Below are positions 1-64,000 of a stretch of 64,000 nucleotides of DNA, piece after piece. This DNA comes from Tribonema minus (Eukaryota > Sar > Xanthophyceae > Tribonematales > Tribonemataceae), in NCBI GenBank assembly GCA_017506865.1, contig JAFCMP010000092.1, forward strand, positions 62,001 to 126,000. Reading direction: 5' to 3'. The notes beneath the pieces were generated by a model. The model made no database searches, was not told the origin of the DNA, and saw only the letters and a program-made list of their open reading frames with translations. The position numbers were made by a program, and so were the translations under genes. How positions within the stretch are numbered: position 1 is the first letter of the stretch; each line of letters begins with the position of its first letter.

Positions 1-130
1 ACATTTGATGTGTAGCTTGCCTTCACCACCATCCCCACCTTAATCAACGGCGACCAGCCTGCAACTACTCATTCCATGATCATGCTCCATGACCATGCTC
101 TGTGTTTCGTGCGCTCTGCTTGTGGCGCAG

Positions 131-1510
131 GATGCCGGCGGCAATGCGGTGCTGGGCTACCTCCAAGACTTTGACATTGAGGGAGACAGCGGTAAGTAGG
201 TATTACAGGCGCAGTGGTCATGGCATACGTACATGCCCTCTATGGACATGTGCGTTTCTTGGCAGTTCGTGTTCTGAGGCTAACTGCAGAGCGTGACGTC
301 AACAGCAGCAAGTAGGTTTTGCCACTGCATTTGAATGCTCATTTGAATGCAGTTATCATCCACGTTCACCGCCACTCGAATGAATCCCGGCGCTGTTGCA
401 GCAGCGCCAAGCATTCCAAGAAGGATCAGTGCGACAGCACAGGGGCTTTGCTTCATCTTCAACCAGAAAGTTCAATCACCTTAAGGGGGAGATGTCGGCC
501 GGCTGGGTCGGTTTTATGGATTACAGAAATGTCAGACGCTTGACGTCAGTGCATGTAGGCATGCAGCCTGGGTGTGCGTCACCAGACACTTTCTGAATCT
601 CATGTGGCGCGGGAGCAGCACCATGACCATGTGCTGTCAACAGGACTCTGTGCACAGCTCACTCCACAGAGCTCCGACCACTTTCATGTACAGTGCACTC
701 AGGGCTGCAATGTCTACCGAGACAGCGGCACTGCGTTGGCATTGATAGGAGCCTGCACGCGCTGGCGCCGCGCTTTGGCCGCTCGTTTGCCAGCACAGGC
801 ATGAGGCACTATACGATGCCGCAGCATGGCCCACCATGGCTGTTGCGGGCACGCGTGTAGTCACTGCGGAGCACCTCCCTGTCCCATCAATCTCAACATC
901 ACTGCGCGCGCGCAACCATGTCGGGACATGCGTGCACTTGCTTGCAGCTGAGGTAGCACAAACATTCATCTCCTTGCGTCAGTGCTAATGATCTATGCCC
1001 CCATATTGTGGCACGCGCCTACTGCATCTATCCCCCCATGTTGGCGCTCACAATCAAACCGCCCATTACACCCCACCCCCCCCTCAACCCCACCCCCCAC
1101 CGCAGGCATAGTAGCGCGGGCCTACGGCATCTGTCCCCCCACGTCGGCGCTTACAACCAACCACCCTTACCCCGCCCCCCCCCAACCCCCCCAACCCCCC
1201 CCTCAACCCCCCACCCCCCACCCCAGGCATCGTGGCGCGCGCCTACGGCACCGCCTGCGTCATCCAGCGCACGCACCAGTTCCTCGCAGAGCAGCAGGCG
1301 CAGCTAGCACAGCACATGGCGGCCGCCGCCGCCGCTGCCGCAGACACGTCCGGCCCGGACGACTTTGCCTTCGAGGCACCGGCGGCGGCGGCGGTGCTGG
1401 GCCGTGATAGCGGTGGCAGCGTCGGCGATGGCGGCGCGGAGGGCAGCGGCGGTGGTGGCAGCGCTCACCATCATCACCAGCGCACGTCATCGACGACGGT
1501 TCTGGCGCAG
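131..1510 (+). CDS. C2CD5-like gene, exons 1-2 in window: first GNAVVGY/GTA repeat
   Basis: Exon 131-191 follows acceptor tgtggcgcag and ends before gtaagt. It encodes the GGNAVLGYLQDFDIEGDSG segment. Exon 1227-1510 follows a C-rich tract and begins with GIVARAYGTACV, completing the first 'NAVVGY ... GTA' repeat of the family. The repeat shape recalls the YbjQ/UPF0145 fold, which is inference. The exon then runs into Ala-, Gly- and His-rich filler before a donor at 1511. Phase 1 joins phase 1 across the intron, making an intact Gly codon. Two decayed copies of the second exon's start lie upstream near 1005 and 1107. Confidence 0.8.
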
Positions 1511-4500
1511 GTGCGCGACAGGAAGGGGGAGCGGGGCGGGGGGGGGGGGGGTCTGTGTGTGATGTCAAAGTCGCTCGCGGTGGAGCTGCGTGCGCCGCAA
1601 CATCAGCGTGCACCGCATTGTCGACACTACAGCAGACATTGGCGTTCCTCTGGTACTGCTCAGAGCTGATGCACTGTGCTCACATCGTGCATGTGACTGT
1701 GGAGTTGAACTTGCAACAGCAGCGGCAACCGGTTCCCTTTGCGTTCCCGGCCGCAGCATTTGTGTTTGAGTCCTTTTACACATTGAGTTGTTCGCAGTGC
1801 ATTGGCCTGATAGGCGCGGGTTACTCCAGAACTGGCGGATTGAACAGCACTGGAAGCACCTGTCACCACTCGTGCGTGTCGTTATCAATGCCATGACAAA
1901 TGCAATCCTGATGCTGTCATTCCTTATCGTCAGTGTATTACCTCAGTCTCTGGCCCTACCCTAACCCTAATTAACCTCGCCATAACTGCAACCTCAACGT
2001 GTGTCGCCAGCAACAAGAGCATAATGCGCTTACATCACTGATGATGTTCTCTCTGCACCAGTGATGGCAGCAAACTGCGCGGCGTTATCGATGCTGAGGC
2101 AACTTCAATTCCACAACCGGACGTGAGTCTGTCACCCTACCTCAAACCCTAACGTAAGCTTCCTCTTGACCCTAACGTAACCTTGGCCTAACTCTTTCTT
2201 AACTTGACCTGAACCTCAATCACAGTCTGGGTCACTCGCGACGGGAGCGCCCATGAATTACCCTGATACTTCAAGCACCACTAATGATTGTCCCACTGAA
2301 TCATTGCGCCTCGTCACAAAAACTGCTGCCGCAGGCGCGCGGCGGCGAGAGCGCAGGCGGCCTGGGTCGCTCGCACCACCACCACACGAAATTCCAAATT
2401 ACACTGATATCAATATTGATCCCATCGCATTAGTTATTGTGCATCGGCGCAAAAACTGCTGCCGCAGGCGCGCGGCGGCGAGAGCACAGGCGGCCTCGTC
2501 AAGGGAGCGTCACTTTACCGTCCTGCCAGCAGCTTCTTCAACAAAACTGTTGCGAAGGACCGTGAGGATGCGGCCCGCAAGGGGCGGGGGTTTCTGGGGG
2601 ACGTGCAGCTGCTCACCATGACAGAATTTGAGCCGCACGTGAAGGTATTTCAAGCGTGTCTCAGTGCGTATCGCTTCATGCGTGTTGAAGCAGGGCAGTG
2701 ACGCGCAAGGGGTGATTGCCGCCGCCTGTTGTCCCGGGCAATCTGCACCATGACAGAGTATGAACCGCATATGAAGGTGCTTCAAGCATGTCTCAGTGCG
2801 TATCGCTACATGCGTGTTGAAACAGAGCAGTTGTAGGGCTCGTCACGAGCAAGGGCTGATTGCCGCCGCCCGTTCCCTTGGGGGAGTATGTACCATGACA
2901 GAGTTTGAACCGTACGAGAAGGGTCTTCACAAATGTCTCGGCGTGTTTCACTACAAAGTGTTTCAACCAGGATGATCAGGCTTGTTGAAGTTGATGTTGG
3001 TCCAACGGCTGCTTAGCAGCTCCGTTCATCAGTGGCCTTCTCCTCTCAACAGCAACACTGCGGGGTCAGCGTTCTGCAGGACTAGCTTTGAGACGAAGTG
3101 ACGAGCTTGCACAGTGCGTGCAAAGTGATCGGTTGGTGCCACAAGTTGCAGATGTATTGCTGGCATGCTTTAGAATGAGGGTTAGGGTCAGAGTTAGAGA
3201 TAGGGTTAGGGTTAGGGTTAGGCAGCGCTCTGCTCATGTGTCTTTTTCTCTAAATGCTTTGTGGCCCCGGCGCGACAGGTCAGGATCGGCGGTCTTGTTA
3301 TGTCACGATCCGTGAAGAATCTCGGCAAGCTCGCCAGCAAGCTGTCCGACCAGGAGACGCGCGACGGCTGGTGGGCAGAGCTCAGGTGAGGCAGCAGCGC
3401 TCAACAGTGTGAAGTAGAGGTTGGAAAGCTGGACTATGCAGGCAGGCACAACGCTACCAGTGCATAGCAGCAGAGGAAGCAGGGGACGCTGGCCGGTGCG
3501 AAAGCAGAGAAATGATCATTTATCATACCAAACACAATTGCTTCCCGTCGCGTGGGGACACAAACTTCCTCAGAGAATGACAGAACCTGCCAGAACTTGC
3601 AAAGAAGCTTCCAAGAGCAACTTGGTTTGAACCAGTGCTTCCAAGAGCAACCTGCGAAAGATTCTGAGCTCTGCCCAAGTACCAGGAATGCCCCAGATGC
3701 CTACAAGAGTATAACAAGCATGTAAGCATGCATGCAGCAACGCGCCGCGCTCCCCGATGTCATGCACCGGTCGCCGCTGTTGTCTGCAATCTTCACCGTG
3801 CACCGCCTGCGCCCTCAGGATGTGCGGGGCGCGAGAGGCCATCGCAAATTCAAACTACGGTACGAAATGCATCAGGTCAGGGTTTAAAGTGGGCTAGGTT
3901 GGAGGCAACCAGCGCGCGTGAATGCTGAAACCGCTTGCCACACACATTGAGGGTCGATCAGGGCAGTCCATTCCTTGATGATGGTATGTGACCTTCACCC
4001 AGCATGAGGAGCTCCGCTTGCACGCCAACGTTGCTTAGCTGCTCGCTCGTCTAACCCTGCCTCTCACGTCAATGAAACTAGCCCTACCCCTGACCCTGAC
4101 ACTACCACATGCTTAGCTGCTCGCACGCCGTCAGCTACCACTATTTTTCATTCTAACCCTATCTCAGTGACCCTTGACCCTATCCCTATTAAAGGGAGGA
4201 GCTCTGCGTCCACGCCAAGATGCTGAGTTGCTCGCACGTCATCGGCTGCCGCTATTGCTAACCCTAACCCCACCCCTGACCCTCACCCTATATGTCACAG
4301 GGAAGAGCTTCGCTCGCACGCCAAGATGCTCAGCTGCTCGCACGTCGTCAACTGCTAATTATCTCAACCCGAACCATACTACAGGGAGGCTAAACCGAAC
4401 CCTACCTCTATTTCGGCCACCGCCAACCCTAACCCTATCCCTACCCCTAATCCTACCACAGGGAGGAGCTCCGCTCGCACGCGAAGATGCTCAGCTGCTC

Positions 4501-7500
4501 GCACGTGGTCGGTTATCGCGAGGCCACCACCATCCACGACGACGTCTGCATCCTCGCCGCCACGGGCACCGCCGTCGTGCTGCGCAACCTTGGCGCGCTG
4601 CCGCTGCCGCTGCCGCTGCTGCTGCCGCCGCCGCCGCCGCTGAGCCCGCGCCAGCAGCCCGCGCTGTCGCCAACGCCGCACCGCCGCAGCCGCAGGTGAT
4701 GCTCCCCTGTGTGGAACTGAATCAAAACATCGTAGAGCTCTGGGTGACAAGGAGTGGTTGGCCGCAAGTGCCTTCTACCAATGACCGTGGTCGCCGCTGC
4801 TGCAGTCATTGGCCGCAAGTCAAACAGTGCCATTGTATCCACAGTAGTCAAAAGACTGATGTGTGCACGCTATTTAGCATTTGAGGCATGGGTGTTCAGT
4901 ATGGAAAGGTCTCACGTGTTCGGTAGGCCAGCGCCAGCTGGTAGCCCAATCATATGTATCGTGATTGCCGAATGTTGACGCGGTTCTTGTGAACGGAAGC
5001 CCTGGAAATGCTCGCTCGCTTGTGGTCGTTTTTTGCGCATGGTGTCCTCACACAGGTCTCTCGCTTGTGAAGTGTGGTGATGTATCACTGAGCTGTGCTG
5101 CAACTTCTGAGTGCAAGGGGGCCGGGGCACACACGCACAGCATTGCTCAGCCCGTACTCCCTCTGTGCTGCAATCAGCACGCATACCATGCAGCAACGCT
5201 CAACGCCGCAGCGTCGTTCAACCCTTCTCTTTGCCAGGTCATTGTCGCTGTCCATGTCCATCGCGGAGGCGATGGATGCCGGGGCATCTGGTGCGTCAGA
5301 TAGGGGGGTTGGGCCGAGCACTGCTGGCGAGGAGAAGAGTGGAGAGTCACCTCTTGCGGCTTCCCTCGCCAGGAGCAAGTGAGTTCTTGTCGTGGAGATG
5401 TTAACAAGCGCAACTGCTTGACGTTATGTAGGCAACCAGCATCTGCGGAAAGTTGCAATGCTCAACACTGACAACGTGATGTACAGCAGAACCTTCAGCT
5501 CTGTTAGCGTCAGCTGCGGTGAGATGCACCGCAATTCTTTGTGCCCATTTAGCAAGAGTTGGCTTCTGCAGCAAGTGCACTTCACACCATCAACAGCAAG
5601 CATTTCGTCCAGGAACTTCTTTCTATTTATGGAGCATTCCATCAACATCTTCGTTACCTGTATGCCATGTTCTTGGGCTACGTACAGTATATCTGCTGCC
5701 CCTCCACACTCTCAACCGCTCATCAAGAGACATATGTGCCATGTAGCAGTGACGCAGCAACTGTCCTGCACAGCAGTGGCGGCGCAGACACATGTGCTCT
5801 CAGCTGCAGCAGCGGCGACGCGACGCAGTCATCGGGCATAACCCTTAACAGCAGTTGATCTACATCACTCCTCCCTGTCCTAATGCGCAAGTCCCCTTGT
5901 CACTCACAGCTATTCTCCTGCCATAATCGCAGTGACGCAGCAGCCGGCGGCGGCGCGGTCACTCATGCGCTTAACGGCAGCAGCGGCGACACCACGCAGC
6001 TAGCGGGCATCAACCTGGTCGGCGGTAACAGCAGCGCCGCCATGTCCGCGATTGCTGCGGCAGCGGACGGCCCTGCAGGTGCTGCCAACGGCAGTGCTCA
6101 GGTGTGTCACTTCAACTTTGAAGCTATGTTGTGGAGTTGCCACGCACCTGGCGCATGCCCAGCTCATCACTGTGATCTGTTTGTTTGAGAACTGGGCATT
6201 GGTGTGCCATGGGGGCGAATGAGAGTGTGCGCACGAAGCATGCACGCGTGGTATGCGTTCGACTTTTCAGGTGCCACTGCGGGGCTGCGACAGCAGCACT
6301 CAGCAGGTGTGTCAGCTGAACTTGAAGTTTTGTACTTTGTGGATGTGGATGTGCCTTGCACATGGCACACGACTCGCTCACTTCGGCGATCCACGTTGTC
6401 GTAATTGGCGGTGGTTTACTAGGCTGTAAATGTCGATGGTGACCTGCGCACGATGCGAGCACATACTTTGCTTCCAAACTTCAACTTCACGGCAGGGCCT
6501 TGTGCAAACTCTTCCACGCTGCGGACATACCCTGCGCTGACCGACGTGTGCGCTCTGTTGCTCACTGCTGCGTCGTGCGTGCCCTCAGGAGGCGACGGCG
6601 GCAGCGCAGCCCAGTCATGTCAGGTAAACGGCAATACTGTATGCGCTACTGCCCATGCCTCTTCCCAAAACTCGCACACCGCATTATCGCCCATACCCCC
6701 CCCCCCTCCCCTGCATCATCGTATACATGAGAGCCAAGAGCAAGCGGTCATGAGCGTCGGGAGGGGGGTGTCAGCCTCCCCCGGGATATACCCCGGCGCT
6801 TGCTTGAAGTATCGCGGCACTGCCGGTTTCAGGGGGCCTTGCAGTTTACATCAAGCGACTGTGCAAGGCAGCCGCGCTTGTCTCAAAATGTCATGTGATG
6901 GGAGTCGAACTGGCGTCTCCAGACGGGTTGAAACTGCTACACGAACATCAAAATCTTTTGATTCATTTCCATCAAACCAAGGCTCGTTGGCCTGAACATT
7001 GCCTCTCGTGACCTGCGAGCATGGTCATGTGCGCACGGTCGCTGTTGGGCAGGGACCAGACATCTTGCTAAAAAACACTGCGCATTCGACGCCGCGCGTG
7101 GTGCGAGATTGCAGGCTTCAGCCAGTGCGTCAAAGCCCTGCCTTGCAGGGGGGCTGTATTTCGACGTCATGCTATCAGCATTCTGTGTACTGAGAGCTGT
7201 CATGAGTTCTAGCCATGGGCGCCTGGTGCCGATGCGCACCACGACGCACGCGGCGGCGCACCTGCACTTCCTTCTCGTCCCAAACAGAGCGAGAAGAAGC
7301 CCAAATGTCCGATGTCTGACTTCGGAGGCTTTGTTGTATGATTGCACAAGCAGTATGTATGCACAAGCAGCTCAACCGCGCTTCATTCCATCCCCGCTTG
7401 TAGACCAACCCCCCTAAAAAAAGGGTTTCCGCCCCTGAAGCGGGACTAAATTAAGTGCAACTGCATCTGGGGCGCCATCGCGTACCCCCAAAACCGCACT

Positions 7501-10500
7501 TGCATCAACGATCCGCGAAACCCCCTCTCCGACCGCGCCGCACCGCCGCAGACGCACCTCCCAGCCCTCCTTCGACCGAATGACACCCGGCTCAGACCAC
7601 CACCACCACCACCAGCAGCAGCAGCAGCAGCAGCAGCGGCTCAACAACGTGCGCGCGGCGCTGCCGCGTGAGAGGCGCGGCGGCGTGCGGCCGTGCTCCT
7701 ACTGCCACGTGCCGTACCAGCACCGGCTCGCGCCATTTGGCAGCATGCGCTTGACGCCGTGCTGCGTGTGCCGCCGCAAGTGGGTCGCGCAGACGGTCAG
7801 TGGCGCTTCACACACTTGAACTGTGACCAGTAACGAGCATACGTACCCTCTACGTGCCATTCGGCGGCATGCGCCTCACGCCGTGCTGCGTGTGCCGCCG
7901 CGAGTGGGTCGCGCAGACGGTCAGTTGCGGTTCGTATACTTCAATTGTAGCCAGTTACGAGCATATGTGCCCTCTATGTGCCCTTCAGCGGCATGCGCCT
8001 GACGCTGTGACCTGCTCAGCGGCATGCCTAAATACCCTGTCTGCGCCGTTTGGACGCGCAACAAACGTTGCCTGTTCGTGAGCGTCACTGACAGTTCGCA
8101 CTCAGTTCACGATGAGTTCACCGCCCTGTTCCCATGCGGAACAACAGTACACGCGCTGCGTGCCAACCGCTGCGCCCGTATCGCACACGCGCCTCAGGTT
8201 CTGGCTACCATTGAAGCGCCGCCTGCCATGACAACGCGAGGCAAGGCTGCCTGTTCACGACAGTTCACACTCAGTTCAAAATGAGTCCACTGCCCTCTTC
8301 TCTTGACAACAGCAGTACACGCGCTGCTTGCTCACCGCTGCACCCGTATTACGCACATGTGCATGTGCGCCTCAGGTTCTGGCCACCATCGAAGCGCCGC
8401 CTGCCATGACGACACGCGGCGAGGGTTGCCTGATAGAGGCGCGTGTGTGCCGCGTTATTCGGCGCACCGGCGTCGCCGAAACGGATGCCATTCGCGTATC
8501 GGAGTCGCTGCCGTTCATAGAGTACGAGCTGCAGCGGCAGCTCAGCCTCAAGCTGAAGGTGCGCGTGCTACTTGTAGCCCTGAGTCTACCTCTGATCCTG
8601 ACCCCAAGCCTACTCCTAACTCTAGCCTTGACGTCCCCTCCCACCTTGATTGGAACTCAATTCTCGTTGTGAAGCCGGCTGCCAATCCTTGCAAAGCCGG
8701 CAAGTTGAAGGTGCCTAGCCCTGACCCTAGCCCTGATCCTGACCTAGAGCCCAACTGTAACCCTAACCTGGACACCCAACCCTTCACTGTGAAACTGCCA
8801 GCCACTCCCGTCGTGTGACCCTCAAGTATAGATCACGAGAGGGGGGGTTCTTACTGCCTGTATGCGTCCTGTAGCCAAGTGCAAATCGTGGCCTTACATG
8901 AAGTGGGCAGCGGCTAACGCTAACCCTATCTTAATTCTAAGGCGCTGCAACTTCATCAACCCCACTTTGAACGGATGCCAACCCTTGTTGTGAAGCCGGC
9001 TGCCGATTGTTGTGAGACCGACAGCCAACCTTTGATGGCCCCTTTATGGGGTTAGGGTAGCAGAAGTGATAGAGCTGACGGTAGGTGGGCTAGTCCTGCA
9101 GCCCATCTCACTGATAATGCAACACATGCTGCAGCCACGATATACGGTTGTAGCAGGCACCTCTTTCCAGATAGTGAAGTTGAAGGTTGAAGTTGTCCAG
9201 GCATTGCTGCCAATGCATCTTGTTGGTGTCACACAGGCGCTGGCGCAACCCATCCTGTTCGTGTCACACAACAGTCCCGCCACTGCTGGCTCCGTTGGCA
9301 CAACCTCAGTGCTGCGTCAGCGCAATCCTCATCACCTCTTGCTGGCGCTTTGTGGCTTATACGCATGTCACGTGCAGGTGATGGGCATGAACGCCGTGTT
9401 CAGCCTCGAGACGCAGCTCGCTGTTGGGCCATCGCTCCTCATTGGGTGAGCGCATGATATACTTCGAAGTAGTTATTTCTCTTTTTGTCATCTACCTGTG
9501 CTATGAGCACTTTACAAACCGTTTGAGTACTTGAGGCAAGGTGAATTGCGTGGACTCAGCTCGTCTTTGGGCTGCCGCTTTTCGTTGGGTGCGCGCAACA
9601 GAGGCAATTCTGTCATGCAGCCGTGCTGTTGTACGTTGTTAGGGTTTAGGCTAGGGTTAGGGTTTAGCCATCGCTGTGCATGTCTTGCCAGGCCCTGTCC
9701 AGCGTCGCAATCTTTATGCACGCCACAATTTTCTGTCGCTTCCCAACTAGTTCATGCTTGTGATGTTAAACCCACTGTTGACATTGCTTTGACCTATGCC
9801 TGCATACGCTCCTCTTCTGAGCGCTGCCATACACACCTACGCATCCTAAACACAACGTTCTTGCTTTGGGTACTTGGCGCCTACAAATGATGACAACTCC
9901 GCCGCCTTTTTTTCGTGTTTCTTAAGCCGTAGACTTCGCATGCGCCTATACAATGATGACAGGCCCGCCGCCTGTATTTCTCATTTCTTTGGCCATAATC
10001 TTGGTATACGCCTATGCAATGATGACAGGCGCGTTGCCTTTCGCCGTCGTGCAGGTACATGTTACATGTATACTCATACATGTATGAAAACAAAAAAGAT
10101 GGCAGAGCTCAGGTGACAAGGTGTGGGTAGCCGTCACATTGAATGCCCTCCACCAATAACCTTGGTCGCCGCTGCTGCGGCCACTGGCCACAATTCAAAC
10201 AGTGCCACCATATCCACAGTAGTCAAAAGACTTCCGTGTGCAAGGTTTTGGCGGCCGAGGCCATGGGTGTTCATTATGGAAAGGTCTCGCGTGTTCATGG
10301 AAACGAATCAAAAGATCGCACAGCTCTACTAGTAGGTGACAAATTCACAAAGTTGGGCCATAACCTTTGTACGTATGCGCCATTGCTGAATGCTGCAACA
10401 GGACCATCACGGGCACGGCCGTGTACGTTGAGGCTCTGCCCAGCCCCCCCATCCTGCGCATCGCGCCCCCCGTCGCGGCACGCGGCATGACTGCGGGTGG

Positions 10501-13500
10501 CGAGCAGGATAGCGAGCAACGCCTGCTGGCCATGCAGAAGAAGGTACGTATTGAACATGTTATTTGGGTATGGTATGTACTTCAAGTACTTTAAGTAGAC
10601 ATGTATGTAGGTATGTTAGGTGTTTGACAATTTGGCAAGACAGTGAGCAGCCTGCTGGCCATGCAGAACAAGGTATGCAGAAGTATTGGGTATGTATTTG
10701 GGTATGGCATTCAGACATGTATGTAGGTATGGCATGTATTTGAAATAGGCATGACTGGCGGTGGCGAGCAGGACAGTGAACAGCGCCTGCTGGCTATGCA
10801 GAAGAAGTTGCGTGTTGAGCATGGCATGTAGACATACATGTAGGTATGGTATGTGTTGTTTCACATTTTGGCATGACTGCCGGCGGCGAATATTTCCACA
10901 AGTACGTCCAAGTATGTTTTGCGGCTCCTTTTGCGGTGTGAAGAATTGTAGCGGCAGGTGTGTGCTGCCTCCGGAGACTGCGTCCATAGCGCGATGCGTC
11001 CGCGCCGCAGAGGCTTCGTAAGGCATTATGGTGTGAGCCTCTGAAGATAGTGCCAGTTGTGTTGTTTGTCGTTGGTACGAGAGCTTTGCACCTCGCGTTC
11101 TCGCTGCTGGGGGTTGAAGTTAGGGTTAGGGTTAGGGTTAGCGTCACTGGGCATGCTGGAACGTGGTAACGATGGCGGCGCAGTCCTGTCCCCGACGGTG
11201 GCTGCTCGTATTGGATGACGCGTTGCATACATCACTTCGACTCTCAGGTAGACATCTGCACCTGTAACAGTAGGTGGCAGAGGGGGGGATTGGTGCTCGT
11301 TTCCTAGCGATATGGGCGTGAGGCGTGCTGCCTCCGCAGCGCTCAGCACCACCTGAGCAGCGCTGCACACTTGAGCATTGCCGCCACATACAGTAGGTAT
11401 CGCTGTCACTTGTGACTTGTGTGATGATGCTCAGCCACCACCGCTACATACCGGAGCGCTGCTGCCAGATACGGTAGGTATCTCCGCTGCCCGCTTGATG
11501 AGCTCTGATGCACAAAGCCGCTGTATGTGCCGCCCTCAATGCACATCACAGCCTGGCATGAACGCTCTGCTGCTGCCTGCCATTGTGTGATTGTAACGTT
11601 GACTGTATAATGATGCTCAGTCACACCTGAGCAGCTGCACACCTCAGCGCTGCTGCCGCATACAGTACGTATCGCTCCTGCCTGCGTGGTGAGAGCTCGT
11701 GCGCAGACGTCCATCTGCTTGCGCCACCAACGCATCAGCACCTGCCACCAACGGTCTGCTGCTGCCTGCTGTTGCATGGTTGTAATGTCGCTTGCATGAT
11801 GATGCTCAGCCACACCTGAGCGCTGCTGCACAACTTACCGTAGCGACGCTGCCGCGTATAGTAGGCATCGCTGCCACCTGCATGATGAAAACTCGTGCAC
11901 AGAGATCCATCATGCTTGCGCCATCAATGCATCACAGCCTGCCATGAACGCTCTGCTGCTGCCTGCCGTTGCGTGGTCGTCACAGATCGAGCAGCTCAGC
12001 GCCACCAATCGACAGAGACTCATGGTGAGCGCCTTGCTGCTGTGGTGTGTCTGAGTGCGCTCTTGGTTGAAGCCGTGCATTTGCTGGCTGCGTTGAAGCT
12101 GTGCATTTGCTGGCTGCGGCGCTGAAGAACCTTTGTGGGCCAACCTTTTTAGCTGACAGTGCTTGACAGGTGGTACTACTAGTAGCCTTTGTGCCAAGGA
12201 CAGTCTGCGCAGTTCAACGAAGAGAAGGTTGTCATGACAATCCATCAGGAAAACAGTGCAAGGCCTTGTTGACTTAGTGCCATGCTTTGACTTCGAGCAT
12301 GCCTTGATCTTACGTTCGCTTAACGCACTTGTTTTGTGCTGCCCACACTGTTGCCGAGGCACAGAAGTACAAATGATGTGCTGATGAACGCGGAAGGGGG
12401 TATACTGGCGAGCAGGAGTGACCTTTTAAATCGGTTCCGCATCGAGGAGGTGATTTTTGGGGTGACCGAACGCTCTGTCAGGCAATCTCAACACAGCCTC
12501 ATGAGAAGAGGTGGAACGTGGGAGCTGCATCAGCAATGGATCATTGACGCACTCAGCGGCAAGTGCATTTTACGCACGCTGCATTATAAGCTCATCATAC
12601 AGCGTTCCATAGTTGTGATGGTAGTGTTCCAGTCTGCCAGCCGTTGTCTGGATGTGTCTGGATGAACTGTGTGGCAGCTGGTCATACCCGCGGTTTTTCA
12701 CCAGCGTTGCGCACGCTCACCGGCTGGCGTACGTGCTTTTGAACGGGAGAGGGAAGTCTCGAGGCAAGGTGGCAGCCGACCCACCAACAGGACGCTCTAC
12801 ATGCTGATGCCCAAGACTTGTGATGCGTTGTTGTCATTGTGTATGAACTCTGCATTGCCCTCACAGATAATTAATTGTCGCGCATCGTTTGTAAATATGA
12901 ATACTGTGTTCCCCTTCCAGAGCATGACCCCCAGCACCAACACTGTGTATGAATGCTGCGTTGCCCCCTCAGAGCATTAATCGTCGCGCGCTGTCTTCGT
13001 ATGCGATCACCATGTTCTCCTTTCAGAGCATGACCCCGAGCACCAGGCGCAAGCGCAAGAAGCGCGCTGCCAGCAGCCGCAGCAGCGGCGGCGACGCTGC
13101 TGCGCAGCCTCTCGGCACGCGCCGCAGCCGCGGCAACAGTCTGGGGGATACCGACGGGCCTAGCGGCAACGAGGCCGCATATGAGCGGTACAGCCGGATA
13201 CGGGTAAGCATATATGGAAGCCATGAGATGTATGTAAATTCAAGTATGTGAATTTATGTCTGATGTAAGGGGGGCGCGTATGCAGCTGGGGCAATGTAAC
13301 TGCCAGTCACCGACCCCCCCAGGGGCGCGTCCACCTTCTTTACAGCCTGATCACACAGGTGCACAGCATGTGCTAGGCTGCGCTTTGGCGTTGTGTTGCC
13401 GCAGCTCGTACTAATGCTGTGCGTGGACACACAACACATGGTGAGGCACTGTACAGACAGGGCTCAGAACAGAGTCTTTCCTGGCACTGTTGCACGCTGC

Positions 13501-16500
13501 ATCCGCACCAATTGTGAAAAACCATTGTGTTGGTGTTGCGATCAATACTGCACCACGCTCAAACATGATGCGCAGCACTAGGGTTAGGGTTAGGGTTAAC
13601 CCTAACCCTAAACCTAACCCTAACCGTGCCCGCTCACCGCTACCGTCACGCGGTGGTCGCGGCAAGGGCGGCTGATGTGCGGGCGCGCGACGGGAGCAGT
13701 GCTCAGCTCCGCTGCGTCGCCGCCCAACTCTGTACTGCCGTGTACTGCGACATCAGAGATCACATCACTCGTGTTGAGCACCATTCAGTGACTGGGGAGC
13801 CTAATTTTCACCGCAATCCTGACGCTATAACCAAGAGGCGGGGCTAGCGGAGCCATGCACTTGCATACTTCAAAGTGCATAAACCCCCCTCCCCTCATTC
13901 CAATAGGGACAATTTGCTCAACAAACATTGAAACTTGAACTTCGAAGTAAAATTACACAAATTAATTCATTGTACAACACCTGCCCTTCGCGGTGCGCGC
14001 TCAGCACCAGCACTCGCGCAGGTCCGGCAAGGGCAGCAGGCGCGTCGGCACGCACCAGCAGCAGCGCCAGCAGCAGCAGCGCTCCACGGGACTCCGACTC
14101 GGACTCGGCGGCGACATGGACCCGATCGCGGAGGAAAACGAGCGGTTGCGATTGGACAGCGGCGCTGCGCCGTCGCCCAATCAACTGCGCGGCAGCGCTA
14201 AGAAGGGGGAAGTTCGCTCTCTCGGTCGCCAGTCTCGGCAGAACACTGGGGGGGAGGGGGACGGGGAGGGGGGCGGGGGGGGTCCCCCCCCCTCCGTCAG
14301 CCCCGGATTGTCCAATGAGGGGGGTTTGGCGGGGGGCCTGGAGAGTGAAAACGAGGGGTCTAGCAGCACTTCCGGCAGCAGCAGCAGCAGCAGTAGCAGC
14401 AGCACCGGCAGCGGCATGAGCAGCAGCAGTAGCAGCACCACCACCAGCAGCAGCAGCAGCAGTAGCAGCAGCGGCAGCAGCACCAGCGGCAGCACCAGCG
14501 GCAGCAGCGGCGGCAGCGCCAGCATGTGCAGCAGCGGCGGCGGCGGTGGCGGCGGCGGCAGCGGCAGCGATGTTGAAGCCGTGAGTATGTTTGCACAGTA
14601 ATGTTTTATGCGCTTGCGTGTTGTACGTTGATGGTTTCATGTATTTTTGTCCGATGGCAAGACGCAAGCGTCAGTGGTGCTGGTTTAGCATTAGTTCATT
14701 ACAATACTCTGAAGTCCACGCATGCACTGAAGCATGAGGTGTTCTGCGTCTTGTTCAAACATGCGAACAATGAAGTGTAACCCTAGTCCAAATTCTAACC
14801 ATAACCCTAACCCTTGCTGTGGCGGCGTGCCACAGGGCGGCGATTTTGATGACGAGGACGGTGACGAGGAGGCATACGAGTACGAAGATGACGAAGACGA
14901 CGACGCCAGGGTAGGTATCGCATGTGTGTAGCATACATACCTATGCGCTTTGGTACCGGTAATTGTGTCACATGTCGCATGACAACAATGATAAATATCA
15001 TAGAGCTGAGGAATGGCGATGCCAGTGTTACTGCACGCCTACGGCACGCACTTCAAAGTGTGTGCTTGTGCACGTGCGGTTGGTGCGATTGGAAGAGGGA
15101 ACATGATGGGCAAAGCTCACCTGTACGCACTTCACTTGTCGATGCCTGAGCACTGTCGTCGTTGCAAACCCCTACATACCCTTAGGTATGCAGGTATGCA
15201 CTCCATCTGCGCATGCGTGCCAGGCGAATTCACTTCATGTGCCAGTGCGACCTAGCCTGTGGAATATCTGTCCTCATGGTTTAAGTTTTCACTCTTGCTG
15301 GTGTGCACATCTCGCGGCCTTGGTGCACGCTTGTGCCATAGCTCAGCTCGTTCGCTCACTGTGCTAACGCTGTTGGTAGTCTTAGTATTGTTATCATGGC
15401 AAGTGTGATTATCAATATAATTGTGATCCAACTGCTGTCTAGGATGCTATTGCTATTGACTGTACACTTCCAATACTACTTCTTGCTTCGTACGGTTTGT
15501 CTGTTGTGGATTTGTTTTGTCTTGCAGAAAATAGGGGTTGAGGGGCGGCCCAGGCGCAGGCGCTACACGGTGCGTGAGTGCAACTGTCACACACTTTAAA
15601 TGTTACGCAATGAAACCGTGATATGCTGACACTTGCCAGATTGAGAGAGTGTCACATGCTGCAACCGTCTGATATCAAAACAGTCTCACGCTCAATTCGT
15701 CACCTGCTGAAATCGTCACCTTCAAAAATGACATCATCACCGTTCTGAAACTGTCACATGCTGAGACTGCCACGGTTGCCGCATTGCCAAACCCCAATCA
15801 GCGCAATTTGCAGCAGCCACCCCTCCGCCGCAGACACATTTTAGCGCTCCCCAGGTTGTGATGATGGCACTCCAGACAGCACAGATACCTACCTACGCCG
15901 TAGCAAGGACGGGTGGACGCGCCCTCCCTCTACTTCATGTTCAGGTCTACCACTCTACTCAGTGTTCAGCTCCACCATGTGGGGCTTTGCGTGTGCATGC
16001 CTGACGATCCGTACCTTCAATTGATTGCGCTATTGGCTTGACCTTCCCCCCCCTCGCTCCCCTCCCCCCCCTTCACCTTGCGCCACTCCATACATACCTA
16101 GGACAACAAGGAAACATACCTTATGGAAGTGGATGACGAAACCGACGAGGACTGTCTGTCGGTGCTACTGGACAAGCAGCCGCCAGCGGGGATCACCTTT
16201 GTGTCCAGCTGCATCGTGCCGGGGGCTCCATTGGGCCTCGCCAATTCTCAGGTTCGGAGAAGGACTTTGTCGAGAGGGAAGCACCCCCCCCCTGGAACTG
16301 ACATGAAAATTTCAAGGGTGTAGACGGCAGTCGGTGTGGGGTTAAAATTGGGCGTTTCATGGGCTTCGCAAAGCGCAGACAAGATGACATTGTTGGTTGC
16401 AGAGGGGAGTTGGATGACACCAAAGCGTTGCCCCCCTGGTTTCACAAATGTCTAGTTGTCTCGAGCAATTCCATAAACTTTGTGCCAGGCGTGATCACGG

Positions 16501-19500
16501 CAGCCGAGGCCTCGAAGCGAATCATATCCAGTTTGACTTTGTGCCTTCTGACTATGGGCGATGCATCATGTCATCTAGCGTCGGACGCCTTGATACAATC
16601 GGCGAGCTTTTTTCCTGCCAGCCTACCATCTACTTGTTTATCTGCTGCAGCTGTGTCATACATTGCCTGGTTGGTGCCAAGCAAGTTATGATGTACGTGC
16701 TGCTTATTCCCCCTGGACTCTTTGCAAAAATGTTACATCCCAAGGCCTGTATCCCTTCTGAATACAGCGGGCAACAGCAGTATCGATAACTTATCCCACT
16801 GTTGTTGGTGTTGAGCACTGCTGGTGCAGACAAGAGATTGCCGGTGATGCGTCTCGATGAGCACTGTCGTCAATGATGACCGAGCTGAATCTCACGTCAC
16901 AATGATTGAGAGCTGCTTCGGGCGCTCAACTTCATCCGCATCGCTCAGATGGTGGTGGTCGCCAGATGGCTCGCTGCTGCAATTGCCAACTCAACTTCAA
17001 CATACCCACTGCTCGAGATGATAGTTGGCACTGTTGGCTGAGCACTGCTGCATTCACTGTAATGAAATTTCAACATACGCGCTGCAGATGGTGGTGGCCA
17101 TGAAGCGCGCCAAGTGGAACGGCGTGGCCTCCGGCGGGCAACTCAATGCAGCGCTCAGCGGTCTGTACGGCGAACTTCATGCGCGCCTGTTCTTCAAGGT
17201 ACAAGAGTACTTGAACTTGAAGTTTGATGATGTACTTCAAGTAAATTAACTTGAAGTCTAACTGTGCCTGTATGTCACGCGCGCCTGTGCTTCAAGGTAC
17301 CCCCCCCCGCTCTTTGAGTGTGAGTTGTACTGCAAGTGATTAAACTTGAAGAAGTATAGCATCTGCCTGCGTGTCTGGGCACAGCGAAGCATCTGTGGAG
17401 TCTTGGCGGTGTATGAGACTTGCAACTGCAAGCGCAGCTGTGCTTCAAGGTAAGCCCCTCTTGAAGTTCGGAAAACATACTTCAGAAGTACATGAATTTG
17501 AAGTAGAATGTGTGGTGTTCGGCAGGGCACAGCGCTGAATGCTATACCAGTAGCAGTGTAGCCTCAATGCTCTGCGATATATGTGTCATGTACACCTAGT
17601 ATATCCTTCAACAAAGTATTTGTGTGTGCGTGCTGTGTGTATATATGCGCTTGCGTTGCGCATGCATATATGGTACACTCGCCAGCACGATCTCACCAGC
17701 AGCGATTGACACCGAGTACGCAGCCCAACAGTGATGTCTCCAATCTAAAGCAGGCAGCAGCAGGCTGAGAGTGCTCTCGATGCACGGGCCTTGTGGTGAT
17801 GGCGCTAACCCCAACCCTAAGTATTGCTGAATTCACGCTGCACTTCTGCTGGCGGTTGCTGTGTATCTGCTGCAGCTTATCAAGGGTTGGGGTAGGGGTA
17901 GGGTCAGGCACCTGGCACCGTATGCTCTGTGTCCCACACCTGGTCTTCCGCAATGACGCGCGCGACTCTGCTTTTCGTCTGTATACCTTGTACTCCCGAC
18001 ATATACATAGAAGTATATATACGTCTACATAGACTACATGACCCACCGCACGGACTGCTGCTACTTGCCGTGTACTGACTGCAGCCGCGGGACCCGGCGG
18101 CGTGCGCTCTGTGCCGCTTACCCTGTGCTTTGCATGTCTTCACTTCCTTCATCGTTACCCACACAATCGTGCTGTTGAGACTCTATGCCTGCATTCATGA
18201 TGCACCTTCATTTCTGCTTGCGGACGCTGTGTACTCAATGCACTGCTGACACAGCAGCACTGGACTCCTATTTGCGGTCGTTGTGTACTTGGTGCAGCTG
18301 AGGGACTTGGCGCCGTGCGCTCTATGTGGTTCTCTGCAACTGCTTGTCTGCTGACGCAAGAAGAAGTACTTTCAAATTATCACTTCGCGGCTAACGTCCG
18401 TGTTCACAACATGGCCACTGCACGTGCTTCTGCTGCCCGCCGTGTGCTGAGTGCAGCTGAGGGATCTGGCCATGCTCTACGCTCCTTACCTCGTGCTTTC
18501 TTCACATGCTGCAACTACGTCTGCCTTCAGGCACACAGTTTCACTTCGCGACTGTCCGCAGTGCATTGATGATGTACCTTCACATCTGCTTGCGGTGGCC
18601 GTGTACTTGGTGTCGCTGATGCTCAGACCAGCGACACGAACATGGCAGCTGAGGGACCTAGCGCCGTGCGCTCTATGCCCCTTGCGTGGGTTGCTGCAAG
18701 TATCTGATTACACACGCGACTGTACTGTTTGACTGTACATCCGAGTTCACAACTTGGCCACTGCACGTGCTGCTGCGCACACTTGCTGTTTGTTGGTGCA
18801 GCTGAGGGACCTAGCGCCGTGCGCTCTATGCGGCCTCAGCGTTCAAGTGAGCCTCACCGCGGACAACATGGTGGAGCTTGTGGCCACCGGCATTGCGGTC
18901 TTACAGCCCCTTCAACAAGTCAGGTGGGCCCATAACGGTGACCTTGACCCCCACCTCAATTTCTTGAAGTGAGGGCCTTGACCCCCCCTTTCAAATCTCA
19001 ACCAAGTCAGGGGTGGCCCAGCATTAAAAACGCTTACCCACCTTGCATTAGCCACGATTGAGCAAACAAGTCATGAAGGGCCAAGATGAGAACCCTCACC
19101 TCTACCTCAAGAGTCATAGACAACTCTGCGTGGCCCAGGACGGGAACCCTAACCTCCACCCCAATCATTACTGAAAACATACTCCGCGAGTATGTTTTCA
19201 AGAGCACTATCCCCGACCTTGCATCTTCACAGAATGTGGCAGCCGCTCACTCAACTGCTGTTGTTGCTCCACCTGCCCGAGCCAAATTGAAGCACAACTT
19301 GCTTGTAAACTGAAGTGAGTGAGCTGAAGTAGCCGCAGCACGCCTCCGGAAAGGCTCCGCGTACGGCATCAGCATGTGCCATCGCCCGCCGGCAGCAGCA
19401 CTCCATCGCCACATTGCACGCCGCATGGGCCATCTGCTGCGTGCCGCACCGCTCTCCCTGACGCCACCACACCGCCTACCGCTGCCCTTCACGCTGAGCA

Positions 19501-22202
19501 CTGACACGTGCCCCCCCGCCATCAACCCCCGCGCGACTGCGCAGGGAGGTGGCGGCGGCGGCCGTGGGCGACGACCTCCGCCGCGACTCCAGCCAGTCCC
19601 TGGGCAGCGTCGGCAGCAGTGCCGGCGGCGGCGGCGGCGGCGCCGCGGCGGCGGCGGCGCACCACGCGGCGCGGCACGTGGACCGGCTGCTGCGCGACGC
19701 CGCCAACAACCGCGCGCGCTTCGCCTCGCGCGCGCAGCAGCAGCAGCGCGTCGGCCTGCTGCGTGCGGCGATGCTGGGGATCATGCGGCAGAGCGCGCCG
19801 CAGGCGGCGCCGCGCGCGCTGTGCGAGTACATCCTGGGCAAGATGACGGCGCTCGGCGAGGGCGCAGCGGACGCGGAGGCGGAGGCGCGGCAGCGCCAGG
19901 CGAGTGCTGGAGTGGGGTACTGAGTGTTGAAGTTTGAGCTGAGCGCTGAGTGTTGAGCACTTAGTTGAAGTTGAGCGCTGCGCGCGCTGTGCGAGTACGT
20001 CCTGGGCAAGATGACGGCGCTCGGCGAGGGCGCCGCGGACGCGGAGGCGGAGACGCAGCAGCGCCAGGCGAGTGTCGATGGTGATCACTGAGTCCGGCTA
20101 AATTGAGGTGCAGCAGCGCCAGGCGAGTGTTGAAGTTGAGCAATGAGTGTTGAAGTTGAGCATCGAGTTCAGCTCACTTGAGGCGCAAGCAGCGCCATGC
20201 GAGCGTTGATGTTGAGCACACTGAGGCTAGCTCACTTGAAAGGGGGGGGGAGGGGGGGGGTACAGGAGGTGCTGTTTCTCGGCCCTGTTGAGCACTGACT
20301 TCAGCTCTCGTGAGCCCTGGCGTAAGCTGTCTTCACAGCGGGTGCGGAGCTGCTGATGTTGACACTATTGTACATTCAGTAAACTGCCGCTGCTTGTGCA
20401 GGACGGTGGCGAGCGTTGGGACGGCATTGCAGAGCTGCTGCAGAATGCGTGCCCGCCTCTGAGGGCCTGCTGTACGCCTCAATCTAAACCCCTAATACTA
20501 ACCTTGTATTCCCCACATGGGGCTACTGTCCCTGCGCTGTGCCAGTGCCTTAAGTTCGACATGGCCATTGTCAGGCGCCCACGAGCAACTGACATATTCC
20601 AAGCTCACTTGTGGATGCTACGACACGCGCGTTTACGGTAGCTCTTTGGCGCTGTCATCTGGCCCAGTATCACAGCGGCGGATGGTATTTCAGCTGCTGC
20701 ACTATTGGGAAGCGGAGCAGTCCAGTACTGTGGCGAGGACAGGCGAAGTCAGCGGTGATGTATGTTGTGGCACCCATACACACAGATGCTCAAGTGCACA
20801 CTACCATGTCTAGGGTCGTTCGGTGGTATGGGTGTCGCAACATATAGCGCCGTTGCTGGCCTTGATGTATGCTGTAATGACGACAGCGCAGAGCAAGCTT
20901 GCAGCAGCAACACAGGCCAGATATATGCTGTTGCTCTAGTGATACAGCGCTGCAATGCTTATGGCTCTACAGACCAGGACATTGCACACCTACAGCACTT
21001 ACATGCAGTTGTGCAGCTCTCACATGGCAAACGCGCTCATTCAGCGCTATTTTGCCACTGGTACGGCTGCCGCAGGCGCGCCTCCGCAAGCAGCAGCAGC
21101 AAGCGCAGCATGCACTCGCAGGCGAGCTTGCAGAGCGCGCCACCGCTGCCGCCGCCGCCGCTGCTGCCGCCGCCGCCGCCGCTGGCACCGATGTACCACG
21201 CCTCAGCATCGACCCGCCGCGCCGCGCCAGCACCGCTGCTGCTGCTGCGGCGGCAGCGGCAGCGGCGCCGCCAGCGCCGCCAGGGTCCAGCTGGGGCGAG
21301 CTAAGCGCTGAGAGCTTCAAGCTGAGCACTGATGGAGAGACGCCGCTTAGCGCGGAGCCGGCGTCGCTGGCTGTTGCTGAAGGCAATAGCGGCGGCGGCG
21401 GCGGCAGTGGCGGTGGCGGCAGCGGCGGCGGCAGTGGCGGCGGCGGCGACGGCGGCAGCGGCGGCGCAGCGGGGATGAGCGCTGACGTGCAGCGGCAGCG
21501 CTCAGACGGGCTGTCGGAGGCGCGGCGCGACAGGAGCGGCACCATGGACAGCAGCACCAGCAGCGGCAGGTGATTGCGCGCATGGCTGACGCTTGTGGAG
21601 TGGATCTGTTGGAGCTGTGGCGAGCGGGTGTTTGGCGGCAGTGCGTGCGTGATTATTCTGCTTTTGCACGGGGGATGGCGCCTGCTATGTATCATGATCG
21701 TAGTGTTCATCAGGGGCAGTGTGCGCCTGCAACGTGCGGTCTGCAGAAGTTGTTGAAGTTTGTGAAGTTCAAGCAGAAGCGTTTTCAGCACAGCGCCAAT
21801 GAGTGCAGTGACAGGCAGCAGCAGCAGCAGCAGCAGCAGCAGCGTAAATGTCCAGTGTGCAGTCGAGTTGCAGTTATGTGAACCCATTGTGCAGCGTAAA
21901 TGTCCAGTGTGCAGTCGAGTTGCAGTTATGTGAACCCATTGTACAACTGCTCGATCAGCCATTTACGTCATGTGGCAGTGCCTTTATATACTACACACCC
22001 GCCCTTGCACGACGCACTTGCTGCGAAAGTGCCCAGCAACGCTTCATCAAACGCCCCTACGTCAGCGCTCAGCACTCGCACGCATGCCATCTACCCCATC
22101 CTGACCCTCCATTCATACGCGCACTCCGCCATACCCCGCTGCCGTTGCAGCAAATCCAGCGCGCGCCTGCGCCTGCCGCAGCTCAAGCGCAGCAGCGACG
22201 CT

Positions 22203-22237
<35 letters not shown>

Positions 22238-25200
22238 CTCAACACCGATCCGCATACTGCCGGCCGGCGCTGCCGAAGCTCCGCACGGCCACGTCTCGTC
22301 CAATACAAAACTGACGAGCGGGGGTTCTTCGGGGTCTTCGCGGCTGCTGTCTGCTTCTGCGGGTAGCGGCAGCCGGCCGGGGGCGGGGTCGCCCTGGCGC
22401 GCGGGGTCGCTGATGGCGCCGCTGACGACGCACAGGTGGGGTTTGTATGTTACTGGTGTGTACTGGTATGTACTGTTTATGTACTATGTATGTGCTGGCA
22501 TGTAGTATATTTGTGGACATTGCCCTGATACCCTTGCTCCTTCTCAGCATATTTTCTGGCATTTCCCCTACCTGCATCGCAGGTCACTGTCCCTGGGCTA
22601 ACCCCACGACCACTCCTCCAGCTACACGCTGGTGAACACATGTGCCCATGAACTCTCAGATAAACTCAGCTGCTTCTAAGCCATACTTGCCGCTATTGTT
22701 TCTGCCCACTCGCAGGTCAGTAACCCTGCCTCAGCACGGCTAGTCCCGAGCTACATGCACGCTGGTGAACACATGTGCTTATGTATCCTTAGATACACTT
22801 CTAAGCCATACTGTCCGCCATTTCCACTACCCCCATCGCAGGTCAGTGTCCTGGGCCCTCCCCCCCAGCACGGCCCCTCTCTGAACCCCCTTACAAATAA
22901 TTACTCCCCCAACCGAATGCATGCTTGTGGAATTTTTTTTACAAGCGTCGCTCTCTCGGCATATTTCTCTGCCATTCTTTCTACTGTACCCACATCGCAG
23001 GTCAGTGTCCCTGGGCACCCCCCCCCCCGTTATCACTCCTCCAGCAACAAGCCAAGCACGGTGGTGAACACATGTGCTCATTTCAGATAAACTCAGCCAC
23101 TTCTAAGCATACTTTGCGCCAATCTCCCTACCCGCATTGCAGGTGGGTGTCCCTGGGCAACCCCCCCCAGCACAGCCCTTCCTCGCGCTACATGCACTTC
23201 GGTGAACACATGCATCCATGTAATCATCTAAGGATCAACTCTGCTGCATACTTCTTAGCCATGCTTTCCACCGTTCCTCTACCCCCATCGCAGGTCAGTG
23301 TCCCTGGGCAACCCCCCCCAGCACGGCCACTCCTCGAGCGACCGCCTCCCCCGCCCCGGCTCCCTCCAGCAGCAAATGTCCGCCTCCCAGTCCTTCACGA
23401 GACCCCCCGCAGCCTCCGACGCCCACCCCTCCACCGCCATGTCGCTGCTAACGCGGACGCTAATGGGGGGGAGGCAGCAGCCGCCGACGCCGGGGCTGCA
23501 CCAGTCGGCGCGGCTGTCGACGGTGTCTGCGGCGGCGGCGGCGCAGCAGCAGCGCTCAGAGCGGGATGTGGAGCTGACGCCGCTGCCGCGGGTGGCGGGG
23601 GCTAGTGTGGTGCGCTATCTTGGCAGCGTCAGGTGTGTGTGTACTTTTGCTTGAAGTTCATGGCTAGATGGTATGCATGTATGTACCAAATAAAGCACTT
23701 TTACTTGAAGAATATAGTTAGAGGCGGGGGCCAGCATCGTGCGCTCCCTCGGCAGCGTCAGGTGTGTGTGTACTCTTGCTTGAAGTTCATGGCTAGATGG
23801 TATGTATGCACTTCCACTTGAAGTATATAGTTGGAGGCGGGGGGCAGCGTTGTACGCTACCTTGACAGCGTTAGGTATGTATGTACTGTTGTTGCAGTTG
23901 ATGGCTAGATGGTACACTTCAACTTGAAGTATAACATGGGTAGATAATGTCACAAGCACACTACTCCGACAGCGTCGTCACATCATGACATATGTTGACG
24001 CTACCTTCAACTTATATGACTCTGACGTTAACTTACTTCCAGGTATTCGATCTTGCTCAGTAAACAGAGGCGTTTTCGCAGGGCTCGGTATGCGTTCAGG
24101 CGCTGGCGCCGCTGCCGCACAACGCAGGGCGCGCATGTATTTGGGGCTTTGTCAGTCGCGGCTCAAGGGCGACGTATATGCATAAATGCAGTTGCATGTC
24201 TTGCTGACATGAAAGTCTCAACTTTAGCAAGGGTCGTGTTGCAGGTGCGGGTACAAAAAAGTAACACCGCAACTTTGAATCATGTGGGGCAGGTGCCGTG
24301 TGCCTCCTCTACAGCGCTGCGGTTTTCTGTCCTACATCAGCAGTGCAGAACGAAGCGTGCAAGCGCCCATTACTAAGAAGCTCGTATGTCTGACATCACG
24401 TTGCTCACGCGTCTGGCCTCACAGTCTCCACTTCATAAAGGAGAGCTGGGCTGCATCCCGCGGCGGTGAAGTTGGTTCGGTGAGTTTGCACATCAATGCT
24501 CATCACTGCGGTGCCTTGCAATATTTGGTGTTAGTGCATCGCCGAGCAGTGCTGCTGCTGCAGAAATGAACAATGCTTTGTCACGCTCAATTCTTAGGGT
24601 TAGGGTTAGGTGCCAGGTGCACGCACTTTTGACCTCCGACGGTGCAGACCAATCATGCTTGAAGACAGTGTGACAGCACGAGACCAATCATGCTTGAAGA
24701 CAGTGTGACAGCACGGCGCTTGTATCAGTAATTGAAAACCATGCAAACACTGCAAGCCATGCCCGTCATGAGCTGCTTGCAATCACCTGGGGGTCTCAGC
24801 TGGTCATCAGTGGCACCAGTAAGCATGGCTCAATGAACTGGAACTGCCCTTGACCTGCAGCTGCTTGCTTAACTTGCTCGTTGCACTGAAGCAGTCTCCT
24901 TACTCCGTACACGCCGTTGCTCTTGCGCTGTTGTCTGGTCTTGATCAGTTTTTCCACCTCTTCATACTGGAGGTGAATGCGGTGGTGCGGGCACACGTTG
25001 CGGCTATGGGTGGCAATGCGATGGTGAGCACTGCTTTTGGAATGTTTTCAGATGCATCACAATACAGTAAATGGGCCTCGATCGGCGCTGCAAGTGTGAT
25101 TGAGCACTCTGCATAGTCTGTGTCACTTGGACTGAGCTTTCTGACATAACCTGGCACGGGTTTTGTTCGGATGATAGTATCAAAGCACTGACAGCATGCT

Positions 25201-26131
25201 GTACCATTATGTACGGTAGGCTTGTGAACTTGGGCTAGTTTGCTCACACAGGAAGAGGGGCAATGCTGCTGCTGTACATGTTTCACTCACCTCACTGGTC
25301 GTAGATCAAATTACCACCACACAGATCACATCATGGGCAGGCACGTCAGCAGCTGCTGCGGAGAGTCGCTCTTGAGGATTTATGGCACATTACCCAACAG
25401 CATTGTTCATGGCATTTCTGATCATGTTGGCGACAACAGCAGCCTATGCTTGGACGTGTGCGTGAGCCATCCACCACCTGAGCCACCATAGAAGCAAGAG
25501 CGTCACAGCGGTTACTCATGTTGAGTACCATCAGCAATTTTCTGCCATGTATGGGCGTATCAGCTCTGAAATGACCCCCCCCCCCCCTTCCCTGCCCCCT
25601 TCCAACCAACCCGTGCCGCAACAGCTCTGCTACAGCATCCGCCCCCAGGAGTCCGGCGGCAAGGTGTACAAGAACCAGGTGTACAACATGATGACCGTCA
25701 GCGGAGACGCAGTCGTCGTGGAGTACTCGCAGCAGCACTTCCGCTTGAACCTCGCGTTTGACGCGCGCAAACCGGGCACGCGCTTCTACTCATCGCGGAG
25801 CAATGCTGCGACCAGTGGCGCCGGGGTCCCCCACGGCAGGCCCCCCCTGCCCTCTCCCCCGCCATCGCGCAAAAACTCGCTAGAAGCGTACCCGCCGGCG
25901 GTGCCATCGGCAGGGGCGGGGCACAGCGATGCGCAGAGTCGCAACAGCGTGCCACTCAGATCGCCTGCTGTTGCCGCGGGTGCTGGAGGTTTTGCGACAC
26001 CGAGCGTGCCTTTGATGGAGCTGCCGGCGGCGGCGTTGGTGGTAGGGGGCAATGGCGGCGGCGGCGCAGCTGGCGCGGGGGGGGCGTTGCCGCGGGGCAG
26101 AGACAGGCAACTGCCGAGCTCCATTGGTTGA
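131..26131 (+). CDS. C2CD5-like: C2CD5 (CDP138) homologue, 27 exons, 5' end outside window
   Basis: Exons: 131-191, 1227-1510, 2468-2644, 3279-3385, 4462-4695, 5238-5378, 5933-6101, 6589-6623, 7552-7795, 8376-8558, 9378-9445, 10402-10543, 11986-12024, 13027-13203, 14005-14580, 14836-14910, 15528-15569, 16102-16251, 17088-17198, 18802-18923, 19545-19899, 21076-21569, 22151-22435, 23294-23632, 24425-24479, 24949-25023, 25625-26131. They total 5247 bases, 1748 codons plus TGA, and every junction phase agrees. Introns are GT-AG except one GC donor at 19900. Landmarks in C2CD5 order include GGNAVLGY, TRDGWWAELR, HVVGYREATTIHDDVCILAA, CSYCHVPY, KGCLIEAR-like, MGMNAVF, ELTPLPRVAGA, VVRAHVAAMGGNA and VSGDAVVVE. 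In animals C2CD5 is a Ca2+/phospholipid-binding AKT2 substrate involved in GLUT4 vesicle fusion; its role in protists is not known to me. The C2 domain should lie upstream. Exon ends were set by eye; small exons could be wrong. Confidence 0.88.
2468..4695 (+). CDS. C2CD5-like gene, exons 3-5: second GNAVVGY/GTA repeat
   Basis: Exon 2468-2644 ends in LLTMTEFEPHVK, matching the family's hydrophobic strand before the HVGG segment. Exon 3279-3385 gives VRIGGLVMSRSVKNL and ETRDGWWAELR. Exon 4462-4695 gives REELRSHAKML, HVVGYREATTIHDDVCILAA and TGTAVVL, the second 'VVGY ... GTA' repeat, then a Leu/Pro/Ala run from CTG/CCG repeats. The AG|G junctions rebuild Arg codons on both sides of the last exon. 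This is the best-conserved block in the window and the strongest anchor for the family call. At least four decayed copies of the 4462 exon start lie between 4008 and 4352. Confidence 0.88.
4008..4352 (+). repeat. Decayed tandem copies of a C2CD5-like exon start with CCCTAA spacers
   Basis: Four partial copies of the 4462 exon start (GAGGAGCTCCGCTCGCACGC...ATGCTCAGCTGCTCGCACGT in the real exon) lie near 4008, 4110, 4196 and 4303. Several keep the acceptor caggga. They are separated by CCCTAA-type tracts. None continues into the conserved part of the exon. Confidence 0.75.
4732..4922 (+). repeat. Dispersed repeat R1, copy a
   Basis: About 185 bases are shared with 10105-10303 in the same orientation. 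Shared landmarks are TGGTCGCCGCTGCTGC, TATCCACAGTAGTCAAAAGA and ATGGAAAGGTCTC. Both copies lie in introns of the C2CD5-like gene. Confidence 0.75.
5238..7795 (+). CDS. C2CD5-like gene, exons 6-9: linker and CxxC...CxxC zinc-type motif
   Basis: Exons 5238-5378, 5933-6101 and 6589-6623 encode a low-complexity Ala/Gly/Ser linker of no recognisable fold. The 35-base exon is included because it is the piece that restores phase 2 for the next exon. Exon 7552-7795 starts with RTSQPSFDRM, has a His5-Gln8 run from CAC/CAG repeats, then RPCSYCHVPYQH and a second pair CCVCRRKW. Two Cys pairs about twenty residues apart match the C2CD5 segment between the second repeat and the conserved KGCLI block and suggest a metal-binding knuckle. 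Two decayed copies of the exon's 3' end plus donor follow at 7857-7924 and near 7978. Confidence 0.75.
8376..10543 (+). CDS. C2CD5-like gene, exons 10-12: conserved core with third repeat
   Basis: Exon 8376-8558 (61 codons) reads VLATIEAPPAMTTRGEG, CLIEARVCRV and LPFIEYELQRQLSLKLK, in the order seen in animal C2CD5. Exon 9378-9445 gives VMGMNAVFSLETQLAVGP, and exon 10402-10543 continues with GTITGTAVYVEALPSPP and ends QRLLAMQKK. Together they form the third 'MNAVF ... GTAV' repeat. Phases 0, 2 and 0 agree. A decayed copy of the first exon's start lies at 8202-8256. Decayed copies of the last exon's end lie near 10645 and 10745. Confidence 0.87.
10105..10303 (+). repeat. Dispersed repeat R1, copy b
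   Basis: Partner of 4732-4922. It begins with GGCAGAGCTCAGGTGA, which also resembles the 3' end and donor of the exon at 3279-3385. A short reversed match (ATCTTTTGATTC) lies near 6953. Confidence 0.7.
11260..11985 (+). repeat. Intronic tandem repeat, about 200-bp unit, three copies
   Basis: Motifs such as TGATGATGCTCAGCCACAC, GCGCTGCTGCC, CATACAGTAGGTATCGCT, CATCACAGCCTG and GAACGCTCTGCTGCTGCCTG recur in order. The array ends at the acceptor of the 39-base exon at 11986, so it may be another junction-duplication array. Confidence 0.7.
11986..16251 (+). CDS. C2CD5-like gene, exons 13-18: coil, Ser-rich and acidic linker
   Basis: A 39-base exon (11986-12024, IEQLSATNRQRLM) continues the helix after the MQKK end. 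Exon 13027-13203 is basic (STRRKRKKRAAS). Exon 14005-14580 is a 192-codon Ser/Gly-rich stretch with long AGC/GGC repeats, equivalent in place to the Ser-rich phosphorylated linker of the animal protein. Exon 14836-14910 is strongly acidic (DFDDEDGDEEAYEYEDDE). Exon 15528-15569 is 14 basic codons. Exon 16102-16251 returns to a conserved block with LMEVDDETDEDCLSVLLD and PPAGITF, matching the family's LEIDD...LLTD...PP segment. The two shortest exons are supported by splice sites and phase only. Confidence 0.72.
13579..13626. repeat. Inverted TTAGGG/CCCTAA array (fusion-like)
   Basis: TAGGGTTAGGGTTAGGG turns directly into TTAACCCTAACCCTAA and continues CCTAACCCTAACC. Orientation is TTAGGG then CCCTAA on the + strand, within an intron of the C2CD5-like gene. 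Confidence 0.9.
17088..18923 (+). CDS. C2CD5-like gene, exons 19-20: fourth repeat
   Basis: Exon 17088-17198 encodes MVVAMKRAKW ... LYGELHARLFFK. Exon 18802-18923 encodes LRDLAPCALCGLSVQVSL and MVELVATGIAVLQ. Together they match the family's LYFKLRSM-PCCLC-SLPEDE-VTAVAI segment, including the CxxC pair. The exon ends GTC AG, and the next exon supplies G, giving Arg. Copies of the LRDLAPCAL start with its acceptor are repeated four times upstream between 18070 and 18700, and copies of the LFFK-donor end follow at 17278 and 17428. Confidence 0.8.
19545..23632 (+). CDS. C2CD5-like gene, exons 21-24: Ala/Gln/Gly-rich linkers
   Basis: Exon 19545-19899 contains HVDRLLRDAANNRARF and ALCEYILGKM in an Ala-rich helix and ends in CAG followed by gcgagt, a GC donor that keeps phase 0. 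Exon 21076-21569 is Gln-, Ala- and Gly-rich. Exon 22151-22435 has a CAG-coded Gln run. Exon 23294-23632 ends with DVELTPLPRVAGASVVRYLG, a conserved family landmark placed just before the FFIRE block. A further candidate exon beginning at 20402 (DGGERWDGIAELLQ) resembles the family's SSWIELIKLKA helix, but I could not find a donor that keeps frame and left it out. Confidence 0.7.
22575..23293 (+). repeat. Tandem exon-acceptor repeat, about 130-170 bp units
   Basis: Five units precede the exon at 23294. Each carries a CATCGCAGGTCAGTGTCC-type acceptor and exon start, a C-rich stretch with CAGCACGGCC, and then GGTGAACACATG and TCTAAGCCATACT. Only the last continues into coding sequence. Confidence 0.8.
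24425..26131 (+). CDS. C2CD5-like gene, last three exons: fifth repeat and C-terminus
   Basis: Exon 24425-24479 gives SLHFIKESWAASRGGEVGS. Exon 24949-25023 gives FFHLFILEVNAVVRAHVA and MGGNAM. Exon 25625-26131 gives LCYSIRPQ, NQVYNMMTVSGDAVVVEY, then a Pro/Ser/Gly-rich tail ending at TGA 26129-26131. This reproduces the family's FFIRE - FIAEVFAMVRAHVAALGG - NVSGDAVVF end. The YIMKQ-like strand between the last two exons is poorly kept, so a short exon in the 600-base intron may have been missed. No clear AATAAA was found close after the stop. Confidence 0.87.
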
Positions 26132-27359
26132 CTGTGTTGCAAGGTGTCCATGCAAATGAGACGGGACTTGGCAAATATCAAGAACATGCCCACTCGAGGT
26201 TGTCTTTGCTCTGTTGTCAGCACAGAAGGATGCAGCATCCGTTTGTGCACAGACAGCGACTGGACAGCCAAAACTCAGTCACCGTTGCCAATTTTTGCAG
26301 CGTCACAATGATGTAGCGCGGCGTGCACTTGCACTCTTGAATATTCATCAATGTACAATGGCTTTGCTTGCACTTGCTTTGATTGTCCTGATGGTTTACC
26401 TGCCAATTACAAGATGGAGAACCATCACATGGCTCAAGACAATGGTGCGCCATCGGTGCCTTGGGCATTTTTATTTCCAAAAGGCATACAACACGGTAAA
26501 ACAAGAAAACCACATAGCCATCCCCTGACGATGCATGTCGCAAATCTCCATTGATGGCCTTGCAGCACTTGCAGTCTGAGAGTTGCATGGCCAGCCCTGG
26601 GCACCATACCCTTGAATCCACACACAAACACCTGCGTTGCGGTTCATCAAACCCGTTGGGCAAAAAACACCCCAGTCTGCCCAATGAAACCTAGGCTAAC
26701 CTCGCACACAACACCCCCCCGTCCCCCGTTAGATAAACCACACACACTGTCAATCCCCCCTGCCGCCACGTGCCCATGGGCTGCTTAAGCAAAGTTTGCA
26801 TATTTTGCATCCCACAGTGTCAACATTAACGAACGTTCCAAACCGCTGTTAGCTCACCACCCGGGTGGCCACCTCCTGACAAACGTCATGTTGTCGGCTG
26901 AGGGCCTAAATAGACCACAAGTGTTGGAGGTGATCCAGAGTCCGACATACACAGAGCGTGGTGTTCGCGCAGTTGAAGTGGCAGAGCAGCGACTGCACTG
27001 TATTGCACTGAGCAGCGACTGCACTGCACTGCACTGGCAGCCATGATGGTGCACTGTCATGTCCTTTAGAATCTGCTGCAGAGCAGATGCTGCAGTGACC
27101 GTGACACATGAGGCTCAGCTCCTCTGAGTCAGTTGGGCTCTACATTTTGTCACACAGGGTCTCTGCGGTCCCGCTATCTCTTTCGTGCCCCCATCGCCGT
27201 GCTGCGCCATACCTATGTGATCATGGTCAGTGCTCTTCTTGCATGACCATCCGGGTACATGAATGTCTGCCTCATCATGTTTTGCATCGTGTCGCCGTGG
27301 CCTGCTCGCTGCTGTGTCATATGCTGTCACATTCTTCAATACTTCTGCACAACAAACCA
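26132..27359. other. Gene-free stretch after C2CD5-like gene
   Basis: I see no convincing exon. ORFs on both strands around 26217-26684 overlap and match nothing I recognise. A C-rich patch lies near 26710. Confidence 0.5.
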
Positions 27360-27721
27360 CAATGCTGCACTGCCTGACGGGGTTGGCGCAACTGCTGGAG
27401 TTTCTTGGCACGAAGCAGGGGGTCACGGTAGTGCGCACTGCATTATGGAGGACAATGCAGCAGCGATCTGTTTAGCCGCATGCAGACGCAGGTGCGTCAC
27501 AGCGCACTAAGCACATTGATGTCAAGTATCATCATGTGCGCAAGCAAGTGCAGAACATAATAGTACCTGTTGAGTCAGTGCGCACGCAGGACCAGCCTGA
27601 GCATGATGCAAAGTTTAACGTGCTGAGCAAAGTGCTTGGCCCGGTGCAGCACCACTTCCACACAGCGGCGGTTTTAGGCAGCGCAAGGATGCAGTTGTTG
27701 TTTAGTGGCAGTGCAGACTGA
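27360..27721 (+). pseudogene. Ty1/copia RT-RNase H remnant
   Basis: Three reading frames together give a copia C-terminal RNase H pattern: LAQLLEFLGTKQGV in one frame, MEDNAAAICLA in the next (the family's EDNQAAIALA box), and SQRTKHIDVKYHHVRKQV in the third (the RTKHIDVRYHFVRE box), then VPVESVRTQDQPEHDAK. Frameshifts near 27435 and 27490 mean it cannot be translated whole. No LTRs were found. The 3' part remains open to 27721. It is an old fragment and says nothing of current activity. Confidence 0.75.
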
Positions 27722-28141
27722 GGCGCCAGGCTCTGTCACGGTTTTCATTTCAGTTATGACAGTCACTGACAGGCTCATGAGAGGAGTTTTGACTGGGGGA
27801 GGTTGTTGAAACGAGTAATGTTTTGTAGCAGTCAGGTTGCACTTGAAGTTGTGCATCTAACACTGCAGTTTGTTTGAGATATGTTGGAGTTCAGTACAAG
27901 ATCTTCCGTATGGCTCACTCAACAACCCTGAGCTGGACTGCCCAGGCTTGCTGTGCTTTTGCAATATTATGATGTGCTGCACTCCCTTTCCTACACAAAA
28001 GCACGTGTGTGTGACTTATTGATGTCATGGCACAAACTCAGGTTCCTCTGCACTGTGGCACGGTGATCTATGCACGCGTGTCAAACTTTAAATTGAAGTC
28101 CAACTCACAACATGAATTCTTATGCCCCACCCTTTTCTTAC

Positions 28142-28190
28142 GGTTAGGGTTAGGGTTAGCAGTAACGCCCCCCCCCCCCCCCCCCCCTTT
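28142..28190 (+). repeat. TTAGGG array beside a long poly-C tract
   Basis: GGTTAGGGTTAGGGTTAGC is followed after a few bases by an uninterrupted C run of about 20. A matching arrangement with poly-G is at 33071-33145. Confidence 0.85.
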
Positions 28191-28746
28191 TCAGAAGGCA
28201 CATGTCCTCCTTGCACGTGCACTCTCGCTCATCATCCATTGGCATGTCACCCTTTAATTTCAAAAGTTACTAGTCCAATCAGCTGCTGCTCGCTGGTGCT
28301 GCTGAACTGGCCTTACAGTGCAGAAGCCCTCCGGGACACAGGCGTCTGGCAAACTACTAATAGTATTGACTGAAACCTGCCACTGGTAGATACAACAGAC
28401 TCGATCGGATACCAAGACACGCGCATGGCACTCAAGTTGTTGTTGCTTCGACACCTGGATGCACTCGGTCTGCAGTGATGCACTGCGGCACTGTCATACA
28501 GTCAAGATGATTGCAGCTAGGATGCCATTGTGGTTTGTGCACACTGACACTGCATGCATCATGTTGAAGTTGCACAGTGATGACATGGTGAATGCACAGC
28601 ATGTATGAGTAGTAGTACACAGGGCTGTTGAAGCCGAACAGTGATGCATACACGAGTAGTCGTAAACAGGACAGCACAGTAATTTACGGCTCAGATGTTA
28701 ATTGTGATGAGAGTATCATGATAGTATTACTGGCAAACTTGGCAAA

Positions 28747-31700
28747 TCAGTGCTCCACACCGTTGTGCTCAGTCTTGAGGTCAGTATGTTGCTTTGCCTG
28801 CCAGTGACAGCAGCAGGCAAGCAGCACAGCATGACTGGCGGTCTGCCGGAACAAACCACCTGCATCACTGCCTGAGTACGCCAACGCCACCTGGGCGAGT
28901 GCCATAGTCAACAGCAGCACATTCAGTGCAATCAGCAAACCCCCAATCACCTGCTCAGAAGTGTCTCCTACATGCTTATACTGCATCAATTGCGAAGTAA
29001 ACATGCTTACAAATACTATACTGTAGCCCAGAGTGTACAGCCGCTTTTCTCTTGTCTCCTGGTGTGGTGTCACCTGCTCATACACCACAGCCATGACAAA
29101 TGCAAACAGGCATGCCACAGCCCCCAACGCTGCAGTGTCAGGCGGTATGAAAACCAACATGCCCGCCAGCATCAGCCGATGTAAGCACTCTATGCACTCC
29201 CAGTAATGAGCGTGCGCTGTATAAGGAGCCCACAAGAACGTCGCGCTTCTGCTGAACTGATCCGCCGCAGCGCTGCGTGCCTCATCGCGCCTCCAACCAA
29301 AACTGTAGATGAGCACCCAGGCAAACAGGGCAGGTATGCCAAGCGGGTACACCAGGACCATGACGCCAGCGTAAACTTGATATGCGGTGTGCTTGGGCGT
29401 ATTGCACTGGATGGAGTAGTCTGCGCGAAGGTAGCTCTTACCAATCAGCGGAAAGTCGTCGCAGGAGAATGTCTGTAGAACGGTGAGCGACACCCCAGAA
29501 AATATGAGGAAAGTGAAGACCAGTAGCGTGTTGAGGTCCTTCTCCACGAGGGTACGCAGCTGAGCGCCATTGAATGTGCGCCCCGCGCGGGTCCTGTACC
29601 TTAAGCACCCGCGGGGGATGAAGATTATACCGCATACTATGAGCGGCACCACAGTGCTAAGCAGCAGGCGCTCATAGAAGTTGACGTTCATTGCGCACCC
29701 TGGTGACGTGAGCCACCGTAGGTCGAATGTGAGGAAGTCAATGCCGCGCAGGAAGTCCAGGTACTGCAGCGGCAACGCCAGGCCCGTGATGCTGACGTAC
29801 TGCGTCAGTATCTGCCAAACAATGATAGGCGTGCGCAGCTGTCGCACCAGCAGGTGCAAAAAGTGTGCCAGTTGTAACGCTGACATGGCCGCTCCTGCAG
29901 TTGCGACCCCGTCCACCCCATTGTTGGAAGTGATAGCGGTCGAAATCAGGACCCATACTAGCGTGGCCAGCACCATGGCCGCAAGCGCCAACATAGTGTA
30001 GGCAGTTGCTGTGGCTGTCTCGGAGCAGCGGACACACTGATATCCAGGCAGGGCAGCGTAGTGCTCAGCGCAGACCGCGCAGTCTGCGCAACAATGAGGA
30101 AAAAAAAAGGAAAAATAAAACACCAGTCAGTCAGGACGCATCGAGACCTTTGAGCTCTGCAACACATATTTTGGGTGTTGTTGGCTGCCATCATCATGAT
30201 GGCAGCTGCATGCGGTGCATGAGCTGCGCTCTCATAGACTTGTGCAGCTTCTTGAAACGAGCACTTGGACCGTATCAGATTCTGGCATAACTTCGAGACC
30301 CGGCTGAATGTACTGCAAATTTTAAAGAAGCATTCAGTGCCCCAACGTGGCAGGCAGATGACAGTGTGCGCATCAGATTCTAGCCCCCTCTGACTGGCCG
30401 CAGCGTCCTGCCGATGGTGTACTTGATGTCATCGTTCAACAAAGCTCCCTGTTACGTCAAGTTGCACAAACGCCCCGGACCCATGAACCTGGCCCCATCA
30501 AAACCATAAAGTACTGCAGCTTGACAATCAGGCTGAGCATGGGCAGGGGAGAGTCAGTGCACTGAATCAATAAAACGTAGTCCAACACGGCTTGAAAAAG
30601 GTCGGTCTGCAGTGCCGTGCAATCGTTTTAACGTACCATTCGCTTGACACAGAGTCTGAGTCTGGGGTTAGGGTTAGGCACTTGTTGGTGCATATGAGCC
30701 TGCAGTTGCTACACTGAGTACTGACGGGACCGGCGTGATAAATGCGGCACTAAATTCAAAGTCTGACTGTCATGACGAACTCGACAGAAGGTTAAACGGC
30801 TCACTGACAGTTGCGGCACTGTGATGCAAGGTGCAGCAATCGCAATAATATGCATAATGATCATCATTTGCATGCAGTTGTCAGTGTCGTTGTGCCGCGG
30901 AGCTGCAAGGCATGCATGTGCTTCACATTGGAGCAGCGAGAGTGCTGCCAGAGCCGTGTAAGTTGAGGCATCATCATGCTCATGAGCTGCAGCTTGGTCC
31001 AGTGACCTCAAAGTTTCTGATTGCGCTATGTGCGTGGTGCACCACTGGCACGTTGAACTCTTTGTGGCACACTGCCAACAGTGGCACCGTGTGACACGAC
31101 GCGGCACCACTCTGGCACCCATGTGTGTAACGGATGCAAGGCGAGTCTGCCAGTGCAATATGCTGTCACGGGACATGCTAATTTGCAGGTTACTAATAGT
31201 ATCATTGTGGCAATTGAAGCTGCCAGTGGATGCAAGGGCAACTTTCAAGTTAGTAATGCTGCATTATGCTGACATCATCAAAGACGGATATGAACGCACA
31301 CATCTGTGACAGCCAATGATCAGCCCAAAACACAGGTTTGTATGTTTGCAAGAGGCACCGTGTGACAGCCTGAGTGCTATATCATGCCACAAGCAAGTGC
31401 GTTGCCAACTTGAAACACATTACATTATAATATACATATACGCTGTCCGGGAACGGGAGCCCACAATCAAAATATTTTCTTCCAAGCCCTGGAACACCGT
31501 GTGACTATTGAGTTGCTGCATTTTCCTCGGCTTTACTGATGCCGGGGCGATGACATACAGCAGCGAGCAAATGGTGACACAAAGCATGTGAGTTGGTGAA
31601 GGCACATTGATGCTGCGGCCATCACGCGTCAAGCGCCTGATCGTGCACGCGCTCCAAGGCTGTAAAGCGCGCTCGCTCTCGCTGTAGCTGTACTTTAGTT

Positions 31701-34700
31701 TTTGTCTTTCACGAAGCAAGCGAGAGTTTTAACTTAAAAAGCAGCACAGCCGCCTGGGCTGGAGGGAGAGAGAGATCATGATGAGCATACAGGAGCTTTG
31801 TGCGGAGCGGTTTCATTCGTATCATACAGAGCCACTGTCGCGGTGCCCATACACAGCAGGCATGCTTAGCTGGCAAATGCCCGGCACAGCGCCACGTCGA
31901 CCTTCCACGTTGCACGGTCACGCAGCACGGCTGCAGCTCAGCCAATCACATTTTTATTTTTCGATTTTTTCAGCACACGTCAAAAACCCATGTTTCCTTT
32001 TCTCTGCGTCTTTTCAAAATAATATTTTTGATGTTCAGCACATGAGAAGGACCGTTGTTTATCCTTCATTCATAATCCGGAATGATTATCATTGATATGC
32101 CAGTGGCCCAGGCCATGCAGTGCCTTAAAGTTTATTTGGACGAATCTGCTACGTGCCACAGTGACAAAGGCTCTCACATGGTCCCTGGTAACCATCAGCG
32201 CAGTACATATCGGCAGACCAGGGAACAGCAGCTGCTGATAGTGCCACAGTCCCGTTGCATGCGTGTGGGTGCCAGCACTCTCTGATTTTCTCTTGGTCCG
32301 GAGACTCCCGCCAGTGTCCAGCTGCCAGCGGAAGTGTTAAGACTGTCGTGCCGACGGTGGTGCAGTCTAGGTCGGAGTTGCAGGTGATGCAAGTGGCGTT
32401 GCCATTGCTGTCTGTTCCCAGGTACTGCTGAGCATAGCAGCACTGCCTGTCGGTGGCGACACAGTGATAGACGCTATTGCTTGAATCATTGAATGTTTTG
32501 ACACTGGTGATCATGCACTCACTGTGCTACCAAACTAACTGCATATCAACTGTGTCAACTACGTCCCGCAACACCGAAAGTATTTGCCCCTGTGTGTGTC
32601 GATGAGCATGCCAGCATGCATACAAGTCCGACACAGTCTGCATATGCCAGTGGATCCGCATGTTATGGTAAATATACCTCAGAATTTACAAGTGAACTTC
32701 AGAATGGTAAACTTGACTATCTTATCAGTATGTACCATAATATATAATGCACATACATGACCTGATGCTCAGAATGCCCTTGGCCAGGAGCTTCAAAAAC
32801 CCCGCCCCATTCCATACTAATTACATACTACAGTAAACTTAAGTCGCAATTGCTGTACCCTCACCTGATCCGGACAGAGAGCAGATAAACTCTGAAAGTG
32901 TTGACTTGTAACCCGAGGTAACTCACTGAGTACTCCTGGAAGTAGTTATGGAATGGGTAAGTGCCTGCAACTTGCAGTTCAAGGCTGACAAGCCTATAAT
33001 TCAAAAGTTTAACTGACTCTGATGGACTTGTAAAATTTCAGAAACCCATGGCTGCAGCATTTGTTAACACGGGGGGGGGGGGGGGGTGGGTTAGGGTTTA
33101 GGTTTGGGGTTATTAACCCTAACCCTAACCTTAACCCTAAGTACCTAGCCTAAGGAAATGAACAGAGTGATAATTGTTATCATAAGTACTTATGAAATGT
33201 TGATGTACATTCTATGAGCATATGCAAACTATCTAAAAACAAGGAAAAAGAAGAAAGCACCGCACTCCAAAAGAGATGGGGGGGCGAGCGACCCGAGAGA
33301 CAGCCCTTTTTGTAAGTTGCACTTAAAGCGGGTCGGTCAGAGACCATCATGTTTGCCTTGAATATGAATGACAATACGTCACCACAATGTCTTTCTGGTG
33401 CGATTCACACTACACCCACGCTGCGGAAATGACATCTGTTCTGCTACAGCACTGCTGCCATCATGTCACGTGGAGACAGTAAGCCTCTGTCGACCGCGAA
33501 GAGTGGCTGCAGGCTTAAGACGGCAGTACCATATGTGCCAAACGCCAATGCGCTGCAAGCGGTCAGCGCTTTGTGTGCAGCAACACCGCACGCGCTGGAG
33601 AGCCAGCGCCAGAATAAGTTGGCAGCCTGAGCTTCCTGAATATTGCCGGAGGTTTTGCCGCTGGGAGGCAAAATAACTCAAGCGCGATGATTGCTGAACG
33701 GTTATAGGGAAACGCATGGTGTAAGCATGCGCACGGGCCGCAAAAATCAGCACGCCCAGATGCATCTGTAGTGCGGAGACTTGCGCGCGCCATGACTTTC
33801 AAAAGAAGGCCCGCGCCCTGAAGAGTCTCTTGCCCATAACTTTTAAGAGTAATGAAGCAGCTTTGTCGTGGGGAAAATGTGACGATTTTTATTTGAAAAG
33901 TGAAAAGTTAGTGAAAAAATTAGAAGCAAATAAAATTGATTAGTGCTGCAGTTTGCTTTTTTGACAATTTCTCTAACCCTAAACTTTGCACAAAAGATGT
34001 ATGTAAACGAAGCACGCACTTTATTACAAAAACTCCAGTAAAAAGTAAACAGGTGTAAAAGAAAGGCAGTAACGAAAATTTTCAAGCCCACATTTGAAGT
34101 TGGCTTTGAAGTTAAGCTTTAAAACAGCACTGCGGTTGGCACCCTACACTGCTGTGACATCCGATTCTATTGATTTGCCCAGATCCTAAAGCCATCGTCC
34201 ATGCGTTGATCATGAAGCGGCGAGCGGTGGTAGGTGCGACAGAAGACCGGTCAGGCCGAGCAGCACCCAACCGCTCTCATATGACCAGGTGCTTGTTGTA
34301 GCTGGCAGTGCACGCTCTTTTTCTGTCGCAATGACCGCTTTTATATCAAGCAGTTTTACATTGTAGCCGCTCCTGTATGCCATGACTTAAATGACTTACA
34401 ATGTTGTAGTGGTATAATGGTGATCAACTTGAATTGAATGGATTGATTTTTTAACTTTGCAGTTGTTCGTGATATGACAAGTCGCCCTCTTCACAACATG
34501 AGCAGAAATGTGCTTCTGAACCAATCGTTTGTTGAACAATCAACTATCCTTTTCACAACGCGACAGAAGCATTAGTGCGTTTTTGAAGCACTTTCTGCAT
34601 GAAACATGCAATCATTGAGAAGTTGTACTACTAGGGTTACTAGTAGGATTAGCAGACCGAGACACCACGCACCATCCCGTGCCATAACCCGTAGACGCAT

Positions 34701-35093
34701 CCATGCATAAGCCGTGGATGCCAGTCATGTTGCCGCCGGCATAACAGCATTGGGCTGCATTGGCTTGAAAGATCACGTCATCATCAACCTGGACACTCAA
34801 GAGTCTGACCCTCCCCTCTTGCACGATGGCCCCGCCAGCACCGGCATCAGCACTGTTGCCAACGAATGACGAGCCAGCCATGACAAGGCGGCGATCCGCT
34901 GTGCGGGCAAGAGAGACTGCGCCGCCAGTAGGTCCATGGTTGTCCACGAAGTTGCAGTTTGATATGTTGCCTGCAACAATTGCATCCACAAACATGGCCC
35001 CTCCAGTATCATAAGCTCTGTTGGATGAAAAATTGGTACTGTGCAGAGTCACTTCGGCCCCTCTGGCAAGATAGAGCCCAGCACCTTTCGCTC
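28747..35093 (-). CDS. Pmp/GCC-repeat multi-pass membrane protein, three exons visible
   Basis: Minus-strand exons 35093-34673, 32521-32178 and 30083-28747 join in phase (1/1, 2/2, 1/1) through acceptors with strong pyrimidine tracts and donors gtgcgt and gtgaga. Exon one has short beta-helix repeats (GGAMFVDA, GGAVSLAR, GGAIVQEG with FSSN, FVDN, FVGN), as in polymorphic-membrane-protein repeats. The second is Cys-rich (CCYA, CITCNSDLDC, GHWRES, YCADGYQGP). Its splice creates GYQGPYCAVCAEHY, the family pattern before the membrane part. The last exon has about seven hydrophobic spans and FLWAPYTAHAHYWECIECLHRL, seen in large protist families of this type. Likely a surface or plasma-membrane protein of unknown role. 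Upstream exons were not found, so the N-terminus is missing. Confidence 0.78.
33071..33145 (+). repeat. Poly-G tract followed by inverted TTAGGG/CCCTAA array
   Basis: Sixteen G residues lead into GGGTTAGGGTTTAGG, then TTATTAACCCTAACCCTAAC, so the telomere-type repeat turns round on itself. It lies in an AT-rich stretch within the intron between the first two visible exons of the membrane protein gene. Confidence 0.85.
33485..33625 (+). repeat. Dispersed repeat R4, copy a
   Basis: About 125 bases match the reverse complement of 38700-38840 at roughly 80 percent by eye, with shared GCTGCAGGCTTAAGAC-type, GCGGTCAGCGC and CACGCGCTGGAGAGCCAG segments. Both strands have open frames (RWRASAR; ALALQRVRCC), so the coding strand, if any, is undecided. 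Confidence 0.7.
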
Positions 35094-37760
35094 CTGGAAA
35101 AAAAAGGTGAAAAAAAGCATGGCATTGCAAAACAGGAGCAGCGGGTCAGGTTCCAAAATGCGGCATGAGCGGATCCCAGACCGAACAGCATCATGTTAAA
35201 ACGCAATCGTGTCGCAGGCTGTTACAGTAACAGTTGCCTGCTCACCACATGCCATTGTGTGTGCATTAGTGACCTGCAGTCACTATATAGCCCATCATGT
35301 TGTCAATCTTGCTGGCTGTAACAAAGTCCTGGTTGGTACTCATTCAATTGCATTGTACTTGTGTAGGGGCTGAACGTAGTATATACTACTATCATCATCT
35401 ATAGCTGCTCCGAGTCCGACAGCGCCTTCCATTGGCAAGCTCAGGCAAATGCTGACGCTGGCATGCATCTCACTATAGTCACACACTTGTGCATGCACAC
35501 GATGCACGTTGCAACGACTCTGTATGTTGTATTACGGCTGCATGCGCACACTCATAAGCACTTTCAAATGTATTCAGGCTGTGTGCACAAGGTCATGGAA
35601 GGGGACTGTGCACAGTCAAATTTCGATTGTTCGAACTACTCGGTAGTACCCAAGAGCATAGGCAACCCGGCCTCCCTTGGGCCTTTATAAATACAAGTCC
35701 ATACGTACCCAAGAGCCCACCAGTTTAACAGTCAACCCCATCCTCACATACAATTCACAAAGCCCATCCTCACATACAATTCACAAAGATGTTCATGCAC
35801 CACGCTTGGCTGCCAATGCCAGTGGGCTATGTTTGGGTGGACACACTGCTGGCAACTGAATGCAACGCACACAAAGTCCATGCAGCATCACCTGGTTCAA
35901 AGGTGAGTGCACTAAGTGTTCAACTTGGAGGAGTAAGGACACACTGTTAATAATATGTGCAATGTAATGAAACCAGAGTTTGACCTCACAGGGACCGCGT
36001 GTCAGCACTGCAGGACAGTCTGTGCATTCTGTGGCCAACATCATCAAGCCGTGAACGGGTCTCACCGAGAAAAACTTACTGTTCATCATGAGTCATGGGA
36101 CCGGCTGCCACGGCAGTGGGCATGCTGCTAGTAGTTGAACCATAGTGCTCGCAGGCCCGGCGCTGGCTCATTGGATGGTTGTTGGTAACATTTTGTGTTT
36201 TCATCATGCAACAATTTTCTGACCGTTTCTCTGTACCATGTGGATATTTTTTGGGGGGATTGATCACAATAAGGAATGCAGGAAAGACAACTTAAGTTAT
36301 GCAGGAGTACTTTTAAGAGGATATAAATAATATATGGACTTGTATTTAGTAACGGCCCAAGGTAGGCCGGGTGGTGGCCTATGCAACCGAAGAGTTTGCT
36401 TCAATGCGGCAGCAGCACAGTCTGCACTGAGCCCTAGGAGCTTGGATACCGGTGCTGCAACACAGGCCAGCATTTGCGCTCCACGTGTGTACGCCATGAT
36501 GCGATCCACCAACTCCCGCGCCAACGACATACTCAGCTCAATGAGGATCTCGCAAGAGGTACTTCTCACAGCATCACCGTGTGACTGTGGCACTTCAAGT
36601 TGATGCCTACTAGCCTCAGGACTGGCAGTGCGTCGCATCAGGTTCCAAGCTTCATACATATCAGTTAGTTACTGTACTGACAGTGTATGACTCGGAGTCC
36701 TTAATTGCTTGTGCACATGATGTGTATTCTGTACCGCTACTATTATGCTCCAGAAACGTAGACTCTGAGGTATTAGGATTAAAATCAGCCTGAGGGTTAT
36801 GGTTAGGGATTAGGGTTAGGGTAAGGCACACAAGCCAGCATGCATTGACGCCATTGTGTCTGCCATCTGGACATATCTGTCATTACAAATATCTTTCTGA
36901 CCCCTGCATTTCTGACCTCCATACATTACAGGATGGCAAAGCTACGCTGCCACTGGCAAGGGCGCTACTGGTGCACCTGACCATACTATTAGGCTAGTAG
37001 GTCATCCATCGCTGCAGCACATGTGGCTGGCACTAGTACCGTCTCGGTGGTGACCTCAGGGTTTGGCACAATACATCCAGATGCAGCTTGCAGCACCACA
37101 AAAGCACATGAACACTTTGCTTTGGCAACAGTTCCTGCTGCGCCGTGTGAGCTGCCAGTGTGGTACAGTGGCACCTATTAGTATGAGTATTCAATAAGTT
37201 AGGAAGCACATGGACTTAGTCTAGCAAAGGCCAGCGGATCCAGCATGAGCTGTGCATGCCTGACTGGTACTTCCTAATCCTGTTGTTGGAGTTTACTAGA
37301 ATCATCAGGTCTCCAGAACTACTCAAAATCTGTTGCCTGAGATCATCGTGGAGCATCACGTTGTCAGCTCATTCATTGAGCTGTGCACACCTGAATTGTC
37401 GAGAAATGCGGAAGACTTTATGGTTATGGAGCCAGAAGCATAGACAGCACCGTCCTCCACCGCCTTGCATCCTTTGACGACCACTGCAGTGAGAGCCATT
37501 TCTGACGTGAGATATGGTGCAGACACCGCACTTCCCTTGGTCGCTGCATAGTTTAACTTAAAGCTATTGTAACAGTATTACTGAATCAGACGGTCAACTA
37601 CTGTAACAGTAACTTAATACCTCTGAGTCACCTTCCAGTCGGACCAGGTGGCTCACTGGCAGGCGTGAACAGAGTCTCAGGCTGATAAGTTTCCAAACAG
37701 AGCACCATCATGATTTATAAATAAAGAGGTCGCAACTTTTCAATGAATATTTGCACAAAC
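35094..37760. other. Long stretch without a recognisable gene
   Basis: It holds AT-rich sequence, a CCCTAA-type run near 36800-36830, and a loosely repeated segment (36450-36520) resembling 50090-50180 (CAGCAT...GCTCCAC...ACGCCATGATGC). The first exons of the minus-strand membrane protein gene may lie here unseen. Confidence 0.5.
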
Positions 37761-37949
37761 TCAGAGTTTTTGGCAATTTTGGGCAAAAATTGGGACCAAA
37801 AACCAGGAACCAGCAAGGGGCACAGAAAGGGGAGGCGAGCGTGAGGCAGCCATTCACGTTCCGCTAGGCCGCACAAGGCCAAGCTTTTGTAGACACGGCA
37901 ACACCAGCCAGGTAGTCAGCACTGTCACGTAGTACCTGCTCAACTTAAT
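37761..37949 (+). repeat. Dispersed repeat R2, copy a
   Basis: About 190 bases are shared in the same orientation with 51017-51214, including AAACCAGGAACCA, GGAGGCGAGCGTG, CTAGGCCGCACAAGGCCAAG and GACACGGCAACACCAGCCAG. By eye the copies are about 85 percent alike. Confidence 0.85.
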
Positions 37950-38699
37950 CATATATCATGTATAAATGTGCAGACTCGGGGCACATTGTCAATTTACCAA
38001 GCCTTAGGGCAATTATATATACATCAGCCTGAGGGCATTTAACCCCATTGGCAAGTTGTACTTGCAAGAATGCCTGCCAGGGTACATAATCCATAGTCTG
38101 CAACGACAATTGCTGCAGCAGCTGCAGGCCGGGCGGTTTGAACTGCAAAAACGGCACTTGAATTCCAATTGGGACAATGGGATCCAGCAATCAAACATTT
38201 TGGCGAAGTCTCAGGCTGGTTGAACCCTCAGACTGCCAGTACGTGCGGCTACATGTGGACATGATGCTCAGGTTGAAACTTTGAAGGTGAAGGCATGCAG
38301 CAGTGTTGAATTTCGTTGAAAATGCATGTAGGCACATGAGCACTTTTCAAGCTTCAACATGGAGTTGCAGTTCCGAGTCACAGTTGAGGTCGATGAAAGT
38401 CCAAGTTCAACATAGGATATCTCTAGGGTGATAACTGTTGCTATTCGGTATTGTTGCTCGACCATTTGTTAGTTATTCGTTAGCTATTCGTTATTTAACA
38501 CATACATCATATCCGTTCGGAGACCCTTCAGGGCGCGAACCTTCTTAAGTATTTCAGCGCGCGTGCGATTCTCCACACTACCGATGCACTTGGATGATGC
38601 GACGCTTGCTGATATTTGCGGGCGGGTATGCGTACGTTCGTATCGCTGCAACCGTTCGCCGATCAGCGCGCTGGGGTCTACTTGCCGCTCCACACGGGA

Positions 38700-38840
38700 A
38701 CACCAAAGGAGTCTGGCACTGGCTCTCCAGCGCGTGAGGTGTTGCTTCACAGGCGGCGCTGACCGCATGCAGCGGTTTGGCACTTGGCACGTATAGTACT
38801 GCAGTCTCAAGCCTGCGGCCATGCTACGCTGCAGGCGCTT
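38700..38840 (-). repeat. Dispersed repeat R4, copy b (inverted)
   Basis: Inverted partner of 33485-33625. A 137-codon frame runs through it on the minus strand (38484-38897), with RWRASARLLW shared with copy a. No known family was recognised. Confidence 0.65.
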
Positions 38841-40096
38841 TCTCAAGTCCACTTTTGTTGTCTGGAAAAATGTGAAGTTGTGCGTAACGGCTTGCAAGCT
38901 GCGTTGCCCAGATGTGGTGCGATGTTACAGACGATTAGCATCGTTCAGCGGCAAGGCGCATTTCATGCCTGCAGCATGTACGCATTCTTATGATCACAGG
39001 TTCAATGCAGGAAAGCAGCAATCATGCTGAGGTGATGCACGCTCACAAGATGGTTCTGTACCCCGCTTTAAGGGCAACTTACACTTTACTTGCCACACGC
39101 TTAAAGGTCCCTTACCCCTACCTCTGGAGGTATGAGCGAGGGCCTTCCTTGCAATTATTGTTGTTGCTGATTCTACCAGTACTGCCTACCATCCTGGGAT
39201 GAGCCTGAGGTTGCCCTTGAGAGGAGCTACTAGTAGTACTGGTAGCTACTAGTACTTTCCCCTCTTGGACTTGCGAGTATCGCAGTTACACTGTTACGAG
39301 TTGCTACTGTAACAGCTCTAAAGCAGTTGCTACAGTGCTAAGCTTTGCATACACTCAGCCAGACCTTGAACTGGGGGGTGCAATGGGCTGGTCGACGGAA
39401 TGCAATGCAAGGCGCACAGAATCGATGCTGTAACAGTTGAGCACTGTAGAGCATCAGCACACAAGTGCAACAGGCAGCTGAAACACTGACAGTTGTGGTG
39501 GGGGAAGAACCATCCTTACGGAAAAAATGCATGGCTCAAGATCCTGGACGCTATCTCAAGATGCTGATTCCTGGATATCTTAAGATCCTGGGTGCAGGAA
39601 AACATATAATGCTACAATATCAATTTCTAGGCGTGCCTTAGTCTATTCAACCCTTATTTTCACAATAAGCAGAAGCCCATTTGGATGGTTCACACCTGTG
39701 GGTCCCATCTTGAACTCATCTGTAACCCCTTGTATTCAATTAAAAGGTAACCGTAGACAGGCGACTTCTATCCATGCTCCGAGGCTCATGCCTGCCAGAG
39801 CTCTAGGGCTGGCATTCATGTCATGACATGTCACGATTGTTAGTGTGTGCAGACTCGGAAGCACACGCCGCACTGACCGAGATACTACTGATAGTATTGG
39901 AGTGAAAGTACAAGTGCCATATGCGCAAGACGATGATAGCATGCGCCAATTGCTGCTTACAGTTACTAGTAGCATACATTTTCAGCCTGGGTTGATTCCA
40001 CTGTCAGACCCATGTTGAATTTTGTTGATTGATTTTTGCCAGCAATGACATTAGGATTAAAGTTACATATCGAATCAGAAAACAACGCGTTGCTTC

Positions 40097-40745
40097 GTTA
40101 GTTATTCGGTATTCGTTATACAACAAATAACTAACGACGCCCCTGAAAGCGATTCGTTGTTTTCGCATTTTTTAGAAATGCCCCTGCAGCTCGTTGTCGA
40201 GCTGTCACGCAGTGTAAACAGCGAACCCTGCACGCATGATGTTGCGCTGATGTGCCAGCAAGAGTAACACCAGCACAGCAGCACATCTCTATCACCAAAC
40301 GGGTTTGTGTTTGCCGGCCTGCCAAAAAGCACGCACTGCAGATAGCCGCGCACGAAGGCACTCGCCGAGTGCTTGCTTCATGCTAGTTGGCAGCAACACA
40401 CGCCCAAGCCTACATGGCATTGATCTTCAGACTTCCGACCACCGGCTTGTAGCCTTTGCTGTCACGCACTATAAAGAATGAACTTCAACAGTTGTGAAAC
40501 CTCAAGTAGGGTTAGGGTTGGGGGGGAAAGGGCGTTTAAAACCGTGACCTGCACCTGTGAGAAATGCCATGCTATGATTTTACAGGCTATATAATTGCTG
40601 AAGACAATGTAAGTGCAGCCACAATACATGAAAGTCCGGCAGAAAGCAGAGCTCTATCACACTTGACCCATTTTTAGGGTGGCGGTGAGCACTAACGATA
40701 AAATAACAAATATATGTATAATAACAAATAACTAACAAATAACTA
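40097..40745. repeat. TTAGTTATTCGT-type AT-rich inverted-repeat pair
   Basis: At 40097-40137 CGTTAGTTATT pairs with AATAACTAACG. An inverted relative (AATAACTAACAAATAACTAATGAA) lies at 40718-40748, and another cluster with the same words is near 38442-38505. This may be a degenerate MITE, but no target duplication was found. Confidence 0.4.
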
Positions 40746-42116
40746 ATGAATGGTCCAGCAGGCATAACGAACAACTAACTATTGCAATAGTTGCGCAACT
40801 CTAATTTAAAATTTCAGGTCTTTGCAATTGCAATGGCTGGAGGATTCAATTTGCTAATGGGCCTGAAGTTAGTGCAGGCTGGTTACACTAAGCCAAGGTT
40901 CAATAAACTACGCTCAAGCAATTCAAGCACTGCAGGTGACTTTCTTCTCATATGCAGTCTGAGACTACCAAGCGAGTAGCACATGTACTTGTTGACTTGC
41001 ATTTGTAAAGGCCACAAGCCTTAGGGACTCCTGAGGCAGAGGCCAGGTATTTTATGCAACCGTGAAGTTCGCTCCTACGCAGCACAGCTGAGCCTAGTCT
41101 GCACTGCGCACATCTGTACATGAGACTCAATGCAACATACCAGAATATGATGCAAGCCCCAATCATCAAGCCAATACGACACTGTTGGCCACCAGCCTCA
41201 GGTTATAATTGAATTGAAACGCGACAACTTTAAAAAGTTGTTGTTGCCACGTCTTTGAGGCAGCTGCAACGCTTGTAACCAAGTGACTCTGCAGCGGCAG
41301 CATCGCATTATATATATCAGAAATTCTGCGTTAATCACTGTCATTGCACTATTCTGACTGTCCTGCAGCGCCGCTGCTACCTTGTTGAAAAGAGAGCTGA
41401 GCACGAAGTCTTGTTAGTTTATGCATATATCATGGGTGTGCTGCAGGTGCCATCGTGTGACATTGGCACTGTAACATGCGCTGTGTCCTCGGCAAACTCA
41501 TAATCTGATGCAGCATGTTCATCGAAGTTCACCAATATTGAATCAGCCCACACTTAGGTAATCACAACGGTTTTGTATGGAAATATGATGATGCCCTGAA
41601 AGTCGTTAAGCCTTCAAGTGGTTGTTATGTCAGGATTTCAGATTTCAATTGTATCGCTGACTTTGGAACAGCTGCAGTTTCATGATGTATGCGAATTGCA
41701 TGCACTGCATATTGTGTGTGGGCACGTTGCTGCTCCAGCAGTGCCCAGTGGGGCCGTGCATCTGGTCGTCGAGTGGCCTGCAGTGACAATAGTATCAACT
41801 TGAAGTGCGACAGCTTCCGTATTTGTAAGTCTTGAGAATTCTCAAGAGTCGAAGACTTTTAGCCCGCTTTGTCAACCTAAATGACAGCGCATAATATCAT
41901 GAGCCAGCAGCTGTGACAGTCACGGTGGTATGACAATTTTGATTGTGCTTGGCTCTCAGCATCATATGCCCTTTGCATCTAGGTGAAAACTACCACTCAT
42001 AGATGCCATCAGTGATCAGTGGCAATTGTGTCATCTTGAGTACTGCAATTCAAATTTTCAGCTGGAAGCATCATGTTATGGTACCGTAACCATCATTGCC
42101 GTCGACGTCCCCGCAG

Positions 42117-45100
42117 GTGTATGCTCAGACCCCAAGCTGTGCTGCAGCAAATATGGCTATTGCGGCAGCACGGCGGATTACTGTGCGGTAGTGGTGATTC
42201 CTAATGCCACTTGTGGCAATGGCAACAGGGGCAACAGAATTTGCTTCGACTCCACACACTGTTGCAGCCAATATGGCTATTGTGACTCAGGACCTGATTA
42301 CTGCACATCCGGCACTTGTGGTAAGTGACACAACTTTGAGCATCTGTCAATTTGTGCCTGCACGCACTCTATGTTCAGTCTGACCCATTGGCATCTCAGA
42401 GGAATTACTTTGTCTTAGATTGGCGGGTACGGCACGATCCGTCTCACCCATGATGATCTCCATTGTGGCTTCAAGTTAGATTGACGGGCACTACATCACC
42501 TGAAGAATTCAAGTTGGTCATGCCTGAGTCTGCTGGCGTGGGGATAGCTTACAACTTTCAGCTTGCCTACGGTAAGCCGGTTAATAACTTATAGAATGGC
42601 CAGCATTCTGAAGCTGCTGAAGATATTGGTTGTAGACTTACTAGTAGTCTACTAGCAGTATGATTGCCGTAAACATTTCACAGTTGGGACGAGACAAGTA
42701 ATTTACTCGTTACTGTACTCGTAGAAGCACTCGTACGCAAATACTCGTACTGTACGAGTACTCATACATGATTTCGAAGGCCGTACTCGAGTACAGGACA
42801 AGTACTCGTACATGATTTCGGAGGCCGTACTCGTACAGGACGAGTACTCGTACATCATTTCGGAGGCCGTACTCGTACAGGACGAGTACTCGTACATAAA
42901 TGCCGCTACCGTACGAGTAATGTCTCGTACTCGTCCATGTACGAGTACCACGAGTGCTTGTACGAGTACCACGACCGCCGTGGCGTGGAGCAGTTCTGGC
43001 TAGCTATGCAGCTCCCGAGGGGCGGCTCTGTGTGTGTCAATGGTTCGGAACTTCGTTGAACATGAGCGGGTCGGGCGGAGGTGGATAACCAGTGCTAGAC
43101 TCACCTCCAAAGGACTACAGTAGGATTACTAGGGCGCACACATGTTGGGCAAATGCGAGAATGAGAAAAGCCGCGCGCAATTGAGGCACCAGCTGAGCAT
43201 GACGACGTCTGTAGGTCTGTGCATGGCGACAGCACGCTGACGTGATCTATCAACAACCTCCAAGGGAGTCAAGAGCATGAACGCCACTACACGGTGCCCA
43301 CGCGGATCGCCACGGCCGCTGCGGCAGAACCCGCAAAACCTTTCGCATGAATCAAATGAAGAGACATTTACTCGTCGAAACACTCGTACTCGTACTCGTA
43401 GAACACTCGTATAGAGATACTCGTACTGTACGAGTACTCGTACATGATTTCGGAGGCAGTACTCGTGCAGTACGAGTACTCGTACATGGATCCTGGGGCG
43501 GTACTCGTACAGGACGAGTCCTCGTACATGATCTCGGAGGCTATACTCGTACAGGACGAGTACTCGTACATCATTTCGGAGGCAGTACAGGACAAGTACT
43601 CGTACACGATTGTCATACTAGTACTCGTACAGTACTCGTACTCGTTTACTCTGCTCGTCCCAAGTGTGAAACATTTACAATCACACTGAAGCCTCTCCCA
43701 GCGAAGGTTTTACAGGCCCTGAGTCGCGCCTGCAGTGCCAGTGATACGTTCGACTCTTAACCTACAGAGTTTTTGTATGGCACCTTGAAGGTGTGCTCCT
43801 TCTGAGGTGCTTGTAGTTACTGTAATACAAGCTGGTGACTCACCTTGCCTGTCAGTGAGTGGCGCTTTGCAAACAGCAGTCTAAGACTTGCATCTTAGAT
43901 GGAACTACTGTAACAGTGGAACCAATTAGTACATACTTCGAAGTACTTCAAGTTAAATGCCATTCTTCTGGGCTTTTTCGCGCCCTGAGCGAGAATTAAT
44001 AAAAAGTACATACTTTTAGCCTGAGGGGGACGGGGGTTGATATGGAATTGGTTTTGAGTCTCAGAGTTGCAACCACAAGAACAAGAATCCCACATTGAAT
44101 AGCATAATTAGATACTTTTTCAGCTTCCTTCAAGTTTAGTTCAGATTGGCGTTGGCAGTTTCAAAAAAGCACAAATCGCTTAGAACCGCCATCAAGTCGA
44201 ATTTTGGCAATCGTGACTGGCTATTATCGCCTGAACGATCTGCCTGTGAATATTGATAATTATTGCCCCTGGGCCGACGCGAAGCAACCTGAGGCTTGAG
44301 AATGTGCGGAGAGACCACACATGAGCATTTGCCAGCAGCACCATGCGTCTTTTTGAGCTGTTGTCAGCATCATGCAACCCTGTTTTGGAATCCAATTCAT
44401 GTTCACCGTACTTTTCACGAAATTCAGGTCGTGCCGCAAGCCCCGGGGCCCATGTGTCCTGCATTTATTGATGGTGGTCTTGTGACGTGCAAACTCATCC
44501 GTGCTGAGTTGTGCCAAGCCCTAGCCCTGACCCCAGCAGCTTCAAGTTATACCACAGAACTTTGAGCCGCTGCAGCAGCTTCACTTTTGTCTTTTGAAGT
44601 TGTATATCATGCCTGGACCGAAGTTCGAAACTGCGCGCCTGATGTGGCACCTGGCGGTGCGTTCTCATCATGCTTTCGCCGCAGGCAATGGCAATGTGGG
44701 GGACGGGGTATGTCCCTCTGGGGGTTGCTGTGGTGGCAATGGTGTCTTTAAAGGATATTGTGGCGTCACAGCAGATTACTGCCGTGACAATAATGGCAAT
44801 GGTATCGCGTCCAACATACCTTGTGGCAACGGCATCATCGGAAGCGGGCTATGCCCGGGCGGGCTCTGCTGCTCCGAGTATGGCTACTGTGGCACTGGTC
44901 CTGAGTACTGCCCAACACACAGCAAAAGCAAGTGTGCCAAGTGCTGCGGCTCTAACTCGGTGAGTGCTGAAATGTCCCATCTGTGCAAACGTTGCAATAG
45001 AGCTTGCATTGGCAACTTGAAGTATCCAACGTGAACAATTGTAGTGTCACTGTGGCTTTCTTCATTGACAAGTTTTAGTACAGCCTTCCTGGTTCCATCT

Positions 45101-48100
45101 CAGTGGCGCTGGTGGCCAGACAGACCGACTGCAGTGCGTCAGTGCCCAAGCTGCTTGACGTTGCGCTGCAGCTGGGTGCAACGCAAAATCAGCTGCTGCC
45201 TACTAGGCTAGATCCCCAGCTTTGGCGGCGAATTACTCTGCACGTGCGTGTATATTATCTGGGTAGGACATTCTCTACATGCAGTATGACATCGGGCCGT
45301 CGTACAGCATTCCCAGAATGTTTACTGACATGATCTGCGCACACTATGTTCAACAAGTTGGAAGCGCCCTTTGACGTCAACCACCACAGTGACTGTATTG
45401 CCCTCGTCAGCTTGAAGCAGTTGGTGAATATCATTTGCCCCACCATTCCAATATGAAACAGTGGATTATAATGTGATACCCGCGGCATGCTCACGGTGGC
45501 ACAAGCAAAACGTGGACTACGCAGTACTGCTGTCTGATGCAAGTTGTATATATCAGCATCAGGACACGTAAATGGCTGTGGCGGCGCACACACTTGGTCG
45601 AGTGTGCCGCTGTGGGGTCCTAGGCTGGCTGTACAGTCGAACTATGGTCAAACGCTGCTACTAATGAGATGAAGCCTGGTTTGTTATGTGCTGTTAACAG
45701 CCTGAGGATCAAGCCTTGTCTGCCATGCGTGTGCGGTACAGACAAATATTTTGTCCAAAAATGCAGCAAGAGCATCGGCCTATTGCGCACATGACAGGGT
45801 CTCATACATGATGTTCCGGTTTTAGGTTGCGAGCGTGGTTGACCAATCGTCGTCAGGCCTGGCCAAATTCTTAAGCCGGCAGTGCTTTTGCATGCACCAA
45901 CTCGGATCTGCTTACACATGCGTGTGTGCAATATCTTGCCAGTGCCTACTGTTGGTTATCGGGTCATAGTTTGCCTTCCTCAGCTTTCTACCGACAACTT
46001 GCTACCGACAAAAAGCCAACAATTCTTGAAGTCTACTCTCTCTGGCCATGGGCAATGGCGCAAGCGCGCCAGTTGATAATCTTGGTTGCGTCACCATCCA
46101 GGCCTACACTGAGATGATATCATATCGCTGCCTGGTTTGCCCGATTAGGGGTACAGACTTGCAAAAGTTGCAATGATTCTCATGTTGTGGCTACTAATAC
46201 GTACAAGTAGTGCTATAGTACGTACTAGAAGTAGTACGCCCCATGCAGTGGTAGAGATCTACTCTTCAAAGAGCCCAGGAACAGTCACGAGCAACCATTT
46301 GAGTAACTGCCCCAGGACCTTCAAGCAATACCAATTTGAAACAGCACCACGTGAAACACATCGAGGCGTGTTTTAACCACTACCGTGTACCACGAAGATG
46401 TTGTTCACAACGAAGAACCAAACTATAGCCACAGCGTCAAGTTTGAGGCGCCAGCCATGGCGCACAGTTATCAATGAGTTTGATGCATCATATCAGCAGC
46501 CATGGACACATACCAGCAACCAGATGCTGGTACACCGGCCAGCATTCCTGCTCCCCACATGCATGCACATTGAATGAGGGTTGCACTACAAACATCTCTT
46601 GTCAGCTTCTTGCCCCCAGGACACAGTGGCACTTCTTTGCGCAAATGTGACTAAACCTGAGTGCAAGAGCGTGTCCGTTACGCTCATGGCCATAAACTGG
46701 CAAGAAGGCCGTCAGTGACTATGGGCAAGTTTGTGTGGCGATCTGACACGACCGTTCACTGAAGCTACTGATTCTCATACGCGCTACAGGTTTTGTGCGA
46801 CGCAAACTGCGACCTCAAAAAATCAAGAGACAGATGCACCCTGTCCTGGGAGCAGGTACGTACCCATACTGAAACAGCGATGTATGTAGTGTCATTCTAG
46901 GTTATGGAGATCCCCTCTACTAACGTACACTGACATGAAGTTGGTGCTGATCGTAACGCACATGAGAAAACAAGAAAAGCAATGATGACCATCCTGAAAG
47001 CAGAGCGTTACCAGCCGCATTATTTTTATGATACTACCTACTAGTAAACCACTGGTAATTGCTTGCTTAATCATGGTTGAACAGGTACCGCAGTGCAGTG
47101 TGATTCATGTTTGCATCATGATGGTAAGTGCAATTACCCACCAGGAAAGGGATTTACATACGCTGCGATTCGCGGCGGATCCGCTCCGCCCATCCGCGAC
47201 ACTGAAACCTAAAAAGCAACCGAGCACTTATGCTATAGTGAGGTCAGTCAATACACCCAAACTGTTGAAGTTAGATTATAATAGGTTGTTGGCCTCACTC
47301 AGATGCACCAGAAGGGTTCTTGGTTGTTGAAGATGAGATGGATGGAGCCGTGCTATTGCACGAGCAGTGTTGTGATAGTTGAAGTTAACATAAAGTTGAA
47401 GTTGATATATCACCGTTGAAGTACAATATGACATCAGGATCATTATCAACTTCAACAAGTGTAACAGCATGCCATAACCGAACTTCAATACCAGTTCTGC
47501 CCTGGAGACTTTACTACTGGACAAGGGGTCTCGGTTGCTTCTTGGCCTTCAGGGTCGCGGATGAGCGGAGCGGATCCGCGGCAGTTCAAAGTTACGCTTC
47601 AACTTGCGGTTTGCATCATGATGGCAATATACTGCGCTCGTTGTGTGCACAAAAGCATACGGACTGTACACCATCAGCGTATACAATGGCATGGCAAGAA
47701 ACAAATGACCCATGCTCACAAACTTTGAACAATCATGATGCTCATGCCATGGCATGATGAAAGCTCATGAAACCAGTGCTGTAGCCTGCCAGTGGCACTC
47801 CTTAGGCTGGATCAGACTCTGATGCTCACCTCTTAGAGACTAACTTGAAGTTGTCAATGACAGATCTGGCAAGACAAGTTTGTGAGACTGATGGTTGCAC
47901 ATATGCTGTTGTTATCATAAGTTTAGTCATTCGCAGGCTGGCTAAATGACAGCCTGGTCGATCTAGAAACCTTTCTGAGGCACAGTGCAATATCTTCAGA
48001 TTCTGAGAAAATGACGACAGTCAGTGACACCCTGAATCCCAAGAGGTGGTTTGCCTACTTAGGTCAGCTCTTGCTGGCATAGCCAAGTGCCAAGGCTACA

Positions 48101-49232
48101 TGTTACTATTCCACTGTCAATCAAGGTTTGCATTGCACCAATGTACAATAGAACCTGAGCTGGGAAAACAGGACCCACTGGCAGCATGAAACCACTTTGG
48201 ACAAGTCTGGTTGAACCCTGCCAGCATTTGCTGCTGTCAAAAGGTGTTGAGGTTCTGAGGTGAAGGCACGAGTGTTGAGGTCGGTGAGGATTCCATGATA
48301 GTGAGCGTTGAACCTTCAATCTGGATTTTAAATTCCCATCGTGGCGAAAGTTTACGATTGAGGTTAATTTGAAGTCCAACTTGAAGTTCAATATGAAATA
48401 TATGTACATCCTGAGCGTTTGTAAACAGGACCTAAGGTACAAAATCTTTTTGCGGTGTTGGTGATACTTATTTTTAGGCGCGACTTCTTTATCCATGCTT
48501 ATTTAGAGTTAGGATGAGGTATAGATTACGGTCAGGGTTTAGAATGTTGAGGGTGGGGGTTACGGTTACTACATGTCCACACATTCAACGACAAAACTCA
48601 GCAGAAGCCCATTTGAAGGGTTCACACCTGTACAACAGTGCTTGGTGTTGAAATCAAGACTGTGAATATGTGGCGGCAGCTATGCAGTGTCACTGACGTA
48701 CCGTGTGACACATCAGATTCTGCGAGCGAATATCAAAACACTGTCAGCTCTGCGTTGCAACTGATACTGCCTCTCCTTGCTGTTCAACCTCAACGCTCTG
48801 CAGGGTGGTTGCATATGCGACGCACAGGGTTGCACCAGCCAGGGCAATGAGTACTTGCTGGGTTTCATCAACAGTGAGAGACAGAAGCAATCACTTCCTC
48901 AGCTGCAGTGGAGCAAAACACTATCTGATCAGCTCTGGCAAAATGAGCTCTATGACTGTGTGTCGGCTCTCTGCACACACTACGGACTGCTGATGCCAAA
49001 ACGGCCGCCAGCTGCAGACTGGTTTAGCTGCAATCCCGGCCCGGACGGCCGCTGCTTGGAGGAGCGTGAAGCGTGGACAATTCCAAAGACATGCTCGACA
49101 TCAGCCTGTAGTACATGCAGATCACTGTCGACATACGTCACCGGATGCTCAAGATGCAAAGCTAGCAATGGCCAGCCTGGAGTCAAGGTCAATGCCGGAA
49201 AGGACGGCCCCAAGTGCTATGCACAACCTTGA
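42117..49232 (+). CDS. Hevein-type chitin-binding (x4) plus CAP-like protein
   Basis: Exons 42117-42320, 44685-44959 and 48804-49232 join in phase (1, then 0). The first two encode four CBM18/hevein-type modules recognised by CC-S-x-YGYC-G-x4-YC: CCSKYGYCGSTADYC, CCSQYGYCDSGPDYC, a diverged CCGGNGVFKGYCGVTADYC, and CCSEYGYCGTGPEYC. The junction rebuilds TCGNGNVGDGVC, the same spacing as the module before it, which supports the splice. The last exon has GFINSERQKQSLPQLQWSKTL, like the start of a CAP/PR-1 domain, but the later CAP His-rich motifs are not seen; many Cys residues follow and it ends at TGA. Likely a secreted wall- or chitin-interacting protein. Upstream exons and the signal peptide were not found. 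Confidence 0.72.
42679..43668. mobile_element. hAT-type non-autonomous transposon, 990 bp, 8-bp TSD
   Basis: The ends are CACAGTTGGGACGAG (42679-42693) and CTCGTCCCAAGTGTG (43654-43668), inverted repeats with one mismatch. They are flanked by perfect 8-bp direct copies AAACATTT at 42671-42678 and 43669-43676. Both subterminal regions (42710-42960 and 43370-43650) are packed with TACTCGTAC/GTACGAGTA words and a GATTTCGGAGGC spacer, as expected of hAT transposase sites. The middle has no recognisable transposase. It lies within an intron of the chitin-binding gene. A clean target duplication suggests fairly recent movement driven by an enzyme encoded elsewhere. Confidence 0.9.
47175..47579. mobile_element. 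405-bp inverted-repeat element (MITE-like)
   Basis: About 50-bp inverted repeats at 47175-47224 and 47530-47579 share GCGGATCCGCTCCGC, CATCCGCGAC and AAGCAACCGAG with few mismatches. The 305-bp interior is AT-rich with TTGAAGTT words and has no ORF of note. I could not find a convincing target duplication, so the superfamily is open. It lies in an intron of the chitin-binding gene. Confidence 0.7.
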
Positions 49233-51016
49233 GCATACTGAAAAGACCCCCGGAGCAGAGCAGCTGCCGGGTTTATAAACCTACTCATGATATATGATCA
49301 TGATGGTCAAGATTTGATGGTCAAGGTTTTCAAATTGGTGATTGGCATTTTTTCAAGGAGTTGAATTTCCTCAAGCAGGACCATTGGTCACGTACGGCAG
49401 TGCCAGAGCAGCGTCTCACACCGTCCTCTCTTCATACTGCATCGAACGAGCAGAATGGTAGTTCAAGGTGCTCAATGACAACCCGGCATGCATGCTATAT
49501 GGGTAACTAGCGATTGCTGCACAGCCTTGCTTCGAGTTGAAACACTGTGGCACTTAAGAGTTTAATCTACAAGTACAATCGTAACGGTTGCTGGTTTTGC
49601 TTAAAGTTTGCATATGCGCTTTTTCTTGCTGCAAACCTTGTCATTGACAAGCAGAATATGTGCTGTACATACGTAGTACTTTTGAATCAGAATAACGTGA
49701 TGAGGGCGGAAGCATAAGTAACTTATTAAGCCTTCAAGTTGAAGGTGTAGGCCGCTGCAGCTGCTGCCGCTGCAGATGATGCATGCGTGTCACACTCTGT
49801 CAGCCTGAGTACTGAGTATACCACCACCAGCTCACCCTAAAGTTGACGGGGGTTAAATCACGGTGACACAACGTGACCGTTCAGGTCTGCAAAGTACTTG
49901 TGCACTTGACAAATTGAATGCAATTGTGTGTTATATGAAGGACCCAAGGGAGGCCTGGCCCGGCTGGGTGTCCGAAAAGACCACCCACTGGCAAGCATGC
50001 ATTCCTTGGGTGGGCTCCTACTAGGATGGTATAATGGGCAGCAATCTACTAGTACTACTGAGACCAAGTCTGCATTGCGCCTTGAGAGCCCGCCAATGAA
50101 CACCAGCATTGCAACACCGTGTGACAGCCCAGCATCAGTGCTCCACAAGTGCACGCCATGATGCATTCCACCAGCTGGCCAGCTCCCGCACGAATTTCTT
50201 GATGGCATGCAATATGATAATGTGCTCAATAACGGCTCCCTGACTTGATGGATATCGTATGCTTTGTTTTAATTCAAAAGTAACTATAATAGTATACTAA
50301 TTATAATAGTAGTAAGCCCTGGGGCCCCCGCATGTCAGTGAGCGCAATCATTCTTTCAGACTGAGTGAGCGGTTTGCCAACTCCTTGACAATCACTGGCA
50401 GGCTGAACATTGAGTTCATCTACGTAGTACCTATATCCGGATTGGGTGGGTGGAGGAGGGGGCGCGACACCATGCCGATATGCGCTGGTCTGGCTTGTGC
50501 AGTTAGCATTGTGCAGCTGGCAGTGCATATAGCATGACAGCATGGCATACAGCATAGGACACAGCCACCGGGTGACCGTGCACGCATGTTCGGCGACTCT
50601 CGCTGCTGTTGAAGTTCATGACAGCTCTGGCCGGAGGTGATTCAGAAGTAGACTCTCAGAGGCCTAAAACAAAATAAAACATGCCACAAGAATCAGCAAC
50701 AAGCTAGACATGCCGTCGAATGAGTAAGAGCATGATGGTAGCACTAGCATTTACAACAAAAGCAGTCCTTGAGCAGGCTGTGGTTGCAATTGCGAAGCTT
50801 GACTTAACCTTGTCTTGTCGTGATCACACATCATAAACACCACAAGCAACATCAGCGGATGCACAAGAAGTTGCTATCACAGGCATATCGGTATCAATTG
50901 TTGCAAAGTAGGATGCTTGGAACAAGTCCGGAATCCTTGGAGAGAGACACAGTGGAGAAGTCTAGTGCTTTAAAGCGTGAAGTGAATTGAAGTGAATAAC
51001 GCGTATTATCGTATTA
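49233..51016. other. Stretch without a recognisable gene
   Basis: Only short overlapping frames and a loose repeat (50090-50180, related to 36450-36520) are visible. Confidence 0.5.
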
Positions 51017-51214
51017 TCAGAGTTTTCTGCAATTTCGGGAAAAATTGGGGCCAAAAAACCAGGAACCACTGGTTCCTGCCAGCAAGGGCACAGAAAGGGG
51101 GAGGCGAGCGTGTGGCAGCCATTCACTTCTGCTAGGCCGCACAAGGCCAAGCTCTCGTAGACACGGCAACACCAGCCAGGTAGCCAGCATTGTCGCCTAT
51201 CTGCTCAATTTAAT
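51017..51214 (+). repeat. Dispersed repeat R2, copy b
   Basis: Partner of 37761-37949 in the same orientation. It carries a small inner insertion (GGTTCCTGCCAG) relative to copy a. Confidence 0.85.
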
Positions 51215-52559
51215 GAAAATGCAGCGAGCAACGCGAGCGGCGAGAGCTGCTGCAAGGGGACCAGGTGCTGGCAGGGGCCGCTATTAAAATAATAATAATA
51301 TAATGTTTGAGTCATTGAGCTCATCTATCACCATCATAAGGTGCCAGCATGCTTCTACGCCGCTCCTGAAATTTGTTAAACTTTTGGAAAGCCAGCTGCT
51401 GCTTCTGGGAGCCTCAGGCTCTTGAAGACTTTATGAGTTTGGCTACATTGTCGGCTGTCTTTCTGTCTGATCCGAGAGTCTGCACGTTGCTGACAGTGCA
51501 TGCATGCACACACACAATGTGGTGATGTAGCATTAGCCACTGAGTGTGCAGACTACACGTACGCAGAGGATACATGCTGCGTATGCATGTGAGAAAAAGG
51601 GGGGGAGGGGCATAGTTTTATTAGCGAACAATAAGCCTTAGGTGGGGCGTCATTTTGTGAGTGCATGGAAACTCACAAGAAACTCTGAGTCGCCCCATGG
51701 GCTTAATTATCTATAAGACGGTATTAAGTGCAGATCCAGCAAAGCGCAGTCCCAGTGGAACCACTGGACGATAAAGCCAGCCATGCCCTGGGGAGACTGA
51801 AGCTCCTCGCCAGGAGATTGCTTGTTGAAGGTCCGCGTCCAGCAGACTACGGCCCTATGCTAGTCGCTGCGCCACCTGTAGGTGCAACCGCGAACAAAGC
51901 ATACATAGTGACGCATCAAACCACAACGTGACACTGTGTAGCATAATGATTGTGTTCATTGCTGATCTTCTTGCAATGTGATAAAAAATTCAGTGGTGAC
52001 GTTGACGTCAATTTGGTGCCACGGGCCAACGGCAGGTAGAGTCACTATGTCACGTACCATTCAGTAGAGAATGCAACTGCGCGCACGCATGATCAGCTAC
52101 TAGCCGGCTTCTTAAAGTATAATAAGAGTTTGCCAACGAAAGTGTGTAAAAGCAAGCTCATGAGCAGCGTCATGATTGCTGACCTAGTCGTGCCGAGGCA
52201 GCAAAGTTGATACTACTAGACTAAGTAGTACATTGTGAAGCACCTGTGCACCAGGTGCTTGCCGAAGCGATGGGTCACATGCAACGGTCCACAGCGGTCA
52301 TGTGCTCATACACATTGGTACACATGCCATAATGTGCAAATGATGTGCTCATCCACAGCAAGACTGTGTAATAGCACATCGAGCAGGTTGACAGCATGCT
52401 ACAGCAAATTCGCACAGCGGGCATATATAGTGTGCGCGTCACAGGCACGAGGTCAGCTTTCTGGGACACACCTTTAGCACGGGTGAACGCGCCCAGACCA
52501 GGCAACTTGCTTGAAGGTCAAGGCCGTAATGGACATGTTGCCGGTGTGTATGCTCTGGG

Positions 52560-53380
52560 GAGGCCAGACCGGAGGCTGGTGCAGACTGTTTTGGGCTGCT
52601 TCATTTACGACGGCCGTTACGTGCGAGCCTTCAGTAAGATTGCAGCGCCAATCATAGATCTGACCATTGGCAACTTGAAAGCAAAGTACAATGCATCTGA
52701 GACGAGACGCGAAGCGAGGCGGCTTTTCAGCAGCTCAAGAAGGCGATGTGTGGTGCCAGCATGGTCATGCACCTGGTCTTCATGTTGCCCTTCGTGCTCT
52801 ACACTGACGCGTCAAAGACGGCGGTGCCAGTGGCTGGCGGGCTCATTCAGTTCTGACCTTCAAGTTCACTGAGATAGACGGCCACCATCAGATGCCGTGC
52901 GCAATAACGGGGCGTTGTCAACTTCGATACGGAGGTACGCAAAGTTGACCCGGGTTAGGGTTGACCCTAACCCCATTTACTTCAGCAATTGGTTGGTTTT
53001 AATTCTAAACTTTGAGCTGGACTACAACATGTGCCACAGCGCTGGAATGCCTAGAGAGGTCATACTTGCACCCAACCACTTCAGACGCTATGTATGAGTC
53101 AACACCGATGCAGTTGTTTTGGATGCAGCAGCGCTCAGGTGGTTGTTGCCACTTCAAGACCACAACAACCACTGCGGTGAGCCATACGCATCATGGAGTA
53201 TGTCACGATACAACACAAAGCGGGCAACTGGAACGGCAGTGCCAATGGGCGATTACGAGTGCCCACGCAAGGGGTTTGACATGCCACGGCAGTACTGCAC
53301 GCAAACAAGCGCTTGTCCGATTCAGTGCCTTCCTTCAATGCACCGCCATCAGGTGTGAAGTTTGCAGATAGGCAGCGCAT
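52560..53380 (+). pseudogene. Ty3/gypsy RT-RNase H fragment
   Basis: One frame gives YVRAFSKIAAPIIDLT, the motif that follows the reverse transcriptase active site in gypsy elements. A frameshift near 52710 leads to EAAFQQLKKAMCGAS and LPFVLYTDASKTAV, the start of the RNase H domain with its YTDAS box. Further on, DAAALRWLLPLQDHN resembles the later RNase H segment. CCCTAA-type sequence interrupts it at 52952-52975. Frames are broken, and no LTR or integrase was recognised. Confidence 0.7.
52952..52975. repeat. Inverted TTAGGG pair
   Basis: GGGTTAGGGT and ACCCTAACCC face each other across two bases, inside the gypsy fragment. Confidence 0.85.
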
Positions 53381-55039
53381 GCACAAGTGACAGCGCAGCT
53401 CGCGGCGGCAGTGACACGGCCGCTCAATGACACGTGAAAGGAGCGAAGCTCCAGGGCTGTTCTACAGCGACAACTTGAACTTCAAGGCTCATGGGGTCCA
53501 GGACATAATATACAACTTCAAGGCTGGCGAGCCTGTGTGGCCGTGCGGTGGCAGAAGCGCGTGTGCTTTCTGCACAACTTAAATAGTGCTCCTGCAGAGG
53601 CAGCGAGCACTGATGGCGGCGGTGCAGGACTTTGTTTAGTATGATTGCCGCACAGGTTGAAGTGCTGGCGGAATATGACGTGCCATCAGATTCTGTGGGC
53701 GACAATTTGCCGTCTTCGTGCCACAGTGACACTGGAGTCATTCGACTGGCATGCTGATACCCAAGCCCACTTGGCACAGGAGGGCGAGATAACGCGAGGC
53801 GATGGTGATCGAATTAGCAATGAAGTGGCGCAACCGTGTGCAGTGAGGCACAAGCACATGCGCCATATGGCTCGTCCACACCGCTACGAACGACGCAGCT
53901 GAGTAACTTGAAGCTGATGTTGCTGAGCACGGTGACGTCACTCAAGACGCCAGGCGCACTGCAAGGCAAGTGCAAGACGGCGTCGCCGCGGCAGAGCATA
54001 ATGTTTGACGCAGCGGGTGAAGCCAAATTGGCTGCCGCTTCAACCGTTACGGAGGTTTCTCAGCTGACATCAGCGATGCTCAGCACATAGATTTTTTGGC
54101 GATGCAACACCTCGACAGTCACTGTCAGACGGTGACACGGGCTGTCAGCCGCGGCGCACTGCTGGCTGACGGGGAGCTGGCAATGCACTTGATGATGTGC
54201 AGAGACTCTCGCAGCTCTTCCTCCTGGCGGTCGACAGGCTGCAGTCCATTGCGCGGCAAGCAAACCCAAGCGCAGCAAGATCGAATTTCTGTTGTAGTGG
54301 GTCAGGCTGGCACTTCAGCCAGTTCCTTCACGAACTCTGGGCGGCGGCATTTCAAACAATACTTGTGCGGTGCGTCAATCGCCGTCACCACATGATGCAG
54401 AGCAATTATTATGGCAAAATCAGATTCTGTGCTTGTTGTCTGTATTGCATATGCTGCACTGGGCCAAGCCCCCATTCCAAAGAGCCGTGCCGCAAAGATA
54501 TTGCCCACTCGCTGTTGTACTACCTGGTCACATGAGCTTAGCCTAGTAGAAATGACTCAGAGCTTTGCCGGGCCAGAAGCGTAGACATCTATGAGTAGTA
54601 CACCAGTGGCACCTGCAAGACACCATGCGAGTGAACCACATCGTGATGCTTGCAGCGCAAGGGTGTTCCCGCACCTTCTGACCACGCCTTGAGGTTGCCG
54701 TTGCTGTCCACTGCGTCAAGTTGAGGTTCCTCTGCTGCTGCCACTCACGTGCGGCAGTGTGCAACCGCCTCCGAGTCAGCTGCTTTGAAGTTCTCTCAAC
54801 TTCTGATCGGCACGCAGCTGCCGGCGCTTGGCGAGCTCGTAGTGGAACACTGCAGAGCTCAGAGACCCTGCATTGCCGCCACACATCTGCACGCACAAGC
54901 ACCAGGCGGTGTCGACAGTGGCAGAATGTCTCCGAGTCGCTGCCACATCTGGAAAGTTTACCTCGCCTATGAGCTCGGGAGTCGGGGTCTATCACTGCGG
55001 GTTCAAACGCAGCACAGATCAGTACAGCAGCACTGATGA

Positions 55040-55460
55040 AGAGGAATGAAGTGTGGCCGCTGTCACCAAGGGTGCTATCCACAACAGTAGTTTGCTCATG
55101 ATTCCATGAGCACTGTTGATGTAACGGTTTCGACATGCACTTGCGCTTGAGCTCGAGCTCAGCTGCTGAAAGCCGTAGTCTACGGGGACAAGAATGACGT
55201 GGCAGCGACGGTCTCGTGCGCACACGTCGATAAAGAAGTCAAACAGCCTCTGCAGGTCGTCGCCATGCTTTTCGCCCCAGGAGTCCAGCAGTATGTCGGC
55301 GTGGTCGATCATCATCAGAACGGGGCCACTGGAACTCTCCCCGCACCTGCGCCGTCTCACGGGTGGCCTCCCACACGGCCAACAGTTCCAGGTATGCGTC
55401 AATGACGGCGCCGAAAGCGGCTCACTGCAGGTATCCGGCACGCAGACCCTCAGCCTGCAG
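55040..55460 (-). pseudogene. ATPase (AAA/STAND-like) fragment, frame broken
   Basis: On the minus strand one frame reads PVLMMIDHADILLD, a Walker-B-like hydrophobic strand ending in Asp, then LQRLFDFFID and CHVILVPVDYGFQQL, a sensor-like strand. Upstream, another frame has AAFGAVIDAYLELLAVWE, fitting the helix before Walker B. A one-base shift between them near 55345 makes the piece unreadable as one exon. No Walker A is seen, so this is a fragment or a multi-exon gene I cannot resolve. Confidence 0.35.
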
Positions 55461-55610
55461 CTTGCAATCACATCTAGTGCGCTGATTGTGAGCCTGTAGT
55501 TGCGGGCAAGGGGTCGGCGTTGGCAGTGTGGGAGTGCCGGTGACAGCTGAAGTGACGCGCGCGCGCAGGCTTTGGATGACCTTGAATTTCGTCACGGTGT
55601 CGTGTAGAAT

Positions 55611-55642
55611 GTGTAGTATAGTAGAATTCTACTATACTACAC
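55611..55642. other. 32-bp perfect palindrome
   Basis: GTGTAGTATAGTAGAA is followed at once by its exact reverse complement, centred on GAATTC. It lies about 100 bases left of the virus-like element's terminal repeat. Confidence 0.95.
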
Positions 55643-55650
55643 TGTACCGG

Positions 55651-55740
55651 ACTAACCCTAACCCTAGCCTTAGGGTTTGAGATTAGCCCTAACCCTAACC
55701 TTAGGAGGGTTTGTGAGACTAACCCTAATATTAGGGTTCA
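55651..55740. repeat. Three tandem CCCTAA...TTAGGG hairpins
   Basis: CTAACCCTAACCCTAGCCTTAGGG, then a second and third unit of the same inverted design, abut the left terminal repeat. Each can fold on itself. Confidence 0.8.
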
Positions 55741-55957
55741 TACCCCCACTAAGTCTCCCACTTATATTAATAATGGTGTTTAATCTTCTAGATATAACAT
55801 GACTATCCCAGCGTCTACGTTGAGTGCCGGCGTCATCACCGACACTTGGAGAGCATCCACTCTCGAGGTATGCACCGACACCGATGCCGGTGCGTCGGGT
55901 AACAGGACTATCCCCAGCACCGACATCCTACGTCCCCGTCGCGACGACACGACGACG
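55741..55957 (+). repeat. Left terminal inverted repeat
   Basis: It matches the reverse complement of 63665-64000 through TATATTAATAATG, TAATCTTCTAGATATAACA, GACTATCCCAGCGTCTACGT, GAGAGCATCCACTCTCGAGG and TGCACCGACACCGATGCCGG. It has one copy of a module that is doubled on the right. Confidence 0.9.
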
Positions 55958-55966
55958 CTCGCACAC

Positions 55967-56330
55967 GCGCTCGCACTCGCACATCGCACATCGCATCCGC
56001 GCACTCGCAGGTACTGGAGAAACTTTTTCTCCAGTAGCTAAGTTGTCGGCAACCGTCACCGGCGTCGGAATCCGTCATCGGCGTCGAGTTCGCAAAGTAG
56101 TTCGCAAAGATGTCGAGTTCGCAGAGTTATAGGACACCGTCATCTGCGACCGATGCGCGCCGGACTATCCCCGGTGCCGGTGCCGGTTTCGACACCGTCA
56201 TCTTTGCGGTCGGTGCGCACTCGCACTCGCACATCGCACTCGCAGATCGCACTCGCACACGCACATCGCACATCGCACATCGCACTCGCACATCGCACTC
56301 GCACATCGCACTTGACGAAAATGGCCGTTT
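55967..56330 (+). repeat. CGCACTCGCACATCGCA low-complexity array
   Basis: Short words CACTCGCACATCG repeat many times at 55967-56000 and 56205-56310, just inside the left terminal repeat. A CGTCGTCGCGT array occupies the same place on the right (63661-63712). Confidence 0.8.
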
Positions 56331-56383
56331 GAAAAGTGTTCATTTATGTGCGAGCATGTGTGCGGGACGCTGTTGCCGATGAT

Positions 56384-57151
56384 TCACTCGCTGAGTAGAC
56401 GGGCCAGGTCCGGCATGATGTGATCGCACACGCGGCACGTGCACACGATCATGACGCTGCACACGTCCTCGCCTTGCAGGTGTCGGGTAGAGAAGCGCCG
56501 GTTGGTCTCCTCCATGCGATCGGGGCTGAACAGCGTCGTGACGATGGTGGGCTCGCCGTGCACCCTGAACGTAGTCAGTGAGAGGTTGACGTCGAAGTCG
56601 GCCGGCTGCCTGCCGGTCCGCGGACTCCACGTGCAGATGTGGTAGGTCGGGCTGTCATCGAAGTGCGTGAGGATGATCTGACGCACTTCCTCCGTGCAAT
56701 GTAGGAGGACGTATGACTTCTGGATGCAGAGACCATATTGGTCTTGCTCGTAGGCGCGGATGACATCGAGGTCCAGGTGTATGTGGCGCTCGCAGAGACA
56801 CTGCAGACCGTCGGACGTCGTGCATAGATTGATTATGTTCTGTACGCTGCTGGGCCCGTTGTACACCGTCTGCGAGTCGACGGTGACGACGTGCCGGTTG
56901 ATCACCTCCAGATCCGCCAGGAGATCGGCATCGATATAGGCGCGGGGAGTGCGGTGGAGATCGTCGGCCGGAGAACCGGCGTGTGCGAACCACGCCGCGT
57001 TGTCCGCGAGAACACGGTCAAACGCCGACGTCGTCGTCGTCGCGGGTCTCGCATGTCTGCGGCGCGGACCCCGGCGGACCATGGCTGCTGCGATGTGCGG
57101 GAGAATGATAATTCGGGTATACTCCTGTCCGCGGTAATCAGAAACATCCAC
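56384..57151 (-). CDS. Unknown 255-aa viral protein with C-terminal CxCxxC
   Basis: A single open frame on the minus strand, divergent from the recombinase gene with about 150 bases between the start codons, suggesting a shared promoter region. The first 40 residues are basic (VRRGPRRRHARP). The middle has FDRVLADNAAWFAH and HIHLDLDVIRAYEQDQYGL. The end has VCTCRVCDHIMPDLARLL, a possible metal-binding or redox motif. I recognise no family. The overlapping + frame (56891-57301) is an upstream extension of the recombinase frame and less likely to be coding. An early regulatory or replication role is possible but is only a guess from position. Confidence 0.6.
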   Translation of the reverse strand: MDVSDYRGQEYTRIIILPHIAAAMVRRGPRRRHARPATTTTSAFDRVLADNAAWFAHAGSPADDLHRTPRAYIDADLLADLEVINRHVVTVDSQTVYNGPSSVQNIINLCTTSDGLQCLCERHIHLDLDVIRAYEQDQYGLCIQKSYVLLHCTEEVRQIILTHFDDSPTYHICTWSPRTGRQPADFDVNLSLTTFRVHGEPTIVTTLFSPDRMEETNRRFSTRHLQGEDVCSVMIVCTCRVCDHIMPDLARLLSE

Positions 57152-57301
57152 CTAAAATATTCGGACAACGACGGCCGGGTATCGGACGCGTGCCCGAGTG
57201 AACGCGCGTCGGGCGCCGGGCGTCGTCACGCAGTCTGCGGGGTGCGCCCGCGGCCGAATATTCGGATTTTTAATAAAGAAATTCGCATAGACCGACACCG
57301 C

Positions 57302-58978
57302 ATGCTTCACTCTTCGCCCGCAAGCATGACCGTCATCATCGACGCACTCGTCGCATTCGCCAAGGACGTGCAGTCACGCTATGAGTTGGAGGTCAAGGCC
57401 GACGGTAGCCGCGACTTCGTCATCCCCGCAGTAGAGATGCGCGCGAACGTGCACACGCAGCTGATGGCGAGGCTGGTGGAGTATCAGGAGAAGCGTATCG
57501 CGTTCGAGACGAACAATCCTCTGATTGCCCACAACTATAAGGCGAGGTCGAGTATGGGAATACTCGCCGATACCTCCCTGGCCAACGCGGTCACAGATGC
57601 GAAGAAGGAGCTCAAGGGCGAGCCGATAGCCGTCCACTTCAACTGCACGGATCTCAAGAACGCGATCAGGAAAGCAAGGGATGAACAGGACGCGGCCAAC
57701 CGCGACGTCGGTATGTTCAACGCCGGCGTGGCACGCCTCGCGGCCATCTACACGTGGGCGTCTACTACCATCCAGAACGGTGCGGCGGCCCGTGCCTACA
57801 TGGCTCTGGCGATCATCGTCGTCACCGGCTTTCGCATCGGCGAGATCACGCACTTCATCAAGACCTTCAGCGTCGGGGAACCGATCCGCATCGGGAAGGT
57901 CATGTTAGAGACGCTCAGCGTGTTCAACCTCGAGAAGAAGAGGCTCGACCATGATGGGAACGACAAGGAGGGACCCTACCAGATCCCCATCTATCCCGTC
58001 GCAGACGTGACGGCCACACTACTAGTGCAGCGCATCACGGAGCTGCGCGCCGGCTGGGAGAAGCCCGAGCTCCACACCAAGAAGGCCGCATCCGTCAACA
58101 GGGTGATCGCGAAGATGGACATCTTCGCATCCATGCGGCCGGCGTACATGGCGCACTACGCGCCGGTGAAGGCCAGGTTCCCGAGCATGAACATCACGTT
58201 TACAGCCCGCGTATGCAGGACGCTGTACTTCACGGCGGTGGTGCTTGCCAGCGGCACGGAGTTCGAGAACGTGGACGGACCCAAGATTCTCCGTCACAAG
58301 TATCGCCGCGTCGCCCTTGACCACTACAGGACGACGACCATCGTCGAGGTGCCGGAGGACGCGGAGGAGCCGGACGCCGACGCTGCGGGCGAGTTGGAGC
58401 CCGACGCCGGCGCCGCGGGTGCGGATGAGTTGGAGCCCGACGCCGGCGCCGCGGGTGCGGGCGAGGTGGAGCCCGACGCTGGTGCCGCGGCCGCGCCGGT
58501 TGCACCTCCGACACCGGCAGCGCCGGTTGCACATTTGACACCGGCCGCGCCGGTTGCACCTCCGACACCGGCCGCGCCGGTTGCACCTCCGACACCGGCC
58601 GCGCCGGTTGCCGAGGCCGCGGGTGCGGCTGGCGCCGACGACGACGATGACTTCGACGCCTTCATCGTCCACTATCGTCGCACCGCACGCGATCCCAGGC
58701 TGCGAGAGATCGCGGCCGCAGCGGCCGCAGCGCCGATCGCACCGGCCGCGGGCGCCGCGGCGGTCGCAGCGCCGGTCGTCGACGAGGACGCCGGTACTGA
58801 CGGTGCGGCTGGCGTCGACGATGGTCCCGCCGCACGCGACGCGGTCAACGGCACGCGCAAGCGCAAGGCGCCGACGAGCTCCGACCCACGCGAGAAGATA
58901 TTCCAAGCCATCATGGAGAGCGACATCTCCTGGGCCGACAAGCACGCGATCATGAGCGTCACTCTTGCTGAAGAATAA
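57302..58978 (+). CDS. Tyrosine recombinase, protelomerase/Crypton-like
   Basis: 558 residues from the ATG at 57302; an in-frame ATG at 57326 is an alternative. The catalytic set is visible: Arg178 in VVTGFRIGEITHF, Lys212/213 in the beta-hairpin FNLEKKRLDHDG...YQIPIYP, Arg306 in TARVCRTLYFTAVV (Arg303 replaces the usual His), His332 in ILRHKYRR, and Tyr342 in LDHYRTT. The H-to-Y spacing of ten is normal. The fold is that of tyrosine recombinases; the hairpin and RxxR-Y layout recall telomere resolvases and Crypton-type enzymes, which I cannot separate by eye. After residue 345 comes a long linker of EPDAGAAGA and APVAPPTP repeats, an acidic patch, a basic RKRKAP stretch and a short helix. 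The TAA lies inside AATAAA. Probably acts in integration or terminus resolution. Confidence 0.85.
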   Translation: MLHSSPASMTVIIDALVAFAKDVQSRYELEVKADGSRDFVIPAVEMRANVHTQLMARLVEYQEKRIAFETNNPLIAHNYKARSSMGILADTSLANAVTDAKKELKGEPIAVHFNCTDLKNAIRKARDEQDAANRDVGMFNAGVARLAAIYTWASTTIQNGAAARAYMALAIIVVTGFRIGEITHFIKTFSVGEPIRIGKVMLETLSVFNLEKKRLDHDGNDKEGPYQIPIYPVADVTATLLVQRITELRAGWEKPELHTKKAASVNRVIAKMDIFASMRPAYMAHYAPVKARFPSMNITFTARVCRTLYFTAVVLASGTEFENVDGPKILRHKYRRVALDHYRTTTIVEVPEDAEEPDADAAGELEPDAGAAGADELEPDAGAAGAGEVEPDAGAAAAPVAPPTPAAPVAHLTPAAPVAPPTPAAPVAPPTPAAPVAEAAGAAGADDDDDFDAFIVHYRRTARDPRLREIAAAAAAAPIAPAAGAAAVAAPVVDEDAGTDGAAGVDDGPAARDAVNGTRKRKAPTSSDPREKIFQAIMESDISWADKHAIMSVTLAEE

Positions 58979-59582
58979 ATTTTTATGACTCCAATTTGAA
59001 TCTTTTGTACATGTACCCGAGGAAGCAAAACCACTCACAAAACAAGAGTTACTGAACGGGAATATCAACTTGAAGTTGAAGTTGAACGTTCTCAGAATTC
59101 TCAGAATGGTTGGAAAAAAACGTTTCTGTGGGAAAAAACTTTCTAGCATTATCGTTTGTGCTGCAGACTGTTAACTCACACGACACGCGCAAAGTGCGAA
59201 CGACGCACAGAGCAGACTACGCGCGAGTAGCAGGTGAGCGCGCGCGCACACACCGGGAGTTAGGGCCGGCCCCCAATCGCCCCCTCTGCGGCTCCAGTTG
59301 AAGTTGCCGAACAAAATCAAAGTTGAGGTTCAGATCATCTCTTAGTCCTCAGCATCCACTTTTCAGCATCCACTTTTTTGGCTTGAAGTTGAGAGAGGGG
59401 GAGAGGTGGACCAGGTGCCCTACCTCCAGAATTGGGTCTGCCTACTGATATGTACCTAGTGCATCCACGCGGTGCCGGTTATGGCAACGGCTTCACTAGA
59501 CAAATATATCATCTGGTGATTGCCGCGTTCTCATCGCGCCATCTCCGAATCGTTGCCATTTTTTTCTCAGGTCCTGATCACC
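58979..59582. other. Non-coding gap within the virus-like element
   Basis: It contains host-like TTGAAGTTGAAGTTGAAC near 59049 and the left 130-bp repeat, and no credible gene. The upstream region of the small basic gene ends with a T-rich stretch and TCTCAG. Confidence 0.6.
59256..59397 (+). repeat. Direct repeat flanking structural genes, left copy
   Basis: It shares about 130 bases with 62288-62416: GTTGAAGTTGCCGAACAA, AAAGTTGAGGT, TCTCTTAGTCCTCAG, TTTTCAGCATCCACTT and TTTTTTGGCTTGAAGTTG. The orientation is the same. Confidence 0.9.
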
Positions 59583-59798
59583 ATGGCATCGGTTAAAAAG
59601 AAGTGGCGTCAGTACAAACCGAACAACGTCCGCGAGCGCGTGAACGAGGCTATGCTCGAAGCGCTCATCGCGGCGACCGACGTCGTGACGGCCGTCGACA
59701 GGCGGCATAAGGCGCGCCTCAGGGCGGAGTGGTGCGACGGCACGAAGCACACACATTTACAAAAGGAAATGCTGCAGAGAGTCCTGTACAGTATTTGA
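59583..59798 (+). CDS. Small basic protein, possible helix-turn-helix
   Basis: 71 residues from the ATG at 59583; the frame is open to 59520, but this start stands just before a lysine-rich N-terminus. It begins ASVKKKWRQYKPNNVRERVN, then EAMLEALIAATDVVTA, which could be two helices of a Pipsqueak-like DNA-binding domain, followed by DRRHKARLRAEW. The stop is nine bases before the next start, so the four structural-region genes form a compact + strand block. Alternatives are a small DNA-condensing protein or a scaffold. The function is inferred from composition only. Confidence 0.55.
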   Translation: MASVKKKWRQYKPNNVRERVNEAMLEALIAATDVVTAVDRRHKARLRAEWCDGTKHTHLQKEMLQRVLYSI

Positions 59799-59807
59799 AA
59801 ATCAACG

Positions 59808-60584
59808 ATGGCGGCCAATACGACCCCTTCAAGTAGTGATCTAGCCGATCTCGTGTACGTTTACTCCAGTGACTGTTATCGGCATAACACGTCGTACTAC
59901 AACGACGTGACGGTCACGTTGCCGCGGCCCATAACCACCAAGTCAGGGTATAACCTCTTCGTGAGCGTCTATTCACTCTCGATTCCCTTGACCCAGCCGT
60001 GCATCAACATGTACAATAACGTACTCACGATCACCGGCGTCACAGTCACGCTGGAGCCGGGGAACTTTAGTGCGTCGATGCTGGCAGCCGCTCTCCAACT
60101 TGCGTTCCCTGCGATCGTCATATCATGGAAACCGACGACCTCCAAGATTGTTTTTCAATCTCCGACGACGATCACTCTCACGGGTAGCATGTGCGTCGTC
60201 CTGAACGTCGACGAGGGTACGTCAGGCCTGACAATCTCGAGTACAAATAATGTATCGTTGGAGGGAAACATCTCATTTAATGTCGTCTCCGACCTTATCG
60301 GCAGATCAATTGATACATCGAGCGTGGGCAACCGGGGTCTCCTCGCCAACATCCAAGCACGTGTACCGTACGGAGCCGTTCTCCACTATGCCGACGAAGG
60401 TTCCCGACAAGGGTCATTGGTTGAGAATCGTGCCCTGTATAAAATTCGTCTACAGTTGTGTGATCTTAGTGGGCGCCCTTTACTCTCTAATCTACCTTGG
60501 GCCATGGTGCTCCGCGTGAGGCAAGAATTCACGGGAACGCGGCATCTTAGAATACCGAATTCTCAACCGACGCCATCGAAATAA
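59808..60584 (+). CDS. Penton/minor capsid candidate, 258 aa
   Basis: The N-terminus, VYVYSSDCYRHNTSYYNDV then TVTLPRPI and GYNLFVSVYSLSIPLT, has the 'SSxD...Y-x-V-x-LP-x-P' start seen in many minor capsid or penton-like proteins of algal and protist dsDNA viruses. The rest is rich in beta-type sequence and ends with VLRVRQEFTGTRHLR. It has no Cys-rich or enzymatic motif. Two shorter minus-strand proteins of this element share the same N-terminal design. The TAA overlaps an AATAAA. By position, just upstream of the pVI-like and major capsid genes, a vertex protein is the best guess. Confidence 0.6.
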   Translation: MAANTTPSSSDLADLVYVYSSDCYRHNTSYYNDVTVTLPRPITTKSGYNLFVSVYSLSIPLTQPCINMYNNVLTITGVTVTLEPGNFSASMLAAALQLAFPAIVISWKPTTSKIVFQSPTTITLTGSMCVVLNVDEGTSGLTISSTNNVSLEGNISFNVVSDLIGRSIDTSSVGNRGLLANIQARVPYGAVLHYADEGSRQGSLVENRALYKIRLQLCDLSGRPLLSNLPWAMVLRVRQEFTGTRHLRIPNSQPTPSK

Positions 60585-60604
60585 AAATGTAGAGAGTTTG
60601 TAAA
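60585..60604 (+). promoter_or_regulatory. Shared AAATGT..TAGAG leader motif, first copy
   Basis: AAATGTAGAGAGTTTGTAAA lies right before the pVI-like start codon. A close relative is at 61024-61044 before the capsid gene. It may be a late promoter or untranslated-region signal of the element. Confidence 0.4.
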
Positions 60605-60607
60605 ATT

Positions 60608-61006
60608 ATGGGGTTCGGCTCATGGCTCAAGAGAAGTTTTCATAAAGTTGGTCACTTTCTGGGCAAAGCCGCAAAAACGGTAATGCATGGTGTGCGGTGG
60701 CTTGGGCAGAAGGCTCTTCCGGTTGCGCATGCGGTTACCGGGGTGATGAGGGATGCCCTTAGCAATCCTATATTGCAGGCCGGCGCGGCCGGCGTTCTCG
60801 GTCCAGAGGTGATACCGGCGATGTTGGCTGGTAGTCAGGCCGCGGGATTTGCACATCAGATAACAGGAACCGCGCCACACCTGGTCCGGCAAGTCGCCGG
60901 GCCTCTACTGGCCGGCAACGTGCACGGGGCGGTCCAGGGTGCGACCAACGCGCGCACGGATCTTGCCACGTTGCAGCAGCAGTATCACGCTCTGAGAAGA
61001 GCATGA
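60608..61006 (+). CDS. pVI/pX-like amphipathic minor virion protein, 132 aa
   Basis: It begins MGFGSWLKRSFHKVGHFLGK, a strongly amphipathic basic helix, then AAKTVMHGVRWLGQKALPVA, and an Ala/Gly-rich middle. Proteins of this build (short, Gly/Ala-rich, basic amphipathic start) serve in adenoviruses and Polinton-type elements as membrane-lytic or core proteins. The start codon is 24 bases after the previous stop, preceded by AAATGTAGAGAGTTTGTAAA, and a similar word stands before the next gene. The similarity is of style, not a proven homology. Lies between the penton and major capsid candidates. Confidence 0.55.
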   Translation: MGFGSWLKRSFHKVGHFLGKAAKTVMHGVRWLGQKALPVAHAVTGVMRDALSNPILQAGAAGVLGPEVIPAMLAGSQAAGFAHQITGTAPHLVRQVAGPLLAGNVHGAVQGATNARTDLATLQQQYHALRRA

Positions 61007-61023
61007 CGCGGCTTGACGAGAAA

Positions 61024-61044
61024 AAATGTTGTAGAGTAGGCAAA
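61024..61044 (+). promoter_or_regulatory. Shared AAATGT..TAGAG leader motif, second copy
   Basis: AAATGTTGTAGAGTAGGCAA matches the word at 60585 with a small insertion, eight bases before the capsid ATG. Confidence 0.4.
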
Positions 61045-61051
61045 GGTTCAG

Positions 61052-62281
61052 ATGGCGCTGCCGTCAACCCTGAGCTACCCACAGCTTAAATCAGTAGGCG
61101 CTGAAGCAGTCGCTTGTCGCTATGCTAATCTGCCGGTCAGTGGGACAACGTTCACTGCTGACCCCTCTCAAACCTTGCTAAGTTTTTCTGTGGCATGTAC
61201 TTCAACGGGAGGGACTACACCGACATGGACGGTTCAAGCGCATCATCTCATCCAGAGTCTTACGCTCTCCAGTTCAGCGGGTAGTAGCGTGATAGAGTCA
61301 CTGTCGGAGTACGGTGCCGTGCACAGTCTTTTACGGGATCTGTGCAGTAAGCAAGATCTCGTAATTACTCGCGATACGATTACAAATAATGCTGACAGTT
61401 CTACCCTGCGTGAAAGTTTGTTCGGGGCGGCGTCGGGCGTGACCGTCCAGTTCTCTATACCACTCCTTGGTATCATTTCCGCCTTGTCGGGCAGAGATCG
61501 GTATTTAGCCTTCCATAAGCTCGCTGCTAACCCGCGTCTCGACATCGAGTGGGCGCAAAATAACAAAGCGATTTCGTGTACAGGCGCACCGGCGAGCATT
61601 GCGGTCGTGATTTCGTCGGTCTCCCTGGACACTACGTACATCACTTTAAGCGGGGAGGTAGCGAGGCAGATCGATGGAATGGTAAATTCTGAGTACGTGT
61701 GGTCGAGCAGCATTTATAAGCATTATCGCAGTGTTATGGCTGCGAACCAGCTCTCGCTGTCGGCAATGGTGCCCAGCCGCGTCGAGTCAGCGAAGTCCCT
61801 CATGGTTATGCAGCGCGTATCAGCAAACGAGTTCGATTTTAACAAATACTCGGTGCAAGATAGGGTTCGCAACTATTTGCAGCGTTTCCAAACGCGCAGT
61901 GGCTCCAGGTTTATCGACTCTGTCCCTGTAGGATGTACAAATAACGCACTTGTAGCATATTTGAGCGCGACCAGGCTCTACTCTAATCCATCGTCGGAGA
62001 ACAGCACTGGGTTGATCAACCTTGCGTCCTGGACGCGAGACGCTCCGCAAACCGTCGCGGCAGCGGCAGCTGAAGGTAGTTTTGTAGCCAGTTGCGATTT
62101 GGAGAGTTTTAGCAACTCACAGAAACTGATCAGTGGAGTTGCTACACAGACTAACTCTCTGATTATGGACCTAACGTTTACTGGAAGCCCGCTCGCAGTC
62201 AACGCGGATTGTGTACTCGAGTGTGACGCCGTTTTCTCGATCAACGCCGGCCAATCAGGAGCCATTGCAGTCGCATTCTAA
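61052..62281 (+). CDS. Major capsid protein candidate (double jelly-roll type), 409 aa
   Basis: A single frame with alternating beta-type sequence throughout. Features like those of Polinton-like and related capsids are VWSSSIYKHYRSVM, VPSRVESAKSLMVMQR and YLQRFQTRSGSRFIDSVP around residues 218-295, and a C-terminus of short hydrophobic strands. At 409 residues it is shorter than most Polinton-like capsids but long enough for two jelly rolls. It is the largest gene in the structural block and follows the pVI-like gene by 45 bases, with AAATGTTGTAGAGTAGGCAAA just ahead of it. The call rests on motif feel, size and neighbours; a fold prediction would settle it. Confidence 0.65.
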   Translation: MALPSTLSYPQLKSVGAEAVACRYANLPVSGTTFTADPSQTLLSFSVACTSTGGTTPTWTVQAHHLIQSLTLSSSAGSSVIESLSEYGAVHSLLRDLCSKQDLVITRDTITNNADSSTLRESLFGAASGVTVQFSIPLLGIISALSGRDRYLAFHKLAANPRLDIEWAQNNKAISCTGAPASIAVVISSVSLDTTYITLSGEVARQIDGMVNSEYVWSSSIYKHYRSVMAANQLSLSAMVPSRVESAKSLMVMQRVSANEFDFNKYSVQDRVRNYLQRFQTRSGSRFIDSVPVGCTNNALVAYLSATRLYSNPSSENSTGLINLASWTRDAPQTVAAAAAEGSFVASCDLESFSNSQKLISGVATQTNSLIMDLTFTGSPLAVNADCVLECDAVFSINAGQSGAIAVAF

Positions 62282-62287
62282 GTTTTT

Positions 62288-62416
62288 GGAGGTAGGGCCC
62301 CTACCCCCCTCGGCCGCTCCGTTTGAAGTTGCCGAACAATACAAAGTTGAGGTACAAATCTTTCTCTTAGTCCTCAGTATCCACTTTTCAGCATCCACTT
62401 TTTTGGCTTGAAGTTG
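62288..62416 (+). repeat. Direct repeat flanking structural genes, right copy
   Basis: Partner of 59256-59397. It begins seven bases after the major capsid stop codon and ends just before a CCCTAA run. Confidence 0.9.
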
Positions 62417-62444
62417 GGAGAAGTTGCTAAGGAGGATTGGGCGC

Positions 62445-62467
62445 CTTAACCCTAACCCTAACCCTAC
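62445..62467 (+). repeat. CCCTAA array inside the virus-like element
   Basis: CTTAACCCTAACCCTAACCC lies between the right 130-bp direct repeat and the stop codon of the 133-aa gene. This is the host-type telomere repeat within the element. Confidence 0.9.
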
Positions 62468-62869
62468 CTACATGGTGCGCTTGCAGTCGCTTTCTAGGAT
62501 CTCGATGAATCTGAACCGGATGGTCTTGGCTAACCCCGACGTCACCGCGGTGCCGATGCTCGGCTGGAAGAAGCGTACTGATATCCAAGGGGGTGGGGCG
62601 GAGAAGTAGAGGACTCCTCGAGGGGTGTCCAGCGTTCCAACGTAATAGATGCACGCCGTCGTCCAACCGTCGGGTGTCGTGGAGTAACACCTCGCCAGCG
62701 TGTCAGACTGCACTTGCAGAGCGAACACCGTAGAAGATGCAGCGGCGTATAATTGTACAGAGACCTCACACCGATACGGTGCGCGTTTCATGTCTGGTAC
62801 CAGGCATCGGAACGCCAACGCCGTACCCGATTGTGCATCGACGCTGTTAAGGTTAACAATATACTCCAT
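62468..62869 (-). CDS. Small virion-type protein, 133 aa, paralogue of 63277-62953
   Basis: It starts MEYIVNLNSVDAQSGTALAF and has PDGWTTACIYYVG, GVLYFSAPPPWISVRF and FRFIEILESD. It aligns along its length with the neighbour at 63277-62953 (shared DGW, GV-YF-A-P, SVR), so the two arose by duplication. The N-terminus follows the same pattern as the penton candidate. One predicted beta-sandwich is plausible. It is convergent with the major capsid gene, whose stop is about 190 bases away. Role unknown, probably structural. Confidence 0.6.
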   Translation of the reverse strand: MEYIVNLNSVDAQSGTALAFRCLVPDMKRAPYRCEVSVQLYAAASSTVFALQVQSDTLARCYSTTPDGWTTACIYYVGTLDTPRGVLYFSAPPPWISVRFFQPSIGTAVTSGLAKTIRFRFIEILESDCKRTM

Positions 62870-62952
62870 TTATACATAGCTCAGATTTTTTCAAAGCGTA
62901 ACAAGGCGATTGTATGACCGATGGTCGTCGCGAGGAGCGCCGACGACGGTAT

Positions 62953-63277
62953 TTACGCGCGCACGCTCAGCAACGCCGGGGCGTCGGCGAAGTAGCAAAC
63001 ACCATCACCGCTCTGATTTCCATTGAGTGTGACAACACTAATTCCAGCCGTCGAATCCTGTAGATGACAACGTACCCGTACTGAGGTTGTGTGTCATCTC
63101 TGAACACTTGAATTGAAGCATAAATGCAGAGGCCGATCCCAGTGACGCAATCAAGTATCGCACCGTGCACCAATAATTCGCGCTCGGCATCAGCGGCATT
63201 TGTACTGTGAAGGCATACGTTGTATCGGTGGAATACAGACAGTCACGAGAGGAGACAGCGACGACGTAGGAGTCCAT
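62953..63277 (-). CDS. Frameshifted paralogue of the 133-aa protein
   Basis: The first frame runs 79 residues (MDSYVVAVSSRDCLYSTDTT ... FDGWN) to TAG at 63040-63038. Skipping one base after the TGG at 63046-63044 opens a second frame, ISVVTLNGNQSGDGVCYFAD ... LLSVRA, ending at TAA 63955-type position 62955-62953. The second part aligns with GVLYFSAPPPWISVRF of the neighbour, so the shift is real relative to the ancestor. Either the gene is newly broken, the assembly has an indel, or a +1 slip is used. No slippery heptamer is obvious. A further overlapping frame (63173-62967) is a shadow. Confidence 0.6.
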
Positions 63278-63298
63278 CGTTTGACAATGACTATATTA

Positions 63299-63622
63299 TT
63301 ATCCCGATGTCATGTGTCGCGATGCTCTGAAACACGCCCGGCAGGCGAGCGGCAGGATGACGTATCCATGATCGTCCTTCAGTGCCAGACACGTCATCTG
63401 CCACGTATTGCACGTGCAGCAGTGATACCTCCACCCGTCGCGGAGATGTCGTGACGCCGGTTTCTCTGGCGGCTCCGCGTCACCACGTAGACGGTGCAGC
63501 CGGCGAAGGTTGTCGTATTCCACTTTGATGTGCGGCGATTCGCCGAAGAGATCCATGGATGCAGTGCGCATCATGGCTCGATAGTTGTGAGCAAAGACAG
63601 GCATCCATATGGTTTCTTCCAA
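63299..63622 (-). CDS. Small zinc-ribbon-like protein, 107 aa
   Basis: The frame starts METTIWM-like at 63622 (MEETIWMPVF) and has RYHCCTCNTWQMTCLAL and LACRACFRA: two CxxC pairs about 23 residues apart, as in zinc ribbons. The middle (PHIKVEYDNLRRLHRLRG) is basic. It is the outermost gene on the right, next to the CGTCGTCGCGT array and the terminal repeat. Transcription-factor or accessory roles are possible; none can be shown. Three bases separate nothing else: the next gene starts 22 bases downstream at 63277. Confidence 0.55.
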   Translation of the reverse strand: MEETIWMPVFAHNYRAMMRTASMDLFGESPHIKVEYDNLRRLHRLRGDAEPPEKPASRHLRDGWRYHCCTCNTWQMTCLALKDDHGYVILPLACRACFRASRHMTSG

Positions 63623-63664
63623 GAAAGATTCTGATGTGGATACAATATGTACATATCGTCACGT

Positions 63665-64000
63665 CGTCGCGTCGTCGCGTCATCGCGTCGTCGCGTCGTC
63701 GCGTCGTCGGGGACGTAGGATGCCGGCACTGGGATAGTCCTGTTACCCGACGCGCCGGCATCGGTGTCGGTGCATACCTCGAGAGTGGACGCTCTCCAAT
63801 TGTCGGTGATGACGCCCGATACTCTACGTAGACGCTGGGATAGTCCTGTTAACCCGACGACATCGGTGCATACCTCGAGAGTGGATGCTCTCTAAGCGTC
63901 GGTGACGACGCCGACACTGGACGTAGACGCTGGGATAGTCCTGTTATATCTAGAAGATTAAACGTCATTATTAATATAAGAAGGGGACTTAGTGGGGGTA
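63665..64000 (-). repeat. Right terminal inverted repeat, with internal duplication
   Basis: Inverted partner of 55741-55957, but about 115 bases longer because the GGACTATCCCAGCGTCTACG ... CGGGTAACA module is present twice. The window ends inside or exactly at the repeat. Confidence 0.9.

Follow-up and report, generated by a model that had tools for sequence, protein, structure and literature searches.

A probably deleted polinton-like capsid virus with palindromic ends in the genome of Tribonema minus

Does a short element with inverted ends, found in Tribonema minus and carrying a tyrosine recombinase gene and capsid-type genes, belong to a new class of very small elements, or is it a deletion form of a larger virus? 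The question was raised by a preliminary description of the window, i.e., the whole 64,000-nucleotide stretch analysed here (positions 62,001 to 126,000 of contig JAFCMP010000092.1, hereafter C92), which gave the element a size of about 8.3 kb and inverted repeats at both ends. The repeats are real, but the limits then drawn fell 129 bp and 95 bp short: with the arms traced into the flanking DNA, the full element extends from window position 55612 to 64095, measures 8,484 bp and is embedded in a 296-kb contig of its host, T. minus.

The left terminal inverted repeat (55612..55957) includes telomere-like CCCTAA runs and begins with a perfect 30-bp palindrome of the form TG...CA (55612..55641), an identical copy of which lies beyond the window at 64066-64095 (C92:126066-126095); the right terminal inverted repeat (63689..64000) likewise continues to 64095. 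The palindromes are bordered by the 5-bp target-site duplication GAATG (left copy 55607..55611; right copy 64096-64100, beyond the window). The main arm pair comprises 138 nt with 91% complementarity (55741-55878 / 63863-64000), further inverted stretches measure 86 nt (97%), 45 nt (76%) and 36 nt (89%), and 251 of 276 gap-free positions agree in the alignment of the arms inside the terminal palindromes. A DNA search of the genome with the left arm (55741-55920) found this element's own two ends and nothing else, and 30-bp TG..CA near-palindromes (up to 3 mismatched pairs) were absent from 20 mononucleotide shuffles of 20 loci (200 kb), low-complexity palindromes having been filtered from the scans of the real sequences; the inverted arms are thus not a product of chance.

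All nine open reading frames claimed earlier are present in the window. The proposed virus link was supported by fold prediction for the 409-aa protein (61052..62281, plus strand), the model of which, of medium confidence (pLDDT 63.9), matched the PBCV-1 capsid chain (E 1.2e-12), the mavirus major capsid protein (2.6e-9) and PRD1 P3 (3.7e-9). By its predicted fold this is a double-jelly-roll (DJR) major capsid protein (MCP), a feature by which Polinton-like viruses (PLVs) and Preplasmiviricota are recognized. The capsid module also comprises, on the same strand, a 258-aa protein (59808..60584), a penton or minor-capsid candidate judging by its position, and a 132-aa protein (60608..61006). Searches with the MCP in phages, plasmids and IMG/VR yielded no matches (in one of them, 147 stretches fitted a pattern and none was confirmed), and profiles or sequences of the MCP, the 258-aa protein and the recombinase found nothing meaningful among PDB sequences. 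Two copies of a conserved intergenic repeat stand on either side of the module (59280..59396 and 62305..62421, both plus). The remaining proteins are encoded on the minus strand: a 255-aa protein with no assigned function (56384..57151), whose homologue adjoins the recombinase in the relative on contig C531 (dN/dS 0.37); a 133-aa protein (62468..62869) similar to the 79-aa one (63038..63277), as both match the same relatives; and a 107-aa protein (63299..63622), for which tblastn gave no matches in the other 19 fetched loci. Pfam and PHROGs searches with the nine proteins gave weak matches only (best PHROG E 0.0073; none above the Pfam cut-off).

The answer to the opening question came from the same genome. 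The MCP occurs at 25 places (our own count from 45 matches), 20 of which were fetched at 10 kb each (200 kb in all; C75, C37, C469, C157 and C92:283681 were left out). All but the window copy and C76, hence 18 of the 20, have an ATPase-like ORF directly upstream of the 258-aa gene; a Walker-A-like motif is present in the nine ORFs inspected, while profile support is weak (Pox_A32, E 0.0094, below the cut-off). The A32-like packaging ATPase typical of PLVs is absent from the window copy and has a counterpart in the relatives C154, C531 and C511. The latter two also carry an rve integrase (PF00665 was detected in 3 of 3 tested ORFs of the integrase cluster, the C511 one lying just below the curated cut-off); no rve gene was found in the window copy or in the portion of C154 covered here. 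A replicase-like gene with a putative helicase occurs in C531, as an ORF of at least 1030 aa that we read by its motifs as an SF2 helicase (best profile match E 0.067), and in truncated form in C154. A genome search for DNA_pol_B_2 (PF03175, E<=0.01) returned no matches with one candidate scored, a result of unproven sensitivity for such viruses, as among the control genomes only E. coli responded, below the cut-off.

C154, the closest relative, has about 2.33 kb that are absent from the window copy, with the packaging ATPase gene, a 125-aa gene and the greater part of a replicase fragment. The junction bears a 3-nt microhomology, GTA (59786..59788), and lies within a 71-aa ORF (59583..59798, plus) that is what remains of the 5' part of the replicase-like gene (the 321-aa ORF of C154 and the helicase-like ORF of C531; 91% over 46 aa). 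This stub is all that the window copy has in the way of a candidate replication gene, PLVs being recognized by pPolB, TVpol or a primase-helicase. Across the absent segment C154 and C531 are colinear (81% over 4,204 columns). C154 itself lacks, between the replicase fragment and the ATPase, the integrase block of C531; homology of its replicase fragment ceases after about 285 aa, and its recombinase gene holds a 7.45-kb gap, about 1.5 kb of which was read and which was considered as a possible seat of the element's replication genes. Subtracting the gap insert from the length of C154 is arithmetic rather than observation, and an '11-kb minimal virus' was rejected for C154 because it looks like a deletion product.

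Since fuller relatives carry the ATPase, the rve integrase and the helicase-like gene, one of them measuring 20,175 bp between identical ends, the window copy is best regarded as a deletion derivative. The search of the same assembly for larger relatives, set beforehand as the refuting test of a minimal class, was positive; the idea of a new class of very small elements is thus not supported, as same-genome relatives with like palindromes carry the ATPase, the rve integrase or the replicase-like gene, whereas the deletion form of a larger virus, the other option of the preliminary description, is supported. With neither ATPase nor full replicase, the window copy is plausibly helper-dependent. 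That it is genuinely a minimal capsid element, maintained as a satellite-type virus with a recombinase and capsid genes only, appears very improbable to us. Both termini are present, the reading frames of the recombinase and of the capsid module are open, and dN/dS of the capsid genes has been low since the split from C154 (0.065-0.175), but this constraint may date from before the deletion. Moreover, these arms occur at one place in the genome only, the ATPase and replicase are gone at a clean joint within the replicase stub, the MCP falls short of its C154 counterpart by about 18 residues at the N-terminus, with two nearly invariant positions among those missing, and the 79-aa protein is truncated relative to its 131-aa homologue in C154. 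Even more remote is an assembly artefact or chimera: duplicate matches (C44/C75 and C37/C469) indicate that the assembly may contain redundant contigs, but the element sits inside a large contig, both its ends are intact and bordered by a 5-bp duplication, and its architecture recurs in relatives.

What, then, acted on the ends of these elements? The exact 30-bp TG...CA palindrome is the same at both ends in C92 (the window copy), C154 and C511, and differs between elements: among 13 distinct palindrome sequences, 193 of 195 pairs are Watson-Crick, although 13 of the 15 pair positions vary. A perfect palindromic site at the ends, one of the marks of a telomere-resolvase replicon, is thus present. 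The second palindrome of C531 was not found, and within the 10 kb scanned for each, 11 of the 20 fetched loci have no TG..CA palindrome even if 3 mismatched pairs are allowed. The 5-bp duplication is perfect at two of the three sites at which both outer flanks were read (5/5 in C92 and C70; 4/5 in C154). C70 is a solo palindrome with its own perfect duplication; four other lone palindromes, at C123:26728, C157:1058050, C348:1705 and C126:31010, could be element ends rather than scars. Two further matches, with 3 mismatches each (C20 and C57:49481), lack palindromic symmetry and were discounted as chance hits (the control of that search gave 20 per strand).

The enzyme reported earlier as a tyrosine recombinase is placed in that superfamily by its conserved residues: the 558-aa protein (57302..58978, plus), which ends in a low-complexity tail, retains R178, K212, H332 and Y342, conserved in the alignment of its four-member family, and has RxxR where C531 and C154 have HxxR. 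An integration enzyme of the kinds found in PLVs (rve or tyrosine recombinase) is therefore present, with rve in the relatives; C531 has both together, the integrase being free. Among 5.8 billion proteins (E<=0.001, 8000 candidates scored each time) only the recombinase itself and one T. minus protein were retrieved. The window protein matches no Pfam family, the telomere-resolvase family PF16684 (at E<=10) included, and the C212 recombinase does not match PF16684 either; those of C531 (E 0.011), C532 (6.8e-4) and C522 (1.4e-4) do so weakly, the first two below the curated cut-off. Profile comparison (hhalign) of the window recombinase family gave a probability of 2.4% with the phage N15 protelomerase and of 3.4% with the C522 protein. 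Judging from these sequences, the link of the family to telomere resolvases is weak.

We consider it highly probable (about 0.85) that the element in the window represents an integrated copy of a small polinton-like DJR capsid virus that has suffered an internal deletion and is decaying, for which rve insertion, hairpin telomeres and resolution or excision by the recombinase are proposed. An rve integrase, the ancestor's own or acting in trans, would insert the element, yielding TG..CA ends and the 5-bp duplication; the terminal palindromes would be opened or copied hairpin telomeres; a telomere-resolvase-like tyrosine recombinase would act on them, resolving replicated ends or excising the element; and excision would leave a solo palindrome as a scar. 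The broader proposal of a T. minus lineage of small capsid viruses with linear genomes and hairpin telomeres, whose 30-bp ends are kept symmetric by hairpin copying and served by their own resolvase or that of a resident giant virus, with rve insertion, 5-bp duplication and excision to a solo palindrome, is tentative and stands somewhat below even odds. To our knowledge, and as far as the searches made here show, polinton-like viruses with ends of this kind have not been reported.

Our initial reading, kept as a rival and judged possible but less likely than not, took the palindromes for ordinary tyrosine-recombinase crossover sites (att/dif-like) with no hairpins. Between inverted ends a site can double as a direct repeat only if it is symmetric, so that symmetry would be selected for site-specific excision; this agrees with centres that are the same at the two ends of an element but vary between some elements, with the recombinase adjoining one end, and with the solo palindrome of C70 in its intact duplication. 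However, symmetry holds over all 30 bp despite the variation, beyond the need of a recognition site, and C511 and C146 have palindromic ends with no recombinase of this family found (C511 was searched over its proximal half, and a more divergent one could escape). Unlikely, in our opinion, is that the palindromes serve the rve integrase alone, as its TG..CA recognition sequence at the termini, the recombinase being a passenger with another use. Retroviral-type integrases can leave TG..CA ends and a 5-bp duplication, and relatives have rve genes, but such integrases can do without perfect palindromes of 30 bp, the window copy and C154 have ends of this kind with no rve gene seen in the former or in the portion of the latter covered here, and the solo palindrome is left unexplained.

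With PLVs and Maverick-Polintons the Tribonema elements share the DJR MCP, the A32-like ATPase (in relatives), an rve integrase or tyrosine recombinase, inverted termini and integration in a protist genome; they differ in the exact, covarying 30-bp terminal palindromes, in the lack of DNA_pol_B_2 matches in the genome, in the perfect 5-bp duplication of a recombinase-bearing copy, and in the recombinase and free rve integrase of C531, a pair which, as far as the available text of PMC12220804 states, occurs in 12 of 8300 elements, with rve always fused to a retrotransposon. Mid-GC EMALE virophages of Cafeteria likewise carry both enzymes and have target duplications predominantly of 3-5 bp, whereas 'palindrom' as a word stem is absent from the available text (PMC8547959). 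Phaeovirus EVEs of Ectocarpus are giant viruses of ~350-400 kb with an internal palindrome; the accessible part of that source describes their insertion at CC dinucleotides, contrasted with viruses having inverted termini and target duplications, and reports xanthoviruses and phaeovirus-like recombinases in Tribonema (PMC13236599). The N15-type protelomerase systems share the idea of a recombinase with a perfect palindrome (a 56-bp inverted repeat in the N15 record), but the window recombinase family has no significant profile match to the N15 protelomerase.

Taken alone, the window copy is a deletion relic of an ordinary kind; what is out of the ordinary is the family behind it. If the proposed reading is true, it would connect PLVs both with replicons that have hairpin ends and with the telomere resolvases described from giant viruses of the brown algae, a related group, and the 30-bp palindrome would provide a recognisable excision scar for tracing past insertions.

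The 409-aa protein encoded by the small element near the right edge of the window was assigned to no Pfam family, and its PHROG match reached an E-value of only 0.14. An AlphaFold model of this protein, built with 16 sequences (pLDDT 63.9, pTM 0.64; four other models stood at 37-44), matched, in the PDB, the double-jelly-roll capsid proteins of PBCV-1 (E 1.2e-12), a grouper iridovirus, mavirus and PRD1, and, in BFVD, capsids of giant viruses and virophages. Judged by its predicted fold, the protein is a double-jelly-roll major capsid protein (MCP). Its relatives were detected at 25 places of the genome of the xanthophyte alga Tribonema minus (45 matches, grouped by us; 31-92% identity excluding self), several of which are broken; contigs C44/C75 and C37/C469 gave identical match scores within each pair, being either redundant contigs or haplotypes of the assembly. 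The protein search yielded 18 proteins, four named T. minus and 14 from other records, the latter from contigs no longer than 19.7 kb. According to ORF clustering, a 258-aa protein accompanies the MCP in all 20 fetched loci and a 132-aa protein in 14 of them.

The window MCP lacks approximately 18 residues, two nearly invariant positions among them, and a 79-aa protein of the window copy is a truncated version of a 131-aa protein. The capsid-module genes were under purifying selection since the split from the copy on contig C154, as dN/dS values for five genes were 0.065-0.175. The dS values in the same comparison vary from 0.33 to 1.35 among adjacent genes, and this unevenness between neighbours suggests an exchange of modules. 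The module is flanked by a conserved intergenic repeat of ~120-220 bp (59280-59396 and 62305-62421 in the window; also present in C154 and C531), the pair being direct in the window copy and C531 and inverted in C154; could it be a promoter or a replication signal?

The preliminary description had regarded this element as a possible minimal new class or, alternatively, as a deletion form of a larger virus. In 18 of the 20 loci the 258-aa gene is directly preceded by a gene for an ATPase-like protein (nine printed sequences measure 265-271 aa, all with a Walker-A-like motif). This gene is broken in some loci (e.g., C44 and C290) and absent from the window copy and C76; its weak profile matches were to Pox_A32 (E 0.0094) and a PHROG terminase (0.0068). 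The alignment with C154, whose MCP is 92% identical to that of the window copy, stops at position 4788 of the fetched window locus L009 and resumes from 4786 (window 59786-59788), with 2.33 kb lying between in C154 and the letters GTA shared at the joint as microhomology. C531 is colinear with C154 across the missing segment (81% over 4,204 columns). Moreover, a 71-aa window ORF is the start of a 321-aa ORF of C154 (91% over 46 aa), which in turn extends in C531 to an ORF with 1,030 aa or more (88.5% across 96 aa), split there by an insertion that we read as copia-type. The latter ORF carries GTGEGKT and DEHR motifs, from which we consider it a putative SF2 helicase; the best helicase profile gave E 0.067, and tblastn against phages gave only a 50-residue helicase match (E 0.3). 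By its motifs, the N-terminal part of this replicase-like protein looks PolA/TVpol-like to us; no profile match supported the polymerase reading. Taken together, the window copy derives by deletion from a polinton-like virus (PLV); the minimal new class therefore falls, and the deletion form proposed as its alternative is supported.

Larger relatives retain more genes. The C511 element is bounded by identical 30-bp palindromes at a distance of 20,175 bp, and the half that was read encodes an rve integrase, an ATPase and the capsid module. In C154, 19,166 bp separate the palindromes, the arms are 98% identical, and ~7.45 kb of this length lies between two parts of the recombinase gene. C531, where one palindrome was found, encodes a recombinase, the replicase-like protein, an rve integrase (E 2.2e-8), an ATPase and capsid proteins. 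The integrase ORF cluster occurred in 9 of the 20 loci; rve was recognized by Pfam in all three members tested, the C511 member being just below the cut-off. Many relatives also carry a pair consisting of a long protein of unassigned family with weak matches only (at least 775 aa at L017:2-2326(-); also L014:1171-2298(-), L018, L019 and L028) and a 531-aa companion ORF (L014:2323-3915).

Insertions are generally 15 to 30 kb long (PMC10120064, the main text of which does not include Tribonema). For cryptophyte PLVs, passages of PMC12220804 describe target duplications in few recombinase-bearing elements, and rve together with recombinase only via retrotransposons; part of PMC8547959 reports both genes in some EMALE virophages. 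As described in a section of PMC7805220, duplications of 5-7 bp accompany some oomycete elements that carry a recombinase or rve, and a duplication beside a recombinase is therefore not unique. Our literature search, which covered a minority of subscription papers and no bioRxiv preprints, found no paper joining either Tribonema or telomere resolvase with polinton.

The inverted arms noticed previously are real; their limits had to be moved, since with flanking DNA added they run outward to 55612 and 64095 in window numbering, which gives the element a length of 8,484 bp. Its outermost 30 bp form one identical perfect palindrome at both ends, directly flanked by GAATG on both sides. A DNA search of the assembly, which comprises 158 Mb in 554 contigs and includes the window as C92:62001-126000, gave no match for the left arm outside this element. 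Telomere-like CCCTAA/CCCTAG runs lie slightly inside the palindromes (55652-55730, with a mirror copy at the right end), and similar runs occur near the ends of the C154 and C531 elements; a contig-internal head-to-head TTAGGG/CCCTAA palindrome is located at 13584-13611.

A search of the 20 loci for 30-bp palindromes of the TG..CA type, allowing up to 3 mismatched pairs, revealed 10 sites in nine loci, none with more than 1 mismatch, while 20 mononucleotide shuffles of these loci gave none; the same ten sites were returned by a scan for any 30-bp palindrome (up to 1 mismatch, low complexity excluded). In the remaining 11 loci, the 10 kb read contained no palindrome of this kind. When pattern searches of the genome are added, 19 sites are known with 13 distinct sequences; of their 195 pairs, 193 are complementary, and variation affects 13 of the 15 pair positions. 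Both ends were identical in all three elements with two ends found. The 5-bp flanks agreed at 5/5 positions for the window element, 4/5 for C154 and 5/5 for a lone palindrome on C70, which we read as an excision scar; those on C123, C157 (1058050), C348 and C126 could be scars or single ends.

The window recombinase has relatives in C531, C154, C212 and C532. R, K, H and Y are conserved in the four-member alignment, with RxxR in the window protein versus HxxR in C531 and C154. The telomere-resolvase catalytic domain PF16684 was the sole Pfam family reported for the recombinases of C531 (E 0.011) and C532 (P0020, E 6.8e-4), neither match reaching the curated cut-off; the window and C212 proteins had no PF16684 match. 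A further recombinase gene, convergent with an rve integrase gene on C522, matched PF16684 by its C-terminal part (1.4e-4; Phage_integrase next at 0.12) and in the genome search exceeded the cut-off (28.0 versus 27 bits). That search listed 51 matches, the best with an E-value of 2.3e-27 and twelve with 1.3e-17 or lower; just two of them, on C522 (at 3.2 kb) and C171 (at 24.5 kb), lay within 40 kb of one of the 25 MCP places. The matches, on C179, C90, C445, C59, C524, C112 and other contigs, are perhaps giant-virus insertions. Against the link to telomere resolvases we count the two proteins devoid of a PF16684 match, the hhalign probabilities of the recombinase family (2.4% with N15 protelomerase, 3.4% with the C522 protein) and the lack of matches among PDB sequences. 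Hairpin telomeres are a possible, unproven reading for elements of this family, and the real finding is the combination of palindromic, covarying family termini with telomere-resolvase-like recombinases.
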